Source: Sporocytophaga sp.
GTDB taxonomy: Bacteria > Bacteroidota > Bacteroidia > Cytophagales > Cytophagaceae
Direction: 5' to 3'
Length of the DNA: 64,000 bases
NCBI RefSeq assembly: GCF_017745095.1
Contig: NZ_JAGHZZ010000001.1
Location: forward strand, 248,001 to 312,000
In this document: positions 1 to 64,000 of the stretch, in pieces
Numbering within the stretch: position 1 is the stretch's first letter
Layout: each line of letters begins with the position of its first letter
The notes under the pieces: generated by a model
The model's database searches: none
The model's input: only the letters and a program-made list of their open reading frames with translations
What the model was told of the DNA's origin: nothing
Program-made: the position numbers and the translations under genes

Positions 1-1059
1 ACTTCTTTAGGAACTGGCACAAACTGGGGAGCAGCTCCTGCGGATAATGTATTACTATTTACAGCTACTAAGGATTTTACACTTAATTCTTTCAAAGTTC
101 CTTTTGGAAATATTTATGCTAATAATTCCACAGCAACAATTACTGTGGAAGTTGTGAACAGTTCAGGAACAGCATTATCTCCTCCGAGAATATTTACTTC
201 AGACCCGGTAAATGTAACAACTGCGATGGCGAATAGTCTGATCTCCTTTAGTTTTACAGGGTTCGACGTTAAGGCTGCCTGGGGGCCAAATCTGGGATTT
301 AGAATATCTGCTCTCAACCTAAATGGTGAGCCTCTCTGGAATTCCACCGGAGCGTCATATCCTTATACTTCTAATCCTTCTGGTGTTGTATCTCTTACAG
401 GAACTCGCGGAGGTGATGCTGATGCAAATGATTACATGTATTTTTATGACTGGAAAATTTCAACTGGAAACAATTGCAGCAGGCTGCCAGTCATTGCAAC
501 TACGGGAACTGGTTGTGAGACTTCTCCCGTAAGATTATTGGAGTTTAAAGGAACTCGTGAAAGCAATTTGACTTCATTAACCTGGATTACAGCATCAGAG
601 GAAAACAGCAGTTACTTTGAAATCCAGAGATCAACCAATGGAACAGACTTTGTCGGAATCGCTAAAGTGCCCGCAGCAGGCATAAGTTCGTCAGTTTTAT
701 ATTACAATTTTGAAGATAGTTATCCGGTAAATGGAATATTCTATTATCGATTAAAACAAGTGGATTTTGATGGTTCACATGAACTAAGTAAAATTGTTTC
801 AGTCTCAAATGAAGATCAGACAAGGTTAAGCCTTGTTCCAAACCCGTTCCAGAAATCATCTCTGCTAGCTGTAATTTCACCTTATAGCAGCACTTATTCT
901 GTATATGTAGTTGACTTGTCTGGTAAAGTAATTGATACTGCTGAGAATCTCGGTATTGAAGAGAAAGTTGAAATAGGAGCTTCATTAAGCTCAGGCATGT
1001 ATCTTCTAAAGGTTGTAATAAATGGGAAGACGTATCATTTGAAGATGGTTAAGAATTAA
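1..1059 (+). CDS. Secreted T9SS type A sorting-domain protein (5' end outside window)
   Basis: The reading frame is open from the first base of the window, so the true start lies upstream and only the C-terminal 352 residues are seen. The middle has the layout common in secreted Bacteroidota proteins: an Ig/FN3-like segment of the form TWITASEENSSYFEIQRS, ending in YYRLKQVDFDG. The last 80 residues form a T9SS C-terminal domain, with the VPNPF motif, a beta-rich stretch, and a final GMYLLKVVINGKTYHLKMVKN-like block. This implies export across the outer membrane by the Por machinery. The catalytic or binding part is upstream and unseen, so no function is assigned. A heptad repeat begins 4 bp after the stop codon. 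Confidence 0.85.
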   Translation, partial: TSLGTGTNWGAAPADNVLLFTATKDFTLNSFKVPFGNIYANNSTATITVEVVNSSGTALSPPRIFTSDPVNVTTAMANSLISFSFTGFDVKAAWGPNLGFRISALNLNGEPLWNSTGASYPYTSNPSGVVSLTGTRGGDADANDYMYFYDWKISTGNNCSRLPVIATTGTGCETSPVRLLEFKGTRESNLTSLTWITASEENSSYFEIQRSTNGTDFVGIAKVPAAGISSSVLYYNFEDSYPVNGIFYYRLKQVDFDGSHELSKIVSVSNEDQTRLSLVPNPFQKSSLLAVISPYSSTYSVYVVDLSGKVIDTAENLGIEEKVEIGASLSSGMYLLKVVINGKTYHLKMVKN

Positions 1060-1062
1060 GTC

Positions 1063-1095
1063 AAAAGCTCAAAGCAGAAAGCTTAAAGCGGAAAG
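1063..1095 (+). repeat. AAAGCNN heptad repeat, copy 1 (forward arm)
   Basis: Four to five tandem 7-bp units of the form AAAGCNN (AAAGCTC, AAAGCAG, AAAGCTT, AAAGCGG) start 4 bp after a TAA stop. An inverted counterpart lies at 1224-1266. Confidence 0.75.
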
Positions 1096-1115
1096 TAAAA
1101 TTAAGATTTGAATAC

Positions 1116-1150
1116 AAGGAAAGGTTATCTGTATAAGGTAGCTTTTCCTT
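1116..1150 (+). terminator. Probable terminator of the T9SS gene
   Basis: AAGGAAA at 1116-1122 pairs with TTTCCTT at 1144-1150 around a loop of about 20 nt, and T residues follow. The stem is weak. Confidence 0.4.
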
Positions 1151-1170
1151 TTTACTATTACATAAAGCAA

Positions 1171-1202
1171 GAGGGAATGTTATCATTAGATAACATTCCC
1201 TC
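1171..1202. repeat. Perfect 14-bp inverted repeat with 4-nt loop
   Basis: GAGGGAATGTTATC at 1171-1184 is exactly complementary to 1189-1202, with ATTA between. It lies between two convergent genes and may act as a bidirectional terminator, but there is no clean T run on either side. Confidence 0.7.
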
Positions 1203-1223
1203 TATATTATTAAAGTTTAAATC

Positions 1224-1266
1224 TGCTTTTGTTTCTTTCTGCTTTACGCTTTTTGCTTTCAGCTTA
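1224..1266 (-). repeat. AAAGCNN heptad repeat, copy 2 (reverse arm)
   Basis: This is the same 7-bp-periodic repeat on the opposite strand, read here as NNGCTTT units. It touches the stop codon of the minus-strand gene ending at 1264, so it also sits at the 3' end of a gene on that gene's coding strand. Confidence 0.7.
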
Positions 1267-1743
1267 TTTTATGTACTCTTTCCTTTTCAAAATGCTATCC
1301 ATAAAACGAATATCATTGTCCGAATTGAAGATTTTAAAGGGAAGATGAATGATCTGGGCTTTATTGATTATTAACAGATAGGCATCTTTGGTTTTTTCAG
1401 CAGCTACAACCATATTCCATTGTATCTGACTTCCCTGTTTAGGGTTTAACTTGATGAGTACCTGTCTGCTGTCAATTTCATAGGTAAGTTTATCAAACAT
1501 AATTTGATTTTGTGGTAGTTGCGTAACTCCTGTAAACTGAATTGCCCAGAATAAGATGTAACCAACGACAGCAATGATTGCAGTTACTATAAACCACCAT
1601 TTATATTCTGGAAGGAATATGGCAATACATCCGAACAATATTGGTCCGAATATATACCACCACTGCTTTTTGACAAGGTTTGTAAGAGCAATCTTTACGT
1701 AAGTGTTTTTAGGTAACTGGTACTTTTTTGTTTTAATAATCAT
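1264..1743 (-). CDS. Small membrane protein of unknown function
   Basis: A 159-residue protein with two adjacent hydrophobic segments at about residues 30-50 (WWYIFGPILFGCIAIFL) and 52-72 (WWFIVTAIIAVVGYILFW), then a soluble domain rich in beta-type sequence. The arrangement suggests two transmembrane helices followed by a PH-like or similar cytoplasmic domain, but I do not recognise the family. It starts 30 bp below the nadC stop on the same strand, so it may be the last gene of that transcription unit. The ATG at 1743 is the only sensible start. Confidence 0.65.
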   Translation of the reverse strand: MIIKTKKYQLPKNTYVKIALTNLVKKQWWYIFGPILFGCIAIFLPEYKWWFIVTAIIAVVGYILFWAIQFTGVTQLPQNQIMFDKLTYEIDSRQVLIKLNPKQGSQIQWNMVVAAEKTKDAYLLIINKAQIIHLPFKIFNSDNDIRFMDSILKRKEYIK

Positions 1744-1773
1744 AATTCCCTGATTCTTCTGTATTTAAATTTT

Positions 1774-2625
1774 TTAAAATGCCTTAAGGCTAAGATCCAG
1801 ACTCCTGAATGAATGAGTCAATGCTCCACAGGAGATATAGTCAACGCCTGTTAGTGCATAAGATCTTATAGTAGATTCATTGATGCCTCCGGAAGCTTCA
1901 GTTTCATATCTTCTGGCTATTAGAGTTACTGCCTCTTTCATAAGTTGAGGGCTCATATTGTCAAGCATTATTCTGTCAATTCCTCCTACATTAAGCACTT
2001 CTTCCACTTCTTTAAGTGACCTTGTCTCCACTTCTATTTTTAGTGATAAAGAATGTTTCTGAAGATAATTTTTTGTAGATTCAATTGCTTGTTTTATTCC
2101 TCCTGCAAAATCAATATGATTGTCTTTAAGGATAATCATATCATATAAGCCGAATCTATGATTTACTCCTCCTCCGATTGCAACTGCCCATTTTTCAGGT
2201 AAACGGAAGTTTGGAGTTGTTTTTCTTGTGTCCAAAAGTTTGCAGCCTGTATCTCTGATAAGCTCGTTGTATGTTGTTGTAAGCGTTGCAATACCACTCA
2301 TTCTTTGCATACAGTTAAGCACCAGCCTTTCGCCTGTTAAAATAGACCTGGCTTTGCCATGCACTTTAAATGCTACATCTTTTGGCTTCACTCTGATTCC
2401 ATCCGGAATAAGAATTTCCATTTTGAGGTCCGGATCCACTCTTGAAAATATCATTTCCGCAAGTGCTACACCGGCCAACACTCCTTCGTCTTTTACTAAA
2501 AGCTGTGCTTTATTGATGGCATCTGCGGGCACAGAAGCCAAGGTGGAATGATCGCCGTTCCCGACGTCTTCCGCAAGGGCTGAGTCTATAAACTCAAAAA
2601 TTGCTTGTTCTGAAAGAAAATTCAC
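1774..2625 (-). CDS. nadC: Nicotinate-nucleotide pyrophosphorylase (carboxylating)
   Basis: Quinolinate phosphoribosyltransferase: converts quinolinate and PRPP to nicotinate mononucleotide, CO2 and pyrophosphate, in de novo NAD synthesis in the cytoplasm. At 283 residues it has the normal length. Family motifs seen in order are EDVGNGDHST near the N-terminus, VLNCMQRMSGIAT, LLDTRKTTP (phosphate and substrate-binding Arg/Lys), HRFGLYDMIILKDNH, KIEVETRSLKE, DRIMLDNMSP and EASGGINE. A terminator at 2632-2663 lies just upstream, so nadC is probably transcribed separately from the DUF4783 gene. nadA and nadB are not in the window. Confidence 0.97.
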   Translation of the reverse strand: MNFLSEQAIFEFIDSALAEDVGNGDHSTLASVPADAINKAQLLVKDEGVLAGVALAEMIFSRVDPDLKMEILIPDGIRVKPKDVAFKVHGKARSILTGERLVLNCMQRMSGIATLTTTYNELIRDTGCKLLDTRKTTPNFRLPEKWAVAIGGGVNHRFGLYDMIILKDNHIDFAGGIKQAIESTKNYLQKHSLSLKIEVETRSLKEVEEVLNVGGIDRIMLDNMSPQLMKEAVTLIARRYETEASGGINESTIRSYALTGVDYISCGALTHSFRSLDLSLKAF

Positions 2626-2631
2626 GGGACA

Positions 2632-2663
2632 AAAATAAAAAAAGCTCTGAATATCTTCAGAGC
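2632..2663 (-). terminator. Rho-independent terminator of the DUF4783 gene
   Basis: Read on the minus strand, the stem GCTCTGA/TCAGAGC (2644-2663, 6-nt loop) is followed by a run of seven Ts. Confidence 0.85.
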
Positions 2664-2690
2664 CTTCGAGAAATTTGCGTTATTTATTAT

Positions 2691-3086
2691 TTACTCTTCA
2701 AATACTATTGAATCGATCAGGTAACTTCCGCGAAATTGTTTTACAACTGTTATTACCCTGAATGTGCCTCCATTATACATATATTTTCCAATTGTGTATT
2801 TCATGCCTTCTTTGGAAGAACCTTGGTGCACATATTGAAAATCTGTAGGAGGGTACTGTTTGAAAAAATCTCTTAGGATGAATTCTGCCTGAGTTTTGCT
2901 GTAGGTTTTTTTATCCTCTTTGTTCAGGCCAATTTCCACCATATCGTTAAAATATTTCGAAAGATCTTTTGAGCTTCCGGCTTTCAAGGCATTTTTTGTG
3001 CCTTCAAGTACATCGGACTGGCCTACGATATCCTTACTAAATATCATCAGAAGTATAGTAAGAATTAAAAAAGAGCGATTTCTCAT
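2691..3086 (-). CDS. DUF4783 family exported protein
   Basis: A 131-residue protein with an N-terminal signal peptide (hydrophobic stretch to about residue 22, ending near DIVGQ). An NTF2-like fold is suggested by an alpha-helical start and beta-rich end (FILRDFFKQYPPTDFQYVHQG, then GKYMYNGGTFRVITVVKQ). I recognise it as DUF4783, a family largely confined to Bacteroidota and often found beside nadC, as here. Its role is unknown; it probably acts in the periplasm. Its own terminator separates it from nadC. Confidence 0.8.
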   Translation of the reverse strand: MRNRSFLILTILLMIFSKDIVGQSDVLEGTKNALKAGSSKDLSKYFNDMVEIGLNKEDKKTYSKTQAEFILRDFFKQYPPTDFQYVHQGSSKEGMKYTIGKYMYNGGTFRVITVVKQFRGSYLIDSIVFEE

Positions 3087-3175
3087 AAATTAACTCGAAT
3101 TTTAATATTTTTCTTTTAAGCTAAAATTATGCCAATAAGTTAAAGGAATTTTACCAATATATGCATAAGCCATTG

Positions 3176-3270
3176 AAAAATCCTGTTAATCATTTAAATC
3201 CATCGTCAATTATATCTTATAAATTATTCATTAACAATACATTTTTTTTAATTGTTAATCCTGGTTAACT
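3176..3270 (+). repeat. Bipartite upstream element, copy A (before gpmI)
   Basis: Half 1 is AAATCCTGTTAATC at about 3178. Half 2 contains TAATCCTGGTTAA starting at 3256. The distance from TCCTG (3181) to TAATCC (3256) is 75 bp. Homologous copies lie at 8966, 41452 and 51966. Confidence 0.65.
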
Positions 3271-3326
3271 TTTAAGTTTTTTAAATTTTAAGTAACTAGT
3301 GATCGTTTTTAAAAATATTTATTGAA

Positions 3327-4850
3327 ATGAATAAGAAGGTAATCCTAATCATTATGGATGGATGGGGCCTGGGATCAAATCCAGAGGTTTCCGCAATTGC
3401 CAAAGCAAACACTCAATTTGTTGATTCTTTATATGCAAATTATCCCAATAGCAAACTAGAAGCTTCGGGACTTGCGGTTGGACTTCCGGAAGGCCAAATG
3501 GGTAATAGTGAAGTTGGACACATGAATCTTGGGGCCGGAAGAATTGTTTATCAGGACCTTGTGAAGATCAACAAAGCAGTTGATGAGTGTACGTTAGAAC
3601 ACGAACAAGCCTTGGTTGATGCACTTGATTATGCTAAAAAGAACAACAAGAAAGTCCATTTTATGGGCTTGGTTTCTGACGGCGGGGTGCATTCTCATAT
3701 TAATCACCTGAAAGGTTTGTGCAGTATTGCAAAGAAAAAAGGTCTTGACAATGTGTTTATACACGCATTTACTGATGGAAGAGATACAGATCCAAAAGGT
3801 GGAATAGGTTATATCCGTGACCTTCAGAATCATCTTGATGGTTCTGCTGGTAAGATCGCCTCTGTTATCGGAAGATATTATTCTATGGACAGAGATAACA
3901 GATGGGAACGCGTTAAGCTTGCCTATGATCTCCTGGTTAATGGTGCTGGTACTAAAACAAAAGATGTTCAAAAGTCAATTCTGGACTCATATGCAGAAGG
4001 TGTGACGGATGAATTTATCAAGCCACTTGTAGTGGTAAATGATAAAGATCAGCCTCTTGCACTTGTTGAAGAAGGTGATGTGGTGCTTTGTTTTAACTTC
4101 AGAACAGATAGAGGAAGAGAGATTACCATTGCGCTGACTCAGAAAGATTTTCCTGAGCAAAACATGAAAAAGCTTAATTTGTATTATGTAACACTTACAA
4201 ATTACGATGATAGCTTTAAAGGTGTAAAAGTTATTTTTGATAAAGACAATCTTAATCAGACTCTTGGCGAAGTATTGGCTGCGGCTGGCAAAAAGCAGAT
4301 TAGGATTGCAGAAACTGAGAAGTATCCTCACGTTACTTTCTTCTTCTCTGGTGGAAGAGAAAAAGAGTTTGCAGGCGAGAGCAGAATCTTATGTCAGTCT
4401 CCTAAAGTTGCAACTTACGATCTACAGCCTGAAATGAGTGCCTTTGAAATTAAAGACAAAATAATTGCTGAAATCAAAAAGAAGGAAGTTGACTTTGTGT
4501 GTCTGAATTTTGCGAATCCAGATATGGTTGGACATACAGGAGTTTTCAGCGCGGCAGTGAAAGCAGTTGAAACAGTAAACGAATGTGTTGAGGCAATTGT
4601 AAAGCAAGCACTTTCCGATGGGTATACTCTTTTGATTCTTGCGGATCATGGAAATGCAGATGTTATGATCAATGAAGATGGAAGTCCGAATACAGCTCAT
4701 ACAACTAACCTGGTTCCGTTTGTTGTGGTAGATAATTCATATAAAGGAAAGTTGAAGGACGGAAAGCTTGGGGATGTTGCACCTACAGTGTTGGAGCTAA
4801 TTGGAGTTGAAAAGCCGAAAGAAATGACTGGAGTCTCTCTTTTAGGGTAG
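3327..4850 (+). CDS. gpmI: 2,3-bisphosphoglycerate-independent phosphoglycerate mutase
   Basis: Interconverts 3- and 2-phosphoglycerate in glycolysis, using two Mn ions and a phosphoserine intermediate. At 507 residues it has full family length. The N-terminal metal site IIMDGWG is at residues 8-14. The catalytic Ser61 lies in MGNSEVGHMNLG. GLVSDGGVHSH, FTDGRDTDP, GRYYSMDRDNRWERV and FNFRTDRGREIT line the phosphatase and transferase domains. The C-terminal metal ligands are in NFANPDMVGHTG and ILADHGNAD. The gene is monocistronic, with a clear terminator at 4882 and a long upstream gap that carries repeat copy A. Confidence 0.98.
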   Translation: MNKKVILIIMDGWGLGSNPEVSAIAKANTQFVDSLYANYPNSKLEASGLAVGLPEGQMGNSEVGHMNLGAGRIVYQDLVKINKAVDECTLEHEQALVDALDYAKKNNKKVHFMGLVSDGGVHSHINHLKGLCSIAKKKGLDNVFIHAFTDGRDTDPKGGIGYIRDLQNHLDGSAGKIASVIGRYYSMDRDNRWERVKLAYDLLVNGAGTKTKDVQKSILDSYAEGVTDEFIKPLVVVNDKDQPLALVEEGDVVLCFNFRTDRGREITIALTQKDFPEQNMKKLNLYYVTLTNYDDSFKGVKVIFDKDNLNQTLGEVLAAAGKKQIRIAETEKYPHVTFFFSGGREKEFAGESRILCQSPKVATYDLQPEMSAFEIKDKIIAEIKKKEVDFVCLNFANPDMVGHTGVFSAAVKAVETVNECVEAIVKQALSDGYTLLILADHGNADVMINEDGSPNTAHTTNLVPFVVVDNSYKGKLKDGKLGDVAPTVLELIGVEKPKEMTGVSLLG

Positions 4851-4881
4851 TTTCAGATACTTTTCTATCAGACATTTAACG

Positions 4882-4916
4882 GGGGCTGAACTTTGATAGG
4901 TTTAGCCCCTTTTTTA
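4882..4916 (+). terminator. Rho-independent terminator of gpmI
   Basis: GGGGCTGAAC (4882-4891) pairs with GTTTAGCCCC (4900-4909), including one G-T pair, and is followed by T6. Confidence 0.9.
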
Positions 4917-5640
4917 TTATGGAATTTCGACTTCCACCTGTATTGTCTGTTTGATTATTTACTTTTTTAGTAGTGGAACCCATATAATTACGTTTTTTTA
5001 AAACTGCTGTGGGACTTTGAATCCATTTTTACTTGTTTTTATATTGTTGATTCGCTGTATCAGGACTTTTTAAGAGTTTACTTCTATTCTTTATTTCCTC
5101 AGTTTTGGGGTCACTTTTGTAAATTTGTGAATTTTCTAATTATGGCTTGAAATTTTAGGCGTGAATTATTGAATTTACTTCATTTCTTAATTTTGATGCT
5201 ATCTTTTTGTTCAGGGTTTATATGAAATCATAAGAAATGGTTGAATTAGGTATTTTTTGGAGGGGTTATAAATCGATTTGTTTTTATTGTCTCATTTCAG
5301 GTTTAAAACAAGACATATATTTTGAGAAAATATTACTTTTTATAAAAAATAGGTTAAAATTTTAGCCAAGTTTTTAAAGAATATAACATTTTAGTTATCG
5401 TTAGTATTCAAATCTACTCCTGTTTTGGTAAAAAAGCCTGTTTTCTTTGAGTTTTGCGGCTTTTCTTGATTTCATTATATTTTTCTCTGAACGTATTAAA
5501 TTGTATTATTCTAATATTTTTCAAATTTCAATTTTATCTTTTATATCATTTAAAATTGGATAATTTCAATTTAATGTGTTGATATTGCCTCGTATTTGCT
5601 GATTATTTGATATTTATTTTGGATTTTTCTATTAAGGCTA
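4917..5640. other. AT-rich non-coding gap
   Basis: About 720 bp between the gpmI terminator and the porin promoter, with stop codons in every frame and no ORF with protein-like composition. I see no repeat-family copy, tRNA-like fold or strong hairpin. It may hold upstream regulatory sites for the porin gene. Confidence 0.6.
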
Positions 5641-5671
5641 TTGACAGGGAAATAAAAATTATCTAAGTTTA
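5641..5671 (+). promoter_or_regulatory. Candidate promoter of the porin gene
   Basis: TTG (5641-5643), 20 bp, then TAAGTTTA (5664-5671). This matches the Bacteroidota -33 TTG / -7 TAnnTTTG pattern except for the last base. It predicts an untranslated leader of about 95 nt. Confidence 0.4.
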
Positions 5672-5771
5672 CATAGGCTATATTATGATTATTTCAATGT
5701 GAAAGACCAAATAACTTAACCTTTACTAATTAACCTTTATAAATTATTTACTAACTAAACAAACAAGTACT

Positions 5772-6995
5772 ATGCGTAAATTTAACTTACTGCTATCGCT
5801 GACTTTTTTACTAAGTGTATTGACAGCAAAAGCACAAGATTCTACCGCGGCTGAGCCAGGAAAATTAACAATCACAGGTTACATAGACTCCTATTACAAC
5901 TGGGCTTTTAACAGACCTAAATCAGGAAGTTTACTTGGATCTACCGCAGCAGGAAGGGCATTTGACAGAACTACAAATCAGATCGCTCTCGGCTTGGTTC
6001 AGACTAAATTCATGTATTCATCAAAAAAGGTTGATATCGTTGCGGATCTTACTTTTGGCCCGAATGCGGAGTTAGGAAACTTTGGTAACGTAAATGCACA
6101 AGGCTACACTACAGGTAGCGCAAACCTTTATACAAATCCTGCTTTTTCAAATATCTATGGTTCATCCGTTTCCATTAAACAGGCATATGGAACCTACAAA
6201 GCAACAGATAAACTTTCATTTACAGTTGGTCAGTTCGGTACTCACATTGGTTATGAAGTAATTGACGCTCCGGTTAACTATAATTACTCTTTATCAAACC
6301 TTTTCAATAATGGTCCTTTCTACCATGTGGGTGCAAAAGCAAATTATGCTTTCAGCGATAAATTGGGTTTAATGGTTGGTTTGGTAAACAACTGGGATAA
6401 CCTTTTTGATAACAACAAACAAAAATCAGGTGTTGCCCAGTTATTTGTAAGCCCAATTGAAGGAATGAATGTTTATGTAAACTGGATTGGTGGGTACAAC
6501 GATGATACTTCTCTTGACACAACAGGTGGTGCTACTCCTTGGTCTGTTAACTACAACAGACACTTATTCGACCTTACTGCAGGATATCAGCTTACAGAAA
6601 AATTCTATGTTGGTTTGAACGGAGCATACGGTTTCTATAAAGCAGCTGACAACAATACAAAAGAAGCTTTCAAAGCACTTTCAGCTCCTTATGGAGAAGA
6701 CAAATCTACACTTACCTGGGGTGGTATAGCTGGATATGCTCACTATGATATTACAGATTTCCTAAGTGTCGGTGTTAGATATGAGCACTTTAAAGACAAA
6801 TACGGAATGAGATATCTGAAAAGCACAAACAACTCTTTGACTATCACTGCCCCGATTACCCTTGCCGATGGTGCTTTTATCCTGAAGCCAGAGTTCAGAA
6901 TGGATACTTCTCCAACAAAAATTTATGAAGATAAAAATGGTGAAGCTGTAAATAGCCAAACAACATTTGGTTTAGCCGCAATCTTTAAATTCTAA
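5772..6995 (+). CDS. OmpL-like outer-membrane beta-barrel porin
   Basis: A 407-residue protein with a clean signal peptide cut near LTAKAQ (residue 22), then a barrel of alternating aromatic strands ending in a C-terminal phenylalanine (AAIFKF), the usual outer-membrane insertion signal. Segments such as ITGYIDSYYNWAF, VDIVADLTFGP, SFTVGQFGTHIGYEV and YHVGAKANYAFSDKLGLMVGL fit the putative beta-barrel porin-2 (bbp2, OmpL-like) family. The substrate is unknown; some relatives lie beside ammonium transporters, but none is seen here. The gene stands alone with its own terminator, and its long leader and dense Asn/Thr/Gly content suit a highly expressed surface protein. Confidence 0.85.
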   Translation: MRKFNLLLSLTFLLSVLTAKAQDSTAAEPGKLTITGYIDSYYNWAFNRPKSGSLLGSTAAGRAFDRTTNQIALGLVQTKFMYSSKKVDIVADLTFGPNAELGNFGNVNAQGYTTGSANLYTNPAFSNIYGSSVSIKQAYGTYKATDKLSFTVGQFGTHIGYEVIDAPVNYNYSLSNLFNNGPFYHVGAKANYAFSDKLGLMVGLVNNWDNLFDNNKQKSGVAQLFVSPIEGMNVYVNWIGGYNDDTSLDTTGGATPWSVNYNRHLFDLTAGYQLTEKFYVGLNGAYGFYKAADNNTKEAFKALSAPYGEDKSTLTWGGIAGYAHYDITDFLSVGVRYEHFKDKYGMRYLKSTNNSLTITAPITLADGAFILKPEFRMDTSPTKIYEDKNGEAVNSQTTFGLAAIFKF

Positions 6996-7085
6996 TTAGA
7001 TCAAAACAGATAGATGTTAAAAATTTAAATGATCATGTGTTAGGTTAAATTTTTCAGGTTTATTTTTTTCATCTGGTTAGTTAAA

Positions 7086-7118
7086 AGCCCCGAGTCTGTA
7101 TGGCCGGGGTTTTTATTT
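7086..7118 (+). terminator. Rho-independent terminator of the porin gene
   Basis: CCCCG (7088-7092) pairs with CGGGG (7105-7109) and is followed by T5. An ATG at 7100 sits in the loop, which argues against using it as the purK start. Confidence 0.8.
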
Positions 7119-7150
7119 TTAGTAATTTTGAGAAAAAACAGATTTCAATA

Positions 7151-8287
7151 GTGGAATTTTATCAGGATTTTAAATTAGGAATTCTTGGCGGAGGTCAGCT
7201 GGGAAGAATGCTCATTCAGTCAGCCGTAGATCTTAACCTTTATGTTTGTACCCTGGATCCTGATAAAGAGGCTCCTTGTGCAAAAATTGCCCACGAGTTT
7301 GTTCTCGGAGATCCTACAGATTATGATACTGTTTATAATTTCGGAAAAGATAAGAATCTTATAACAATTGAAATCGAAAATGTGAATGCGGATGCCCTTC
7401 AGGCACTAGCAAATGAAGGAAAGACGATTTTTCCTCAACCTTCATGCATTAAAATTATTCAGGATAAGAGACTTCAGAAGCAGTTTTACAGGAACAATTC
7501 GATTCCTACATCTGATTTTGAGCTTATTAATGATATTGACGAGCTTTCAAAATTCCCTCACTTATTTCCCGCCTTTCAAAAGTTAGGCAAATCAGGTTAT
7601 GACGGGAGAGGTGTGCAGCAATTAAATTCTGTTTCGGATCTGTCTAAAGCCATGGACGGGCCTTCTCTTATAGAAAAGCAAATTGAATTTGAAAAGGAAA
7701 TTTCTGTAATCGTTGCCAGAAACAGCAAAGGTGAAAAAGCACATTTCCCGGTAACCGAAATGATTTTTCATCCTGTTCATAATCTGGTCGAATACCTTAT
7801 GGCTCCGGCTCAGATTACTGAAGCACAGGAGAAAGAAGCTGTTGAGATTGCAGAAAGAGTAATAGAATCTTTGGGAATGGTTGGTTTGCTTGCTGTTGAA
7901 ATGTTTCTAACGAAAGACGGAAAAATCCTGGTAAACGAAGCTGCTCCTAGACCACATAACTCAGGCCATCAAACCATCGAAGCGAATTTCACTTCCCAGT
8001 ATGAACAACTTCTAAGAGCAATTCTTGGATTGCCACTTGGATCTACCAAACAGTTAAAGCCAGCTGCCATGGTAAATCTACTAGGAGCTGATGGATATTC
8101 GGGGCTTGCGAAATATGAAGGGTTAAATGATGTCCTTGGTATAGAAGGGGTTCATATTCATCTTTATGGAAAGAAAATAACTAAACCTTTCCGCAAAATG
8201 GGCCACATCACAATTTTAGATGACGAGGTTTCTGGCTTAAAGCAAAAGGCAGACATTATTAAAGAAAAATTCAGAGTGATAGCTTGA
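7151..8287 (+). CDS. purK: 5-(carboxyamino)imidazole ribonucleotide synthase
   Basis: An ATP-grasp enzyme that makes N5-carboxyaminoimidazole ribonucleotide from AIR, ATP and bicarbonate in purine synthesis. Motifs are KLGILGGGQLGRML at the start, FQKLGKSGYDGRG (ATP loop), LIEKQIEFEKEISV and NEAAPRPHNSGHQTIE. I chose GTG at 7151 (378 residues). The frame is open back to an ATG at 7100, but that ATG lies inside the upstream terminator hairpin and would add a 17-residue leader not expected in the family. The 3' end carries a heptad repeat, and purE follows 151 bp later on the same strand. Confidence 0.95.
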   Translation: MEFYQDFKLGILGGGQLGRMLIQSAVDLNLYVCTLDPDKEAPCAKIAHEFVLGDPTDYDTVYNFGKDKNLITIEIENVNADALQALANEGKTIFPQPSCIKIIQDKRLQKQFYRNNSIPTSDFELINDIDELSKFPHLFPAFQKLGKSGYDGRGVQQLNSVSDLSKAMDGPSLIEKQIEFEKEISVIVARNSKGEKAHFPVTEMIFHPVHNLVEYLMAPAQITEAQEKEAVEIAERVIESLGMVGLLAVEMFLTKDGKILVNEAAPRPHNSGHQTIEANFTSQYEQLLRAILGLPLGSTKQLKPAAMVNLLGADGYSGLAKYEGLNDVLGIEGVHIHLYGKKITKPFRKMGHITILDDEVSGLKQKADIIKEKFRVIA

Positions 8288-8322
8288 TAAGCTTAAAGCC
8301 TCAAAGCGGAAAGCTTAAAAAG
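8285..8322 (+). repeat. AAAGCNN heptad repeat, copy 3
   Basis: Units AAAGCCT(C), AAAGCGG, AAAGCTT and AAAAAG begin at the purK stop codon. Confidence 0.7.
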
Positions 8323-8370
8323 TATTTGAGTTTTAAAGTACAAACTAAGATATAACAGATTAATCATAAA

Positions 8371-8424
8371 ACTACCACCACACTCAAATCCTTCTTCTTC
8401 GAGAGAAGGATTTAGGATGAGGTA
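8371..8424 (+). repeat. Intergenic hairpin element before purE
   Basis: AAATCCTTCT (8386-8395) is perfectly complementary to 8404-8413 with an 8-nt loop. Flanking CACACTC and AGGATGAGGT extend it imperfectly. It resembles a dispersed palindromic repeat that I recall from other Bacteroidota intergenic regions. It ends about 15 bp before the purE start. Confidence 0.55.
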
Positions 8425-8438
8425 AAAAACAAAAAAAA

Positions 8439-8939
8439 ATGGTCGGAATTATAATGGGAAGTCAGTCAGACTTAAAAGTGATGTCGAAGGCTGCAGAAAT
8501 TCTGGATGAATTAAAAGTTCCTTATGAAGTAACAATTGTTTCAGCACATAGAACTCCTCATAGAATGGTTTCTTATGCTGAAAATGCAGTAGAAAGAGGA
8601 CTTAAAGTAATTATTGCCGGCGCTGGTGGTGCAGCACATCTTCCCGGAATGGTTGCATCCATTACTACACTTCCTGTTATCGGGGTTCCTGTGAAGTCTT
8701 CTAATTCTATAGATGGTTGGGATTCTGTTTTGTCTATTCTGCAAATGCCTGCGGGAGTTCCGGTTGCCACAGTAGCCCTTGATGGTGCGGTAAATGCAGG
8801 TATTCTGGCTGCCCAGATTATTGGTTCTCACGACCCTCAGATCGCTTCTAATCTGAAAAAGTATAAAACCTTTCTTAAAGAAAAAGTAGAAGAATCTGTG
8901 CAAAAGCTTGAGCAATCAGGCTATAAGAATCTGCTATAA
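8439..8939 (+). CDS. purE: N5-carboxyaminoimidazole ribonucleotide mutase
   Basis: Moves the carboxyl group of N5-CAIR to C4, giving CAIR, the step after PurK. At 166 residues it is a class I PurE. Motifs are VGIIMGSQSDLKVM (phosphate loop), VSAHRTPHRM with the catalytic His, IIAGAGGAAHLPGMVAS, VIGVPVKS and LDGAVNAGILAAQII. It lies 151 bp after purK, with a repeat and a hairpin element in the gap, so co-transcription is likely but not certain. Confidence 0.97.
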   Translation: MVGIIMGSQSDLKVMSKAAEILDELKVPYEVTIVSAHRTPHRMVSYAENAVERGLKVIIAGAGGAAHLPGMVASITTLPVIGVPVKSSNSIDGWDSVLSILQMPAGVPVATVALDGAVNAGILAAQIIGSHDPQIASNLKKYKTFLKEKVEESVQKLEQSGYKNLL

Positions 8940-8965
8940 TCTCAAATTAATCATTAGGAATAAAT

Positions 8966-9065
8966 TATCCTGTTAATCTTAAATCAATCGCTTTAGTAAA
9001 GACCAAGTGGTTGAATTAAATTGATAGATAAACTTCTAATGCCCTAATTCCGATTAAACTTTACC
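8966..9065 (+). repeat. Bipartite upstream element, copy C
   Basis: Half 1 is TATCCTGTTAATC (TCCTG at 8968) with AAATCAATC following. Half 2 is CTAATTCCGATTAAAC (TAATTCC at 9045). The spacing is 77 bp. Confidence 0.6.
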
Positions 9066-9107
9066 CTTAATTTACTTGTTTTCTTAAGAAAGGGGAGGAA
9101 AGAAGTC

Positions 9108-9557
9108 ATGCAAACGGATTATGTTACCGCATTAGTAGTCAATCAGTTGATTGAGACCTGTAATGCTAGAGAAGCAGATTATAAGAAAGCTGCTGATAGC
9201 ATTAAAGATCCTTACCTTGCAGATATATTAAATAAATTTGCGACAGAAAGCGGCAGGTTTTTTCTGGAGTTACTCCCATTTTCAGAAAGTAGAGATGAAA
9301 TGGAGGATGAAGAAATCACTATCCTAAATGTGAGATACAAAGGATGGATGGATGTGGCATCAGGAAATACACTGGTTGATAAGAAGGGTTTATTCGAGAA
9401 CTGTATTGATCGGGAAAGGTCTGCAATAGAGGTTTATGAAGCTGCATCAAGTGAGGAAATTCCTGAAAAACTGAGAGTTATAGTAATAAAACACAAGAGC
9501 GCATTTTTTAAAGCATGCTCTGATTTGAATAGCTTGATTAAAGAGCTTAAACTATGA
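9108..9557 (+). CDS. Ferritin-like PA2169/DUF2383-type helical protein
   Basis: A 149-residue all-helical protein without a signal peptide. The opening VTALVVNQLIETCNAREADYKKAADSI and the acidic helices later (DRERSAIEVYEAASSE) resemble the PA2169/DUF2383 family, predicted four-helix bundles of ferritin type. Biochemical function is not established for the family; stress-response and envelope roles have been suggested by context. It is preceded by repeat copy C and followed 66 bp later by the TerC-like gene on the same strand. Confidence 0.6.
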   Translation: MQTDYVTALVVNQLIETCNAREADYKKAADSIKDPYLADILNKFATESGRFFLELLPFSESRDEMEDEEITILNVRYKGWMDVASGNTLVDKKGLFENCIDRERSAIEVYEAASSEEIPEKLRVIVIKHKSAFFKACSDLNSLIKELKL

Positions 9558-9623
9558 TTTATTTGCAATAATCACTTTTTAACGGTTATTTGCGTTAAGG
9601 ATTATATTAAATTCTTATAAGAA

Positions 9624-10412
9624 ATGCTTGAACCATTCCTGACTGCCGAAGGCATCGTCAGTTTCCTAACGCTTTCAATTATGGAAGTCGTTTTGGGAAT
9701 TGATAACATTATCTTTATTTCCATTCTATCCGACAGACTCCCTGCCGAAGATCAAAAAAAAGGAAGACTAATTGGTCTTAGTCTTGCACTCATTATAAGA
9801 ATCTTTCTGCTGATGATTATTTCAATCATCGTTGGCTTTACAAAACCGGTAATTGAAGACTTTTACGGAATAGATATCAGCTTGAGAGATATCATTTTGT
9901 TTAGCGGAGGACTTTTCCTTATATATAAGAGTACTGCTGAAATACATGAAAAACTTGAAGGTGAGGAAGAAGATGCAGCTAAAACAAAGAAATTATCGCT
10001 TGTATCTGCTGTTATCCAGATAGTGCTTCTTGACATCGTATTTTCTTTTGATTCCATTCTGACGGCAATAGGATTAGTGAATAATCCTCATAGGGATTTG
10101 CCAATTATGATTGCGGCCATAATAGTTTCTATTGTAGTGATGCTGCTTTTTGCAAAAAGCATTAGCCACTTCATAAATACGCACCCAACAATTAAAATGC
10201 TTGCACTTACATTCCTATTGCTAATAGGAATTTTACTTGTGGCTGAAGCATTCCACTATCATGTGCCAAAAGGCTATATCTATTTCGCAATAGGATTCTC
10301 ATTAGGTGTTGAAATGCTTAATATGCGGGCAAAGAGAAAATCCAAGCCAGTAAAGCTTAGAAATAACCCGGATCTGGAAGAAGAGGAAGAGAAGCTGCAT
10401 AAAGAACACTGA
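9624..10412 (+). CDS. TerC family integral membrane protein
   Basis: A 262-residue protein with about seven hydrophobic helices. The two family hallmarks are present: IMEVVLGIDNIIFISIL near residue 20 and IVLLDIVFSFDSILTAIGL near residue 140, whose Asp/Asn residues are thought to bind a metal ion. Members have been linked to tellurite resistance and, in the Alx/MntP-like branch, to manganese efflux. The C-terminal tail is soluble and strongly acidic (DLEEEEEKLHKEH). A strong hairpin at 10441 ends the unit. Confidence 0.93.
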   Translation: MLEPFLTAEGIVSFLTLSIMEVVLGIDNIIFISILSDRLPAEDQKKGRLIGLSLALIIRIFLLMIISIIVGFTKPVIEDFYGIDISLRDIILFSGGLFLIYKSTAEIHEKLEGEEEDAAKTKKLSLVSAVIQIVLLDIVFSFDSILTAIGLVNNPHRDLPIMIAAIIVSIVVMLLFAKSISHFINTHPTIKMLALTFLLLIGILLVAEAFHYHVPKGYIYFAIGFSLGVEMLNMRAKRKSKPVKLRNNPDLEEEEEKLHKEH

Positions 10413-10440
10413 TATTTATTAAAATAATTTTAAGTTTGTA

Positions 10441-10478
10441 GTTCCTGCAAATGACCTTTAAAGGTATTTTGCAGGAAC
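10441..10478 (+). terminator. Hairpin after the TerC gene, probable terminator
   Basis: GTTCCTGCAAA (10441-10451) is exactly complementary to 10468-10478. The loop itself contains the palindrome ACCTTTAAAGGT. A T-rich tract follows. Confidence 0.75.
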
Positions 10479-10547
10479 TTGTATTTTGTATATTTAGGTA
10501 AGAATTAATAACCCTAACTGATCCTCCAGGATCCGAAAATAAAAGAA

Positions 10548-11417
10548 ATGGTAGCAATCCTCATTAATGAGTGCCTTAAGGTGAGCGTGAAAAGCTCGGG
10601 CGCTGAACTGATAAGTCTCAAAAAAACAATGGCAAACAAGGAATTCCTCTGGCAGGGAGATCCAGCATTCTGGGGAAGAAGGGCGCCGGTATTGTTTCCT
10701 ATCGTAGGAAGACTCGCAGGAAATAAATATCAGTCAGATGATGAGGTATATGAATTACCTCAGCATGGTTTTGCAAGAGATATGCATTTTGACCTGGTAG
10801 ATCAGCAAGATCAATCTCTTACTTATAAGCTTTCTAGTTCAGAAGAAACGTTGAAGCTTTATCCATATAACTTTGAATTGACCATTGAGTACAAGCTTCA
10901 GAAAAGCAAGCTGATCGTTTCTTATGAAGTAAAAAATACAGATGATAAAACTATCTATTTCTCAATAGGAGCTCACCCTGCATTGCGTTGCCCAATAGAG
11001 CAGGGAGAAGAATTTACGGATTACTATCTTGAGTTTGAAAAGAAAGAAACAGTCAACAGGTATTTATTAACAGATGGTTTGCTTAACGGAAAGTCCGAAC
11101 CTGTCTTGAATAATGAAAACATTCTGCCTCTTTCAGTAGATCTGTTTACAGGAAAAGACGCAATCATTTTCAAGGATTTAAAATCAAGTGTGGTAAGCCT
11201 TAAGAGCAAAAAGTCATCTCATAAAATAACCATGGACTTTGCTGGATTTCCTTATCTGGGAGTCTGGACTAAACCAGGTCCGTTTATTTGTCTGGAGCCT
11301 TGGTTTGGAGTTGCAGATCAAATCGGATTTGAAGGTCAGTTCAAAGACAAGGAAGCTATGAGATCTCTTGTAAAGGGCAAAACATTCAAATGTGAATATT
11401 CAATAGATGTGCAATAA
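10548..11417 (+). CDS. Aldose 1-epimerase family protein (LacX-like)
   Basis: A 289-residue soluble sugar mutarotase-like protein. The catalytic residues expected for the galactose-mutarotase fold are visible: His in LPQHGFARD (about residue 74), His in SIGAHPALRCP (about residue 147) and Glu in CLEPWFGVAD (about residue 250). WGRRAPVLFPIVGRL is typical of the LacX/YeaD-like branch rather than classical GalM. The substrate is not predictable from the sequence. It ends in a bidirectional terminator shared with the MoxR-type gene. Confidence 0.9.
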   Translation: MVAILINECLKVSVKSSGAELISLKKTMANKEFLWQGDPAFWGRRAPVLFPIVGRLAGNKYQSDDEVYELPQHGFARDMHFDLVDQQDQSLTYKLSSSEETLKLYPYNFELTIEYKLQKSKLIVSYEVKNTDDKTIYFSIGAHPALRCPIEQGEEFTDYYLEFEKKETVNRYLLTDGLLNGKSEPVLNNENILPLSVDLFTGKDAIIFKDLKSSVVSLKSKKSSHKITMDFAGFPYLGVWTKPGPFICLEPWFGVADQIGFEGQFKDKEAMRSLVKGKTFKCEYSIDVQ

Positions 11418-11425
11418 GTTGAAAC

Positions 11426-11456
11426 CTAAAAGCTGAAAGTTTAAAGTCAATGAAAG
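11426..11456 (+). repeat. AAAGCNN heptad repeat, copy 4 (degenerate)
   Basis: Units AAAGCTG, AAAGTTT and AAAGTCA begin about 10 bp after the stop of the epimerase gene. Confidence 0.55.
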
Positions 11457-11490
11457 TTAATTTGGTGTAATTGAACTTTGGATTTGATGC

Positions 11491-11545
11491 AAAAAAATTG
11501 GCCTCTGGTGATGATAAAAATCATTTTCAGAGGCCAATACTTTTT
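11491..11545. terminator. Bidirectional terminator
   Basis: ATTGGCCTCTG (11497-11507) is exactly complementary to 11528-11538. A7 lies on the left and T5 on the right, so it works for both convergent units. Confidence 0.9.
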
Positions 11546-11559
11546 AAGATTTGTGCTAG

Positions 11560-13071
11560 TTAATTTCTTCCAAATCCATAATCAGTTTCATCTGCATCAG
11601 GATCAGGACCGAGGTTAAACATGGTACTCATTAGATCTTTGAATTGTATCCCTTCATCCAGTTTTTGCTTACTTATCTGACTTGTTTCAGCAAGTCCGTG
11701 TAGAACCAGCTCCATCTGTAAAGTGAGATCTTCCTTACTAAGCCCGGGTTGATAATGTAAAACAGTCTCCTTTAATCCGGGAATGCTTTCTAAAGATTTC
11801 TGATATTCCAGATTTGACATGTTTTGGACCAGGTCTATATAGTTACCGTCGCTAAACCAGTCTGTAATCTTTTTATAAGGATTGTCTTTTTTAGATTTTT
11901 TAATCTTTTCCGGAGAAGGATAGATTTTTTCAAATGCCTTTCTTACTGTTTTTCCAACAAGAAAAAATGCCACATTAGAAATCCCTTCGAGTTCACCTTC
12001 ATAAACCAATTCAACTTTTCCGGTGATGGAAGGGATTGTTCCGAAAAGGTCACTGATTCTACCTGAAGTATTGTTTTCCCCATTTATCAGCATACGCCTT
12101 TCTGCTGTGCTATACAAGTTTTCAAGTGCAGAAATAGTAAGCCTTGCAGAAACACCACTTTTCTGATCAATGTATTCGCTTGCCCTAGCTTCAAAAGATA
12201 CATTTTCAAGTAGGTCTTTTAGTAGCTCCGGCATTTTTATGCACTCTTTCTGAAACTGTGTCAATTTCGCCTCCTGCATAGTTATCTGTTTAGAAATCTC
12301 AGGAGATTTAGGATAGTGCGTCAATATCTGGCTATCTATCCTGTCTTTTAATGGTGTAACAATCGAACCTCTATTGGTATAGTCTTCAGGGTTTGCAGTG
12401 AACACAAATTGAATATCCAGAGGCAAACGAAGTTTAAAGCCTCTTATCTGAATATCACCTTCCTGAAGAATATTAAATAAAGCAACCTGAATCCTTGCTT
12501 GTAAGTCAGGAAGTTCATTGATGACAAAGATGCTCCTATGAGATCTCGGTATAAGGCCAAAGTGAATTACTCTCTCATCTGCGTAAGTGAGTTTTAATGA
12601 AGCGGCTTTAATTGGGTCAAGATCCCCAATCAGATCAGATACAGAAACATCAGGAGTAGCAAGTTTTTCAGTATATCTCTCTGAACGATGTACCCACGAA
12701 ATCGGAGTGTTATCACCTTTTTCATCGATAACATCTTTAGCATATCGAGTTAAAGGGTTCAATGGGTCATCATTGGCCTCGCTGAACGCTACAATTGGCA
12801 TGTATTCATCAAGGAGATTCGTCATCAAACGGGCAATTTTAGTTTTTGCCTGTCCTCTTAATCCAAGAAGTATGATGTTGTGTCTCGAAAGAATTGCAGT
12901 TTGTAATTGAGGAATTACAGTTTCCTCATATCCTTTAATTTCCCCGAACAGGTTTTTCTTTTCCCTGAGTGCCCGGACCAGGTTTTCCCGCATTTCTTCC
13001 TTTACACTTCTTGAAGTATACCCGGAAGCTTTCAGCTGTCCGAGTGTTTTTATCTGACTGTTAGGATTCAT
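11560..13071 (-). CDS. MoxR/ChlI-type AAA+ ATPase
   Basis: A 503-residue AAA+ protein related to magnesium chelatase subunit I and MoxR. Walker A is GLRGQAKT (residues 70-77); Ala before the Lys is normal in MoxR-like proteins. The Walker B position reads IFVINELPDL (181-190), with Asn in place of the usual first Asp, and sensor 1 is VFTANPEDYTNRG. Such proteins act as chaperone-like motors together with a von Willebrand A protein, which is encoded 14 bp upstream in the same operon. No chlorophyll or cobalamin chelatase genes are nearby, so a metal-insertion role should not be assumed. Confidence 0.9.
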   Translation of the reverse strand: MNPNSQIKTLGQLKASGYTSRSVKEEMRENLVRALREKKNLFGEIKGYEETVIPQLQTAILSRHNIILLGLRGQAKTKIARLMTNLLDEYMPIVAFSEANDDPLNPLTRYAKDVIDEKGDNTPISWVHRSERYTEKLATPDVSVSDLIGDLDPIKAASLKLTYADERVIHFGLIPRSHRSIFVINELPDLQARIQVALFNILQEGDIQIRGFKLRLPLDIQFVFTANPEDYTNRGSIVTPLKDRIDSQILTHYPKSPEISKQITMQEAKLTQFQKECIKMPELLKDLLENVSFEARASEYIDQKSGVSARLTISALENLYSTAERRMLINGENNTSGRISDLFGTIPSITGKVELVYEGELEGISNVAFFLVGKTVRKAFEKIYPSPEKIKKSKKDNPYKKITDWFSDGNYIDLVQNMSNLEYQKSLESIPGLKETVLHYQPGLSKEDLTLQMELVLHGLAETSQISKQKLDEGIQFKDLMSTMFNLGPDPDADETDYGFGRN

Positions 13072-13085
13072 GGTTTAAGAGGTGA

Positions 13086-14186
13086 TTATCTCACTGTTTT
13101 TTTTCTGTTTCTAATAAAATCTTCAAAGATATATTCTCCAAGTCCGGTAAGTGAGCTGTAAAAGGCACGTCCGTTGTTTGTCTTGGTAAACTCCTGGACA
13201 AACTGTTGAAGATATGGATCTTTCGCAATCATAAAGGTAGTTATAGGAATATTTAGTCTCCTGCACTGGCCCGCCATTTCAAGTGTCTTATTCACTACCT
13301 TTCTGTCCAAACCGAAACTGTTTTTATAATATTTTGTTCCTACCTTCAAACAGGTGGGCTTACCATCCGTGATCATAAAGATCTGTTTGTTATTGGTTTT
13401 TCTCCTTCTGAGAATGTCCATCGCAAGTTCTAATCCAGCATAAGTATTGGTGTGGTATGGGCCGACCTCAAGGTAAGGAAGATCTTTGATTTCAACCGGC
13501 CATGCATCGTTACCAAATACAATAATATCAAGCGTGTCCTTTGGATATTTTACTTTCACAAGTTCAGCCAAAGCCATGGCTACTTTTTTAGCAGGAGTAA
13601 TTCTATCCTCTCCATATAATATCATGGAGTGGGAAATGTCTATCATCAGGACCGTGCTGGTCTGAGACTTATGTTCTTTTTCCTGAACCTGAAGATCCTC
13701 ATGGGTAAGCTTGAATTCCTCAATTCCATGATTAATCTGAGCAGTATGAAGTGAGTCCGTAATATTGATTGAATCGAGAGCATCTCCAAATTGGTATGGT
13801 CTGATGTCTGCGCTCGGCTCATCTCCCAATCCGGTTTTTGAAGTATTATGATTCCCTTTCTGATTCTTCTTAAGTTTTCCGAATATTTCTTCCAGGGCAT
13901 TTCTTCTTATAACTTGCTCAGATTTGCCGGTAAGTTTAAAAGTTCCCTTTTCGGAACTTTCTTCTTTGATAAAGCCCTTGTCGTTCAGTTCACGGATAAA
14001 ATCTCCCATTCCATAACTGTCATCCGTTAATCCATGTTGACGGTCAAGGTCATTCATCCAGTTAAGTGCTTCGGAAACGTCTCCTGAGGTATAATTCAGC
14101 AATTGGAAAAAAACCTTTGATAGGTTTTCAAACCCTGAATCTCCCTTAGGTGGAGGTGTAAATTTTGAAAATCTTAATCCCTTCAT
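13086..14186 (-). CDS. Von Willebrand factor A domain protein, partner of the MoxR-type ATPase
   Basis: A 366-residue cytoplasmic protein. The C-terminal half is a vWA domain with a complete MIDAS: DISHS at residues 183-187, a Thr-containing loop around YHTNTYAG, and ITDGKPT. The N-terminal 170 residues are helical and charged, without a signal peptide or membrane helix. It is the first gene of a two-gene operon with the ATPase, the arrangement of MoxR-vWA chaperone pairs. No promoter motif is evident in the 200 bp upstream. Confidence 0.9.
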   Translation of the reverse strand: MKGLRFSKFTPPPKGDSGFENLSKVFFQLLNYTSGDVSEALNWMNDLDRQHGLTDDSYGMGDFIRELNDKGFIKEESSEKGTFKLTGKSEQVIRRNALEEIFGKLKKNQKGNHNTSKTGLGDEPSADIRPYQFGDALDSINITDSLHTAQINHGIEEFKLTHEDLQVQEKEHKSQTSTVLMIDISHSMILYGEDRITPAKKVAMALAELVKVKYPKDTLDIIVFGNDAWPVEIKDLPYLEVGPYHTNTYAGLELAMDILRRRKTNNKQIFMITDGKPTCLKVGTKYYKNSFGLDRKVVNKTLEMAGQCRRLNIPITTFMIAKDPYLQQFVQEFTKTNNGRAFYSSLTGLGEYIFEDFIRNRKKTVR

Positions 14187-14455
14187 TTGGAGTTATTCTA
14201 GTTAACCTTTAAACATGGGTGGAAAAGTAAAAGTTTTTATGAACGAGAGCCCCATTAATTTAGAATAATTTTACCCAAATTCAAAGTTTTGAGAGCTCCT
14301 TGGAAAATAACTGCCATAGCTATTTCAATGTGATTTTAATGTTTTGAGTGTTTTTTGAAACTGTATTTTTTTTAATGAATATTTTATGTAATTTACTAAA
14401 ATATAGATAGTTTACTGGATATGTTTTTGTGAGCAATTGTCTTGAAACCGTATAT
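14187..14455. other. Non-coding divergent region before the leu operon
   Basis: An AT-rich spacer between the divergent vWA gene and the leu control region, with no ORF or clear motif. It must hold the vWA promoter. Confidence 0.6.
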
Positions 14456-14486
14456 ATATGCATTTTTTAAGTTAAAAAATGACATA
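14456..14486. promoter_or_regulatory. Palindrome upstream of the leu promoter, candidate operator
   Basis: CATTTTTTAA and TTAAAAAATG (14461-14481) flank a single central G. The arms extend outward as ATATG/CATAT with one bulged base. It ends 17 bp before the -7 element and may be an operator or only AT-rich symmetry. Confidence 0.4.
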
Positions 14487-14503
14487 TTGCTGATGATATT
14501 TAG

Positions 14504-14511
14504 TAAATTTG
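14504..14511 (+). promoter_or_regulatory. Candidate -7 element of the leu operon
   Basis: TAAATTTG is an exact match to the Bacteroidota -7 consensus TAnnTTTG, with no well-spaced TTG at -33. It predicts a transcript start near 14518, about 55 nt before the leader peptide. Confidence 0.5.
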
Positions 14512-14572
14512 TAAGTATTATCGCATAAAAAAGTGGAATTGTGGCGAACTGTTAAGTGTTACAAGATTGAAA

Positions 14573-14641
14573 ATGTTTAAGTCATTTAATATATTATTTA
14601 AAACCCTCCTGCTGCTGAAAGTCAAATTTTCAGTTGGGTGA
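14573..14641 (+). CDS. leuL: Leucine leader peptide of the leu operon
   Basis: A 22-residue ORF starting at ATG 14573 and ending at TGA 14639-14641. Its centre reads NILFKTLLLLKVK. Codons 12-15 are CTC CTG CTG CTG, so four leucines are read in a row, with further Ile, Leu and Val codons close by. It ends 23 bp before a terminator hairpin and 90 bp before leuA. The stop codon lies inside the strand that could form the antiterminator. This is the classical layout of a ribosome-mediated attenuator sensing charged leucyl-tRNA. The ORF is too short for routine gene calling. Confidence 0.8.
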   Translation: MFKSFNILFKTLLLLKVKFSVG

Positions 14642-14693
14642 GGCATTTAAACGAATAAAAAAGGCCATTCTCAACAATTGAGGATGGCTTTTT
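14615..14693 (+). promoter_or_regulatory. Leucine transcription attenuator
   Basis: Pause hairpin: CTGAAA (14615-14620) with TTTCAG (14628-14633). Antiterminator: 14633-14644 (GTTGGGTGAGGC) with 14664-14675 (GCCATTCTCAAC), 10 of 12 positions pairing if G-U pairs are counted. Terminator: 14664-14673 with 14679-14688, ten pairs including one G-U, 5-nt loop, then T5 (14689-14693). The antiterminator and terminator share 14664-14673 and exclude each other. A ribosome stalled on the Leu codons would cover the pause hairpin and leave the antiterminator free; one reaching the stop codon would block it. Confidence 0.78.
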
Positions 14694-14730
14694 CATTAAA
14701 AATATACGTCTGTAGAGAAAACAAAAAGTT

Positions 14731-15879
14731 ATGGCTAAAAGAGTTTATATTTTTGACACAACACTTCGTGATGGAGAGCAGGTGCCAGGCTGCCAGTTGA
14801 ATACTGAAGAAAAGATCAGGGTTGCCAAAGCATTGGAAGAACTTGGTGTTGATGTTATCGAAGCAGGGTTTCCGATTTCAAGCCCTGGGGATTTTAACTC
14901 CGTTGTTGAAATCAGTAAGGCAGTAAAAGAACCGATCGTCTGTGCGCTCACCAGAGCAAAAGAAATGGATATCGATAGTGCAGCTGAAGCCCTGAGATTT
15001 GCCAAAAGAAAACGTATTCATACAGGTATCGGAAGCTCTGATATGCACATTCAGTATAAACTGAGAACAACGAGAGAAAAAGTTATCGAACAAGGGGTTG
15101 CCGCAGTTAAGTATGCACGCAAATTTGTTGATGACGTTGAGTTTTTCTGCGAAGATGCTGGACGTGCTGATGTTGTTTTCCTTGCACAGATGGTTGAAGC
15201 AGTTATCGCCGCGGGTGCTACAGTTGTTAATATTCCTGATACTACCGGATATACTTTGCCATGGCAATTCGGTGAGCGTATCAAGTATCTTATGGACAAT
15301 GTTAAAAACGTAGATAAAGCTATCATATCTGCGCATTGCCACAATGACCTTGGTCTAGCCACGGCAAATGCTATTGCAGCTATTGCAAATGGCGCCAGAC
15401 AGGTAGAATGTACCATCAACGGTATCGGAGAAAGGGCAGGAAATACTTCTCTTGAAGAAGTGGCGATGATTATTAAAAGCCATCCTTCTCTTGGAATTGA
15501 GACAGGTATCAATACTAAAAAATTAGTTCCAACCAGTGATCTTGTATCTTCTTTAATGAGAATGCCGGTTCAGGCGAACAAAGCTATCGTTGGTAAAAAC
15601 GCTTTTGCGCACTCATCAGGTATTCACCAGGATGGTTTCCTTAAGCATAGGGAGAACTACGAAATCATAGACCCTTCTGATGTTGGAGCTGATGCATCAT
15701 CTATCGTTCTTACTGCAAGAAGTGGAAGAGCAGCATTAAGCCACCGTCTTACTACTATTGGCTACCAGCTTTCAAAAGAACAATTGGATCAGGTTTACAA
15801 GAAATTCCTTGATATGGCTGATCAGAGAAAGCAGATTGAGGATGCCGATTTGAATGAATTAATGGCGCCTTACTGCTAA
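14731..15879 (+). CDS. leuA: 2-isopropylmalate synthase, short form
   Basis: First committed step of leucine synthesis: 2-ketoisovalerate plus acetyl-CoA gives 2-isopropylmalate. Catalytic TIM-barrel motifs are [15 protein letters not shown] (metal and substrate Arg/Asp), [37 protein letters not shown] (metal His residues) and [13 protein letters not shown]. At 382 residues it ends soon after the linker ([12 protein letters not shown]) and lacks the roughly 120-residue C-terminal domain that binds leucine for feedback inhibition in longer LeuA proteins. Control by the upstream attenuator may matter more as a result. A homocitrate- or citramalate-synthase-like specificity is possible in principle, but the leuCDB context makes leuA by far the best call. 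Confidence 0.95.
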
Positions 15880-15942
15880 TAATCCTTAGTTAAAGAAATC
15901 AATAAAAAGTTTAGAGTATAAAAATTTTAAAACCCTATTACC

Positions 15943-17349
15943 TTGGCTGCTAAAACTTTATTTGACAAAGTCTGGGATGCACACGTGGTAACCGAAATAA
16001 AAGGTGGCCCTAGTGTATTGTACATCGATAAACATCTTGTTCACGAAGTGACAAGTCCTCAGGCTTTTGCAGGTCTTGAGAAAAGAGGTATCTCTCTTTT
16101 CAGATTACAAAATACCCTTGCTACTGCTGACCATAACGTTCCTACAAAAGATCAGCACTTACCTATAAAAGAAGCTTTATCAAGACAGCAAGTAGAAAAG
16201 CTGTCTGAAAACTGCAATAAATTTGGCGTTACGCTTTATGGTTTAGGTCATCCTTACCAAGGTATTGTTCACGTGATTGGTCCTGAATTGGGTGTAACAC
16301 TTCCCGGAATGACTATGGTATGTGGAGATAGTCATACTTCTACGCATGGTGCTTTTGGCTCAATTGCATTTGGTATCGGAACAAGTGAAGTAGAACAGGT
16401 GATGGCAACACAATGCCTGATGCAAAGCAAACCTAAAACCATGAAAATTGAGATCAATGGTAAATTAGGAAAAGGCGTTGTTTCAAAAGACATCATTCTT
16501 TATATCATCTCTAAAATCAGTGCAGCTGGCGGAACCGGATATTTTGTAGAATTTGCTGGATCTGCAATCAGATCTCTTTCTATGGAGGCAAGAATGACCA
16601 TCTGTAACATGAGCATCGAAATGGGTGCAAGAGGTGGAATGATTGCTCCTGATGAAACTACTTTTGAATATATCAAAGGCCGTGAATTTGCTCCGAAAGG
16701 TGCTAAGTTTGATGAAGCTGTTGCTTACTGGAAGACTTTGTTCTCTGACGAAGATGCAAAATTCGATCAGGTATTAACATACAAGGCTGAAGATATTGAG
16801 CCAATGATTACATACGGAACAAATCCGGGAATGGGAATCAAAGTAAGTGGACATATTCCTGCTGAAACAGAAATCGATGCAGCAAGCAGACTTTCATTTA
16901 AGAAATCTCTTGAATACATGGATTTTCAACCAGGTGCAAGTCTTATCGGAAAACAGGTAAATTATGTTTTCATAGGAAGCTGTACCAATTCAAGAATCGA
17001 AGATTTGCGAATGGTAGCGGAATTTGTGAAAGGAAAGAAAAAAGCTGCAAATATTAATGCATACGTAATACCAGGCTCTAAGCAGGTTGAGAAACAAGCT
17101 ATAGCAGAAGGTATAGATAAAGTATTGGCAGAAGCAGGTTTTGAGTTAAGAGAACCAGGATGTTCTGCATGTCTTGGAATGAATGAAGATAAAGTGCCGA
17201 AAGGAGAATACTGTGTGTCTACTTCAAACAGAAACTTTGAAGGCCGTCAGGGACCAGGCGCACGTACATTGCTGGCTAGCCCATTAACTGCAGCAGCAGT
17301 AGCGGTGAGCGGTAAAATTGTTGATGTTCGTGACTTTAATCTGAATTAA
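15943..17349 (+). CDS. leuC: 3-isopropylmalate dehydratase large subunit
   Basis: Isomerises 2- to 3-isopropylmalate with LeuD. At 468 residues it has the usual length. The 4Fe-4S ligands are in [13 protein letters not shown] and GCSACLGMN. Other motifs are [14 protein letters not shown] and [16 protein letters not shown]. The start is TTG at 15943, giving the normal LeuC N-terminus ([16 protein letters not shown]); no ATG is available nearby in frame. It follows leuA by 63 bp. Confidence 0.97.
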
Positions 17350-17353
17350 TTCC

Positions 17354-17962
17354 ATGGAAAAATTTGTAACTATTACTTCAAATATAACTCCTCTTGCTAT
17401 TGAGGATATCGATACAGACCAGATCATTCCGGCAAGATTTCTTAAAGCTACTACAAGAGAAGGCTTTGGAGAAAACCTTTTCAGAGACTGGAGATTCGAT
17501 GAACAGAATAATCCTAAGAAGGATTTTGTTCTGAATAATTCCGACTATGCTGGATCAAGAATTTTAGTAGCTGGCAAAAACTTTGGTTGCGGATCAAGCC
17601 GTGAGCACGCTGCGTGGGCGATTACAGATGCTGGGTTCAAAGTTGTGGTATCAAGCTTTTTTGCAGATATCTTTAAAAACAATGCATTGAACAATGGTCT
17701 TTTACCAGTTCAGGTTTCTCAGCAGTTTTTAAATACCGTTTTTGAAAAAGTACAAGCTGATAAAAACCTTAAACTTAATGTAGATCTTGAGAAACAAAAG
17801 ATTGAAATCGTTGGACACAACGTTTCTGAGTCTTTTGAAATCAACGACTACAAAAAGACTTGTCTAATCAATGGCTATGATGATATAGATTATCTTCTAA
17901 GCATTAAAGACAAAATCGAGGCTTACGAAAAAGGAAGTAAATACCTGAGTTTAGTAAAATAA
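17354..17962 (+). CDS. leuD: 3-isopropylmalate dehydratase small subunit
   Basis: Partner of LeuC that supplies the swivelling substrate-binding domain. At 202 residues it has normal length. Motifs are [15 protein letters not shown] at the start and [18 protein letters not shown], with the YLK-like loop residues. It begins 4 bp after the leuC stop, and a secreted beta-helix gene follows after only 3 bp. Confidence 0.97.
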
Positions 17963-17965
17963 GCA

Positions 17966-19321
17966 ATGAAGAAGTATTTACTTTTTGCACTGATTGTTTG
18001 TGCGGCTATTAAAGCTGGAGCTACTGATATCGGTGGAATATTGGGAAATATGACGCTGACAAAGGCGAATAGTCCATACCATATTACTAAAAATATTTTG
18101 ATTCCTTCAGGAGTAAAGGTTGTTATTGATCCTGGAGTTGAAGTACTAGTTGACCCAAATCTTTTTATTCAGGTAAACGGTACATTAAGAGCCATTGGTA
18201 CGATTGAGGATTCAATTTATTTTAAAATATCACAGAATGCACCCTATTGGAATGGTATAAAATTTTCTGGAACTTCAGAAAGTTATGATCCCAAAAGCGG
18301 TGAAGGTTCAGTTATTTCATTTGCTTCATTTAAGATTGGAGAATTTTGGCTTCATTCCGACGATATTGCTGCTATTGACATTGTAGATTGTAGCCCTAAA
18401 ATTTCAAATAATACCATAGCAGGTGGTGCTGTTGGAATAAAAATTAACGCGTTATCCCTATATTCAACTATTTCTAATAACCGTATTTACGGTGGATTTA
18501 TAGGTATTGGAGTGGAAGGGAACGTTACTATAGTTGAAAATGAAATATTTGCAATATTTCATGCGCCTATTAGTATTTCAGTCGGAGATGTTTATGTTGT
18601 AAATAATGAAATTCATAATAGTGGATATGGGATTGTATTGAATGACGAATATTACCCCTCTTCTTTTAATATTATTGGTAATTTCTTTCATGACAATTAT
18701 AATGCATCGGTATATGGTGATACCAAAAACATTGCAATAAATTGTAATACGTTTAAAGACAATAATGGTCCAAACATCAGTTTAGGATGCACATATATAC
18801 CGAAAAGCATAAAAGGAAATAATTTTCTTAATTATACAAAGGCCAATGTAGCAATTGGAGATGCTTTTAATTGTTATATTACCCTCCCTGAGGGAACGTT
18901 CTTCCTTCCTTTAGAAATTGAAAATAATTATTGGAATGGTCTTTCAGAAAATGAAATTGAAAAGTCAATTTTGGATTTTGAAGATGATTTCAGTAAAAAA
19001 ATTAAAGTAGTAGTAGTTTCAACCAGCAGTGATTCTTTATTGTATGATTCAGCTTATTGTTTCGCTGGGACTGTAACTTCTGTGATGCAGCCAAATGATA
19101 AAATTACAAATTCAATTAATGTCTTCCCGAACCCAAGCGTCGGAGGTGTGCTCACATTTACTACAGATGATTGCACAATCGAAGAAATTACCCTGGTAAA
19201 TGCACTTAATCAGCAAGAAGTGACCAAAGGCACCAAAGTAGAAAGCACTTTTAAAGGTCTGGTAACAGCTATTGTAAAAACGAATAAAGGTATTTTTAAT
19301 AAGAAAATAATTATTTATTAA
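17966..19321 (+). CDS. Secreted parallel beta-helix protein with T9SS signal, inside the leu operon
   Basis: A 451-residue protein with signal peptide (LLFALIVCAAIKAGA), then a right-handed beta-helix of NosD/pectate-lyase type. Repeated Asn-rich turns (ISNNTIAGGAVGIKI, ISNNRIYGGFIGIGV, IVENEIFAIFHAPI, VVNNEIHNSGYGIVL) are spaced about 22-24 residues apart. The C-terminus is a T9SS type A domain (VFPNPSVGG near residue 389, ending GIFNKKIIIY). No catalytic residues could be assigned. The gene is 3 bp after leuD and 4 bp before leuB, so it must be transcribed with them, although a surface protein has no obvious role in leucine synthesis. Its codon use looks more AT-rich than its neighbours (many ATA, AAT and TTT codons), which suggests insertion into a pre-existing operon. 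Confidence 0.85.
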   Translation: MKKYLLFALIVCAAIKAGATDIGGILGNMTLTKANSPYHITKNILIPSGVKVVIDPGVEVLVDPNLFIQVNGTLRAIGTIEDSIYFKISQNAPYWNGIKFSGTSESYDPKSGEGSVISFASFKIGEFWLHSDDIAAIDIVDCSPKISNNTIAGGAVGIKINALSLYSTISNNRIYGGFIGIGVEGNVTIVENEIFAIFHAPISISVGDVYVVNNEIHNSGYGIVLNDEYYPSSFNIIGNFFHDNYNASVYGDTKNIAINCNTFKDNNGPNISLGCTYIPKSIKGNNFLNYTKANVAIGDAFNCYITLPEGTFFLPLEIENNYWNGLSENEIEKSILDFEDDFSKKIKVVVVSTSSDSLLYDSAYCFAGTVTSVMQPNDKITNSINVFPNPSVGGVLTFTTDDCTIEEITLVNALNQQEVTKGTKVESTFKGLVTAIVKTNKGIFNKKIIIY

Positions 19322-19325
19322 TTAA

Positions 19326-20411
19326 ATGAAAAAGAACATTGCAGTCCTTAAAGGAGATGGTATTGGTCCGGAAGTAACGGATCAGGCTCTAAAAGCACTT
19401 AAAGCCATTGAAGAAGTGTATGGCCACGAATTTACTTATACTGAAGCTTTAATTGGTGCTATTGCAATTGATGTTACTGGAAATCCATTTCCTGAAGAGA
19501 CATTCAAAACTTGCCAGGCTTCTGATGCAATTCTTTTTGGTGCTATCGGTCATCCTAAGTATGACAATGATCCGAACGCTCCTGTAAGGCCGGAGCAAGG
19601 ACTTCTTGCTATGAGAAAAAGCCTTGGTTTGTTCGCTAATATTAGACCAATTAACACATATAAAATTTTGGCAAACTCTTCTCCTCTTAGAGCTGACCTT
19701 GTTGATGGAGTTGATTTTGTTGTTTTCAGAGAGCTTACAGGCGGTATCTATTTCGGACAAAAGGGAAGAAGCGAAGACAGAAATATTGCATTTGATAATT
19801 GCTCTTATTCAAAAGAAGAAATTACAAGAATAAGCAAACTTGCTTTTGAAGCTGCTCAGAAGAGAAATAAGAGAGTGACGCTAGTTGACAAAGCCAATGT
19901 ACTTGCAACTTCAAGACTTTGGAGAGAAGTTGTGAAAGAGTTTGCTAAAAACTATCCCGATGTAACGCTTGATTTCATGTTTGTTGACAATGCAGCAATG
20001 AAGATCATTCAGAATCCTAAATTCTTTGATGTAGTGTTAACAGAGAACATGTTCGGTGATATCCTTACAGATGAGGCTTCTGTTATCACAGGTTCTCTTG
20101 GTATGCTGCCTTCTGCTTCAGTTGGTAGCAAAACTGCCCTTTATGAGCCAATCCATGGATCTTATCCCGAAGCTGCTGGTAAAAACATTGCTAATCCTAA
20201 CGGTGCAATTCTTTCTGCTGCAATGTTATTGGAAACTTCTTTTGGCTTAAGCGAGGAAGCTTCTCTAATCAGAAAGGCAGTTGAAGAGTGCTTGAATCAG
20301 GGTATCGTTACTTCTGATATCCAGAAAGACTCCAAGTATACAACTACCCAGATCGGTGACAAAGTTGCTGAGCTAATCAAAACAAAAAAGAAAGAATTGC
20401 TTGCAGTCTAA
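19326..20411 (+). CDS. leuB: 3-isopropylmalate dehydrogenase
   Basis: Oxidatively decarboxylates 3-isopropylmalate with NAD to 4-methyl-2-oxopentanoate, the direct precursor of leucine. 361 residues. Motifs are [33 protein letters not shown] (substrate loop with Tyr), [39 protein letters not shown] and [18 protein letters not shown] (NAD site). It lies 4 bp after the beta-helix gene and 41 bp before ilvD. Confidence 0.98.
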
Positions 20412-20452
20412 GCAGTGGGAAAAACAATATTTACATTACAGGAAATTATTCA

Positions 20453-22135
20453 ATGGAAAAAATAAATAAAACTAGCTCCAGATTAACTCAGGACCAGACT
20501 CAGCCTGCTTCTCAGGCGATGATGTATGGTGCAGGATTTACAGAAGAAGATATGAGTAAAGCTCAGGTGGGGATTGCGAGTACAGGTTACGAAGGTAATA
20601 CTTGCAATATGCACTTGAATACTTTAGCGGGATGGGTTAAAGAAGGCGTTACCAAAGCTGGTTTAAAGCCGCTTCAATTCAATACAATAGGAGTGAGTGA
20701 CGGTATGTCCATGGGTACGCCAGGGATGAGATATTCTCTTATTTCAAGAGATGTGATTGCTGACAGTATAGAAGCTATTGCAGGAGCTCATTACTATGAC
20801 TCATTGGTTACTATCATGGGTTGTGATAAAAACATGCCAGGTGCTCTTATTGCCATGGCTCGTCTGAACAGACCTTCATTGATGGTATACGGTGGTACGA
20901 TCAAAGCGGGAAACTGGAAAGGTGAAAAATTAAATATCGTTTCTGCTTTTGAAGCTTTAGGTAAAAAATTCGCAGGAACAATTACTGAAGAGGATTTCAA
21001 AGGAGTTATTCAGAATGCTTGCCCAGGTGCCGGTGCATGTGGTGGTATGTATACAGCCAATACAATGGCTTCAGCAATTGAAGCATTGGGAATGTCATTA
21101 CCATACAGCTCTTCAGCACCCGCATTAAGCGATAAGAAGAAGCAAGAATGTTTTAATGTTGGAGAGGCGATCAAAAACCTTCTTATTAAAGATATTAAGC
21201 CAAAAGATATCATTACATATGAGTCTATCACCAATGCGGTGAGAGTTGCAATGATACTCGGTGGTTCTACAAACCTGATCCTTCACTTCCTTGCTATTGC
21301 AAAGGCTGCTGATGTGAAGTTTAATCTGAAAGATTTCCAGGCTTTGTCTGATAAAACTCCAATGCTTGCAGATTTCAAGCCAAGCGGTAAATATATGATG
21401 GAGGATATGGACAATATAGGTGGCCTTCCTTCTGTCATGAAAATGATGTTGAAAGAAGGTCTTCTTCATGGTGATTGCTTGACGATTACAGGAAAGACTG
21501 TAAAGGAAAATCTTGAAACATTCCCTGACCTTTCTAAAGATCAGACTATCATCTATCCATTGAGCAATCCGATTAAAGCAACAGGTCACCTTCAGGTACT
21601 TTACGGAAACATTGCGCCGGACGGATCAGTAGCTAAAATTACTGGTAAAGAAGGGGAGCGTTTCGAAGGAACTGCTAAGGTTTATGATTCGGAAGAAGAT
21701 ATGAACCTTGGAATTGAGAAGGGCGAAGTAAAAGCAGGAAATGTTGTTGTAATTCGTTACGTTGGTCCTAAAGGTGCTCCGGGAATGCCTGAAATGCTTA
21801 AGGGAACATCACTTATCATAGGACAAGGCCTTGGTAATTCAGTTGCCTTAATTACTGATGGAAGATTCTCAGGAGGTACCCATGGTTTTGTAGTGGGTCA
21901 TATTACTCCTGAAGCTCAGGAAGGTGGTCCTATCGGTCTTGTGAGAGATGGTGATAAAATTATCATCGATTCAGTCAACAATACAATAGATGTTTTAGTT
22001 TCCGAAGAGGAGCTTCAGAAAAGAAAAAGCGCCTGGGTTAAACCAGCATATAAAGCAAACAAAGGTCTGTTATACAAATATCTGAAAACGGTTTCTTCCG
22101 CTTCAGAGGGCTGCGTAACAGATGAAATTAAATAG
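20453..22135 (+). CDS. ilvD: Dihydroxy-acid dehydratase
   Basis: Dehydrates dihydroxyisovalerate and dihydroxymethylvalerate to the keto acid precursors of valine, leucine and isoleucine, using an Fe-S cluster. 560 residues. Cluster-ligand cysteines are in [27 protein letters not shown] and [16 protein letters not shown]. The C-terminal domain shows [36 protein letters not shown] in adjoining blocks. It is co-directional with leuB and separated from ilvB by only 20 bp. Confidence 0.98.
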
Positions 22136-22155
22136 AGACAGTCAACCCGCAATTT

Positions 22156-23877
22156 ATGAAGACCAGAATTAAATTAAGAGGTGCCGAATACATTGTAAAA
22201 CTAATCGAGCTTTTAGGAGCAGAAGATTTGTTTGCATATCCAGGTGGAGCAATTCTTCCTATATATGATGCATTAGCATTCAGCAAGCTAAACAGTGTTC
22301 TTGTTCGTCACGAGCAGGGAGCTTCTTTTGCAGCGAATGGCTATGCTAGAGTAGCAGGCAAACCGGGTTTTTGCCTGGCGACTTCAGGCCCAGGAGCAAC
22401 AAACCTTGTTACTGGTATTGCTGATGCATACGCTGATTCAGTTCCAATGATTGCGATTACCGGTCAGGTAGCGCTTCATCTTGTAGGAACAGATGCATTC
22501 CAGGAAACTGATATTACAGGTATCTGTATTCCAATTACAAAAAAGACATACCTGATTACGAAGCTGGAAGATGCGGCTTCTATTTTTCAGGAAGCATACA
22601 AAATATGTATTGAAGGCCGTCCGGGTCCTGTGCTTATCGATATTCCAAGAAGTGTTCAGGGTAACTTTATTGATCTTGACGAAGATTGGGAACAGCATTT
22701 TCAAAAACCTCAGCCTCCGAAAAAATGTTTGACAACAAATGAAGACATTCATAAGGCAGCTACATTGATCAAAAATGCAAAGAAACCTCTTGTAATTGCT
22801 GGACATGGTGTGTTGTTGGCTAAAGCATGGGATGAACTAAGAGAGTTTGTTCATAGAGAAAATATTCCAGTGATTTCTACAATCCTTGGGACTGGTGCTA
22901 TGGAATACAATGATCCATTGTTCTTTCAATGGTTGGGAATGCATGGAATGAAATATGCTAACCTGGCAGTTCAGGAATCAGACCTTATCATAGCTCTAGG
23001 GATCCGTTTTGATGACAGGATTACAGGAACGCTTGCAACATTTGCTCCTAAAGCAAAAATCATTCACTGCGATATTGATAGAAGCGAGCATGGCAAAAAT
23101 GTTAAAACCGATGTATTCCTTCATGGAGATTTGAAATTGGTTTTACCACAACTGCCGGATACAAGAGATTCTGGAAACAGCAAGGCGCGTGCTGAATGGT
23201 TGATGAATCTTAATGATTCACGTGAAGAATTCCCGATTCTTCTACCAGATTATACTGATTTTAATGAAGTAACTGCGATAAAGGTGCTTGAAGAGATGAT
23301 GGCTCCTGATGCAATTGTAACAACAGATGTTGGTCAGCATCAGATGTGGGCTGCTCAATACATTGTAAGAATGCAGCCTAATCACTTCCTTACTTCAGGC
23401 GGTTTAGGATCTATGGGCTTTGGCTTACCAGCTGCCATGGGAGCTCAGGCTGCTGCGCCAGATAAAGATGTTTGGTGCATCACAGGTGACGGTTCTTTCC
23501 AGATGAATATTCAGGAACTAATGACATGTGTACAGGAGAAATGGCCTATAAAAATATTGTTGCTGGATAATTCATATCTTGGAATGGTGCGACAGTGGCA
23601 GGAGCAGTTCTATGCAAAGAACTATTCAGGCGTGGAGCTCATGAATCCGGACTTTGTATTATTGGCAAAAGCTTTTGGATTGGAATCAGTAAGTGTTGAA
23701 ACTGTTGATCAGCTTAAAGCTGCAGTAAATAAAGCACACAATCTGGATAAGCCGTTCTTAATACATGCTAAAGTTAAGAAAGAAGAGAATGTCCTTCCAA
23801 TGGTTGCACCGGGAACAAGCTTGTCGGATACGATTTATTATCCGGTTCACCCAGTGAAAGAAAAAGTAACTAAATAA
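22156..23877 (+). CDS. ilvB: Acetolactate synthase large (catalytic) subunit
   Basis: A thiamine-diphosphate enzyme that condenses two pyruvates to acetolactate, or pyruvate and 2-oxobutyrate to acetohydroxybutyrate. 573 residues. Features are FAYPGGAILPIYDAL, VRHEQGASFAANGYARV (catalytic Glu), GPGATNLVTGIADAY, the FAD-type middle domain (IALGIRFDDRITG) and WCITGDGSFQMNIQEL (ThDP/Mg site). The usual next genes, the regulatory subunit (ilvN/H) and ilvC, are absent here: a strong terminator follows 18 bp later. They must lie elsewhere in the genome. Confidence 0.97.
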   Translation: MKTRIKLRGAEYIVKLIELLGAEDLFAYPGGAILPIYDALAFSKLNSVLVRHEQGASFAANGYARVAGKPGFCLATSGPGATNLVTGIADAYADSVPMIAITGQVALHLVGTDAFQETDITGICIPITKKTYLITKLEDAASIFQEAYKICIEGRPGPVLIDIPRSVQGNFIDLDEDWEQHFQKPQPPKKCLTTNEDIHKAATLIKNAKKPLVIAGHGVLLAKAWDELREFVHRENIPVISTILGTGAMEYNDPLFFQWLGMHGMKYANLAVQESDLIIALGIRFDDRITGTLATFAPKAKIIHCDIDRSEHGKNVKTDVFLHGDLKLVLPQLPDTRDSGNSKARAEWLMNLNDSREEFPILLPDYTDFNEVTAIKVLEEMMAPDAIVTTDVGQHQMWAAQYIVRMQPNHFLTSGGLGSMGFGLPAAMGAQAAAPDKDVWCITGDGSFQMNIQELMTCVQEKWPIKILLLDNSYLGMVRQWQEQFYAKNYSGVELMNPDFVLLAKAFGLESVSVETVDQLKAAVNKAHNLDKPFLIHAKVKKEENVLPMVAPGTSLSDTIYYPVHPVKEKVTK

Positions 23878-23895
23878 AGTAGTTTGCAATACAGT

Positions 23896-23926
23896 AAAAA
23901 CCGGATTATTTCCGGTTTTTTTGTTT
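23896..23926 (+). terminator. Terminator of the leu-ilv operon
   Basis: AAAAACCGGA (23896-23905) is exactly complementary to 23911-23920 with a 5-nt loop, and T residues continue to about 23926. Confidence 0.92.
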
Positions 23927-23955
23927 AATGGTAAGCTTGAAATGCATGTTAATGT

Positions 23956-24624
23956 ATGAGAAATAAAGCATTATTGTTTTTGGCGGTACTTATAGCTCTT
24001 TCCATTTTTAGTTATGTTTCAAATGCAAGAGGGGAGCTTTACAACAGAATTAATAAGAAGATACAAAAGGGTCAATTTATAGAAGGTGACATTATTTTTC
24101 AAAGTATGGATTCTGATCAATGCAAGGCCGTGAAACTTGCAACACATTCTAAATTCAGTCATGTCGGAATCATTACTTTGGACAAAGGAAAAGCTTTTGT
24201 CTTGGAAGCTGTTGAACCTGTATGTATAACTCCGTTAAAGGAATGGATAGAAAGAGGTAATAACGCCTTTTATACTGTAATGAGGTTAAAAGAACGTGAT
24301 AAATATCTTATTACAGAGAAAGTTTACATAGCAAAGAAACTTGGTAAAGAAATGGTGGGAAAGCATTATGATATCTATTTTGGCTGGTCTGATGATCAGT
24401 TATACTGTTCGGAATTGGTATGGAAAATATACCAAAGGGCGTTTGGATTGGAACTTTGTCCACTGAAGAAGATGAAGGATTTTGATTTAAGCTCTCCGGA
24501 AGTGAAGGCTATAATGGAACAAAGATATGGTAAAAATCCGCCTCTGGAGGAGCAAGTTGTTTCACCTTCTGATTTGGCAGAGTCCAAATTACTGTACGTT
24601 GTAGAGAAAAATAATCTGAAATAA
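23956..24624 (+). CDS. YiiX-like permuted papain-fold protein
   Basis: A 222-residue protein with an N-terminal hydrophobic segment (ALLFLAVLIALSIFSYV), probably a signal peptide or anchor. The rest matches YiiX-type permuted NlpC/P60 enzymes: the motif GDIIFQS, then the His of KFSHVGII, an acidic partner region, and a later DQLYCSELVWKIY carrying the presumed nucleophile Cys. In this permuted fold the His precedes the Cys, as seen here. Substrates are uncertain; relatives cleave amide or lipid-linked bonds. It follows the leu-ilv terminator and so has its own promoter. Confidence 0.85.
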   Translation: MRNKALLFLAVLIALSIFSYVSNARGELYNRINKKIQKGQFIEGDIIFQSMDSDQCKAVKLATHSKFSHVGIITLDKGKAFVLEAVEPVCITPLKEWIERGNNAFYTVMRLKERDKYLITEKVYIAKKLGKEMVGKHYDIYFGWSDDQLYCSELVWKIYQRAFGLELCPLKKMKDFDLSSPEVKAIMEQRYGKNPPLEEQVVSPSDLAESKLLYVVEKNNLK

Positions 24625-24656
24625 ACAATAAATAAATTTTTACAGTTCTTTTATTG

Positions 24657-24721
24657 AAGACTGACTGAAAGCTTATAGATTCAGAGAGAGAGAGGGAGCA
24701 GATTTTTTTTCAGTCAGTCTT
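24657..24721. terminator. Perfect 14-bp inverted repeat with a GA-rich loop
   Basis: 24657-24670 is exactly complementary to 24708-24721. The 37-nt loop contains GAGAGAGAGAGGG and then a T8 tract. It lies between convergent genes and probably terminates both. Confidence 0.65.
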
Positions 24722-24743
24722 TCCATTTATTTTCTTTAATAAA

Positions 24744-25193
24744 CTAAGTTCTTATTTTAACTTGTATTAAGTCTTTAAGCGGCTCTGGTAGCTCAGCTGC
24801 AATATCTTCATATTCTCCTTCAGAAACATATTTGCCTAAACAATCAAGAACAGTTCTCACTATTTCTTCTGTAGAAATGTCCCAATCAAACCTGCTTTCT
24901 CCATATGCTCTTTGTTCTTCCTCAACCGCCCTGGTAAAATCTTCAATGCTTTTATGTCTTCTTGGTTTCTCTCTGTATTTCCAGTTCTCCACATAAACAG
25001 CTTTTAAAAACATTGGCAATTGAGAAAGTACATTAAGCGATTCCGGAATTGCGATGCTGTCTCTTAAAGTATGTAAAACAGCTCTGATTATTATACTGGC
25101 CTGCGTTCTTCTGTCAGGGTAATTGAACCGCATACACAGTTCTTTTATAAAAGCGTTCCCATCAGAAGCAAATTTATCAAAATGAATAGACAT
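24744..25193 (-). CDS. DUF2267 domain protein
   Basis: A 149-residue soluble helical protein. The segment VLHTLRDSIAIPESLNVLSQLPMFLKAVYVENW is characteristic of DUF2267, where a Leu-Pro dipeptide ends the third helix and an aromatic (W/Y) region follows. The second half (SIEDFTRAVEEE, EIVRTVLDCLGKYV) repeats the same helical pattern. Function is unknown; family members often appear beside stress or envelope genes. The gene is divergent from glpD. Confidence 0.8.
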   Translation of the reverse strand: MSIHFDKFASDGNAFIKELCMRFNYPDRRTQASIIIRAVLHTLRDSIAIPESLNVLSQLPMFLKAVYVENWKYREKPRRHKSIEDFTRAVEEEQRAYGESRFDWDISTEEIVRTVLDCLGKYVSEGEYEDIAAELPEPLKDLIQVKIRT

Positions 25194-25339
25194 ATTACCT
25201 CCCCTTTATTTGAGAACATCATAAGAATATATTCGTTCCCTCGGATGAGTTGTCTTTATAATAACCTAATGGTTCAAATCCCGTTGAAAAATTAGTTTTT
25301 AAGTATTTATATTATAACCAGCAAATTAGTTAATGCTTT

Positions 25340-26980
25340 ATGATAAGTTTCAGTAATAAAAACAGGAATCTGTTCAGAGATCGTTTGGTGAATGAAAAGT
25401 TTGATCTTCTGATCATTGGTGGCGGAGTTACAGGTGCTGGAATTCTTTTAGATGCTCAGACACGTGGATTGAAGGCGGCATTAATTGAAATGCAGGATTT
25501 TGCACAAGGAACTTCCAGCCGTTCTACAAAGCTTATCCATGGCGGTCTGAGATATCTCAAGCAATTTGAGTTTGCCCTAGTTGCTGAAGTCGGCAAAGAA
25601 AGGGCAATTGTTCATAAAAATGCACCTCACCTGACGATTGCAGAGAAAATGTTGTTACCTCTGACTGAGAAGGGAAGTATAGGTAAGCTTGGAGCTCGAT
25701 TCGGACTTTGGCTTTATGATTTTCTAGCAGGTGTAAAAAAAGGGGAACGTCGGATAATGCTGTCAGCCGAGGAGGTTCTGAAAAGAGAACCTTTGCTTGA
25801 TAAAACCAAAACTATTGGGGGGGCTTTATATTATGAATACAGGACGGATGATGCTCGACTTACTTTTGAAATAATTAAGGAAGCTGTGCTCAGGGACGGT
25901 CTTGCTCTTAACTACCTTAAGGCAGAAGAAATGTTGTTTAATGGTGAAAGAAAGATCGTTGGAGTGAAAGCTAAAGATCTGATCACTGGAGATATATGTT
26001 TTATTAATGCTGATTATGTAATTAATGCCACAGGCCCTTGGGTGGATGAAACAGACGCTTTGGACCAATCTTCAAAGAAATCAAAAATCATTCATACAAA
26101 AGGAGTTCACATTGTGATTGATCATAAAAAACTTCCATTAGGTCAGTCTGTATATTTTGATGTGCCGGATGGAAGAATGGTTTTCGCAATACCGAGAGAA
26201 GGCAAAACCTATATTGGTACTACTGATACTTTTTATACCGGAGACATTGTTGATCCTGAAATATCTCTTGAGGATCGAGAGTATCTGATTAATGCTACAA
26301 ATCAGATTTTTCCGAATTCAGATTTGAAGCTTAGCGATATAGAATCTGGATGGGCAGGACTTCGGCCATTGGTGAGGGAGGAAGGAAAGTCTCCATCAGC
26401 TATCAGCAGGAAAGATGAAGTGTTTGAGTATGAAAGCGGGCTCATTACTATAGCCGGAGGAAAATTGACCGGTTATCGAAAGATGGCTGAAAAAGTGATA
26501 GACATCATTCGGAAAAGGATTAAGGTGAAAATTGGTCAAGACATTGGTTATTGTCAAACTGCTGCAATACAGCTCGCTGGAGGCAAATTTTCTGAAAGTT
26601 TGGAAAAGGTGCTTGCCAACTATGTTAAAGATGGGGAGAGAGTAGGGCTTTCGGCGAAAGAAACAGAAAAGGTCTTTTACCGATTTGGATCAAACACAGA
26701 AAAAGTCTTGAAATATGCTCAAGAAGAGGCTTTAGAAGGTATTTCTTTATATTGGAGTATTCAACTTCAGTATTGTCTTGAAGAAGAAATGATCGCAGGA
26801 GCAGAAGATTTTTTCGTCAGAAGGACTGGGGCACTTTACTTTGACATAGATGAGGTAAGAAAGTACAAAGAAGCTGTAGTAAATCACATGTCCAACTACT
26901 TTCAATGGCCGGAAAATGTAAGGTCATCTAACCTAAAATCAATTGATAATCTGCTGTTTAATTTTCAAGGTGGCAAATAA
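25340..26980 (+). CDS. glpD: Aerobic glycerol-3-phosphate dehydrogenase/oxidase
   Basis: An FAD enzyme oxidising sn-glycerol 3-phosphate to dihydroxyacetone phosphate, feeding electrons to quinone at the membrane. 546 residues. The FAD dinucleotide fold is LLIIGGGVTGAGILLDAQ (residues 24-41). Substrate and flavin residues are in GTSSRSTKLIHGGLRYLKQF. The central INATGPWVDETD and later FAIPREGKTYIGTTDT and WAGLRPLVRE are family signatures. glpK and glpF are not adjacent. A glycerophosphodiesterase at 59734 could supply the substrate. Confidence 0.95.
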   Translation: MISFSNKNRNLFRDRLVNEKFDLLIIGGGVTGAGILLDAQTRGLKAALIEMQDFAQGTSSRSTKLIHGGLRYLKQFEFALVAEVGKERAIVHKNAPHLTIAEKMLLPLTEKGSIGKLGARFGLWLYDFLAGVKKGERRIMLSAEEVLKREPLLDKTKTIGGALYYEYRTDDARLTFEIIKEAVLRDGLALNYLKAEEMLFNGERKIVGVKAKDLITGDICFINADYVINATGPWVDETDALDQSSKKSKIIHTKGVHIVIDHKKLPLGQSVYFDVPDGRMVFAIPREGKTYIGTTDTFYTGDIVDPEISLEDREYLINATNQIFPNSDLKLSDIESGWAGLRPLVREEGKSPSAISRKDEVFEYESGLITIAGGKLTGYRKMAEKVIDIIRKRIKVKIGQDIGYCQTAAIQLAGGKFSESLEKVLANYVKDGERVGLSAKETEKVFYRFGSNTEKVLKYAQEEALEGISLYWSIQLQYCLEEEMIAGAEDFFVRRTGALYFDIDEVRKYKEAVVNHMSNYFQWPENVRSSNLKSIDNLLFNFQGGK

Positions 26981-27045
26981 ATTTTAAATTTTTGTGAAGA
27001 AAAGTATTCCTCAGATTTTATTTTCCGCAAACGCAGCAAAATGTT

Positions 27046-27053
27046 AATTTTGC
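27046..27053 (+). promoter_or_regulatory. Candidate -7 element of kup
   Basis: TAATTTTG matches TAnnTTTG exactly. A start near 27060 would leave a leader of only about 12 nt before the ATG. No good TTG is seen at -33. Confidence 0.4.
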
Positions 27054-27071
27054 CCCAATTATTTATTTCTT

Positions 27072-29015
27072 ATGAAAAGCTCAAAGTACGCAGTTGACGT
27101 AGTCAGTTTTACCGGTTTATTAATTACGCTTGGAATTATTTATGGTGATATAGGGACTTCGCCTCTGTACGTGATGAAAGCAGTAATAGGGGATAGCAAA
27201 GTAAATGAAGATTTGGTGCTAGGAGGTTTGTCTTGCGTATTCTGGACCCTGACTCTTCAAACAACCATCAAGTATGTGATACTTACACTTAGAGCTGATA
27301 ACAACGGTGAAGGTGGAATTTTTTCTTTGTTTGCACTTATCCGCCGAAGAAGTCCTTATCTGGTATTTCCGGCAATGATTGGCGGCAGTATGTTGCTTGC
27401 TGACGGTATTATTACTCCTCCTATTTCGGTTTCCTCTGCTATCGAAGGTTTAAGAATCTTTAATCCGGAAATAAATACAATGCCTATTGTAATCTGTATT
27501 CTAGTTCTGCTCTTCATCATTCAGGGGCTTGGTACTAAGTTTATGGGTAATGCATTCGGCCCGATCATGTTTATCTGGTTTTGTATGCTGGCAATAATGG
27601 GTATAAAAGAAGTAATACAGTTCCCTCACGTATTGAGCTCTGTCAATCCTTATTATGCATATAATCTTTTAATGAATTATCCCGGAGGATTATGGCTTCT
27701 TGGTGCAGTGTTTCTTTGTACTACTGGGGCAGAAGCACTTTACTCTGACCTTGGCCACTGTGGAAGACCTAATATCAGAATTTCATGGATTTTTGTAAAG
27801 TCGTGTTTAATACTGAACTATATGGGCCAGGGAGCTTGGATATTACATAGCTCAGGAGGTTTTTTGAATGAAAGAAATCCTTTTTATGCAATAATGCCTC
27901 AATGGTTTCTACCAATTGGAATCGGCGTAGCTACAATGGCGGCTATCATTGCATCTCAGGCCTTAATAAGCGGATCATTTACACTTATCTCTGAAGCCAT
28001 CAGACTGAATTTGTGGCCAAAGGTGAAATTAAGTTTTCCTACCATTATGAAAGGCCAGATTTATGTACCAAGTATCAACTGGCTGATGCTTGCAGGTTGT
28101 ATTGGAATTGTAATGTACTTTAAAGAGTCTTCCCAAATGGAAGCTGCTTACGGGCTTGCCATCAACATCACCATGATTGTAACCACCATGCTGCTTTGTT
28201 TTTACCTGTATTTTGTAAGAAAGGTGACCTTCTTCTGGGTGGCTCTGGTTTTTGTGGTATACATGGCAATCGAGCTCACATTCCTTGTCGGTAACCTTAC
28301 CAAATTTATGCATGGAGGTTACGTTACACTGGTTATTAGTGGTATTCTGATTTATGTAATGTATACATGGTATGCTGCACGTAAAATCAAAAACAGATTG
28401 ACTGAATTCATTAAGTTGGATGATTATATTCCCTTGCTTAAGGAACTTAGCAACGATCTTTCTATTCCTAAATATGCAACCCATTTAGTATATCTCACCA
28501 GTGCAAACAGCCTGAGAGAAATAGAATCAAAGGTGATCTATTCAATTTTTCAGAAACAGCCCAAAAGAGCAGATATTTACTGGTTCCTCCATATTGATGT
28601 TTTGGATGAGCCTTATACCATGGAATATAAAGTGAAATTCCTGGAGCCGAATGATGTGATCCGTGTAGATTTCAGACTTGGTTTCAGAGTTGAACACAGG
28701 ATTAACCTCTTTTTCAGAAAAGTTGTAGAAGATCTGGTTGCTAACAAAGAAGTGGATTTTACCAGCCGGTATACCTCACTTTCCAAGAGAAATGTTATAG
28801 GAGATTTCAGGTTTGTTGTGCTTGAGAAACACCTGAGCCACGATAATGATTTGTCAGCAGATGAAAGGCTGATTATGAACAGCTATTTTATCCTTAAGGA
28901 AATCAGCTTGTCAGAAACAAGCGCATTTGGTCTGGACACCAGTTCTGTGTCAGTAGAAAAGGTTCCACTTGTGATTTCACCAATGGAGCATTTTGACCTA
29001 AAGAGAATTGTATAA
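27072..29015 (+). CDS. kup: Kup/HAK/KT family potassium uptake protein
   Basis: A 647-residue inner-membrane K+ symporter. The family start is clear: LGIIYGDIGTSPLYVMKAV, then DNNGEGGIFSLFALIRR and LADGIITPPISVSSAIEGL. TTGAEALYSDLGHCG follows in the middle, with about twelve hydrophobic helices up to residue 435. The last 200 residues form the usual cytoplasmic domain. It probably imports potassium with protons. A small minus-strand ORF ends 2 bp past the stop codon. Confidence 0.97.
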   Translation: MKSSKYAVDVVSFTGLLITLGIIYGDIGTSPLYVMKAVIGDSKVNEDLVLGGLSCVFWTLTLQTTIKYVILTLRADNNGEGGIFSLFALIRRRSPYLVFPAMIGGSMLLADGIITPPISVSSAIEGLRIFNPEINTMPIVICILVLLFIIQGLGTKFMGNAFGPIMFIWFCMLAIMGIKEVIQFPHVLSSVNPYYAYNLLMNYPGGLWLLGAVFLCTTGAEALYSDLGHCGRPNIRISWIFVKSCLILNYMGQGAWILHSSGGFLNERNPFYAIMPQWFLPIGIGVATMAAIIASQALISGSFTLISEAIRLNLWPKVKLSFPTIMKGQIYVPSINWLMLAGCIGIVMYFKESSQMEAAYGLAINITMIVTTMLLCFYLYFVRKVTFFWVALVFVVYMAIELTFLVGNLTKFMHGGYVTLVISGILIYVMYTWYAARKIKNRLTEFIKLDDYIPLLKELSNDLSIPKYATHLVYLTSANSLREIESKVIYSIFQKQPKRADIYWFLHIDVLDEPYTMEYKVKFLEPNDVIRVDFRLGFRVEHRINLFFRKVVEDLVANKEVDFTSRYTSLSKRNVIGDFRFVVLEKHLSHDNDLSADERLIMNSYFILKEISLSETSAFGLDTSSVSVEKVPLVISPMEHFDLKRIV

Positions 29016-29016
29016 T

Positions 29017-29208
29017 TTAAAATAGCATCCAGGTAGGGAACAGAAAATCCTTAAATTTTCTTTCCTTACTTTTCTTTTCATTTTCTTTGGAAGAAGCTTC
29101 CGAATTTTCAGTGGTTTCTTCTGAAGGATTATTTTTTATCGCTTCAAAAATTGTAAGTGGCTTTTTGAAATCCTCCTTACGATTTGTATTATTTGCTGAG
29201 TTTTCCAT
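29017..29208 (-). CDS. Small charged protein of unknown function
   Basis: 63 residues starting MENSANN, then Lys/Glu/Ser-rich sequence (SEASSKENEKKSKERKFK) and a short hydrophobic end (FLFPTWMLF). It has no recognisable domain. Its first seven codons and about 90 bp of upstream DNA are a near-copy of the start and upstream region of the inositol-monophosphatase gene at 29498-30331. That suggests this ORF has, or once had, a real promoter and start. Confidence 0.5.
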   Translation of the reverse strand: MENSANNTNRKEDFKKPLTIFEAIKNNPSEETTENSEASSKENEKKSKERKFKDFLFPTWMLF

Positions 29209-29280
29209 AATATTTATATTTTCTTCGTTAGCCTTCCTATTATTAAAAGCTTAATTTACTTTAAATTGTTTTAGGAGGCA
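29188..29280. repeat. Duplicated 5' region, copy 1
   Basis: About 90 bp covering the first codons and upstream DNA of the 63-aa ORF. It aligns with 30311-30400: shared TTTGCTGA.TTTTCCATAA, TTCCTATTA and CTTTAAATTGTTTTA blocks in the same order and spacing. Confidence 0.75.
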
Positions 29281-29497
29281 AATTGGTAAATTTCACTAAA
29301 TCAATTAAATGTGTAGTCTTCTATTGTGTTTTTCCAATAGGGTAATGTAGAAGAACGAAGAAAATCTTAATAGATTGTATGGCTGGACTAAAAAAAATTC
29401 AATTTGTTGGGTAAGGAAAAATTAAAAAATACTTAAAATTTCCTCTAATACAGCTTTGAGCTGATTTGAATAAAAGATTGATAGTCTTCTTGCGCTC

Positions 29498-30331
29498 CTA
29501 ATTCCAAAGTTGTTTAACTACCTTGCTGATCTCTTCATAAGCCTTTCCGCAGGCTAAAACTTCTTTTCCTGAAAGGAAATCATTCCCTCCCTTAAAATCT
29601 GTTACGATACCTCCTGCTTCTTTAACAAGCAGAACACCGGCGGCTATATCCCAACTATTAAGGTTAAATTCAAAACATCCGTCTAGTCTTCCGCATGCAA
29701 CATAGGCAAGATCGACTGCTGTTGATCCTAGCTTTCTAACTCCATTGGTAGTTTTAAAAAACTCGTTTATCATTTCGAAATAGGCATCCGTTTTATCCAG
29801 TTTCTTATATCGAAATCCCGTCGCTAATAGGGAAGATTCAAGGGAAGTATTAGGATTCACAAATATTCTCTTTCCATTTAAATAAGCACCTCCACCTTCC
29901 CAAGCATAAAAGCATTCGTTGAGGTTCACTTCATGAACCACTCCCAAAATCATACGACCTTCAGTCATCAGTCCTACGCTAATGGAATAAAAAGGCATAT
30001 TATGGAGAAAATTTGTGGTCCCATCCAGTGGATCTATGATCCAGGTATATTTTCTTTCCTCTCTTGATATAGTTGCCTCTTCTGTGATAAATCCTGCTTC
30101 CGGAAGAATTTTTTTCAACCCCTGAACAAGCATAATTTCGGATTGTTTATCGACATAGGATACAAGATCATTTTTCCCTTTATGCTCAATTTTTGATCGG
30201 TCAAAACCCTCCTGTTCGTGCTTTAGAAAACTAAGAACTTCTTTTGTTAACTCGATAACTTTAAGGCAAACTTCTTCAAGATTTATAAGCGCTAAAACAT
30301 TGTTCTCTTTGTAATTTGCTGAATTTTCCAT
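29498..30331 (-). CDS. suhB: Inositol monophosphatase family protein, paralogue 1
   Basis: A 277-residue Mg-dependent phosphatase of the IMPase/SuhB family, hydrolysing inositol-1-phosphate or a similar sugar phosphate. Metal ligands are in FITEEATI, WIIDPLDGTTNF and NSWDIAAGVLLVKEAGG. It is about 80% identical by eye to the paralogue at 30724-31512. It carries an extra N-terminus (MENSANYKENNVLAL) before INLEEVCLKVIELTKEV, where the paralogue starts MNLEHLCLEVIALTKEV. The old ATG is ATA here, and the added codons match the start of the 63-aa ORF at 29208. The gene seems to have gained a new promoter and start by a local duplication. Confidence 0.9.
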   Translation of the reverse strand: MENSANYKENNVLALINLEEVCLKVIELTKEVLSFLKHEQEGFDRSKIEHKGKNDLVSYVDKQSEIMLVQGLKKILPEAGFITEEATISREERKYTWIIDPLDGTTNFLHNMPFYSISVGLMTEGRMILGVVHEVNLNECFYAWEGGGAYLNGKRIFVNPNTSLESSLLATGFRYKKLDKTDAYFEMINEFFKTTNGVRKLGSTAVDLAYVACGRLDGCFEFNLNSWDIAAGVLLVKEAGGIVTDFKGGNDFLSGKEVLACGKAYEEISKVVKQLWN

Positions 30332-30400
30332 AAAATTTTTACTTCTTCAGATAACATTCCTATTAGAAAAAGTCTATTTTTCTTTAAATTGTTTTAAGTC
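30311..30400. repeat. Duplicated 5' region, copy 2
   Basis: Upstream region and first codons of paralogue 1, homologous to 29188-29280. It probably carries the promoter. Confidence 0.75.
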
Positions 30401-30534
30401 GTAAAAAACATACTGATTCTGACTTTTTTCAAAGAGAGATGAATTATCAACCCAGCCGTAGCTATAAAAAAAATAATATAGGCTATCTGATAAAAAATGA
30501 AGTTAAATAGGCTCGAAATAAAAAAATAACTTTC

Positions 30535-30699
30535 CTAAAGTTGTTTTTGAGAAAGTTCTTGCTCAATTTTTTTGATGTCAACTGTGCTGCAGGAACAGCC
30601 TTTGTTGCATTGACCTTTTTGGCTAAAGCTTCTATAACCCAGCCTGATTAAATAAGCCAGGGACAAAAGAAATAAAACTGCTATCAAAAAGGTTTGCAT
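30535..30699 (-). CDS. Small Cys-rich single-pass membrane protein (FeoB-associated-like)
   Basis: A 54-residue ORF from ATG at 30699 to TAG at 30535. An N-terminal hydrophobic helix (FLIAVLFLLSLAYLIRLGY, residues 4-22) is followed by Arg/Ser/Phe and a Cys cluster QCNKGCSCS (residues 30-38), then a charged tail. This is the layout of the short FeoB-associated Cys-rich membrane proteins, thought to help ferrous iron uptake or bind metal. No feoA or feoB is in the window, so the role is inferred from layout alone. It lies between the two inositol-monophosphatase genes on their strand. Confidence 0.65.
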   Translation of the reverse strand: MQTFLIAVLFLLSLAYLIRLGYRSFSQKGQCNKGCSCSTVDIKKIEQELSQKQL

Positions 30700-30723
30700 A
30701 ATATATTGATTTTCATTCTGTAA

Positions 30724-31512
30724 TTAATTCCATCGTTTTTTGACCACCGTACTGATTTCATCATAAGCCTTTCCACAGGCTAAAACTTCTTTTCCTGACA
30801 GAAAATCATTTCCTCCCATAAAATCTGTCACAGTTCCGCCAGCTTCTTTAACGAGCAGTATCCCTGCCGCTATATCCCAGATTTTGAGATTGAATTCAAA
30901 ATAACCGTCAAATCGTCCACAGGCAACATAAGCAAGATCCACAGCAGCGGATCCTAATCTTCTCACTCCATGGGTCTTTTTGACAAATTCTTTTATAATT
31001 TCGAAATAAACATCGGTTTTGTCAAGCAAACTATAAGGAAATCCTGTTCCGATAAGAGACTCAGCAAGTTTGGTGTTGGTATTAACAAAAATGCGATTTC
31101 CGTTTAAATAGGCTCCTCCTTCTTCCCAAGCATAAAAACACTCATTAAGGTTCACTTCATGGACCACTCCCAATATTATTCTTCCCTCAGTCATCAAACC
31201 AACACTAATGGAGAAAGAAGGTACCTTATGGAGAAAATTTGTCGTGCCATCCAAAGGATCTATGATCCAAGTATAAGTTTTTTCTTCCCTGTTGATAGTA
31301 GCCTCTTCGGTGATAAAACCTGCCTCCGGAAGTATATCTTTAAGGCCTTTTACTAACAACGTTTCAGATTGCTTGTCGACATATGACACCAGGTCATTCT
31401 TTCCTTTATGTTCAATTTTTGAAAGATCAAAATTTTCAAGTTCGTTCTTGATAAAGTAACGCACCTCTTTTGTCAATGCGATTACTTCAAGGCAAAGATG
31501 TTCCAGATTCAT
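30724..31512 (-). CDS. suhB: Inositol monophosphatase family protein, paralogue 2
   Basis: A 262-residue IMPase with the family start MNLEHLCLEVIAL. Metal-binding motifs are FITEEATI, WIIDPLDGTTNF and IWDIAAGILLVKEAGG. Its ATG overlaps the stop of the upstream DUF4105 gene by 4 bp, so the two are translationally coupled. This looks like the original copy, since it keeps the canonical start, while paralogue 1 has a fused leader. The biological substrate could be inositol-1-phosphate, 3'-phosphoadenosine phosphate or another sugar phosphate; the sequence does not decide. Confidence 0.92.
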   Translation of the reverse strand: MNLEHLCLEVIALTKEVRYFIKNELENFDLSKIEHKGKNDLVSYVDKQSETLLVKGLKDILPEAGFITEEATINREEKTYTWIIDPLDGTTNFLHKVPSFSISVGLMTEGRIILGVVHEVNLNECFYAWEEGGAYLNGNRIFVNTNTKLAESLIGTGFPYSLLDKTDVYFEIIKEFVKKTHGVRRLGSAAVDLAYVACGRFDGYFEFNLKIWDIAAGILLVKEAGGTVTDFMGGNDFLSGKEVLACGKAYDEISTVVKKRWN

Positions 31513-32696
31513 AGAGGGTAGAAATTTCTTCTTTTGGTAATTTTATAATAAAGAGTAAATGACCTTAAAATAATAAGCAGGAGAAATGGAATAATTGCCA
31601 TGTTAATCTCTTGTGGCAAGACCGATATACATGCTGTAAAGATCAGAACTACTATTCCGTTCAAAAGAAAATAATAGCCAGTAGTAACACTTCTTTTCTT
31701 TTTGAACAGCAGAACCGCCGCAATGAGGTGTGTTGGAAATGCCCAGATGATGTTCCAGTTGTGCACAGTTACCTTGTGGTCTGTGCCAAACCAAAGAAAC
31801 AATAGTAGGAGACCGAATAAGCCAAGTATAAGAAACAGAATTCCGTCCATGGTAAATGCTTCAGGTCTTTTCTTCCAGGTAACAAAAGTAGAAAAACCTC
31901 CAATCAGTAGAAGCGCAGCAAATACCATCGCAGGAGTCACTGGCGCGCCATGGTCCTTTGGTGGATTTGCTTTGAAAAGGATATTGTTTTTGGCCACAAA
32001 AGCCATCTTCCCTGAGTCTGAAAGCACCGTTGCATTGCCTATAGCATTCATGAGGTGATCAGGAAGAAACATGTATTGTGAGGGAGTAGCAATCCTATCT
32101 GCTGGTGCACCCAGTCCAAGGTCCATTCCTAAATCCTGAAACTGCTTGTTTACAAGATATGGATCTATCAGTTGCCTGAAACTTTGATCCTTGAAGACTA
32201 TATTTTTAAATTGAAGAGAGTCTCCCAATGCTGTTTTGAAAGCATCTCTCAATCTTGATGAACAGTTGTCATAAAAGAAGTCATATTTATAGTATCTGTT
32301 TTCAGGTAAGTAGTTTGTCTCCAAGAAATTATATAGTTTCTGCTTTTGTGACAAAGTCATGTTGAGCTGTTGTTCAATAACTGATCTTTGTTCCTGTTCT
32401 GCACCATAAAACATATAATCAGACCTGGAAACAGAAAGCATATACAACAGCTTTCCTCTTACAAATTTTGAATAAAATCCAGGTGTTTCGAAGTCGAAAG
32501 TTCCATAGTTATAAACTTTGTCTATATAGTTGGAATCATCTTTTATCCAGATAGCGCTATGGCCAAAGCTTGAATATAATTCTTGTCCGGGAGCAACTGT
32601 GATGAGGCTCACTTTGGCATGGGGGGAAAGTTTGGGGAGTGAAAAAGATATGAAAGGTAGTAAAGCGGAGAATAGCAGCAGCCAGAATTTTTTCAT
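31509..32696 (-). CDS. DUF4105/Lnb N-terminal-domain membrane protein
   Basis: A 395-residue protein with a signal peptide (LLLFSALLPFISFS), a periplasmic domain, and a C-terminal membrane region. The first 190 residues match DUF4105 (Lnb N-terminal periplasmic domain): VAPGQELYSSFGHSAIWI with a conserved His, NYGTFDFETPGFYSKF, and YDFFYDNCSSRLRDAF with a conserved Cys. This is the pattern of a permuted papain-like hydrolase. About five transmembrane helices follow from residue 255 (MVFAALLLIGGFSTFV onward). Function is unproven. It is coupled to the inositol-monophosphatase gene by a 4-bp overlap. Confidence 0.85.
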   Translation of the reverse strand: MKKFWLLLFSALLPFISFSLPKLSPHAKVSLITVAPGQELYSSFGHSAIWIKDDSNYIDKVYNYGTFDFETPGFYSKFVRGKLLYMLSVSRSDYMFYGAEQEQRSVIEQQLNMTLSQKQKLYNFLETNYLPENRYYKYDFFYDNCSSRLRDAFKTALGDSLQFKNIVFKDQSFRQLIDPYLVNKQFQDLGMDLGLGAPADRIATPSQYMFLPDHLMNAIGNATVLSDSGKMAFVAKNNILFKANPPKDHGAPVTPAMVFAALLLIGGFSTFVTWKKRPEAFTMDGILFLILGLFGLLLLFLWFGTDHKVTVHNWNIIWAFPTHLIAAVLLFKKKRSVTTGYYFLLNGIVVLIFTACISVLPQEINMAIIPFLLLIILRSFTLYYKITKRRNFYPL

Positions 32697-32828
32697 TATT
32701 CGATCAGCGTTTTGAATCTTAAAATTAGAAAGGTAAAAATAGGGGATAAGTTCGTAATCAAGTCACTCTTCTTAACAATTAAATATTAAATGAAGTTAAT
32801 TTTTTAGGAGTTATAGATTTTTAAAGCT

Positions 32829-33404
32829 ATGAAAAGAATAGGGCTTGTAGCAATGGTGGTTCTCGGGATTTCCTTTTCATGTGAAAAGAAGGAGCAGGAT
32901 AAACGAACAACAGAGGTTCCGGAGGATCCGGCTCCTATAAGCAAAAATCTTACGGTTGATCCTGTAATGATGGTGGAAGAGGTAAAAAGCAGGTTCAGAA
33001 AAGGAGCAAAAGGCTGTCAGGAGGGATTTGGAATATGCGATGTAGTTACGGCTAAAATGGATACCCTCGTTGCTGATACAGTGCAGGAAGAATACAGAGC
33101 AAAGTTTGTCTTGAGCAAAGATGATAATGAAATGCTGATTGAATTTGCTGAGCACATTCCACATTTTTCAAACGAATTTGTTGTAGATCTAATGAGAGGG
33201 GTCCCTGAACTATTTGGTTATGAGTATGTCAGATTGGTCCCAGGCGTTTATCAGACTGACGGAGGGATTGGAGAATTTGGAGGTGTCGTTGTAAAGGTTG
33301 AAAAAGGAAGGAAATTAGATGAGCATGCAGCGGGTGTGAATTATTATCTAAAGTTTTCCCAAAGTGGCCTTCCTGTAGATTTGTGCACGAACCGCTTTAA
33401 ATAA
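32829..33404 (+). CDS. Putative lipoprotein of unknown function
   Basis: A 191-residue protein with a lipoprotein signal: MKRIGLVAMVVLGISFSC, with Cys18 as the lipidation site, followed by a Lys/Glu-rich linker and Pro-rich spacer. The mature part has two Cys residues (GCQEGFGICDVV) and no domain I recognise. It is monocistronic, with a terminator directly after it. Confidence 0.7.
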   Translation: MKRIGLVAMVVLGISFSCEKKEQDKRTTEVPEDPAPISKNLTVDPVMMVEEVKSRFRKGAKGCQEGFGICDVVTAKMDTLVADTVQEEYRAKFVLSKDDNEMLIEFAEHIPHFSNEFVVDLMRGVPELFGYEYVRLVPGVYQTDGGIGEFGGVVVKVEKGRKLDEHAAGVNYYLKFSQSGLPVDLCTNRFK

Positions 33405-33434
33405 AAAAACACGGCAACCAATCCGTGTTTTTTC
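33403..33434. terminator. Bidirectional terminator
   Basis: AAAACACGG (33406-33414) is complementary to CCGTGTTTT (33423-33431). A7 on the left and T6 on the right serve both convergent genes. Confidence 0.88.
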
Positions 33435-33452
33435 ATTTAGTTTAGTTTAGAA

Positions 33453-33665
33453 TTAAGTTGATAAATGAAGCGAATTGATGTTCTCTTTCATCATCCGGAC
33501 TCCCTCTCTGCCGAAAAGAACCTGTGCTAATTTCAGGTTATCTCTTTCGAACTGATCCAGATACATTTGGCAATTTTTACCACTGTAAAGATTGGTGTAG
33601 TACTCATAGTTTCTCTTAAATCTTCTTATGAAAAGCTTGAGATTTATTGTTGTGCGCCTGTCCAT
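33453..33665 (-). CDS. Small basic protein of unknown function
   Basis: A 70-residue, Lys/Arg- and aromatic-rich protein (LKLFIRRFKRNYEYYTNLYSG), predicted helical, with one Cys and no signal peptide or membrane helix. A shared terminator directly downstream on its strand supports a real transcript. I do not recognise a family. Confidence 0.5.
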   Translation of the reverse strand: MDRRTTINLKLFIRRFKRNYEYYTNLYSGKNCQMYLDQFERDNLKLAQVLFGREGVRMMKENINSLHLST

Positions 33666-33785
33666 GACTTTTAATCGTTGGTGCTGGTTATATATACGTG
33701 ACAGGCGAAAACAGGGATTAAAAATGTGGATAAATTACAGGAAAAATATACATTTTACAGATCATACACATTCATTTTTAACAAC

Positions 33786-34916
33786 TTATTTATAGAAATT
33801 AGAAAGCTTCTTAACTGTATAATCTATTTCTTCAATTGTATTGTATTTGCTGAAAGAGAACCTAATATGGCCTCTTTCGGGGTCAGCTTTAATGGCATTC
33901 AAAACATGTGATCCTGCATCGGTGCCGCTTGCACATGCACTTCCTGCAGAAGCAGATATCTTATTAATATCAAGATTAAAAAGCAGCATTTCATTCATAT
34001 CCGAAGGTGGTAGACTTACACTTAAAACGGTATATAAACTGTTTTCGAGGTCAGCGCAGGCACCATTAAAATCTACCCCTAGTATTTCGGTTTTCAAAGA
34101 GCTGATCATATGGGCTTTCAACTTGCTTATGTGCTCTTTGTGACTGGCCATGTTTTGATATGCTAGCTCTAACGCTTTTGCAAGACCAACTATCCCATAG
34201 ATATTTTCAGTGCCTCCGCGCATATTGCGTTCCTGTGCACCACCATAAATTAATGGATTGATCTTACGATCACCATTTACGTATAGGAAACCAACACCTT
34301 TTGGTCCGTGGAATTTGTGCGCGGATCCGACAATGAAATCTACTTTTAGTTTTTGAAGGTCATGCGGAAAATGTCCGGCTGTTTGTACGGTGTCACTATG
34401 GTAAATAGCTCCATGTTTACGGCAAAGTTCGCCGATTCTAGCGATGTCAGTGAGATTGCCGATCTCATTGTTCCCATGCATTAAAGAGACAAAGCAGTGG
34501 CTGTAATTTTGAAGCAGATGTTCAAGATCATCATAGTTTACTTCTCCCTTTTCATTAAGCTTCACATAATGCAACTGTATCTTTCCCTCTTTTTCCAGAT
34601 GTTCAAGAGTATGAAGCACTGCATGATGCTCTATCGGGGAAGTGATTGCATGCCTGATGTTAAAAGCTTTAATGCTGCTTGTAATGGCAGTGTTGTCAGC
34701 TTCTGTTCCTCCTGAGGTAAAGAATATTTCTGAAGGGGAAGTATTGAGAAGAGAGGCAACTGTTTTTCTGGCTTTTTCTATAGCGGATTTTGCCTCTCTG
34801 CCATGTGTGTGAATCGAAGAAGGATTGCCAAAATGCTCTTTAAAAAAGGGCATCATGGCATCCAGTACTATCGGGTCAAGAATTGTTGTAGCGGCGTTAT
34901 CTAAGTAGACATGCAT
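33786..34916 (-). CDS. Cysteine desulfurase, NifS/IscS family
   Basis: A 376-residue PLP enzyme that removes sulfur from cysteine for Fe-S cluster or tRNA thiolation. The start is YLDNAATT, then FTSGGTEADNTAI. The PLP Lys is in SAHKFHGPKGVGFLYV. The persulfide Cys lies in the loop SAGSACASGTDAGSHVL, a NifS/IscS-type loop. No iscU, sufE or thiolase partner is adjacent. It overlaps the 3' end of glmM by 20 bp in another frame, so the two are co-transcribed. Confidence 0.93.
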   Translation of the reverse strand: MHVYLDNAATTILDPIVLDAMMPFFKEHFGNPSSIHTHGREAKSAIEKARKTVASLLNTSPSEIFFTSGGTEADNTAITSSIKAFNIRHAITSPIEHHAVLHTLEHLEKEGKIQLHYVKLNEKGEVNYDDLEHLLQNYSHCFVSLMHGNNEIGNLTDIARIGELCRKHGAIYHSDTVQTAGHFPHDLQKLKVDFIVGSAHKFHGPKGVGFLYVNGDRKINPLIYGGAQERNMRGGTENIYGIVGLAKALELAYQNMASHKEHISKLKAHMISSLKTEILGVDFNGACADLENSLYTVLSVSLPPSDMNEMLLFNLDINKISASAGSACASGTDAGSHVLNAIKADPERGHIRFSFSKYNTIEEIDYTVKKLSNFYK

Positions 34917-36300
34917 GTCTTGAAAGTAGCTCCTTTATGTCCGTAATAATTTTATTGGCAAGATGATCTGCTGTTGCCTGTGTGTCGGACTCTGAATAAA
35001 TTCGGATAATTGGTTCTGTGTTTGATTTTCTTAAATGAACCCACTCTTTGTCAAATTCAATCTTCACCCCGTCAATATTATTTATAGGCTGCTTGTTGTA
35101 CTTCTTTCTAATCTCTTCAATTACGCAATCTACATCAATGTCAGGAGTAAGCTCGATTTTGTTTTTTGATATATGATAAGGCGGATATTGCATTCTCAAC
35201 ATTGAAATCGATTTGCCGAATTTAGCAAGGTGTGTCAGGAACAACGCAATACCCACTAAAGCGTCTCTGCCATAATGTAACTCCGGATAAATAATTCCTC
35301 CGTTTCCTTCACCACCTATAACTGCATTATGCTCTTTCATTGCTGTCACTACATTCACTTCTCCTACAGCAGAAGCAAAGTAGCTACCTTTTGCTTTTTC
35401 AGTAACATCTTTTAATGCCCTTGTTGAAGAAAGATTTGAAACAGTATTGCCCGGCTTATTCTTAAGCACATAATCAGCTACTGCAACTAATGTATATTCT
35501 TCCCCAAACATGCTTCCATCTTCGCAGACAAAGCAAAGTCTGTCAACATCAGGATCTACAACAATTCCAAGATCAAATTTTCCTTTAGAAATCTCTCTTG
35601 AAATATGTGTGAGATTTTCCGGAAGAGGCTCTGGATTGTGAGGAAATTGTCCGTTAGGCTCGCAATAATATTGAGTTACTTTTTTCACACCCAGTGCTTC
35701 AAGTAGCATCGGAAGGGCAATACCTCCCGTTGAATTGACACAATCTATGGCGATTGAAAAATTTCTTTGTTCAATCAATTTCTTATTGACAAGCGGAAGT
35801 TTAAGGATCGCCTGAATATGCTTCTTGATGTAACTGTCGTCGGTCGTATATTTCCCGATCTTTTTGATCTCGGAAAACTCCGTAGATTCATTCTCTGCAA
35901 ATTCAAGGATTTGTTTCCCATCTGCTTCAGATACAAACTCGCCTTTTTCATTTAGCATTTTCAGCGCGTTCCATTGAATTGGATTGTGACTAGCAGTGAT
36001 TATTATGCCACCTGCAGCATTTTCCATTGTAACGGCCATTTCTACTGTGGGAGTGGTAGACAATCCTAAGTCTAACACATCCAGTCCCATAGATATCAGA
36101 GTAGAAGTAACAATTCCGGAAACCAACTGCCCGGAAGGTCTTGCATCTCTTCCTATTACAACAGTTCTCCCTTCACCTCTGGACTTGATCCATTGAGCGT
36201 ATCCCGTGGTGAATTTCACAATATCAATTGGAGTAAGACCTTCTCCGCTTTTGCCTCCTATCGTACCCCTAATGCCTGAAATTGATTTGATTAGTGTCAC
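34897..36300 (-). CDS. glmM: Phosphoglucosamine mutase
   Basis: Converts glucosamine-6-phosphate to glucosamine-1-phosphate for peptidoglycan and LPS precursors. 467 residues in four domains. The phosphoserine loop GIIITASHNPIQWN is near residue 100, the Mg loop is VVDPDVDRLCFV, sugar recognition is by GGEGNGGIIYPELHYGRDA, and the phosphate-binding C-terminal motif is RKSNTEPIIRIYSE. A phosphomannomutase or phosphoglucomutase activity is possible within this superfamily, but the motifs suit GlmM. It is transcribed ahead of the cysteine desulfurase with a 20-bp overlap. Confidence 0.93.
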   Translation of the reverse strand: MTLIKSISGIRGTIGGKSGEGLTPIDIVKFTTGYAQWIKSRGEGRTVVIGRDARPSGQLVSGIVTSTLISMGLDVLDLGLSTTPTVEMAVTMENAAGGIIITASHNPIQWNALKMLNEKGEFVSEADGKQILEFAENESTEFSEIKKIGKYTTDDSYIKKHIQAILKLPLVNKKLIEQRNFSIAIDCVNSTGGIALPMLLEALGVKKVTQYYCEPNGQFPHNPEPLPENLTHISREISKGKFDLGIVVDPDVDRLCFVCEDGSMFGEEYTLVAVADYVLKNKPGNTVSNLSSTRALKDVTEKAKGSYFASAVGEVNVVTAMKEHNAVIGGEGNGGIIYPELHYGRDALVGIALFLTHLAKFGKSISMLRMQYPPYHISKNKIELTPDIDVDCVIEEIRKKYNKQPINNIDGVKIEFDKEWVHLRKSNTEPIIRIYSESDTQATADHLANKIITDIKELLSRHACLLR

Positions 36301-36484
36301 TTTTTAATGATTTTATTTTCTGTTTAAAAGCTATTCCTGCCGTAAAAGTAAAAGGTTTTCCGGTATTTTTTGTTTATTTAAATAACGTGCCAAAAATAAA
36401 TTTTATGTCAAAATTTCTGGTTTTTCAGGATGAAATTATTAACAGCAAAACCTTATTATTGTATAGAACTAGGAATAGCGAAAA

Positions 36485-37303
36485 ATGATTTATAATGACT
36501 TAAATAAAAGCGAAAGACGGAAAGAAATGCTTTCAGCTTTTGACAAATTGTTAACTATAATGGACGAACTGAGAGAAAAATGTCCTTGGGATAAGAAGCA
36601 AACGATAGATTCTCTCAGATATCTAACTATTGAAGAAACATTCGAGCTTTCAGACGCAATTGTTGAAAAAGACAATGATGAGATAAAAAAAGAGCTCGGA
36701 GACATTCTTTTACATATTGTTTTTTATGCCAGAATAGGCTCAGAACAAAACAACTTTGACATTGCAGATGTCATCAATTCATTGTGTGAAAAGTTGATAA
36801 GAAGACATCCACATATCTATGGAGATGTTAACGCTGAAAATGAAGAGGAAGTGAAGAAAAACTGGGAGCAGATCAAACTTAAAGAATCTAATGGGCAAAA
36901 GACAGTGCTGTCTGGTGTGCCAAAATCTCTCCCAGCTTTAGTAAAGGCAATGAGGATACAGGAAAAAGCCCGTGGTGCAGGTTTTGATTGGGAGAAAAAG
37001 GAACAGGTTTGGGAAAAGGTTGAAGAGGAGATGGCAGAGTTTAAAGCTGAGTTTAACGTTGCTGAGAATAAAGCAATTGAGAAGGAAAAGGCTGAAAGTG
37101 AGTTTGGTGACCTTATGTTTTCACTAATTAATTATGCAAGGTTTTTAGATATAAATGCCGAAGATGCATTGGAAAAAACCAATAAGAAATTCATCAAGCG
37201 ATTCAATTATCTCGAATCAGAAAGTAAAAAAGATGGCAAGGAATTGGGGAAAATGACTCTTGCTGAAATGGATAAGTATTGGGAGGCTGCTAAGAAACTT
37301 TAG
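36485..37303 (+). CDS. mazG: Nucleoside triphosphate pyrophosphohydrolase
   Basis: A house-cleaning enzyme hydrolysing NTPs, including non-canonical ones, to NMP and pyrophosphate. At 272 residues it has the two-domain form. The N-terminal motif LREKCPWDKKQTIDSLR precedes the metal ligands EETFELSDAI and KELGDILLHIVFYARIG. A second helical copy is in the C-terminal half (EEEMAEFKAE, SEFGDLMFSLINYARFL). The 3' end overlaps the convergent DMT-transporter gene by 14 bp. Confidence 0.96.
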   Translation: MIYNDLNKSERRKEMLSAFDKLLTIMDELREKCPWDKKQTIDSLRYLTIEETFELSDAIVEKDNDEIKKELGDILLHIVFYARIGSEQNNFDIADVINSLCEKLIRRHPHIYGDVNAENEEEVKKNWEQIKLKESNGQKTVLSGVPKSLPALVKAMRIQEKARGAGFDWEKKEQVWEKVEEEMAEFKAEFNVAENKAIEKEKAESEFGDLMFSLINYARFLDINAEDALEKTNKKFIKRFNYLESESKKDGKELGKMTLAEMDKYWEAAKKL

Positions 37304-38138
37304 GTTTTTTCTGCGCCATTATGCTTTTATAAATATCCGGACTGCCGGCAATTATTAAAAAGGCCATGCCTGTAATAGACTGAATGTTAAAAGTCTCTTC
37401 AAAGGCAAGATAACCCCAAAGGATAGACATCATCACTCCAAGAAAATAAAATGGAATAAGGTTGGATGCCTTTTCTTGTTGATAGGCTTTCGTAAGAAAC
37501 AATTGGGCGAAATGAGCCAAAAGCCCGATGCCTGAAAGAAGAAAGATTTCTAATAAAGTAGGAGTTTTCCAGAAAAGAAAGGCAAAAGGAGTAACCAGAG
37601 GCAGCGAAACCAGAGGTAGATAAGTCATTACTTTTACAGGGGGATCATCCTGGTTTATGACTTTGATAGTAAAATGTGCACCTGCTGTCATAAGTGCAGA
37701 AAATACAGCAATTGCAATATCAAATGTGGTTACTCTCAGGTCAAAGCCTTTAATTAATAGTACGCCTGAAAATGCCAGAATTAAAAAAAGCCATTGAAGT
37801 CGGCTTATTTTCTCTTTTAGTAACATAGCAGCGAATACTCCGATAAACAAGGGAGCAAGCTGACTTATTGTAAATGCGGTTGCTAAAGGAATGTTTTGGA
37901 GTGTGTAATAGAAGCTAAAAATTGAGGCAGTTCCTAGAAATCCTCTAAACCAAAGCATGCTTTGCCTGTTACCTTTCAGGCTTAAGCCGGATTTATTAAG
38001 TAGGTACAGACAGATGCTCAGACTAATCAGAGCTCTGAAAAATGCAATTTGAAATACACTGAATCCGCTTAAAAATTTTATAGAAACATGCATTAGTGAA
38101 AATAAGATAGTTGAAATAAGCATGTTTCGTTTTCCCAT
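37290..38138 (-). CDS. EamA/DMT family transporter
   Basis: A 282-residue inner-membrane protein with about ten hydrophobic helices arranged as two EamA repeats. It begins MLISTILFSLMHVSIKFLSG and includes LWFRGFLGTASIFSFYY, then SQLAPLFIGVFAAMLLKEKI at the end of the first repeat. The second ends LWGYLAFEETFNIQSITG. The substrate is unknown; relatives export amino acids or metabolites. The C-terminal codons overlap mazG on the other strand. Confidence 0.88.
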   Translation of the reverse strand: MGKRNMLISTILFSLMHVSIKFLSGFSVFQIAFFRALISLSICLYLLNKSGLSLKGNRQSMLWFRGFLGTASIFSFYYTLQNIPLATAFTISQLAPLFIGVFAAMLLKEKISRLQWLFLILAFSGVLLIKGFDLRVTTFDIAIAVFSALMTAGAHFTIKVINQDDPPVKVMTYLPLVSLPLVTPFAFLFWKTPTLLEIFLLSGIGLLAHFAQLFLTKAYQQEKASNLIPFYFLGVMMSILWGYLAFEETFNIQSITGMAFLIIAGSPDIYKSIMAQKKPKVS

Positions 38139-38187
38139 AGAGGACTCTTTCTTTACATTACAAAGTTAAATTATAACCTTATACCAT

Positions 38188-39246
38188 ATGAAAAAAATTT
38201 TATCAGCTTGTTTAGTTCTATTTACTATGCAAATGACAAATGCACAAACCATCACTTTGACTTCAGCAAATAATTATGAAATCGGAGACAAATTCACAAG
38301 CCGTGAGTATGAACCGGGCAACCTTGTTGTAGGAGATTTGACTGATCCGGCTACATCAAGAGATTTTTCCGGAAAGACATTAAAAAGTACCTACCAGAAC
38401 GAAGTAGTTGCTGTTCCTTCTGGAGATGTCTCAACATATCCGAGTGCTAATTTGGCTCTTCAATCAGTTAAAAGCACAAAGACCGAATATCAGTATTATC
38501 AAGCTACTACTAATGAATTGATTAATTGGGGGTACAAAAATACGGATATCGGCAGTGCTGTAAATACCGATGGTTATAAATATCTATCTTATCCTTTCTC
38601 CTTAAACAGTACTTTTACAGACAATTTTAGCGGGACTGCATCCCTTTCGCTTTCGGGATTTTCTGGTAACTCAACTAGGACAGCTACTGTTACATCTACT
38701 GCAGATGAAGAGGCTTCTCTGGTTTTGAATAACGCAGTCACTTATGAAAAGGCTTTAAGGATAAAAAATGTGGCAACTATAACAGATGTAGTAACTATAT
38801 TTCCATTGCCTTCGCCGGTTACTGCAACAACCAACATTACTTCCTTTACATGGTACACTCAAACTGCAAAGTTTCCCGTACTGACAATAATCTTTTCTGA
38901 AACAACTGTCCCTGGATTTGGAACTCAGTCTCAAGTTTTATTTATCCAGAATGCTGTGGAAGCACCAGCAGGAATTGCATCTCTTGAATTGTCTAAAGAA
39001 ATAAATCTTTTCCCAAATCCTTCAAACAGTCAGATCAACCTTACTTATGGTTTGAAAGAAGCAACACAGTTGAAAGTGAATGTTAATTCAATAGACGGCA
39101 AATTCATTAAGACGCTTTATGAAGGAAGGCAAGCAGCCGGAGATCAGCAAATTTTTGGAGATGTCTCAGGTCTGCAGAAAGGCATGTATTATGTAGAAAT
39201 TATTGCAGATAATAAAAGACAGGTTTCTAAGCTTGTAATTGACTAA
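38188..39246 (+). CDS. Secreted T9SS type A sorting-domain protein
   Basis: A 352-residue protein with a signal peptide (ILSACLVLFTMQMTNAQ), a Ser/Thr-rich beta region without a known domain, and a T9SS C-terminal domain from about residue 270 (NLFPNPSNSQINLTYG, ending GMYYVEIIADNKRQVSKLVID). It is presumably exported and anchored or released at the surface. Two inverted heptad repeat arms fill the gap to rluD and begin at its stop codon. Confidence 0.85.
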   Translation: MKKILSACLVLFTMQMTNAQTITLTSANNYEIGDKFTSREYEPGNLVVGDLTDPATSRDFSGKTLKSTYQNEVVAVPSGDVSTYPSANLALQSVKSTKTEYQYYQATTNELINWGYKNTDIGSAVNTDGYKYLSYPFSLNSTFTDNFSGTASLSLSGFSGNSTRTATVTSTADEEASLVLNNAVTYEKALRIKNVATITDVVTIFPLPSPVTATTNITSFTWYTQTAKFPVLTIIFSETTVPGFGTQSQVLFIQNAVEAPAGIASLELSKEINLFPNPSNSQINLTYGLKEATQLKVNVNSIDGKFIKTLYEGRQAAGDQQIFGDVSGLQKGMYYVEIIADNKRQVSKLVID

Positions 39247-39282
39247 AGCTAAAAGCTGAAAGCGAAAAGCACAAAGTGGAAG
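39244..39282 (+). repeat. AAAGCNN heptad repeat, copy 5 (forward arm)
   Basis: Units AAAGCTA, AAAGCTG, AAAGCGA, AAAGCAC and AAAGTGG start inside the TAA stop codon of the T9SS gene. Confidence 0.8.
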
Positions 39283-39298
39283 TCTTGTTTTTTATTAC

Positions 39299-39331
39299 TT
39301 TCCGCTTTAAGCCTTTCGCTTTCCGCTTTAT
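39299..39331 (-). repeat. AAAGCNN heptad repeat, copy 6 (reverse arm)
   Basis: The reverse-strand arm ends at the rluD stop codon. Together with copy 5 it forms an imperfect hairpin that fills the whole 81-bp convergent gap and may serve as the terminator. Confidence 0.8.
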
Positions 39332-40371
39332 TCGTACTCCACATAACTCTCCCACTTCTCAATAGCATCTTTAAAATCTTGAGGAAGTTCTGAATCAAAC
39401 TGCATAAACTCTTTAGTGGTCGGATGAATGAAGCCAAGCGTTTTTGCATGAAGCGCCTGGCGCGGAATGATGCTAAAGCAGTTTTCTACAAACTGTTTAT
39501 ACTTTGAAAAGCTTGTTCCCCTTAATATCTTATCTCCTCCATAAGTTACATCATTGAATATAGGGTGTCCTAAATGCTTCATATGTACCCTTATCTGGTG
39601 TGTCCTTCCAGTTTCAAGGTTGCATTGAATTAAGGATACATATCTGATATTTTTCAAAACCTTATAGTGAGTAATGGCATGCTTGCCTGTTTCACTGCCT
39701 TCCGGATATACAGCCATAACTTTGCGGTCTTTCAGACTTCTTCCCATATTACTCCTGATTGTTCCGGCATTTTCTTTTGGCTCACCCCAAACCATGGCGA
39801 TATAAGTTCGCTCTATGGTATGATCGAAAAACTGTTTGGCCAGATACGACATGGCAAACTCAGTCTTAGCGATAACAAGGAGACCACTTGTGTCTTTATC
39901 AATCCTATGTACAAGGCCCGGTCTGATCTCTCCATTCCTTGAGGTCGGAAGATTCTGGAAATGATATGCCAAAGCATTTACAAGTGTGCCAGTCCAATTA
40001 TTGTATGCTGGGTGCACCACCATTCCCGGAGGCTTATTGACGATCAGCAATTGATCATCTTCAAAGACAATGTTCAGCGGAATATTTTCAGGAATTACAA
40101 CGTCTTCTCTTGGCGGATGAGGAAGTGAAACTGTAACAACGTCGAGTGGCTTTATTTTGTAACTGCATTTTGTAATCTTGTCATTGACTTTAATCGCTTC
40201 CGACTCTATGCCGTTCTGGATTTTGTTTCTGGTAACATTTGGCAGACGATCCATCAGAAATTTGTCAATTCTGATCGGAGCTTGTTTTTTATCTATTTCA
40301 ATCCTAAAATGCTCATACAGATCCGCATCTTCTGAAAGTTCGTCATGGTCATTCTCAATTTCCTCAGTCAT
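39328..40371 (-). CDS. rluD: 23S rRNA pseudouridine synthase, RluD-type
   Basis: A RluA/RluD-family pseudouridine synthase, 347 residues. An S4 RNA-binding domain comes first (IRIDKFLMDRLPNVTRNKIQNGI), after an acidic leader. The catalytic Asp is in LVHRIDKDTSGLLVIAKTE. The C-terminal motif ETGRTHQIRVHMKHLGHPI is typical. It probably modifies helix 69 of 23S rRNA if it is the true RluD orthologue; other RluA-family targets cannot be excluded from sequence alone. Confidence 0.93.
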   Translation of the reverse strand: MTEEIENDHDELSEDADLYEHFRIEIDKKQAPIRIDKFLMDRLPNVTRNKIQNGIESEAIKVNDKITKCSYKIKPLDVVTVSLPHPPREDVVIPENIPLNIVFEDDQLLIVNKPPGMVVHPAYNNWTGTLVNALAYHFQNLPTSRNGEIRPGLVHRIDKDTSGLLVIAKTEFAMSYLAKQFFDHTIERTYIAMVWGEPKENAGTIRSNMGRSLKDRKVMAVYPEGSETGKHAITHYKVLKNIRYVSLIQCNLETGRTHQIRVHMKHLGHPIFNDVTYGGDKILRGTSFSKYKQFVENCFSIIPRQALHAKTLGFIHPTTKEFMQFDSELPQDFKDAIEKWESYVEYE

Positions 40372-40445
40372 AAAACCTCGCCGCTTTTTTTATTCTTAAA
40401 ATTGCCGCAATTTAGCAATAAACCAGTTTAAAAGTTAGGTTAACA

Positions 40446-41342
40446 GTGAATCCAAAACCATTTCTTCAGGAAATAAATCACCCACTTTGTCAGGAAAAAA
40501 ATGTCAGATTTTTTATTTGGAGGGAAGATTTAAATCATCCGTTCATTTCGGGCAATAAATTCTGGAAACTGAAATACAATCTTGAAAGGGCGAAAGAATT
40601 AGGCAAATCATGCTTGCTGACTTTCGGAGGCGCTCATTCCAATCATATCTATGCGTTTGCTGCAGCAGGTAAAGAGTTTGGTTTTGAAACTATTGGAGTT
40701 ATTCGGGGAGATGAGTGTCGGGAATTAAGTCCAACGTTAAAATTTGCTACAGAATGCGGAATGAAGATTCATCAGGTCTCCAGGGAGCAATATAGAAATA
40801 AAACAGAAGCTTCATTTTTAAGTGAGCTAGCGGAAAAATTCGGGAATCTTTTTATAATTCCGGAAGGAGGTAGTAATGAATTTGCAGTAAAAGGATGTTC
40901 AGAAATGATTGAAAACCTCGGATTTACTCCGGATTTTTTATGCAGTCCTGTTGGCACTGGAGGTACATTGGCAGGAATAATCAAAGGAATGAAAGGAAAG
41001 TCAAAAATATTGGGCTTTTCTGCACTAAAAGGAGGAAGTTTTTTGAAAAAAGATATTGAAAATCTCCTTGGTGATGAAATTTTTACAAACTGGGAAATTA
41101 TAGATCAATATCATTTTGGCGGTTATGCTAAGTGTACTGAAGAACTGGCGTCTTTTATTAAGGAGTTTAGAAGTCAATTTAATGTTCCACTGGAGCCGAT
41201 CTATACTGCTAAAATGGTTTGGGGAATCCTTGATCTTTTGAGAAAAGATTTTTTTCCTGCGAATACTGAATTGGTGGTTGTACACACTGGTGGACTTCAG
41301 GGCCTTAAAGGTTTTGAAGAAAAAGGGTTTACTTTTTCATAA
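40446..41342 (+). CDS. D-cysteine desulfhydrase / ACC deaminase family PLP enzyme
   Basis: A 298-residue fold-type II PLP enzyme. The cofactor lysine is in FISGNKFWKLKYN and the adjacent substrate loop is LTFGGAHSNHIYAFAAAG. The later PVGTGGTLAGIIKGM is the phosphate-binding loop. Known activities in the family are D-cysteine desulfhydrase and 1-aminocyclopropane-1-carboxylate deaminase; the first is likelier in a bacterium without plant association, but the sequence does not decide. The start is GTG at 40446. It is divergent from rluD. Confidence 0.88.
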   Translation: MNPKPFLQEINHPLCQEKNVRFFIWREDLNHPFISGNKFWKLKYNLERAKELGKSCLLTFGGAHSNHIYAFAAAGKEFGFETIGVIRGDECRELSPTLKFATECGMKIHQVSREQYRNKTEASFLSELAEKFGNLFIIPEGGSNEFAVKGCSEMIENLGFTPDFLCSPVGTGGTLAGIIKGMKGKSKILGFSALKGGSFLKKDIENLLGDEIFTNWEIIDQYHFGGYAKCTEELASFIKEFRSQFNVPLEPIYTAKMVWGILDLLRKDFFPANTELVVVHTGGLQGLKGFEEKGFTFS

Positions 41343-41451
41343 TATCCAAGGATATAAGAGATATAATGGAGCATTTTTGGTGTTTCAAAAAATCTATTTT
41401 GCATAAAAAAGGAATAAAAATTTAAACCAAAGTATAATCTTCAGTGAAAAA

Positions 41452-41545
41452 AATCCTGGAAATCATTTTAATCAATCAATGGGTTACAAACACAAATGAG
41501 TTAATCATACACTTAACTTTTTAATGCGTAATCCAGGTTTAATTT
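41452..41545 (+). repeat. Bipartite upstream element, copy D
   Basis: Half 1 is AAATCCTGGAAATC (TCCTG at 41454) followed by TTTTAATCAATC. Half 2 is TTTTTAATGCGTAATCCAGG (TAATCC at 41529). The spacing is 75 bp. Confidence 0.6.
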
Positions 41546-41617
41546 TTATAATTGTAGTGGAAAACAATCCTTGAGTAAAACTCTTTTTGAGCAAAGGCTT
41601 TGAGCCTGTGTCATTTT

Positions 41618-42985
41618 ATGAATACATACATCGAAAAAAACAAAGACAGATTTCTTTCAGAACTGTTTGACTTGTTACGAATCCCGTCTGTAAGTGCAGA
41701 CAGCAAATATAAGCAGGATGTTCTCAAGACAGCAGAATTTATTAAAGACAAGTTAATAGCAGCAGGGGCAGCTAAAGCAGAAATTTGTCAGACGAAGGGG
41801 CATCCTATTGTTTATGGTGAAAAACTCATTGATCCTAAAGCTCCTACAGTTTTGGTTTATGGTCATTATGATGTACAGCCTCCTGATCCTTTGAATCTAT
41901 GGAACAGCCCACCTTTTGAGCCTGTAATAAAAGATGGCAGGATTTATGCGCGTGGTTCGTGTGATGACAAGGGGCAGATGTATATGCACATCAAAGCACT
42001 TGAAACCATCTTGAAAAGCAGCGAATTAAATTGCAATATAAAATTCCTTATAGAGGGGGAAGAAGAAATAGGGTCAGATAATCTGGATACTTTTGTAAAA
42101 GAGAATAAAGAGAAGTTAAAAGCTGATGTGGTTTTAGTTTCCGACACCTCAATTATTTCCGAAGATTGTCCTTCTATTACCATTGGTTTAAGAGGTTTAT
42201 GCTATCTTGAAGTGGAAGTGACAGGAGCTAAAAGAGATCTGCATTCGGGCATTTACGGAGGTGCTGTGGCAAACCCTATCAATACTTTGTGTAAAATGAT
42301 TGCTTCATTGAAAGATGGAAACAATCATATTACCATTCCGGGATTTTATGATGATGTAAAAGAGCTATCAGCAAAAGATTGGGAGGAATTGAATAAAATT
42401 CCATTCGATCTGAATGAGTATAAAAAAGAGCTTGACATTGAAGATGTTGAAGGCGAAAAGGGCTATACTACAATTGAAAGAACAGGTATAAGACCGACCT
42501 TAGATGTAAACGGAATTTGGGGAGGTTATACTGGGGAAGGAGCTAAAACCGTTCTTCCTTCAAAGGCTTTTGCAAAAATTTCCATGCGATTGGTGCCGGG
42601 GCAGAATTTTGAGAAAGTTACAAAACAGTTTAGTGAGCATTTCAAAGCGATTGCTCCTAAATCAGTGAAGGTGGAAGTAAAGCCTCATCATGGAGGAGAG
42701 CCTGCTTTGATACCAACGAATTTCCCTGGTTATGAAGCAGCAAGTCTGGCGATAGAAGAGGTATGGGGTAAAAAACCTTTACCGACAAGAGATGGAGGAA
42801 GTATACCAATTGTAAGTCTGTTTGAAAAGGTATTAGGACTGAAGACTGTACTGATGGGATTTGGATTGGATGAGGATGCCATTCATTCGCCAAATGAAAG
42901 TTATAAAGTAGATCATTACTTCAAAGGAATAGAAACGATCACTTTATTTTATAAGCACTTTAGTAAGATTAATAAAGGAAAATAA
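41618..42985 (+). CDS. M20 family dipeptidase
   Basis: A zinc peptidase, 455 residues from ATG 41618. An in-frame TTG at 41600 would add MSLCHF and is less likely. Zinc ligands are visible in order: His and Asp in VYGHYDVQPP, Asp in ARGSCDDKGQMYMH, Glu-Glu in IEGEEEIGS, Asp in VVLVSDTSI, and His in IHSPNESYKVDH. The dimerisation (lid) domain occupies residues 185-355. It probably hydrolyses dipeptides, possibly carnosine-type. The DsbD genes follow 31 bp later on the same strand. Confidence 0.92.
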   Translation: MNTYIEKNKDRFLSELFDLLRIPSVSADSKYKQDVLKTAEFIKDKLIAAGAAKAEICQTKGHPIVYGEKLIDPKAPTVLVYGHYDVQPPDPLNLWNSPPFEPVIKDGRIYARGSCDDKGQMYMHIKALETILKSSELNCNIKFLIEGEEEIGSDNLDTFVKENKEKLKADVVLVSDTSIISEDCPSITIGLRGLCYLEVEVTGAKRDLHSGIYGGAVANPINTLCKMIASLKDGNNHITIPGFYDDVKELSAKDWEELNKIPFDLNEYKKELDIEDVEGEKGYTTIERTGIRPTLDVNGIWGGYTGEGAKTVLPSKAFAKISMRLVPGQNFEKVTKQFSEHFKAIAPKSVKVEVKPHHGGEPALIPTNFPGYEAASLAIEEVWGKKPLPTRDGGSIPIVSLFEKVLGLKTVLMGFGLDEDAIHSPNESYKVDHYFKGIETITLFYKHFSKINKGK

Positions 42986-43016
42986 GAATAGGATTAATTA
43001 CAGCACCAAATATTTT

Positions 43017-43685
43017 ATGAAGATCAGGATTTTAATTTTCTTTTTAATGCTGGGTATTTCTGGGAGTCTGATGGCCCAGATAGAAAAGCCGGTTACATGG
43101 AGTACTATTATTTCCAAGAAAGAAGTAAAGGCGGGTGAAATAGTAGAACTGATATTTACAGCTCAGATCAAGTCCGGATGGTACTTGTATTCAAGTGACT
43201 TTGATCCGAATCTCGGTCCGAATGTAACGGAAATTGAAATTGAAAAAGATCCTTCATTTGAAGTAGTTGGGAAACTTATTTCTGTAGATTCAAAAAAGAA
43301 ATATGATTCGCTTTGGGGTGGAGAATACAGATATTTTAAAGGCACAGGCGTTTTTAAACAGAAAATAAAAATCCTGAAAGATAATCCTGTGATAAAAGTT
43401 TCTTTGAATGCACAGGCCTGCACAGATGTAAGTGGTAAATGCGTGCCTGTGAGCGCGGAGTTTACTTTTGATGAAATAAAAGTTACAGCGGGCACTGTAA
43501 AAGAAACGCCAGCCCCAGCAAATCCTAAAACGCCTACTCCTAATAAGCCAACTGGTGCACTGGATAAAAATTCATCAGTAGCAGAGCTGGAATTACAAAA
43601 ATCAAAATTGATTACGCGTACCCCTGATGGTAAAGACGAATCCATTGAAGTATTGAAAACATTTGCGAGAAAATGGGGAAATTGA
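43017..43685 (+). CDS. DsbD N-terminal-domain (DsbD-alpha) periplasmic protein
   Basis: A 222-residue protein with a signal peptide (ILIFFLMLGISGSLMAQ) and a single immunoglobulin-like DsbD-alpha domain. The active Cys pair is separated by a few residues in NAQACTDVSGKCVPVSAEF. A Pro-rich linker (APANPKTPTPNKP) follows. In E. coli this domain is part of DsbD; here it is a separate gene that overlaps the membrane-part gene by 13 bp. It likely receives electrons from the membrane domain and passes them to periplasmic thiol proteins. Confidence 0.85.
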   Translation: MKIRILIFFLMLGISGSLMAQIEKPVTWSTIISKKEVKAGEIVELIFTAQIKSGWYLYSSDFDPNLGPNVTEIEIEKDPSFEVVGKLISVDSKKKYDSLWGGEYRYFKGTGVFKQKIKILKDNPVIKVSLNAQACTDVSGKCVPVSAEFTFDEIKVTAGTVKETPAPANPKTPTPNKPTGALDKNSSVAELELQKSKLITRTPDGKDESIEVLKTFARKWGN

Positions 43686-45421
43686 AGTTTATAAAGTCAT
43701 TATTTTTTTCTCTTCTGTTTATTCTTCCTGTAGTTTCTTTTTCACAAGGCACTCCATCAAAAGAAGAATTAAAGAAAACAAGTGAGCATATTGAAAAGCT
43801 CATCAAAAGAGATAGTTTGAATAATCTGATTATTCAGGAGCTGAAGTCACAACTTGATGGGTCGGCCAAAAAGGATTCTAGTCTATATACGAGAACACTA
43901 GAAAAATCACCAGCTCCAACTGCTCTTGAAAAGCTTGAGAGAAAATTAAAAAAACGAAATAGCGGCCCAGGGCAGGTATCTTTGCTTGCTTACATAATAA
44001 TTTCATTTGGTGCTGGTTTTATTGCATTATTCACTCCATGTGTTTTCCCAATGATCCCAATGACTGTGACCTTCTTCACAGCCGGGAATCAAAAGAGATC
44101 GGAAGGGGTTAAAAAGGCAGTCATATATGGATTGTCAATTATCCTATTATATTTTATCATAGGGCTGGCATTTGGTCCCGCTCTTGCAAATTTGTTGAGT
44201 ACCCATTGGTTACCTAATGTTATTTTTTCAGCAGTATTTGTTGTTTTTGCTCTTTCATTTCTGGGAATGTTTGAGATTACGTTACCTGCATCAATTGTAA
44301 ACAAAGCGGATGAGCAGGCAGATAAAGGAGGCTATTATGGAGTTTTCTTTATGGCTGTAACCCTTGTTTTAGTATCCTTCTCATGTACGGCACCAATTGT
44401 TGGAAACATTCTAGTTATGGCTTGGGCAGAAGGACAAGTACTTCGGCCTGCTTTAGGAATGCTGGCATATTCTGCTGCGTTTGCCATACCGTTTTCATTG
44501 TTTGCATTATTCCCATCATGGTTAAGCAAACTCCCAAAGTCAGGGGGATGGTTGAATGTTATAAAGGTAATTCTAGGTTTTATTGAGTTAGCACTTGCCC
44601 TTAAATTCCTGAGCATTGCAGATCAGGTGTACCATTGGGGTATTTTAGACAGAGAAGTTTATATTGCTATTTGGATTGTTTTATCTGTATTACTAGGGTT
44701 ATACCTTTTAGGTAAGTATCAACTTCCCCATGATAGTGCTTTGCATAAAATAAGTGTCCCAAGACTTTTACTGGCAATAATAGCTTTTTCCTTTGGTTTG
44801 TATTTAATGCCTGGATTATTTGGGGCACCATTAAAAGCATTATCAGGTTATCTTCCTCCAATGTCTACTCATGACTTTGATTTACCTGGAATAGTTCGTG
44901 AATATACCAACTCTCACGAAGCGTACATTTGTGATGAGCCTCGATATGCAAGTTCAAATAAGAAACTCCCACATGGCTTGAATGGCTATTATACATATGA
45001 GCAGGCGAGGGAATGTGCTAAGAAAAAGAATATGCCGTTGATGATTGACTTTACAGGTCATGGTTGTGTCAGCTGCAGAGAAATGGAGGCAAATGTTTGG
45101 TCGGATGCAGAAGTTTTAAAGTTATTGAGTAATGATTTTATCATTGCTTCTTTGTATGTGGATGATAGAACTAAGCTTGATTCTTCTGATGTCTTTGTTT
45201 CTATATTGGATGGCAAAAAGAAAACGACTTTAGGTCAAAAAAATGCCGAGTTGCAGATAAAGAGATTTAAAAACAATGCTCAGCCTTACTATGTGCTTAT
45301 TGATCCGTTTACTGAGGAATTGTTGGCTGAGCCTACGGCTTATGACCCAAGTGTTACTAATTTCCTTGATTTTCTTCATGAAGCTATCACCAACTTCAGG
45401 GCAAGCCACCCAAAAGAGTAG
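43673..45421 (+). CDS. dsbD: DsbD-type thiol:disulfide interchange membrane protein
   Basis: 582 residues: a signal or anchor segment, a linker of about 90 residues, a membrane domain of about eight helices, and a C-terminal thioredoxin domain. The membrane pair of Cys residues is in LFTPCVFPMIPMT and LVSFSCTAPIVG. The thioredoxin domain has the CxxC motif TGHGCVSCREMEANVW. It moves electrons from cytoplasmic thioredoxin to the periplasm. The separate DsbD-alpha gene precedes it with a 13-bp overlap. A beta-propeller-like gene begins 7 bp after the stop. Confidence 0.95.
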   Translation: MGKLKFIKSLFFSLLFILPVVSFSQGTPSKEELKKTSEHIEKLIKRDSLNNLIIQELKSQLDGSAKKDSSLYTRTLEKSPAPTALEKLERKLKKRNSGPGQVSLLAYIIISFGAGFIALFTPCVFPMIPMTVTFFTAGNQKRSEGVKKAVIYGLSIILLYFIIGLAFGPALANLLSTHWLPNVIFSAVFVVFALSFLGMFEITLPASIVNKADEQADKGGYYGVFFMAVTLVLVSFSCTAPIVGNILVMAWAEGQVLRPALGMLAYSAAFAIPFSLFALFPSWLSKLPKSGGWLNVIKVILGFIELALALKFLSIADQVYHWGILDREVYIAIWIVLSVLLGLYLLGKYQLPHDSALHKISVPRLLLAIIAFSFGLYLMPGLFGAPLKALSGYLPPMSTHDFDLPGIVREYTNSHEAYICDEPRYASSNKKLPHGLNGYYTYEQARECAKKKNMPLMIDFTGHGCVSCREMEANVWSDAEVLKLLSNDFIIASLYVDDRTKLDSSDVFVSILDGKKKTTLGQKNAELQIKRFKNNAQPYYVLIDPFTEELLAEPTAYDPSVTNFLDFLHEAITNFRASHPKE

Positions 45422-45428
45422 TTTGATC

Positions 45429-46358
45429 ATGCAAACAAAGGTCATTAAAAAAGCTGTTCTTGAAAATATTCCTTCTGCTTCCGGTGTGGAGGTTGTGGAT
45501 GGTATGATTTATATCATTGGAGATGATAGCAAATATCTATTCAAGCTGAAATACAATCTTGAGCTTCTTGAAAAGATTGAATTGTTTAAGTCTGATTCAG
45601 AATACAAAATCCCCAAAAGTGAAAAGCCGGATCTTGAGTGCATGACTGTTGTGACCATCAACAACTATAAACACTTGCTTATTTTCGGTTCGGGCTCTAC
45701 TGATAAAAGAAATAAAGTTTTTCTCGTAAAGCTTCCCACTAAATACAATAAGAACCACTTTGTCCAACAATTTGATCTCACTGAATTTTATAAACTACTC
45801 CAAAGTAATTATGAAATCACAGGCGGCGAGTCTCTAAACCTGGAGGCTGCAGCGTCGGATGATCATCACTTGTATTTATTTAACAGGGCCAACAGAAAAG
45901 GAAGAAATTCGATAATGGTGATCAAGCTGGAGGAGTTTATTCCTTATTTGTGTGAAGGATCACAACTAGTGCCATTCCCCTTTGTTAAAACTTATCATTT
46001 GCCTCAGATTGGAGGAGTGCCAGCAGGATTTTCGGGAGCATCTGTTTTTGGAAAAAGGCTCTACTTCACTGCAAGCGCTGAAGATACAGACAATGCTTAC
46101 CTTGATGGTATTGTGGCTGGAAGTCATGTAGGTATTTTTGAACTTGGAGAGTTCGACTATTTAAGAGGAGGCATGAATAATCTCCTCCCGGATGAGTTTC
46201 AAATTGGTCCGATCAATGACAATGGACAGCTGTATAAAGGCAAGATCGAATCCATTTCAATATTTGAAGAGGAGTCTTCCAAAGAGACAATAGCCATTGC
46301 TGTAACAGATAATGACGCCGGTGACTCAGAGCTGTTGATGCTTTCTGTGAATTTTTAG
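45429..46358 (+). CDS. Cytoplasmic beta-propeller-like protein (possibly DUF6929)
   Basis: 309 residues from ATG 45429. The frame is open back to 45276, but that stretch is the overlapping end of dsbD. It has no signal peptide. The opening SASGVEVVDGMIYIIGDDSKYLF and later short beta-rich units (YLFNRANRKGRN, RLYFTASAEDT) suggest a propeller. I think it belongs to a Bacteroidota-specific family annotated DUF6929, but I am not sure of that. It lies in the dsbD transcription unit and precedes phoX. Confidence 0.6.
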   Translation: MQTKVIKKAVLENIPSASGVEVVDGMIYIIGDDSKYLFKLKYNLELLEKIELFKSDSEYKIPKSEKPDLECMTVVTINNYKHLLIFGSGSTDKRNKVFLVKLPTKYNKNHFVQQFDLTEFYKLLQSNYEITGGESLNLEAAASDDHHLYLFNRANRKGRNSIMVIKLEEFIPYLCEGSQLVPFPFVKTYHLPQIGGVPAGFSGASVFGKRLYFTASAEDTDNAYLDGIVAGSHVGIFELGEFDYLRGGMNNLLPDEFQIGPINDNGQLYKGKIESISIFEEESSKETIAIAVTDNDAGDSELLMLSVNF

Positions 46359-46491
46359 TTAACCATTTTTTAAAAAAGATTGACAGCTTTTTGAATGATT
46401 TTCAGGAAGCCTGTTTATTTCTGCTTTTCGGATTCTGTAAACATTTTTCTAAAAGCCATGTTATACAACTTGGTATTTTTTAGTGTTACAA

Positions 46492-46520
46492 TTAACATGG
46501 TGTTAATGCAAGGTTAACAT
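46492..46520 (+). promoter_or_regulatory. Candidate Pho box upstream of phoX
   Basis: Three 7-bp repeats, TTAACAT (46492), TTAATGC (46503) and TTAACAT (46514), are separated by 4-bp spacers, giving an exact 11-bp period. The last repeat ends 7 bp before a TATAATTTG -7-like element at 46527-46535. This is the geometry of PhoB-family activation, where the box replaces the upstream promoter element. Confidence 0.55.
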
Positions 46521-46565
46521 TTGCCATATAATTTGTCTTTTCATGAGTCCAATCGTAGCGTTAAC

Positions 46566-48038
46566 ATGTTAAACATTTACAAATCGATAAGCATTAGCCT
46601 TTTACTTTTTATCATAATTTCTTTTCCTGCTTTACCTCAACGTTTTCAGCTCGCAAAAGAATATGATGGCTCAGGTATTACTTTACCTAAAGGTATTCGG
46701 TATGACCAGTTGTTTAGGGAAGGGGAGATAGTGGTAAATGTTAAAGGAGCTAAGACTACTTCAAAAGGAGAACATGATTATAGTTGCTTTATTCCAAAAG
46801 GGAAAATTGGCATTGACGGTTTTTTGTTTGTTTCTCACGAATCGAATGATACAAGCGTAACATTGGGAGATGGAGGAGGCGCAACTGTTTTTGAAGTAAA
46901 TAAAATTGATGGAAGATGGATTAATAAAGGTGTTTTTAATGCGGTTGATTTTTCAAAGGTGGGAGGTACTTTTAAAAATTGCAGTGGGGCTTTGACTCCT
47001 TGGGGAACTATCTTAAGCGCTGAGGAATTTCCTCCCGCTTCAAATACAGAGCTGTTCATGGATGGCCGTGGTTCCAGAGATACAAGTGATTTTAATGGAA
47101 TGAAAAGATATCAGAATATGGGCTGGGTGGTAGAGATTGATCCTGTTTCAAAAATTGCGTTAAGAAAACTGTATGCAATGGGAAGGTGCTCACATGAAGG
47201 TATACTGCTTATGCCTGACAGCGTTACAGTTTATTTAACGGATGACTTTACTCCTTCTGTATTTTATAAGTTTATTGCCGACAAGGCGGGTGATTTATCT
47301 AAAGGAAAGTTGTTTGCATACCAGCAAAACGCTAATGGAAACGGAGGGACCTGGATACATCTCCCTTCAGATATGAAATCTTTGATTGAATCAAGAAATA
47401 TTGCCTTACAGAGAGGAGCAACAAGTTTTGTACGCATGGAATGGCTTACGCTGGTCGACGGTAAAATTTATATATCAGAAACGGGTCAGGATGAAATTAA
47501 TCTGGATAAATCGGTTATGATAAACTCCACCTGGGCGAATCATATACAAACTACAAAAAACGAAAAAGGAGCGTACGATTATCCATATGGGGCGGTTCTT
47601 GAATTCAACCCTTCCACTAATTCAATTAAGCCTTTGATTGCAGGTGGCAGTGGACTTAGAAATGTCGATAAACATTTCTCTAATCCAGACGGAATTACCT
47701 ATGCTAAGTTAAAAGGTAAAACGTATCTTGTTATAAATGAAGATATCATTAATAACACAAGGGGTAGAGTGCCGGAAGAATTTCTTAAAAAGGACAAAGT
47801 TGTGAATGAAATATGGTGGCTTGATTTAAGCATTAAAAATCCTGTGGTGGATGATCTGAAAAGATTTTTGATAGCTCCTGTAGGTGCTGAAACCACCGGC
47901 GGTTATTTTACGCCAGATTATTCGACCTATTTTTTAAATATTCAACATCCTGACACTGATAACCCTGAGCCATTCAACAGGTCTGTAACAATCGCGGTAG
48001 GGCCAATATTGAAGAAGAAAGGAAAGAATAAAAGATAA
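46566..48038 (+). CDS. phoX: PhoX family alkaline phosphatase
   Basis: 490 residues from ATG 46566. An in-frame TTG at 46521 would add 15 residues before the signal peptide (ISISLLLFIIISFPALPQ) and is unlikely. PhoX (DUF839) enzymes are exported Ca/Fe-dependent phosphomonoesterases. Family features are NCSGALTPWGTILSAEEFPP, GRCSHEGILLMPDS, VYLTDDFTPSVFYKF, and RMEWLTLVDGKIYISETGQDE. It releases phosphate from organic esters outside the cytoplasm. A candidate Pho box sits upstream, consistent with induction by phosphate starvation. Confidence 0.88.
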   Translation: MLNIYKSISISLLLFIIISFPALPQRFQLAKEYDGSGITLPKGIRYDQLFREGEIVVNVKGAKTTSKGEHDYSCFIPKGKIGIDGFLFVSHESNDTSVTLGDGGGATVFEVNKIDGRWINKGVFNAVDFSKVGGTFKNCSGALTPWGTILSAEEFPPASNTELFMDGRGSRDTSDFNGMKRYQNMGWVVEIDPVSKIALRKLYAMGRCSHEGILLMPDSVTVYLTDDFTPSVFYKFIADKAGDLSKGKLFAYQQNANGNGGTWIHLPSDMKSLIESRNIALQRGATSFVRMEWLTLVDGKIYISETGQDEINLDKSVMINSTWANHIQTTKNEKGAYDYPYGAVLEFNPSTNSIKPLIAGGSGLRNVDKHFSNPDGITYAKLKGKTYLVINEDIINNTRGRVPEEFLKKDKVVNEIWWLDLSIKNPVVDDLKRFLIAPVGAETTGGYFTPDYSTYFLNIQHPDTDNPEPFNRSVTIAVGPILKKKGKNKR

Positions 48039-48093
48039 CCTTTTTTTGTGTTTTTGGCCTTTATTTCAGAATTTATACAAAAGTTTTGTTTAA

Positions 48094-49077
48094 GTGAGGC
48101 TCATTTCACATCCTGTCTTATGTAATTACTATGTCACTTATAGATGCAATGCAAGTTGCTCCTTCTGTGATATTTGGGAAAAACCTTCGCCATATGTTAC
48201 GTTAGATCAAGCAAAAGCCAACTTCAGAGATCTTAAGAAACTTGGAGTAAAAGTAATTGATTTCACAGGTGGTGAGCCATTATTGCACCAACAGCTTGAT
48301 CAACTATTGTCCCTTGCCAAAGACATGGGATTTATTACTACCGTTACTACAAATACCCTTCTTTACCCCAAATATGCTGAGAAGTTGAAAGGCAAAGTCG
48401 ATATGCTACATTTCTCGCTAGACTCTGTATATAAAGAAGAGCATGATAAATCAAGAGGTGTGGCTTGTTATGACTTTTTTGTCGAATCAATAAAAATAGC
48501 AAAGGACATCGGAGAGAGGCCTGATATTTTGTTTACAGTATTTGAGAAGAACATTGAACAGATAGAAGAGGTTTATAAAAAGTTGTCTCTACCAAATGAT
48601 CTTTTGCTTATCCTTAATCCTGTATTTGAATATAATGGTGTCAATACCAATGGTGGCCTTTCGGATAAGGCCTTAGTACAGCTTGAAAAGATCGCATCGA
48701 AAAAATTAATTTACCTCAATCAAGCATTTATTGCTTTGAGAAGACATGGAGGAAATCATATTGATGATCCGGTCTGCAAAGCTGCCAGTACTACCATTGT
48801 GATTTCACCTGAGAATAAACTTTTGCTTCCATGTTACCACCTGGGCATCGAGTCTCTTGATATTGCAGATAATCTCTATGGCCTTTATACGTCAGAGAGA
48901 GTTCAGAATCTTGTGAAGTTGGAAGGGCGCTATGAACAGTGTGAAGGTTGTGCAATCAATTGTTATATGCAGCCATCTTTCGCAGTAGACATTACAAAGT
49001 ATTTCTGGATGGCATTGCCAAGTACACTGAAGTATAATATGGTTAAAGGAACCTGGAAGAAGCTTTTAAAGCTTTAA
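48094..49077 (+). CDS. Radical SAM protein with a Cys-rich C-terminus
   Basis: A 327-residue radical SAM enzyme. The cluster motif is CNASCSFC (CxxxCxxC) near residue 18. Then come DFTGGEPLLHQQL, the SAM-binding GGEP motif, and HFSLDSV. The C-terminal part has further Cys residues (DPVCKA, LLPCYHLG, YEQCEGCAINCYM), which suggests a second Fe-S cluster of SPASM/twitch type. The substrate cannot be inferred. The start is GTG at 48094, 55 bp after phoX. The sequence has some likeness to HpnH-type enzymes. A heptad repeat begins at its stop codon. Confidence 0.85.
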   Translation: MRLISHPVLCNYYVTYRCNASCSFCDIWEKPSPYVTLDQAKANFRDLKKLGVKVIDFTGGEPLLHQQLDQLLSLAKDMGFITTVTTNTLLYPKYAEKLKGKVDMLHFSLDSVYKEEHDKSRGVACYDFFVESIKIAKDIGERPDILFTVFEKNIEQIEEVYKKLSLPNDLLLILNPVFEYNGVNTNGGLSDKALVQLEKIASKKLIYLNQAFIALRRHGGNHIDDPVCKAASTTIVISPENKLLLPCYHLGIESLDIADNLYGLYTSERVQNLVKLEGRYEQCEGCAINCYMQPSFAVDITKYFWMALPSTLKYNMVKGTWKKLLKL

Positions 49078-49100
49078 GCTGAAAGCACAAAGCTTAAAGT
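49075..49100 (+). repeat. AAAGCNN heptad repeat, copy 7
   Basis: Units AAAGCAC, AAAGCTT and AAAGTAA follow directly from the TAA stop. The last codons of the gene (AAGCTTTTAAAGCTT) already look like the repeat. Confidence 0.7.
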
Positions 49101-49105
49101 AACAC

Positions 49106-49134
49106 GTAGAGACGACATGCACGCCTGTCTCTAC
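49106..49134. repeat. GTAGAGAC palindromic repeat
   Basis: GTAGAGAC (49106-49113) is complementary to GTCTCTAC (49127-49134). It resembles a dispersed GTAGAGACG...CGTCTCTAC element that I recall from other bacterial genomes. Between convergent genes, it may help stop transcription. Confidence 0.65.
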
Positions 49135-49188
49135 CGGAATCTTCGAAATGGCTGATTAATTTTTTCGCTAAATTGACGTCTAATTATC

Positions 49189-51816
49189 TTACTTTAAACT
49201 TGACTCTTTCTCTGTCAGCATCAGCTTGATTTCGTTAAGCTTTAACAATGCCTCTACTGGAGAAATAGTATTAATGTCTAACTTTTTAAGTAGCTCTCTA
49301 GCTTTCTCATAACCTGGATCAGAAGGCTCAAATAATTGAAGCTGAAAGTTGTTTTTGGGTATTTCTTTGATTTTGTCATCACTATTGTTGCTTACCTTTT
49401 CTTTCTCCAGGTGATGCATAATTTCATTTGCCCTTAACACTACTGGGTTCGGCATACCTGCCATCTGTGCCACATGTATTCCAAAGCTGTGTTCGCTTCC
49501 GCCTTCTTTCAGTTTGCGCATAAATACTACTTTATTGCCAACTTCTTTCACAGATACATTAAAGTTTTTAATTCTCGGGAAGTCATTGGCAAGCTGGTTA
49601 AGCTCGTGGTAGTGCGTTGCAAATAAAGTTTTGGCTTTATATTTAGGATGACTGTGAAGATATTCTACAATAGACCAGGCAATTGATATCCCGTCATAGG
49701 TGCTTGTTCCTCTTCCGATTTCATCCATCAGTACAAGACTTCTCTCGCTAAGGTTGTTAAGGATGCTTGCTGTTTCTGTCATCTCCACCATGAATGTAGA
49801 TTCTCCTTTAGATAAGTTGTCGGATGCTCCTACACGGGTAAATATTTTATCAACCAATCCTATATCTGCTGATGATGCAGGAACAAAACTTCCTATCTGC
49901 GCAAGAAGGACAATTAAGGCCGTCTGTCTTAGCAATGCAGACTTACCTGCCATGTTTGGTCCTGTAATGATGATGATCTGGCAACTTGAGTCGTCAAGGA
50001 ATATGTCATTAGGTACATATGATTCTCCAGGAGGCAACTGTTGTTCAATTACCGGGTGGCGGCCTTCTTTGATTACAAGTCCCTTGCTTTCGTTTATCGT
50101 TGGTTTTACATAGTTGTTTGAAACAGCAGTTTGAGCGAATGAAGCAAGGCAATCGATCACAGCAATGGCCCTAGCGTTTTGCTGAACTGGCAATACATAA
50201 TCCTCTGCGAAAATTACCATTTCATTAAATAAACGCTGTTCAATCTGAAAGATCTTATCTTCTGCATTAAGGATCTTTTCTTCGTAGTTTTTAAGTTCTT
50301 CAGTGATGTATCTTTCTGCATTCACAAGTGTCTGCTTTCTGATCCAGTCGGTTGGAACCTTGTCTTTATGAGCGTTTGTAACTTCGAGATAATATCCAAA
50401 TACTTTGTTGTAGGCTATTTTGAGTGAACTAATGCCTGTGCGTTCAACTTCCCTTTGCTGAATCTGGATAAGATAATCTTTTCCGCTGAAGGCAATTTTT
50501 CTTAATTCATCGAGCTCCTGATTAATGCCATCCTGAATGATGTTTCCCTGGTTTGTAACAACAGGAGGATCATTCTTAATTTCTTTGTTTATTTTTTCTG
50601 TAAGTAACTCACAGTTGTTTAATTGTTCTGCAAGCTTCTTCAGAGCTTCAATACTGCTTTGTTCAAGAATAGCTTTTACCGGTTTGATATGTTCCAGCGC
50701 TCTTTTTAGTTGCAGCATTTCTCTAGGGTTAACCCGACGGACTGCCACTTTTGAAATGAGTCTTTCAAGATCACCGATATGCCTCATTTCCTGAGTAAGG
50801 CCTTTTAAAAGGTCTTCATCTTGAACTATAGCATCAACTACATTTAATCTTTCCTCAATCGGTTTTTTTTCTTTCAAAGGAAGAAGCATCCACTTCTTAA
50901 GCATCCTTCCTCCCATTGGAGTAAGTGTCTTATCAAGGATTTGAATTAAAGGTATTGCTTCTGTATTTTGAGGGTATACAAGTTCAAGATTCCTTGCTGT
51001 AAAGCGATCAAGCCACATGTATTTTTCCTCTTCTATTCTCGAAAGGTTCACGATGTGCTTTACTTCTTTATGCTCTGTCTCTGCGAGATAATAAAATACA
51101 GCCCCGGCTGCAACTATACCTTCCGGAAGATTCTCAACACCAAATCCTTTTAATGATGAGGTGCCAAAGTGTTTTGTCAGAAGGTCATAGCCATAATCAT
51201 AGGAATAAACCCATTCGTCGAGACAATAAGTGTTATACTTATCTCCGAAATGTTGTTCGAATAATTGTTTCTTCGCCTTTGAATAAATTATTTCCGAAGG
51301 ATTAAAATTGATAAGAAGTTTTTCTATATAAGAATTATCTCCCTGGGCTGTGAGGAACTCTCCTGTGGAAATATCAAGGAATGATATGCCAGTATAGTCC
51401 TTGCCAATCTGTACAGAAGCCAGATAGTTGTTCCTTTTAACTTCAAGTACATGGTCGTTGAAAGATACACCTGGTGTTACCAGTTCTGTTACACCTCTCT
51501 TCACAATACCTTTGACTGTCTTAGGGTCTTCAAGCTGGTCGCATATAGCTACACGTTGTCCGGCTCTTACTAATCTTGGAAGATACGTATCCAGGGAATG
51601 ATGAGGAAATCCAGCGAGCGCAACTTCGGAAGCAGTACCATTACCTCTTTTTGTCAGCGTAATCTCGAGGATTTTACTAGCCTTAATTGCATCTTCTCCA
51701 AATGTTTCATAAAAGTCACCCACCCTGAAAAGTAATAAAGCTCCCGGGTGTTTTGCCTTTATGGCGTTATATTGCTTCATCAGAGGTGTCTCTGAAAACG
51801 ATTTGGTCTCACTCAT
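49189..51816 (-). CDS. mutS: DNA mismatch repair protein MutS
   Basis: 875 residues, full length. The mismatch-wedge motif GDFYETF (Phe36-Tyr-Glu38) is near the N-terminus. The connector and lever domains follow ([31 protein letters not shown]). The ATPase has Walker [14 protein letters not shown] at about residue 610, [18 protein letters not shown], Walker [17 protein letters not shown] and FATHYHEL. It recognises base mismatches and small loops and recruits MutL. mutL is not in the window. It is divergent from the methyltransferase gene. Confidence 0.98.
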
Positions 51817-51965
51817 AATAAATTATTTTAAAACGATGCTGGAGAACGGATTAAACGTTAAAAGTCTTTCTGTTCCAATCTTAAATTTACGGTTTTTGCT
51901 GTTTACCTCCTTTTTTCTCCATTGATTGTGAATAACTTTTTATCCTAAAGTAATAATTGGCCACT

Positions 51966-52060
51966 AAAAATCCTGTTAATCAATATAATCAATCACTTGA
52001 ATGTAACTTCTTATAAGTTGATAGGGGATTAAATTTTTTTAATGCTTAATCCCGATTTAT
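51966..52060 (+). repeat. Bipartite upstream element, copy B
   Basis: Half 1 is AAAAATCCTGTTAATC (TCCTG at 51971) followed by AATCAATC. Half 2 is TTTTTTTAATGCTTAATCCC (TAATCC at 52047). The spacing is 76 bp. GGGATTAA at 52025 and TTAATCCC at 52046 also form an inverted pair within it. Confidence 0.65.
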
Positions 52061-52065
52061 TTTTG
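52058..52065 (+). promoter_or_regulatory. Candidate -7 element of the methyltransferase gene
   Basis: TATTTTTG matches TAnnTTTG exactly and overlaps the end of repeat copy B. It predicts a leader of about 15 nt. Confidence 0.4.
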
Positions 52066-52086
52066 TACCCTCATAAATAACCTTAT

Positions 52087-52617
52087 ATGAAAAAGCTGAA
52101 ACTTGATGAGTTGAACCGCCTGACCGTGGAAGAATATAAAAGTGCTCATAAACACCCTGTTGTTCTGGTGCTTGATAATATCAGAAGTATGCACAACGTG
52201 GGTGCTGCATTCAGAACAGGTGACGCCTTTAAAGTTGAAAAGGTGTATTTGTGCGGCGTTACGGCCAAACCTCCTCATAGAGAAATTCATAAAAGCGCTT
52301 TGGGAGCAGAAGATTCCGTTGCTTGGGAATATTTTCCGAAAACCTCTGATGCAGTGATAAGATTGAAAGAAGAAGGCTATGTTATTGCCTCTATAGAACA
52401 AGCTCAGGGCAGTCAGATGCTTCAGGATTTTACTCCTGATAAGAATAAAAAGTATGCCTTTGTGTTTGGCAACGAAGTATTTGGAGTAGAAGAAGATGTA
52501 ATTGCTTTGACAGATATTTGCCTAGAAATTCCTCAGTTTGGAACCAAGCATAGTTTTAATGTATCTGTGACCATGGGAATTGTTTTATGGGATTATGCGA
52601 CGAAAGTGATCTTATAG
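52087..52617 (+). CDS. SpoU/TrmH family RNA methyltransferase
   Basis: A 176-residue SPOUT enzyme, probably a 2'-O-ribose methyltransferase for tRNA or rRNA. The three SpoU motifs are present: VLDNIRSMHNVGAAFRTGDA, YAFVFGNEVFGVEEDV, and EIPQFGTKHSFNVSVTMGIVL, which form the knotted SAM site. It lacks the N-terminal substrate-binding extension of RlmB-type proteins, so it is a minimal form; the target nucleotide is not known. It is monocistronic, under repeat copy B. Confidence 0.9.
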   Translation: MKKLKLDELNRLTVEEYKSAHKHPVVLVLDNIRSMHNVGAAFRTGDAFKVEKVYLCGVTAKPPHREIHKSALGAEDSVAWEYFPKTSDAVIRLKEEGYVIASIEQAQGSQMLQDFTPDKNKKYAFVFGNEVFGVEEDVIALTDICLEIPQFGTKHSFNVSVTMGIVLWDYATKVIL

Positions 52618-52751
52618 AAGATCTGTGAATTTAACTTTTTTAATATTTTATTATCTGTATGAAAAAAATATATATGGACATGATTGGGAGGAGTTAATAC
52701 TTTGTGATAAAATATATTTTAGATTGGCGTAAATGTATAATATAAACCAAT

Positions 52752-53612
52752 ATGCTCAATCTTAGACAATTATTCCTTCCTTTTGTGCTGTTTGTTGCAG
52801 CGTCATTTACATTGAATTTTAAATCCGGCGAGCCAGGTCTTCAAAAGAAATGGGAGACGGAAGCCACGCTGAAAACTCCCGAATCGGTGATCTATGATGA
52901 AAAGAGAAATGTGTTGTACGTTGCCAATATCAATGGCGATGGATCAGCTCATGATAACAATGGCTTTATAACGAAACTTGCTACAGACGGGAAGATCACA
53001 GAACTTGAATGGGTCAAAGGGTTAGATGCTCCTAAAGGTATGGGTATCGTTGGAAATAAATTGTATGTAACAGATATAGATAAAGTTGTTGTCATTGATA
53101 TTCTATCTGGTAAGATTGAAAACTCATATAAGATCGAAGGAGCTGTTTTTTTGAATGATATTACCACAGATGCTTCTGGCAATGTTTATATTTCTGATTC
53201 TTCAAATAAAAAGATTTATTTACTGAAAGATGGTATTGCAAGCTTATGGCTTGAAAATAATTCATTTGAGAAGCCCAATGGTTTGCTTGCCCTTAAAGAT
53301 GGCTTAAGAGTGATAGATATGAAAGGGGGTAAGTTTTATAATGTTTCCTATGATAAGAAAAACAGCGAGGTTATAGCGGAAAACATTCCTTCAGGTGATG
53401 GTATAGTTGAAATTGGCAAAGGAGTTTATCTGATTTCAAACTGGAATGGTGAGGTTAATTATATTAAAGGGAATACAGTCAGCAAATTGCTTGATACTAA
53501 AGAGCAAAAAATTAATTCCGCTGACATCTGGTATATTCCTCAGCAAAAGTTGGTATTAGTTCCGACCTTTTTCGGAAATAAACTGGTGGCGTATACTTTA
53601 GTTGGCAATTAA
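52752..53612 (+). CDS. SMP-30/gluconolactonase-like beta-propeller protein
   Basis: A 286-residue exported protein: signal peptide LFLPFVLFVAASFTLNF, then six propeller-like units (ESVIYDEKRNVLYVANING, GMGIVGNKLYVTDIDKVVV, DITTDASGNVYISDSSNKKIY, GLLALKDGLRVIDM and so on). The pattern matches SMP-30/LRE or gluconolactonase-like proteins. Catalytic metal ligands were not confirmed, so lactonase activity is uncertain. It ends in a strong 11-bp terminator hairpin. Confidence 0.8.
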   Translation: MLNLRQLFLPFVLFVAASFTLNFKSGEPGLQKKWETEATLKTPESVIYDEKRNVLYVANINGDGSAHDNNGFITKLATDGKITELEWVKGLDAPKGMGIVGNKLYVTDIDKVVVIDILSGKIENSYKIEGAVFLNDITTDASGNVYISDSSNKKIYLLKDGIASLWLENNSFEKPNGLLALKDGLRVIDMKGGKFYNVSYDKKNSEVIAENIPSGDGIVEIGKGVYLISNWNGEVNYIKGNTVSKLLDTKEQKINSADIWYIPQQKLVLVPTFFGNKLVAYTLVGN

Positions 53613-53620
53613 AATATTTG

Positions 53621-53657
53621 CAGAGCACAAATCCAAAATTTCTGTTTTTGTGCTCTG
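53621..53657 (+). terminator. Terminator of the SMP-30-like gene
   Basis: CAGAGCACAAA (53621-53631) is exactly complementary to 53647-53657. It is followed by AT-rich sequence without a pure T run. Confidence 0.75.
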
Positions 53658-53863
53658 ATTTATATAATTTTTAGTAAAGCCATCTATTTTTCAGGTAATT
53701 ACAAGGCGAAGTTCCTCTATTCCCTGAAGTCAATTCTCTTATTTTTCAGAATTTATTTTTGTTAATTATTTGGGAACGAATCTATCATCAGGAGTCTATA
53801 GTTTAAGGAATATTAATATAGATTATTCCGCAACTTTTATTCTTAACCCAAACTTAAAGCCAG

Positions 53864-56227
53864 ATGAAAAAAACATTACTTTTTGTTTTCAACTTATTGC
53901 TCATGGCAATAATAGCAAAAGGGCAGTCCCCCGGACTTCATCCTTATAATTTTTATGATGACTTTAGCACCGCTACTTCTTATGACAGTACTGCATGGTA
54001 CAGCAATGTGCCAATCTATTCACTGGAAAGGAATGGAGATGGGAAATTAGCCATACACGTATCTTCCGCAGATCCATATTTTAATTCTTTTGGAATCAGT
54101 TTTCAAAGGCCGATAGATCTAAGCTCTAATGCAGTTTTAGATTTTAATGTAGAGAATGCTGGTGCTGCTGAGCTGTCAATCAACTTCAGTCTGGTGGATA
54201 TTAATAATACTCTGTTAAGCGTTGAAAAGGACACTGGAAATGGCACCTGGTCAAATCCGAAGAGAGTTTTTTCTGCTACAGTAGAACCAAATTCAGTAAA
54301 GCAGATACAGAAAGATTTGAGCGAAGGCTATGCAGTTAAGAATTGGAACTGTACTGATGCTTGGGATTGCCCAAGTGTAAGAACAGACTTTAATTGGGAG
54401 AAAGTCGTCGGAGTTATTCTCACCTTTAATGGAGGATCGTTTTCTGTATTTAATCAAAATGTTTATTTCCGTCAGTTTAAACTTGGTGTACCTACATGTA
54501 TGGAAATGCCCCAATCTATTGTCGGAGTGGATACCATTTGTCAAAACACTAATGGAGTTCAATATTCTGTGCCATTGGTTATAGATGCAACCAATTACAC
54601 CTGGACTGTGCCTGATGATGCTACAATAGTTTCAGGTCAAGGCTCTAATGCGATTGTAGTAAACTTTGGCTCTAAAGGAGGAGTAGTATCTGTGAAGCCT
54701 TCAATGGAAGGTTGTGATGGTCCAGTAAGATCAAAGAAAGTTGAATTGATTAAAATATTTTCCAATACATCCCTAAATGGGCCTATTACTGTTTGTGGCA
54801 ATACTGAAAGGACCTATTCAGTAGTGGCGGATAATTCTGTAACTGGTTATTTGTGGCATATTCCTGATGGAGCGTCAATAATAAAGACGGAAGGAAATTC
54901 TGCCAATATTAAATTTGCTAATTCTTCAGGAGATGTTTATGTGGAATTGACAAACTCCTGCGGAACAGCAGAATCTTCTAAAATATCTGTAGTCGTAGAT
55001 TCAGTGGGCGATGCACCAGTTATCGGAAAGAATGGTTATTTGTTAACATCATCGGATGCATCCTACTATCAATGGTATAGATACAGTGAGCCCATTGAAG
55101 GAGCAAACAGTAAGGAATATACTATTACAATATCCGGAGAATATAAAGTTAATATTTCTCAGGATGTATGTCCTAACTTTTCTAATTCTGAGTTTGCCGC
55201 AATTTCTATGTTAAATGGAGTTAATAAAACATTTGTTCGTGATGATTTTGGCACAGTAGAACCCTATACAAACGTGGCATCCGGATATCCTATGACCTGG
55301 TGGGCTTCTTCCGTATATCAATTGACAAGAAATGGTGATGGTAAATTAAAAGTTGATGTTACAAATGGAGATCCAAATTGGAGTTCATTTGGTCTTCAAT
55401 GGGCAAGCGAAAGTACTGATTCAACATTAGACCTTACCAATAATGCGAATATCCATTTAATTGTAGAAAATACAACAGATATAGATCTGGATTTTTGGGT
55501 TCAGCTTACAGATATAAATGGAGTTACAGTTAATGTCTTAAAACCTGATGGAGAGTGGGAGTTATGGAAAACTGTTACTGCAGAGACTTTAATTCCTGCA
55601 AATACTGAAAAGGCTGTCGATATTGATCTTACAGGAGGTATTGCCATTGATTGGGCTAACTGTCTTTGTCCCGTTGCATTTGATTGGACTAAAGTGAAGA
55701 ATATTATATTTCAGGCCAACCCTGGAGCTGGTAGTATTTACGATACAGAAATCTTTAATGGGACAATTTATCTGAAGGACTTTATGCTTGGCACTTATAT
55801 TGAACAGGAAGGCTCATCACTAAAGGCTTCTGAAGCAAGATCCTATAAATGGAAAAGAAGTGGACATGTTATTGAAGGTGCGAATCAAAGAATCTTTACT
55901 CCTGTGCAAAGCGGTGATTATAACGTAGAGTTGGAAGATATAGATGGAACAAAATTTGAATCTTCAAATATCTCCTTTGTTATAACTGGCGTTGATAACA
56001 AGCACGATAAAGTATATAATGTATATCCTAATCCTTCAGAAGGTATTTATAACTTTACTTCAGAAGCCTTGTCTGAAGTTACGGTTACAGATGGCCTTGG
56101 AAGAACTGTTCTGGCTCAAAGTGGAAGGTTACTGCAGCTTGATCTGACATCTTTATCCAAAGGATTTTATTATCTAAAGGTAAAGCAAGGTAATGAAGAG
56201 TTTACAGAGAAGTTGATTAAGTACTAA
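53864..56227 (+). CDS. Large secreted T9SS protein with duplicated beta-sandwich modules
   Basis: 787 residues: signal peptide (LFVFNLLLMAIIAKGQ), module A1 (about 25-210, DDFSTATSYDSTAWYS), two PKD-like repeats (about 215-380), an Ig-like unit (YQWYRYSEPIEGANSKEYTI), module A2 (about 460-640, DDFGTVEPYTNVASG), a second Ig-like unit (YKWKRSGHVIEGANQRIFTP), and a T9SS C-terminal domain (VYPNPSEGIYNF to FTEKLIKY). A1 and A2 share ERNGDGKL/TRNGDGKL and FGxxxQRP/QWA blocks, so the protein arose by internal duplication. The sandwich modules resemble carbohydrate-binding modules and suggest polysaccharide attachment, but no glycosidase domain is present. Confidence 0.85.
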   Translation: MKKTLLFVFNLLLMAIIAKGQSPGLHPYNFYDDFSTATSYDSTAWYSNVPIYSLERNGDGKLAIHVSSADPYFNSFGISFQRPIDLSSNAVLDFNVENAGAAELSINFSLVDINNTLLSVEKDTGNGTWSNPKRVFSATVEPNSVKQIQKDLSEGYAVKNWNCTDAWDCPSVRTDFNWEKVVGVILTFNGGSFSVFNQNVYFRQFKLGVPTCMEMPQSIVGVDTICQNTNGVQYSVPLVIDATNYTWTVPDDATIVSGQGSNAIVVNFGSKGGVVSVKPSMEGCDGPVRSKKVELIKIFSNTSLNGPITVCGNTERTYSVVADNSVTGYLWHIPDGASIIKTEGNSANIKFANSSGDVYVELTNSCGTAESSKISVVVDSVGDAPVIGKNGYLLTSSDASYYQWYRYSEPIEGANSKEYTITISGEYKVNISQDVCPNFSNSEFAAISMLNGVNKTFVRDDFGTVEPYTNVASGYPMTWWASSVYQLTRNGDGKLKVDVTNGDPNWSSFGLQWASESTDSTLDLTNNANIHLIVENTTDIDLDFWVQLTDINGVTVNVLKPDGEWELWKTVTAETLIPANTEKAVDIDLTGGIAIDWANCLCPVAFDWTKVKNIIFQANPGAGSIYDTEIFNGTIYLKDFMLGTYIEQEGSSLKASEARSYKWKRSGHVIEGANQRIFTPVQSGDYNVELEDIDGTKFESSNISFVITGVDNKHDKVYNVYPNPSEGIYNFTSEALSEVTVTDGLGRTVLAQSGRLLQLDLTSLSKGFYYLKVKQGNEEFTEKLIKY

Positions 56228-56242
56228 GTTATTATAAAAATA

Positions 56243-56293
56243 AAAAAAACGTTGCATCAGTCTTGATCTAAGACAGGTGCAACGTTTTTTTTC
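56243..56293 (+). terminator. Rho-independent terminator
   Basis: AAAACGTTGCA (56246-56256) is exactly complementary to 56278-56288, with an inner AGTCTT/AAGACa stem, then T8. Confidence 0.92.
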
Positions 56294-56813
56294 TGAGCTG
56301 TCTTTAAAAAGAAAATACATAGATACTGCTCGTTAATCAGTATTTGCTGAGGAAAAACTATTTTTTAAAATGATTAATCTTTTCAACTATGTCATATAGC
56401 ATTGAAGGATGAGCATAAATTTTTCTTTAAACTTATAAAATACCTCTTTGAGTATCTTGTAAATAATTATGATTTTTTGAGCTCTGAAATTTTTTATCAA
56501 CGCAAATAAATTTCGATGAATAAATTTAACATTGCATATATCAAGACAGGTAAGAATTTTTGATTTTGTTACTATCCAGGAAAAAGTAAGTCCTAGATAT
56601 AAAATGGGACTTAAAGAAACAAAAATTTGTATGAAATGATTTTACAAGTATTGAAAATAAAATTTTTAATGTGAAAATTGCGCGCTATAGTCGATAAATA
56701 TATCTTTTTAGTCTATTTGTTTAAATTTTCAGATATAAAATATTTTCTGACAGTTAATTCAACATATTTTATTTTCTATCAATTATAATTTTTAAACCAA
56801 ACCAAAAAAAACA
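56294..56813. other. AT-rich non-coding gap
   Basis: About 520 bp of very AT-rich DNA with no credible ORF, repeat copy or strong hairpin. It presumably contains the promoter of the next secreted protein, but no TAnnTTTG match was found. Confidence 0.55.
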
Positions 56814-57875
56814 ATGAAAAAGATCAAATTTTTAGCAGCAGCATTATGCTTATGCTCAGGGAGCTTATTTGCTCAGAATCCAACTTATACACCAGGGCAA
56901 GATATCAAAGCGGGAAGAACTACAGATGCTTACAGGGTATGTGGAAATACCTCAAGTGCTGACGGTCCAACAATCGAATTTGTTGGGAATAGTAATTCAG
57001 ATCAACCAGGCGCGCTTAATTTGTTAGCAGGTTCCACAACATATTGGAGAGCAATTAACTTTACAAAGGAAACTGGGACTACATCATCTCCAGGTTGGAA
57101 GGGCCTAGCTACATTAACCAGAGAAGGTGGTTTTGGAATAGGAGCATTTAATTCTTCTTGGGAATTAAGAGCTTCATTTCAACTTGATAAAACCTATAAC
57201 AGAGTTACCATGGGAACAATGGGACTTAATACATTAAGTGATGGTACAACAATAGACAGAACAGTTGCCGCATATTCTGGTGGAATTGGATATATCGGTT
57301 TTAATACAGCTCGTCAGAGTGATAATGGGTTTCACCTTTTGACTGATGGGACTAAAAATGGAGGTTCGCTAATTTTTGGGACAATTGATGGAGGCCTTAA
57401 TTTTGTAACTTTTAAATCCGGAGCATATAGCGGTGGAGCTTCAGAATCTTGGGCATCTACTGCTCAGGTTGCTGCAGCTATAAGGATGTCAATAAACCCT
57501 AATGGTAAAGTCTTCATTGGAGATCCTGCCAGCGTATCAAATTATGCTACATTAAATGATTTTGGCCTTTATGTAAAAGGCGGAGGAGTGAGAGCAGAGA
57601 GATTTAAATGTGACCTGTCAACCTCAGGATGGGCTGATTATGTATTTGAATCTTCTTATAAGTTAAGGCCACTTTCAGAAGTTGAACAATTTATTAAGGA
57701 AAATAAACATCTTCCAGAAGTTCCTTCAGCAAAGAAAGTTGAATCAGAAGGAATTGACGTTGCTGAGATGGATGCAATTCTTTTAAAGAAAATTGAAGAA
57801 CTGACTCTTTATATGATTGAGCTTAAGAAAGAGAATACAGAAATGAAAAAGGAGCTTGAACTGTTGAAGAAATAG
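56814..57875 (+). CDS. Secreted protein with tail-fibre-like C-terminus
   Basis: 353 residues with a signal peptide (FLAAALCLCSGSLFAQ). The centre is glycine/asparagine-rich beta sequence of a type seen in fibre proteins. The C-terminus has the widespread Bacteroidota block DYVFESSYKLRPLSEVE, FIKENKHLPEVPSA and IDVAEMDAILLKKIEELTLY, and then a Lys/Glu coiled coil. This block resembles the intramolecular-chaperone end of tail-fibre proteins, but no autocleavage site was identified. There is no T9SS signal. A second secreted protein follows 66 bp later. Confidence 0.75.
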   Translation: MKKIKFLAAALCLCSGSLFAQNPTYTPGQDIKAGRTTDAYRVCGNTSSADGPTIEFVGNSNSDQPGALNLLAGSTTYWRAINFTKETGTTSSPGWKGLATLTREGGFGIGAFNSSWELRASFQLDKTYNRVTMGTMGLNTLSDGTTIDRTVAAYSGGIGYIGFNTARQSDNGFHLLTDGTKNGGSLIFGTIDGGLNFVTFKSGAYSGGASESWASTAQVAAAIRMSINPNGKVFIGDPASVSNYATLNDFGLYVKGGGVRAERFKCDLSTSGWADYVFESSYKLRPLSEVEQFIKENKHLPEVPSAKKVESEGIDVAEMDAILLKKIEELTLYMIELKKENTEMKKELELLKK

Positions 57876-57941
57876 TGCTTTCAAAAAGAGATTTTTGACA
57901 GATGCATTTTAAAAAAATCATGATTATTAAGGAAAAGCGCT

Positions 57942-59600
57942 ATGAAAAATAGATATATATTTAATAAACCCTATTATCTGCTGGTTACTGTACTGATGCT
58001 GAAGAGCATTGTCTCATTTGCGCAGGTTCAGAATCCTTATTGGTATTTTCCACCGTATAGGATAGATTTTACCACAGCAACTCCAACGGTTTCATCGATT
58101 GGTACTGGTGCTCTCACTAAAGCTAGTATTGCCAATGGAATACATAATACTTCCGGTAATCTTAGTTTCTATGTTGCTGGTAGTGATGCTCAAGGTCGTA
58201 CCGGGCAAACAGGAGATCTTTACATTGATCAATTGGGTAAGGAAGAGTTGATTATTCCGGTTCCAGGAGAGTGTAACAGTTATTATGTCTTGGGGTATAC
58301 TACGGTAAATGGTATAAAAAATGGGATAGCTGTTACTTCCTATTATTTAGTTTATTCGAAGGTTTCAGTTAATTCCAATGGTACTTGGACTTCAACTTCT
58401 GGAGGATATATTCCAATAGATGACCCATCTGATGCGACTTATGCTTCGTCCATCCCTTTTGAAGATGGATCAAGTTTCGCTTCTTATTTATACATTTTGG
58501 ATGGTTCGGAACACACCATAACAAGATATAAAGTTACAAGCAGTGGAATTGATATGGGTGTGCAGCTATCAAATACTTCAGGTTTTTTCAAAGGATATGA
58601 GCTGGAGCTTTCTCACGATCAAAGGTATTTAGCTTTTGGCACTCAGGCGAGTGATGTACCATATATATATGTGTATAACCTTGACAACAATACTTATGAG
58701 ACGTATTTTCCATTTTCGAATTGGGGAAGAATTGCAGGGGTCGAATTTTCAAAGGATGGCAAAAGTATATTTGCAGCTGAATATATTACAAATAAAATTT
58801 ACAAAATTGATTTGAATAGTCACGCCAGTACTGAAGTGCAAGGATCCTTTGGTCTGGGTACTTCTCAGCTTGAACTTGCTTATGATGGTTACATTTATGC
58901 CTCTAATGGAACTCAATTAAAAGGTTTTGATCCTAGTGCGGCTAGCCCTTCGATTGTAAAAACTATTAATGTAAGCAACCCAATCTCTTATGATGCAGAT
59001 GGAAATGTTTATACGCTGGTAGATCAGATAGATGGTTTAAAATATTCTGCACCATTTTCTATTCCATCATGTCTTGGCTTAAAGACTTATAGTGGAGTTA
59101 ATTCGGGTAGTGGAGGAGGTCTTCCTAGTATGACTCAAAATTATGAGATAATAAAGACCTCTGGTTCTGTGATTGTCAATACTTCTACCAGTGTTACTTT
59201 TAAAGCGGGTGTTTCAATTGATATGGAACCAGGTTTCGAAGCTCAGAACGGTAGTATTTTTGATGCATCAATTCAGAGCTGTGCTGCAGCGCAAATACCC
59301 AATTGCTCTTCAACATATCGAATGGCTGAGGAATCATTTGATGTGGCGTTGACTAGTAGCTTGGTACTTTCTCCAAATCCTACTTCAGGGAATTTTTCTG
59401 TACAATGTAATTTTGAGCTATCTGAAAATGTAATTGGTACAATAAGCAATAGTCAAGGAGAGGCTGTAATGACAATTACACCAGGTATGTTCAATGGCAA
59501 TATGCTTGAAGTTAGTATGGGAGGTTTTCCAAAAGGACTATACTATTTGAATATCAAGAATGGAAATGAACAGTATGGGAAAAAAGTAGTGATTCAATAA
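57942..59600 (+). CDS. Secreted T9SS protein with beta-propeller and beta-helix anchor
   Basis: 552 residues: signal peptide (LLVTVLMLKSIVSFAQ), a propeller-like region (FYVAGSDAQGR, LELSHDQRYLAFGTQ, GVEFSKDGKSIFAAEYITNKIYKID, LELAYDGYIYASNG), then a short beta-stack (SGSVIVNTSTSVTFKAGVSI, then DMEPGFEAQNGSIFDA) typical of surface proteins, and a T9SS C-terminal domain (LSPNPTSGNFSV to YGKKVVIQ). No catalytic residues were recognised. It lies in tandem with the fibre-like protein and may share its transcript. Confidence 0.82.
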   Translation: MKNRYIFNKPYYLLVTVLMLKSIVSFAQVQNPYWYFPPYRIDFTTATPTVSSIGTGALTKASIANGIHNTSGNLSFYVAGSDAQGRTGQTGDLYIDQLGKEELIIPVPGECNSYYVLGYTTVNGIKNGIAVTSYYLVYSKVSVNSNGTWTSTSGGYIPIDDPSDATYASSIPFEDGSSFASYLYILDGSEHTITRYKVTSSGIDMGVQLSNTSGFFKGYELELSHDQRYLAFGTQASDVPYIYVYNLDNNTYETYFPFSNWGRIAGVEFSKDGKSIFAAEYITNKIYKIDLNSHASTEVQGSFGLGTSQLELAYDGYIYASNGTQLKGFDPSAASPSIVKTINVSNPISYDADGNVYTLVDQIDGLKYSAPFSIPSCLGLKTYSGVNSGSGGGLPSMTQNYEIIKTSGSVIVNTSTSVTFKAGVSIDMEPGFEAQNGSIFDASIQSCAAAQIPNCSSTYRMAEESFDVALTSSLVLSPNPTSGNFSVQCNFELSENVIGTISNSQGEAVMTITPGMFNGNMLEVSMGGFPKGLYYLNIKNGNEQYGKKVVIQ

Positions 59601-59665
59601 CTATATATTTCAAAACGAATATTGTGTTCTTTGTTCTTAGACAAGATTATTGAGATCATTTTTTG

Positions 59666-59694
59666 TAGGGTTGTCTTGAAGTTTGACAACCCTA
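59666..59694. terminator. Bidirectional hairpin between convergent genes
   Basis: TAGGGTTGTC (59666-59675) is exactly complementary to 59685-59694. It is preceded by a T-rich tract and followed by AT-rich sequence. Confidence 0.7.
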
Positions 59695-59733
59695 TAATTT
59701 AAATGGTTAAAATCAATGATGATTTCTGGCACA

Positions 59734-60561
59734 TTAACTATTTATGTCTTTATACCTATCCACATAATCCGAAATCAACCCATCCACTCCCATCTCTATC
59801 AGCTTCTTCATCTCTGCAACTTCATTCACTGTCCAGGGAATAATTTTCATATTATTATCTTTTGCAAACTTCATCAATTCCTTATCAACAAGTATATACT
59901 CAGGGCTGTAAATAGCAGGAATAAATCCTAGCATTGAAAGATTCTCCCGAAAGCTTGATGTGTTTTCAACAAGAAAGGATAAAGTTATATCAGGGCGGGT
60001 TTTATGAAGATATTGAAGAGGGCGTAAATCAAAGCACTGCACAATTGTTCTGTCAAGAATACCTTTCTTCTGAAGAACTTCTATCAGAAGATCTGTAAAC
60101 TCTTCATATGGCGGATGAAAAATATTGTCGCCTTCTATAGTTGATTTGATCTCTATGTTATAAAATAATTTCGGGTGATTCAATGATGAAGCATGTGCTT
60201 CTGCGGAATCTATAACATCCTCCAGAAGTGGCTTGTAAACGAGCATTTTTTTCTGTTTGGGAAATCTTGGATGTACTTTACTTCCGCAGTCATAAGTTTT
60301 TATTTCTTCATAAGTCATTTCGAATAACTTATAATTTCTTTCTTCCTCTTCTTTGATTTCAGATCCATCAGGCTTAAGGCAAAACTCGTGAGAGAAAAAA
60401 GGATCATGTGATACAACAACCTTCTTATCTTTGCTGATCACAACATCCATTTCCAGTGTAGTCACACCAAGATCTATTGCTTTTAAGAAACCAGGAATAG
60501 AATTCTCTGGCATCAGCCCTCTGCAGCCTCTGTGGCCTTCAAAATCAAATTTATGTTTCAT
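59734..60561 (-). CDS. Glycerophosphodiester phosphodiesterase
   Basis: A 275-residue GDPD-family enzyme that cleaves deacylated phospholipid headgroups to glycerol-3-phosphate and an alcohol. Catalytic and metal residues are in FEGHRGCRGLMPENS (His10, Arg11, Glu), LEMDVVISKDKKVVVSHDP and NIEIKST, and the C-terminal IPWTVNE motif is present. No signal peptide is seen, so it is probably cytoplasmic. It lies 11 bp after the mechanosensitive channel gene on the same strand. Its product could feed GlpD at 25340. Confidence 0.94.
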   Translation of the reverse strand: MKHKFDFEGHRGCRGLMPENSIPGFLKAIDLGVTTLEMDVVISKDKKVVVSHDPFFSHEFCLKPDGSEIKEEEERNYKLFEMTYEEIKTYDCGSKVHPRFPKQKKMLVYKPLLEDVIDSAEAHASSLNHPKLFYNIEIKSTIEGDNIFHPPYEEFTDLLIEVLQKKGILDRTIVQCFDLRPLQYLHKTRPDITLSFLVENTSSFRENLSMLGFIPAIYSPEYILVDKELMKFAKDNNMKIIPWTVNEVAEMKKLIEMGVDGLISDYVDRYKDINS

Positions 60562-60572
60562 TTTAAAAAGTA

Positions 60573-61490
60573 TTATAAGTTGGAATCTTCAAGTTTTAAT
60601 ATTGAAGGATGTTGAGGTTCTGTTGATGTGTCTTCTTGTAACCTTGCAGGGAAAGGAATGACTATTGAATTTGCTCTGAAGAGCTTTTGAATATTAATAA
60701 TAGCATTATGCTTTACCAATGATACATTCTTTGTAAGTGTCAGGTTTACCCAAAGACGAAGAATAAGATTAACAGAAGTCTCACCAAAATTGTCAAAATA
60801 TACTTCAACGTTTTTGCTTGTATCTCTTCCCGGAACACTTTCAAGAGCGACTTTTGCTAGGTTGGCAACCTTTTCCAGGTCATCGGTATAGGAAACACCG
60901 ACAACAAATTCAATCCTTCTCTCACCGAACGTCGTAAAATTTTTAATAGGCTTCTGAAAGACTTCTTTAGAAGGAATAATCACTTCCTGTCCTTCAAAAG
61001 TTTTTATGTGTATGGCACGTATATCTATTTCTGAGATAATGCCGGAGTAGCTGTTTGTTTCTACATGGTCTCCTACTTTAAATGGTTTTTTAACAGCAAG
61101 CATAAAACCTGAGATAAGGTTGGTTGCAAGATCCTGAAAGGCAAAGCTGAGGGCAAGGCCAATGATACCTGCACCGGCAAGAAGTGAGGTAACTGTTTTC
61201 TCAAGATGAAGAATCCCCAGGCAGAAGAAGACTCCTACAAGAATAATGACTATTGATAATATTCTTGTAAGAATTAAAATGATGTCTTCCGAAATGCTTG
61301 TCTTCAAGAGAATTTTATGGGACATCCTTTTAGCAAACCTAGCCAGAATACTAAAGGTCATGAATATAAGTATTGCAGAGATAAAGTTTGGAATCATCAA
61401 TGCAAAGGTTTGAAACCAAGCCAGCAGTTTCTTAAAAATCATTTCATAAGCCTGTGTAAATAGACTTATTTCTACTTTAATGTCTTTCAT
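60573..61490 (-). CDS. MscS family mechanosensitive ion channel
   Basis: A 305-residue small-type MscS channel that opens under membrane tension to release solutes on hypo-osmotic shock. Three hydrophobic helices are near residues 25-130. The pore helix TM3 with small residues is LLAGAGIIGLALSFAFQDLA, followed by GFMLAVKKPFKVGDHVET and the beta domain with EVIIPSKEVFQKPIKNFT. The tail is cytoplasmic. It is transcribed just ahead of the glycerophosphodiesterase. Confidence 0.93.
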   Translation of the reverse strand: MKDIKVEISLFTQAYEMIFKKLLAWFQTFALMIPNFISAILIFMTFSILARFAKRMSHKILLKTSISEDIILILTRILSIVIILVGVFFCLGILHLEKTVTSLLAGAGIIGLALSFAFQDLATNLISGFMLAVKKPFKVGDHVETNSYSGIISEIDIRAIHIKTFEGQEVIIPSKEVFQKPIKNFTTFGERRIEFVVGVSYTDDLEKVANLAKVALESVPGRDTSKNVEVYFDNFGETSVNLILRLWVNLTLTKNVSLVKHNAIINIQKLFRANSIVIPFPARLQEDTSTEPQHPSILKLEDSNL

Positions 61491-61674
61491 TTCTTTGCTC
61501 TAAATGGTTTAATATGATGGTATTATAAGGGATTAAAAGTAACGATTTATAGGCAACTGAAGCAACATAATTTCCAGGAAAATAATTCAGTTAAGCTTTC
61601 GGTATCATCCCTTACATATAGGGAATTCACAACCTTGCTATTTTGTTTTAAAGTATAATCAAAATGATTGTTTT

Positions 61675-61890
61675 ATGGGAAATCAAGGCAAATCAAGTAA
61701 TAAATCGTTGATATCCAAATACGGTTCCAGTAAGAGTGTCTGGAAGGGAGCAGGGATTGCAGCTTTTCTTGGTGTGTTTGGTTATAGCGCTAAATATTTT
61801 CCTTATGTGGGTGAAACAAGTAAAATCAAACAACTGGCTGAAGAAGATCAGTTGATGTATGATAAGGAACGAGCGGAGCTTGAATCCTAA
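61675..61890 (+). CDS. Small protein with one hydrophobic segment, unknown function
   Basis: 71 residues: a Ser/Lys-rich start, a glycine-containing hydrophobic stretch (GAGIAAFLGVFGYSAKYF, residues 25-42) that could be a membrane helix, and an acidic tail. No family is recognised. It precedes the next secreted protein by 58 bp on the same strand. Confidence 0.5.
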   Translation: MGNQGKSSNKSLISKYGSSKSVWKGAGIAAFLGVFGYSAKYFPYVGETSKIKQLAEEDQLMYDKERAELES

Positions 61891-61948
61891 GCGAGGAACT
61901 TATAAAATTTCTGGCAGGTTAGGATTGAGATAACTAAATGTGATGCTG

Positions 61949-62572
61949 ATGAAATATCTGTTGGGATTGATTATTGCATTGAGTTGGGGGTTTAATTCCC
62001 ATGCTCAGACGCCTCAGGATAATAAAGACGATGAGGATTCTTTCATCTGTTATCAGGTGGATGAAAATTCAATAAGTTGTTATTCTGACTACGATCCTGC
62101 CTTTGATGAAACATTTCAACAAGGCGTTACTCCTGAGGGAGATATTTATTCAATGGAAGAAAACGTGATTGAATCTCCGGAGCAGGAAGAAAAAATTTCC
62201 GAGGAATCATATCAAATAGAACCCCTTGAATTGGAAGGTACTCCTCAATGTGAGGCTAATAAGAAGGAAGAGGCAGAAGTGTATAATAGCCCTGAGAATT
62301 ATGAAGATAAATCTAATGATAAGATTTCACAGATAGGGGATCAGGAGCGAGGCGAAAATACAGTAAATGCTGAAGTATGTAACCAACTGGAAAGATCAGA
62401 CGGCAAATCTTTCGGGGAACCTTATGATTTTGAAAAGGCACAATGTTATTGCCCGGACATGGAAACCACCACTGAAGGGGATTATAAATTTGGAAACCCT
62501 GATGAAGAAATTAACCCTGAAGATGTTCATGTAGAAACAAATATTTCGACTGACGAAGGGGGGATATATTAA
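61949..62572 (+). CDS. Acidic secreted protein of unknown function
   Basis: 207 residues from ATG 61949; in-frame GTG 61940 and ATG 61943 are alternatives that add two or three residues. A signal peptide (YLLGLIIALSWGFNSHAQ) is followed by a very Glu/Asp-rich, low-complexity chain with scattered Cys residues (ICYQVDENSISCYSD, QCEANKK, VCNQLER, QCYCPD). No domain is recognised. It may be an extracellular or periplasmic cation-binding or spacer protein, but this is a guess from composition alone. Confidence 0.6.
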   Translation: MKYLLGLIIALSWGFNSHAQTPQDNKDDEDSFICYQVDENSISCYSDYDPAFDETFQQGVTPEGDIYSMEENVIESPEQEEKISEESYQIEPLELEGTPQCEANKKEEAEVYNSPENYEDKSNDKISQIGDQERGENTVNAEVCNQLERSDGKSFGEPYDFEKAQCYCPDMETTTEGDYKFGNPDEEINPEDVHVETNISTDEGGIY

Positions 62573-62605
62573 AAGAACCTCCAAAAGACTCTTTTATCAA
62601 CTCTG

Positions 62606-62636
62606 AAAAGGAAAGGCTGTAACCTTTCCTTTTTTG
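62606..62636 (+). terminator. Rho-independent terminator
   Basis: AAAGGAAAGG (62607-62616) is complementary to CCTTTCCTTT (62623-62632) with a 6-nt loop, and Ts follow. Confidence 0.88.
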
Positions 62637-62789
62637 TATGTTTTCGACCAGAATATTCATAGGCCGTTGAGAACTCTAGTAGATCATTAACGACAATTAA
62701 TTATCTATTATCCCAATATTTTGAGTTATAGTTACAAATTTTTTAGTAATTAATCCCGGTTTAAATATGGTTATGACTTAGATTTGTAT

Positions 62790-64000
62790 ATGGCCAGTCA
62801 TTTCGATCAATCTTTTCAGGATGAACTTTCTAAATTAAATGAGGCTCAGAAAAGTGCTGTAGAGCACCTCGAAGGCCCTGTTTTGGTTATTGCCGGACCT
62901 GGTACAGGCAAGACCCAGATCCTTTCGGCAAGAATCGGATACATCCTCAGTTCCGCTGATACTCAGGCTCGTCCACATAATATCCTCTGTCTTACTTATA
63001 CTGACGCAGGTACAATTGCCATGCGAAAAAGGCTCCTGAAATTCATTGGTCCAGAGGCCTATAAAGTACATATTCACACATTTCATTCTTTCTGTAATCA
63101 GGTTATTCAGGAAAACCTGGATTATTTTGGTTTTAGAGAATTACAACCTATAACAGAGCTTGAGTCTATTCTTTTATTCAAAGAATTGATTGATGATCTT
63201 GGACCCAAAAATCCATTAAAAAGGTACACAGGCGATGTTTATTATGAAGTGAGAAGGCTTCAGGTTTTGTTTAACCTGATGAAGAAGGAAAACTGGACGC
63301 CTGAACTTATCGAGGAGAAAATCAAAGAATATCTGGAGAGCCTTCCATTCAGAGAAGATTTTATATACAAGCGTGCTAATGCAAAGCAAGGGATCAAAGC
63401 AGGTGATATAAAGAAAGATAAGATCAGTGAAGAAGAAGCAAAACTAGAATTATTAAGGGCTGCTTGTCAGGAATTTCCAAGGTTTGAGAGCATGATGCGT
63501 AAAAAGCGTCGATATGATTATAACGATATGATTCTTTGGGTTTTGGAGGCTTTCAGAAACAATGAAGAAATACTTCGCCGTTATCAGGAGCAATATCTGT
63601 ATTTTCTTGTGGACGAATATCAGGACACCAACGGGGCTCAGAATGAAATCCTTAATATCTTGACCGGATATTGGGACAAACCCAACATATTTGCCGTAGG
63701 AGATGATGATCAATCAATATATAGATTTCAGGGAGCAAGTGTCAAGAATATCATAGATTTTTATGATCGTTTCAAAGAAGATGTCAAAACGATCGTTCTT
63801 ACTGAGAACTATAGATCTTCTCAGAATATTCTCAACTCCTCCGCTGGTCTTATCAACTTCAATGAAGAAAGGCTTGTACGTAAGATTAATGGACTGAGTA
63901 AGGATCTTTATGCCAAAGGATCTTTTGCAGAATCAGAAGTAGAAGTTAATGTTCTTGAATATTACAATGTGATTCATGAAGAGGCAATTATTCTGAATCA
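62790..64000 (+). CDS. UvrD/Rep-type superfamily 1 DNA helicase (3' end outside window)
   Basis: The first 403 codons of a 3'-to-5' SF1A helicase; the frame is open at the window edge. Seen in order: Q motif LNEAQKSAVEHLEGPVLV, Walker A AGPGTGKTQIL, motif Ia CLTYTDAGTIAMRKR, HIHTFHSFC, motif II YFLVDEYQDTNGAQNEIL, motif III AVGDDDQSIYRFQGA and motif IV LTENYRSSQNIL. About 80 residues between HTFHSFC and DYNDMILWV are the 1B domain. It could be UvrD, PcrA or a nuclease-fused relative; the missing C-terminus would decide. It starts at ATG 62790. Confidence 0.95.
   Translation, partial: MASHFDQSFQDELSKLNEAQKSAVEHLEGPVLVIAGPGTGKTQILSARIGYILSSADTQARPHNILCLTYTDAGTIAMRKRLLKFIGPEAYKVHIHTFHSFCNQVIQENLDYFGFRELQPITELESILLFKELIDDLGPKNPLKRYTGDVYYEVRRLQVLFNLMKKENWTPELIEEKIKEYLESLPFREDFIYKRANAKQGIKAGDIKKDKISEEEAKLELLRAACQEFPRFESMMRKKRRYDYNDMILWVLEAFRNNEEILRRYQEQYLYFLVDEYQDTNGAQNEILNILTGYWDKPNIFAVGDDDQSIYRFQGASVKNIIDFYDRFKEDVKTIVLTENYRSSQNILNSSAGLINFNEERLVRKINGLSKDLYAKGSFAESEVEVNVLEYYNVIHEEAIILN

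Follow-up and report, generated by a model that had tools for sequence, protein, structure and literature searches.

The leu and trp attenuators of Escherichia coli and Salmonella are built from four control codons, three alternative RNA helices (1:2, 2:3 and 3:4) and a leader stop codon placed at strand 2, and ribosome-mediated attenuation of this kind is best described in Proteobacteria and Actinobacteria. A leader ahead of leuA in Sporocytophaga sp., a member of the Bacteroidota, is likewise built. It lies in a stretch of 64,000 nucleotides (assembly GCF_017745095.1, contig NZ_JAGHZZ010000001.1, positions 248,001-312,000, forward strand), which we call the window and number from 1 to 64,000. 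As in the enterobacterial leu attenuator, its terminator stands before leuA, whereas the lineage, the putative promoter type and the presence of ilvD and ilvB in the operon are different. We consider it very probable that the element is a ribosome-mediated transcription attenuator sensing charged tRNA-Leu. The mechanism is the textbook one; the novelty lies in the lineage and in the lack of an Rfam match. The Leu leader family of Rfam 15 (RF00512, Leu_leader) returned no match in the window, even at E≤5.

Like the element described here, the actinobacterial LEU element has a leucine-rich leader peptide upstream of leuA; in the parts of the source cited here it is described as a pseudoknot in which Leu codons and the Shine-Dalgarno sequence of leuA together form the base stem, in contrast to the intrinsic terminator of the Sporocytophaga leader (PMC1262725). 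Within the same phylum, clues to leader-peptide attenuation ahead of amino-acid biosynthesis operons come from Flavobacterium psychrophilum, where the relevant passages name pheA and hisG among the conserved 5’ elements and no leuA case (PMC9723704), and small ORFs in 5’ UTRs of Bacteroides thetaiotaomicron are said, in an excerpt, to recall leader peptides (PMC7366714). Extracts of another source list RF01692 (Bacteroid-trp), a cis-regulatory motif of Bacteroidetes, and RF01730 (Termite-leu), a motif from termite guts whose kind is unsettled (PMC2864571, Table 1); neither gave a match at gathering score in the window or in 14 relative loci, 12 of which carry the element. As late as 2010, the authors of one study stated in a passage of their text that they knew of no leader-peptide system shown outside Proteobacteria and Actinobacteria (PMC2965389). 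Our search of the open-licence literature found no described leucine attenuator in Bacteroidota. The abstract of a 2004 article by Vitreschak et al. reportedly mentions attenuators in Bacteroidetes/Chlorobi. The original prediction had presented such a leader as unusual for the lineage, which is right in that little has been described, but has to be qualified by the clues from F. psychrophilum and by similar leaders in several Bacteroidota groups.

The leader before leuA and its operon

The element comprises the following features, all on the plus strand:

14504-14511, plus strand: putative Bacteroidota-type -7 element TAAATTTG, assigned by its fit to the consensus
14573-14641, plus strand: leader ORF MFKSFNILFKTLLLLKVKFSVG, with ATG at 14573, 22 codons and TGA at 14639-14641, by direct sequence reading
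14606-14617, plus strand: Leu control codons CTC CTG CTG CTG (codons 12-15), by direct sequence reading
14605-14643, plus strand: 1:2 protector hairpin between the Leu-codon region and strand 2, -14.6 kcal/mol, in the minimum-energy structure
14633-14644, plus strand: strand 2, the 5’ antiterminator strand, GTTGGGTGAGGC, holding the leader stop codon, by sequence reading and folding
14659-14675, plus strand: strand 3, the 3’ antiterminator strand and 5’ terminator arm, with core GCCATTCTCAAC at 14664-14675, by folding and alignment
14678-14693, plus strand: strand 4, the 3’ terminator arm with T5, by folding and terminator covariation

Direct reading returned the 22-codon leader and its four consecutive Leu codons at exactly the coordinates of the original prediction, and the TGA falls inside strand 2, as had also been claimed. 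Codon 8 (TTA) is an extra Leu codon outside the run, and CTC, the first control codon, is the rarest Leu codon in 13 genes of the window (21 of 483). The predicted antiterminator, 14633-14644 with 14664-14675, is likewise exact at 10 of 12 pairs, two of them G-U. The terminator had been drawn as 14664-14673 with 14679-14688 followed by T5; it is present, but it really consists of 16 pairs between 14659-14674 and 14678-14693, closing a loop of 3 (-19.9 kcal/mol), and T5 forms the outer portion of the stem. None of 200 shuffles reached this stability. A simple terminator scan listed no site at this position, probably because it requires a T-run after the stem. The T-run is short (5 here, 4 in two genus genomes), and the gap between terminator and leuA is only 37 nt. 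Terminator and antiterminator have strand 3 in common and are mutually exclusive, and the 1:2 hairpin, absent from the original prediction, completes the trp/leu-type anatomy. The fold of 14625-14676 has a z-score of -2.1 (4 of 200 shuffles as good). Given that the 2:3 helix alone is at chance level in the window (when the strand-2 stretch was shuffled, 57 of 200 versions paired as well), the case for an attenuator rests on comparison.

Constrained folding of the RNA to 14676, with the ribosome footprint barred from pairing, gave a probability of 1.0 for the 2:3 helix at all four positions of the ribosomal A site in the Leu run. The probability was 0.0 both with the ribosome at the stop codon and without a ribosome. 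In this model, a stall on the control codons exposes strand 2 and a ribosome at the stop masks it. When codons 2 to the stop were scanned with three footprint sizes, the responsive stretch began at about codon 7 or 8 and ended at codon 16 or 17, thereby including the Leu run at 12-15; by folding, stalls at the Ile, Phe, Lys and Thr codons of this stretch would also act. RNA extended to 14695 always folds into the terminator (probability 1.0 in every ribosome state; -19.9 vs -10.2 kcal/mol), so the switch decision must be kinetic, which is also typical of known attenuators.

The -7 consensus of Bacteroidota is TAnnTTTG. A -7-like box lies 45-91 nt 5’ of the leader ATG in the family loci L001-L007, with TAAATTTG itself retained in L002-L004, and boxes of a comparable kind lie before the leaders in L005, L006, L007, L021, L029, L034 and L041; the searched stretches of L018, L046 and L047 hold no such box. 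The leader of L018 is uncertain because its promoter-like box, at -174, falls within the ORF first assigned as leader. The opposite strand of the upstream regions has 40 occurrences of the pattern in 64,177 bases, which corresponds to about 0.08 expected per searched stretch, and there is none at 14512-14731 of the window. A generic sigma-70 scan gave a site matching at 10 of 12 positions at 14567-14595, with a predicted start near 14602, within the Leu run. This site would, if used, be incompatible with the attenuator model; the scan found 3 sites in the region vs 3.0 expected by chance.

Downstream of the element, the operon is arranged as follows:

14731-15879, plus strand: leuA, short form, 382 aa, by NCBIfam, with HMGL-like and HCS_D2 domains only
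15943-17349, plus strand: leuC, by NCBIfam
17354-17962, plus strand: leuD, by NCBIfam
17966-19321, plus strand: inserted ORF, 451 aa, without a family match, between leuD and leuB
19326-20411, plus strand: leuB, by NCBIfam
20453-22135, plus strand: ilvD, by NCBIfam
22156-23877, plus strand: ilvB, acetolactate synthase large subunit, by NCBIfam

A seven-gene leu-ilv operon had been predicted; NCBIfam identifies six biosynthetic genes, but the seventh is the inserted ORF, for which neither NCBIfam nor Pfam returned a match at E≤0.001. Judged from its sequence, the product is apparently secreted. The ORF is also present in G002 and missing from G001 and G003, that is from two of the three other genus genomes, in which a gap of about 50 nt separates leuD from leuB, and it marks an insertion or loss event inside a biosynthetic operon. 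Directly 3’ of ilvB, at a position where one might look for ilvN or ilvC, lies a gene for a YiiX-type permuted papain-like enzyme (23956-24624), and a YiiX-type gene likewise follows ilvB in G001, G002 and G003. The upstream gene (13086-14186, minus strand) is divergent and therefore needs no terminator at the leader site.

The LeuA of the window is without its C-terminal domain in the domain search. Elsewhere this domain mediates leucine feedback, and a larger share of the feedback may therefore fall to transcriptional control here. Among 110 loci, LeuA occurs in short (about 380 aa) and long (about 500 aa) forms. An association between leaders and short LeuA was considered and rejected: in 109 of the 110 loci, with a leader set chosen by eye and detector, leaders accompanied 10 short and 15 long forms, and 58 short and 26 long forms had none. 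Since leaders accompany both forms, we claim no general correlation between leader and LeuA length.

Conservation and chance controls

The family was sampled through the leuA loci of 19 genomes. The terminator core and strand 2 are present in eight of them (L001-L007 and L018), including all four of the genus, and no element was recognised before leuA in ten (by the detector described below; in six of the ten also by eye). The element is not universal in the family. Locus L008 (genome G008) retains the terminator core GCCATTCTCAAC about 60-150 nt before leuA with no clear leucine leader visible, and is possibly a decayed attenuator. The upstream stretches of hisG and ilvC in the window's own genome show no such leader. 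Outside the family, L021 (MKYTSRLLNLNFALLLLAA) and L029 (MIIKYTISLNRLPLTKTV), from two other families of the order, have leaders that differ in sequence and are similarly built.

Within the genus, the Leu run and both pairings survive in all four genomes, as the original prediction had required of close relatives, one of them with three Leu codons. The leader frame is retained throughout: L004 has lost one Leu codon through an in-frame deletion, leaving LLL, and the remaining differences among the four leaders, counted on the alignment, are two synonymous and two non-synonymous changes. In L001-L007 the leader stop follows immediately 3’ of GTTGRG, and L018 carries a compensatory change, GTCGAG with CTCGAC. 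Leucine makes up 14 of 44 codons in the responsive stretch of L001, L005, L006 and L007 (three genera) vs 9.7% in window genes; this enrichment (binomial tail 4e-5; L018 left out) is partly circular, as the leaders were partly recognised via their leucines.

A scan of both strands of the 64-kb window returned a single case of a terminator combined with an antiterminator and a short ORF that stops at strand 2, namely the leader, which it scored at a neighbouring register (TCAGTTG with CAATTGA). A detector that adds at least three Leu to these three features scored the window at 58.6. At a cut-off of 48 or above it recovered 17 of 108 leuA upstream regions (four of them from the window's genus) vs none of 1080 dinucleotide shuffles; lower cut-offs gave 18 regions vs 1 shuffle at 45 and 19 vs 3 at 40, with all thresholds chosen after a first look at the data. 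The sample comprises the 108 of 110 loci with enough sequence. In three loci the best antiterminator of the detector is not GTTGGG/CTCAAY: L002 and L003 were scored at a neighbouring register and L007 with a different pairing.

The covariation that had been proposed as a check among relatives is found in the terminator, but within the family it is only weak in the antiterminator. Across 20 loci, two-sided changes support four of 13 terminator pairs, a number matched by 20 of 500 shuffles, and the covarying cells amount to 17 vs 6.5 in shuffles, a value that none of the 500 reached. This alignment (A2) omits the leader-bearing loci L021, L029, L048, L053, L080 and L107, and is read in its terminator columns only because strand 2 aligns poorly between Cytophagales and Bacteroidales. 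For the antiterminator, a single double change was counted among the eight family sequences, a result that 60 of 500 shuffles attained. When the partner was moved by +3, the covariation score stayed the same, with double changes in three cells.

A swap test compared strand 2 with the strand 3 of its own and of other loci. Among 20 loci across the phylum, selected solely by a strong terminator near leuA and with L002-L004 dropped as near copies, mean complementarity was 19.98 to the own strand 3 vs 15.91 to those of other loci, which none of 20000 permutations reached. The five Cytophagales loci alone gave 1206 of 20000, a result that is suggestive only. In an earlier version with 22 hand-picked loci, none of 20000 permutations matched the whole set, none matched its 14 loci from the Bacteroidales side, and 293 matched the seven from Cytophagales.

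A covariance model, R1, was rejected as a marker of leu leaders. Its matches in 291 genomes of the order include generic terminators, in several cases on both strands, and its tally of 171 genomes therefore cannot count as evidence for leu leaders. The scores of the eight family leaders, 51.6-62.9 bits, follow by construction, R1 having been derived from these and twelve further loci; one match in G184 scores 56.4. In the window's own genome there was no second strong R1 match (59.3 bits, then 39.3).

Similar leaders before leuA and ilvD in Bacteroidota

A wider survey covered both strands (890 kb) of the best 80 of 590 named leuA loci and retained attenuator units with at least four Leu, or at least seven Leu/Ile/Val, near the leader end. 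It gave 22 matches. Eight of them precede leuA, one precedes a branched-chain transaminase gene, and in nine cases ilvD is the next ORF, 22-573 nt further on. Matches in L031, L074 (+) and L094 had no downstream ORF, and a second L074 match lies outside this tally of downstream genes. Three ilvD genes and the transaminase were identified by NCBIfam and the other ilvD genes by tblastn. Given that loci fetched around leuA over-represent branched-chain genes, an unfiltered control was added for the same best 80 of 590 loci: leaders rich in Leu/Ile/Val are found in 17 of 20 units located at most 600 nt before leuA or ilvD vs 5 of 25 units elsewhere (Fisher one-sided, 1.5e-5), and one of these five precedes the branched-chain transaminase gene. 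Of the 20 units, those of L042, L045 and L051 show poor leaders in the reading frame that the script selected; inspection by eye gives a Leu-rich alternative frame for L045 and L051.

The window and many Bacteroidales leaders have in common a strand-3 core, CC-N-TTCTC, which is invariant in the 20 aligned loci, themselves partly picked by such likeness. L021, L053, L080 and L107 have leaders without it. Tentatively, and with more doubt than conviction, we suggest that these elements belong to an old leu/ilv family of Bacteroidota with the core GCC-W-TTCTCA, extending from Cytophagales to Bacteroidales, which may have been re-tuned to Leu, Ile and Val, relocated between leuA, ilvD and ilvE, and doubled in tandem in L077 and probably in L089.

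Two loci show predicted leader-peptide attenuators in series before ilvD: L077 (Lutibacter), on the reverse strand, with leaders MKQVIINIISISISVIIPQKR and MNKKGTSIIILIQVIIICLIS, and L089 (Pontibacter), at 10300-10660. These leaders are rich in Ile, Val and Leu and each has its own terminator, with the ilvD start 214-573 nt further on. A further search of the 700 nt upstream recovered both L077 units and one L089 unit, the other L089 leader beginning outside the searched stretch. Tandem attenuation is probable in Lutibacter and less certain in Pontibacter. Tandem leader-ORF attenuators are known from mgtCBR of Salmonella, according to part of the source (PMC3641672). If true, the tandem ilvD leaders would work as a gate with two inputs from different branched-chain amino acids, and they are more unusual than the window leader itself. 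In L065 (Fulvivirga), at 10398-10521, an Ile/Val-rich leader, MKNQIIISLVIVSVIIMAAKGDW, and a terminator lie 20 nt before a branched-chain transaminase gene.

Proposed mechanism and competing readings

In the mechanism that we propose, RNA polymerase would start near 14518 and transcribe the leader. Under ample leucine, the ribosome would reach the stop at 14639 and cover strand 2, allowing 3:4 to form and transcription to end at about 14693. A shortage of charged tRNA-Leu would stall the ribosome on CTC CTG CTG CTG, where it would open 1:2 and free strand 2, so that 2:3 could form ahead of strand 4 synthesis; the terminator would be lost and leuA-leuC-leuD-(ORF)-leuB-ilvD-ilvB transcribed. Without translation, 1:2 would form and termination would be the default. 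Leucine attenuation by the ribosome, as put forward in the original prediction, draws its support from the anatomy of the element, the folding with ribosome positions, the conservation in relatives and the swap test between strands 2 and 3.

The hairpin could instead be a constitutive partial terminator that tunes the basal level of the operon, next to an unrelated small ORF that is no sensor. This is what one might conclude from a 2:3 helix that is not beyond chance in the window, from the weak covariation within the family and from the ten family genomes without a recognised element before leuA. We nevertheless regard it as improbable, as it leaves aside the leucine enrichment at the responsive codons (itself partly circular), the conserved position of the stop at strand 2, the phylum-wide swap test and the contrast between 17 of 20 rich leaders before leuA or ilvD and 5 of 25 elsewhere (best 80 of 590 loci).

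Clearly less probable again is that the ORF is incidental to a riboswitch, a T-box or a leader bound by a leucine-responsive RNA-binding protein. CC-N-TTCTC does look conserved beyond the needs of pairing, in loci partly picked by this core, yet no Rfam family reached threshold in the window, no Rfam match lay at the element in the 12 carrier loci among the 14 relatives searched, and neither a T-box nor an amino-acid riboswitch appeared even at E≤5. Nor was a further conserved fold seen, and the leader frame is retained in the genus. Translational coupling, in which the leader would boost leuA translation by reinitiation, we judge the least plausible of all. Reinitiation has been proposed for leader genes in general, with a peak of leader-gene distances at 11-14 bp in Bacteroidetes according to the passages cited here (PMC4833913), whereas the leader stop and leuA are separated by 89 nt and a terminator.

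As a very probable ribosome-mediated attenuator, the complete leucine element of Sporocytophaga and its relatives in Bacteroidota provide ready test cases. Bacteroidota have weak Shine-Dalgarno signals and, to our knowledge, their coupling of transcription and translation has been little studied; the element raises the question of how attenuation operates under these circumstances.
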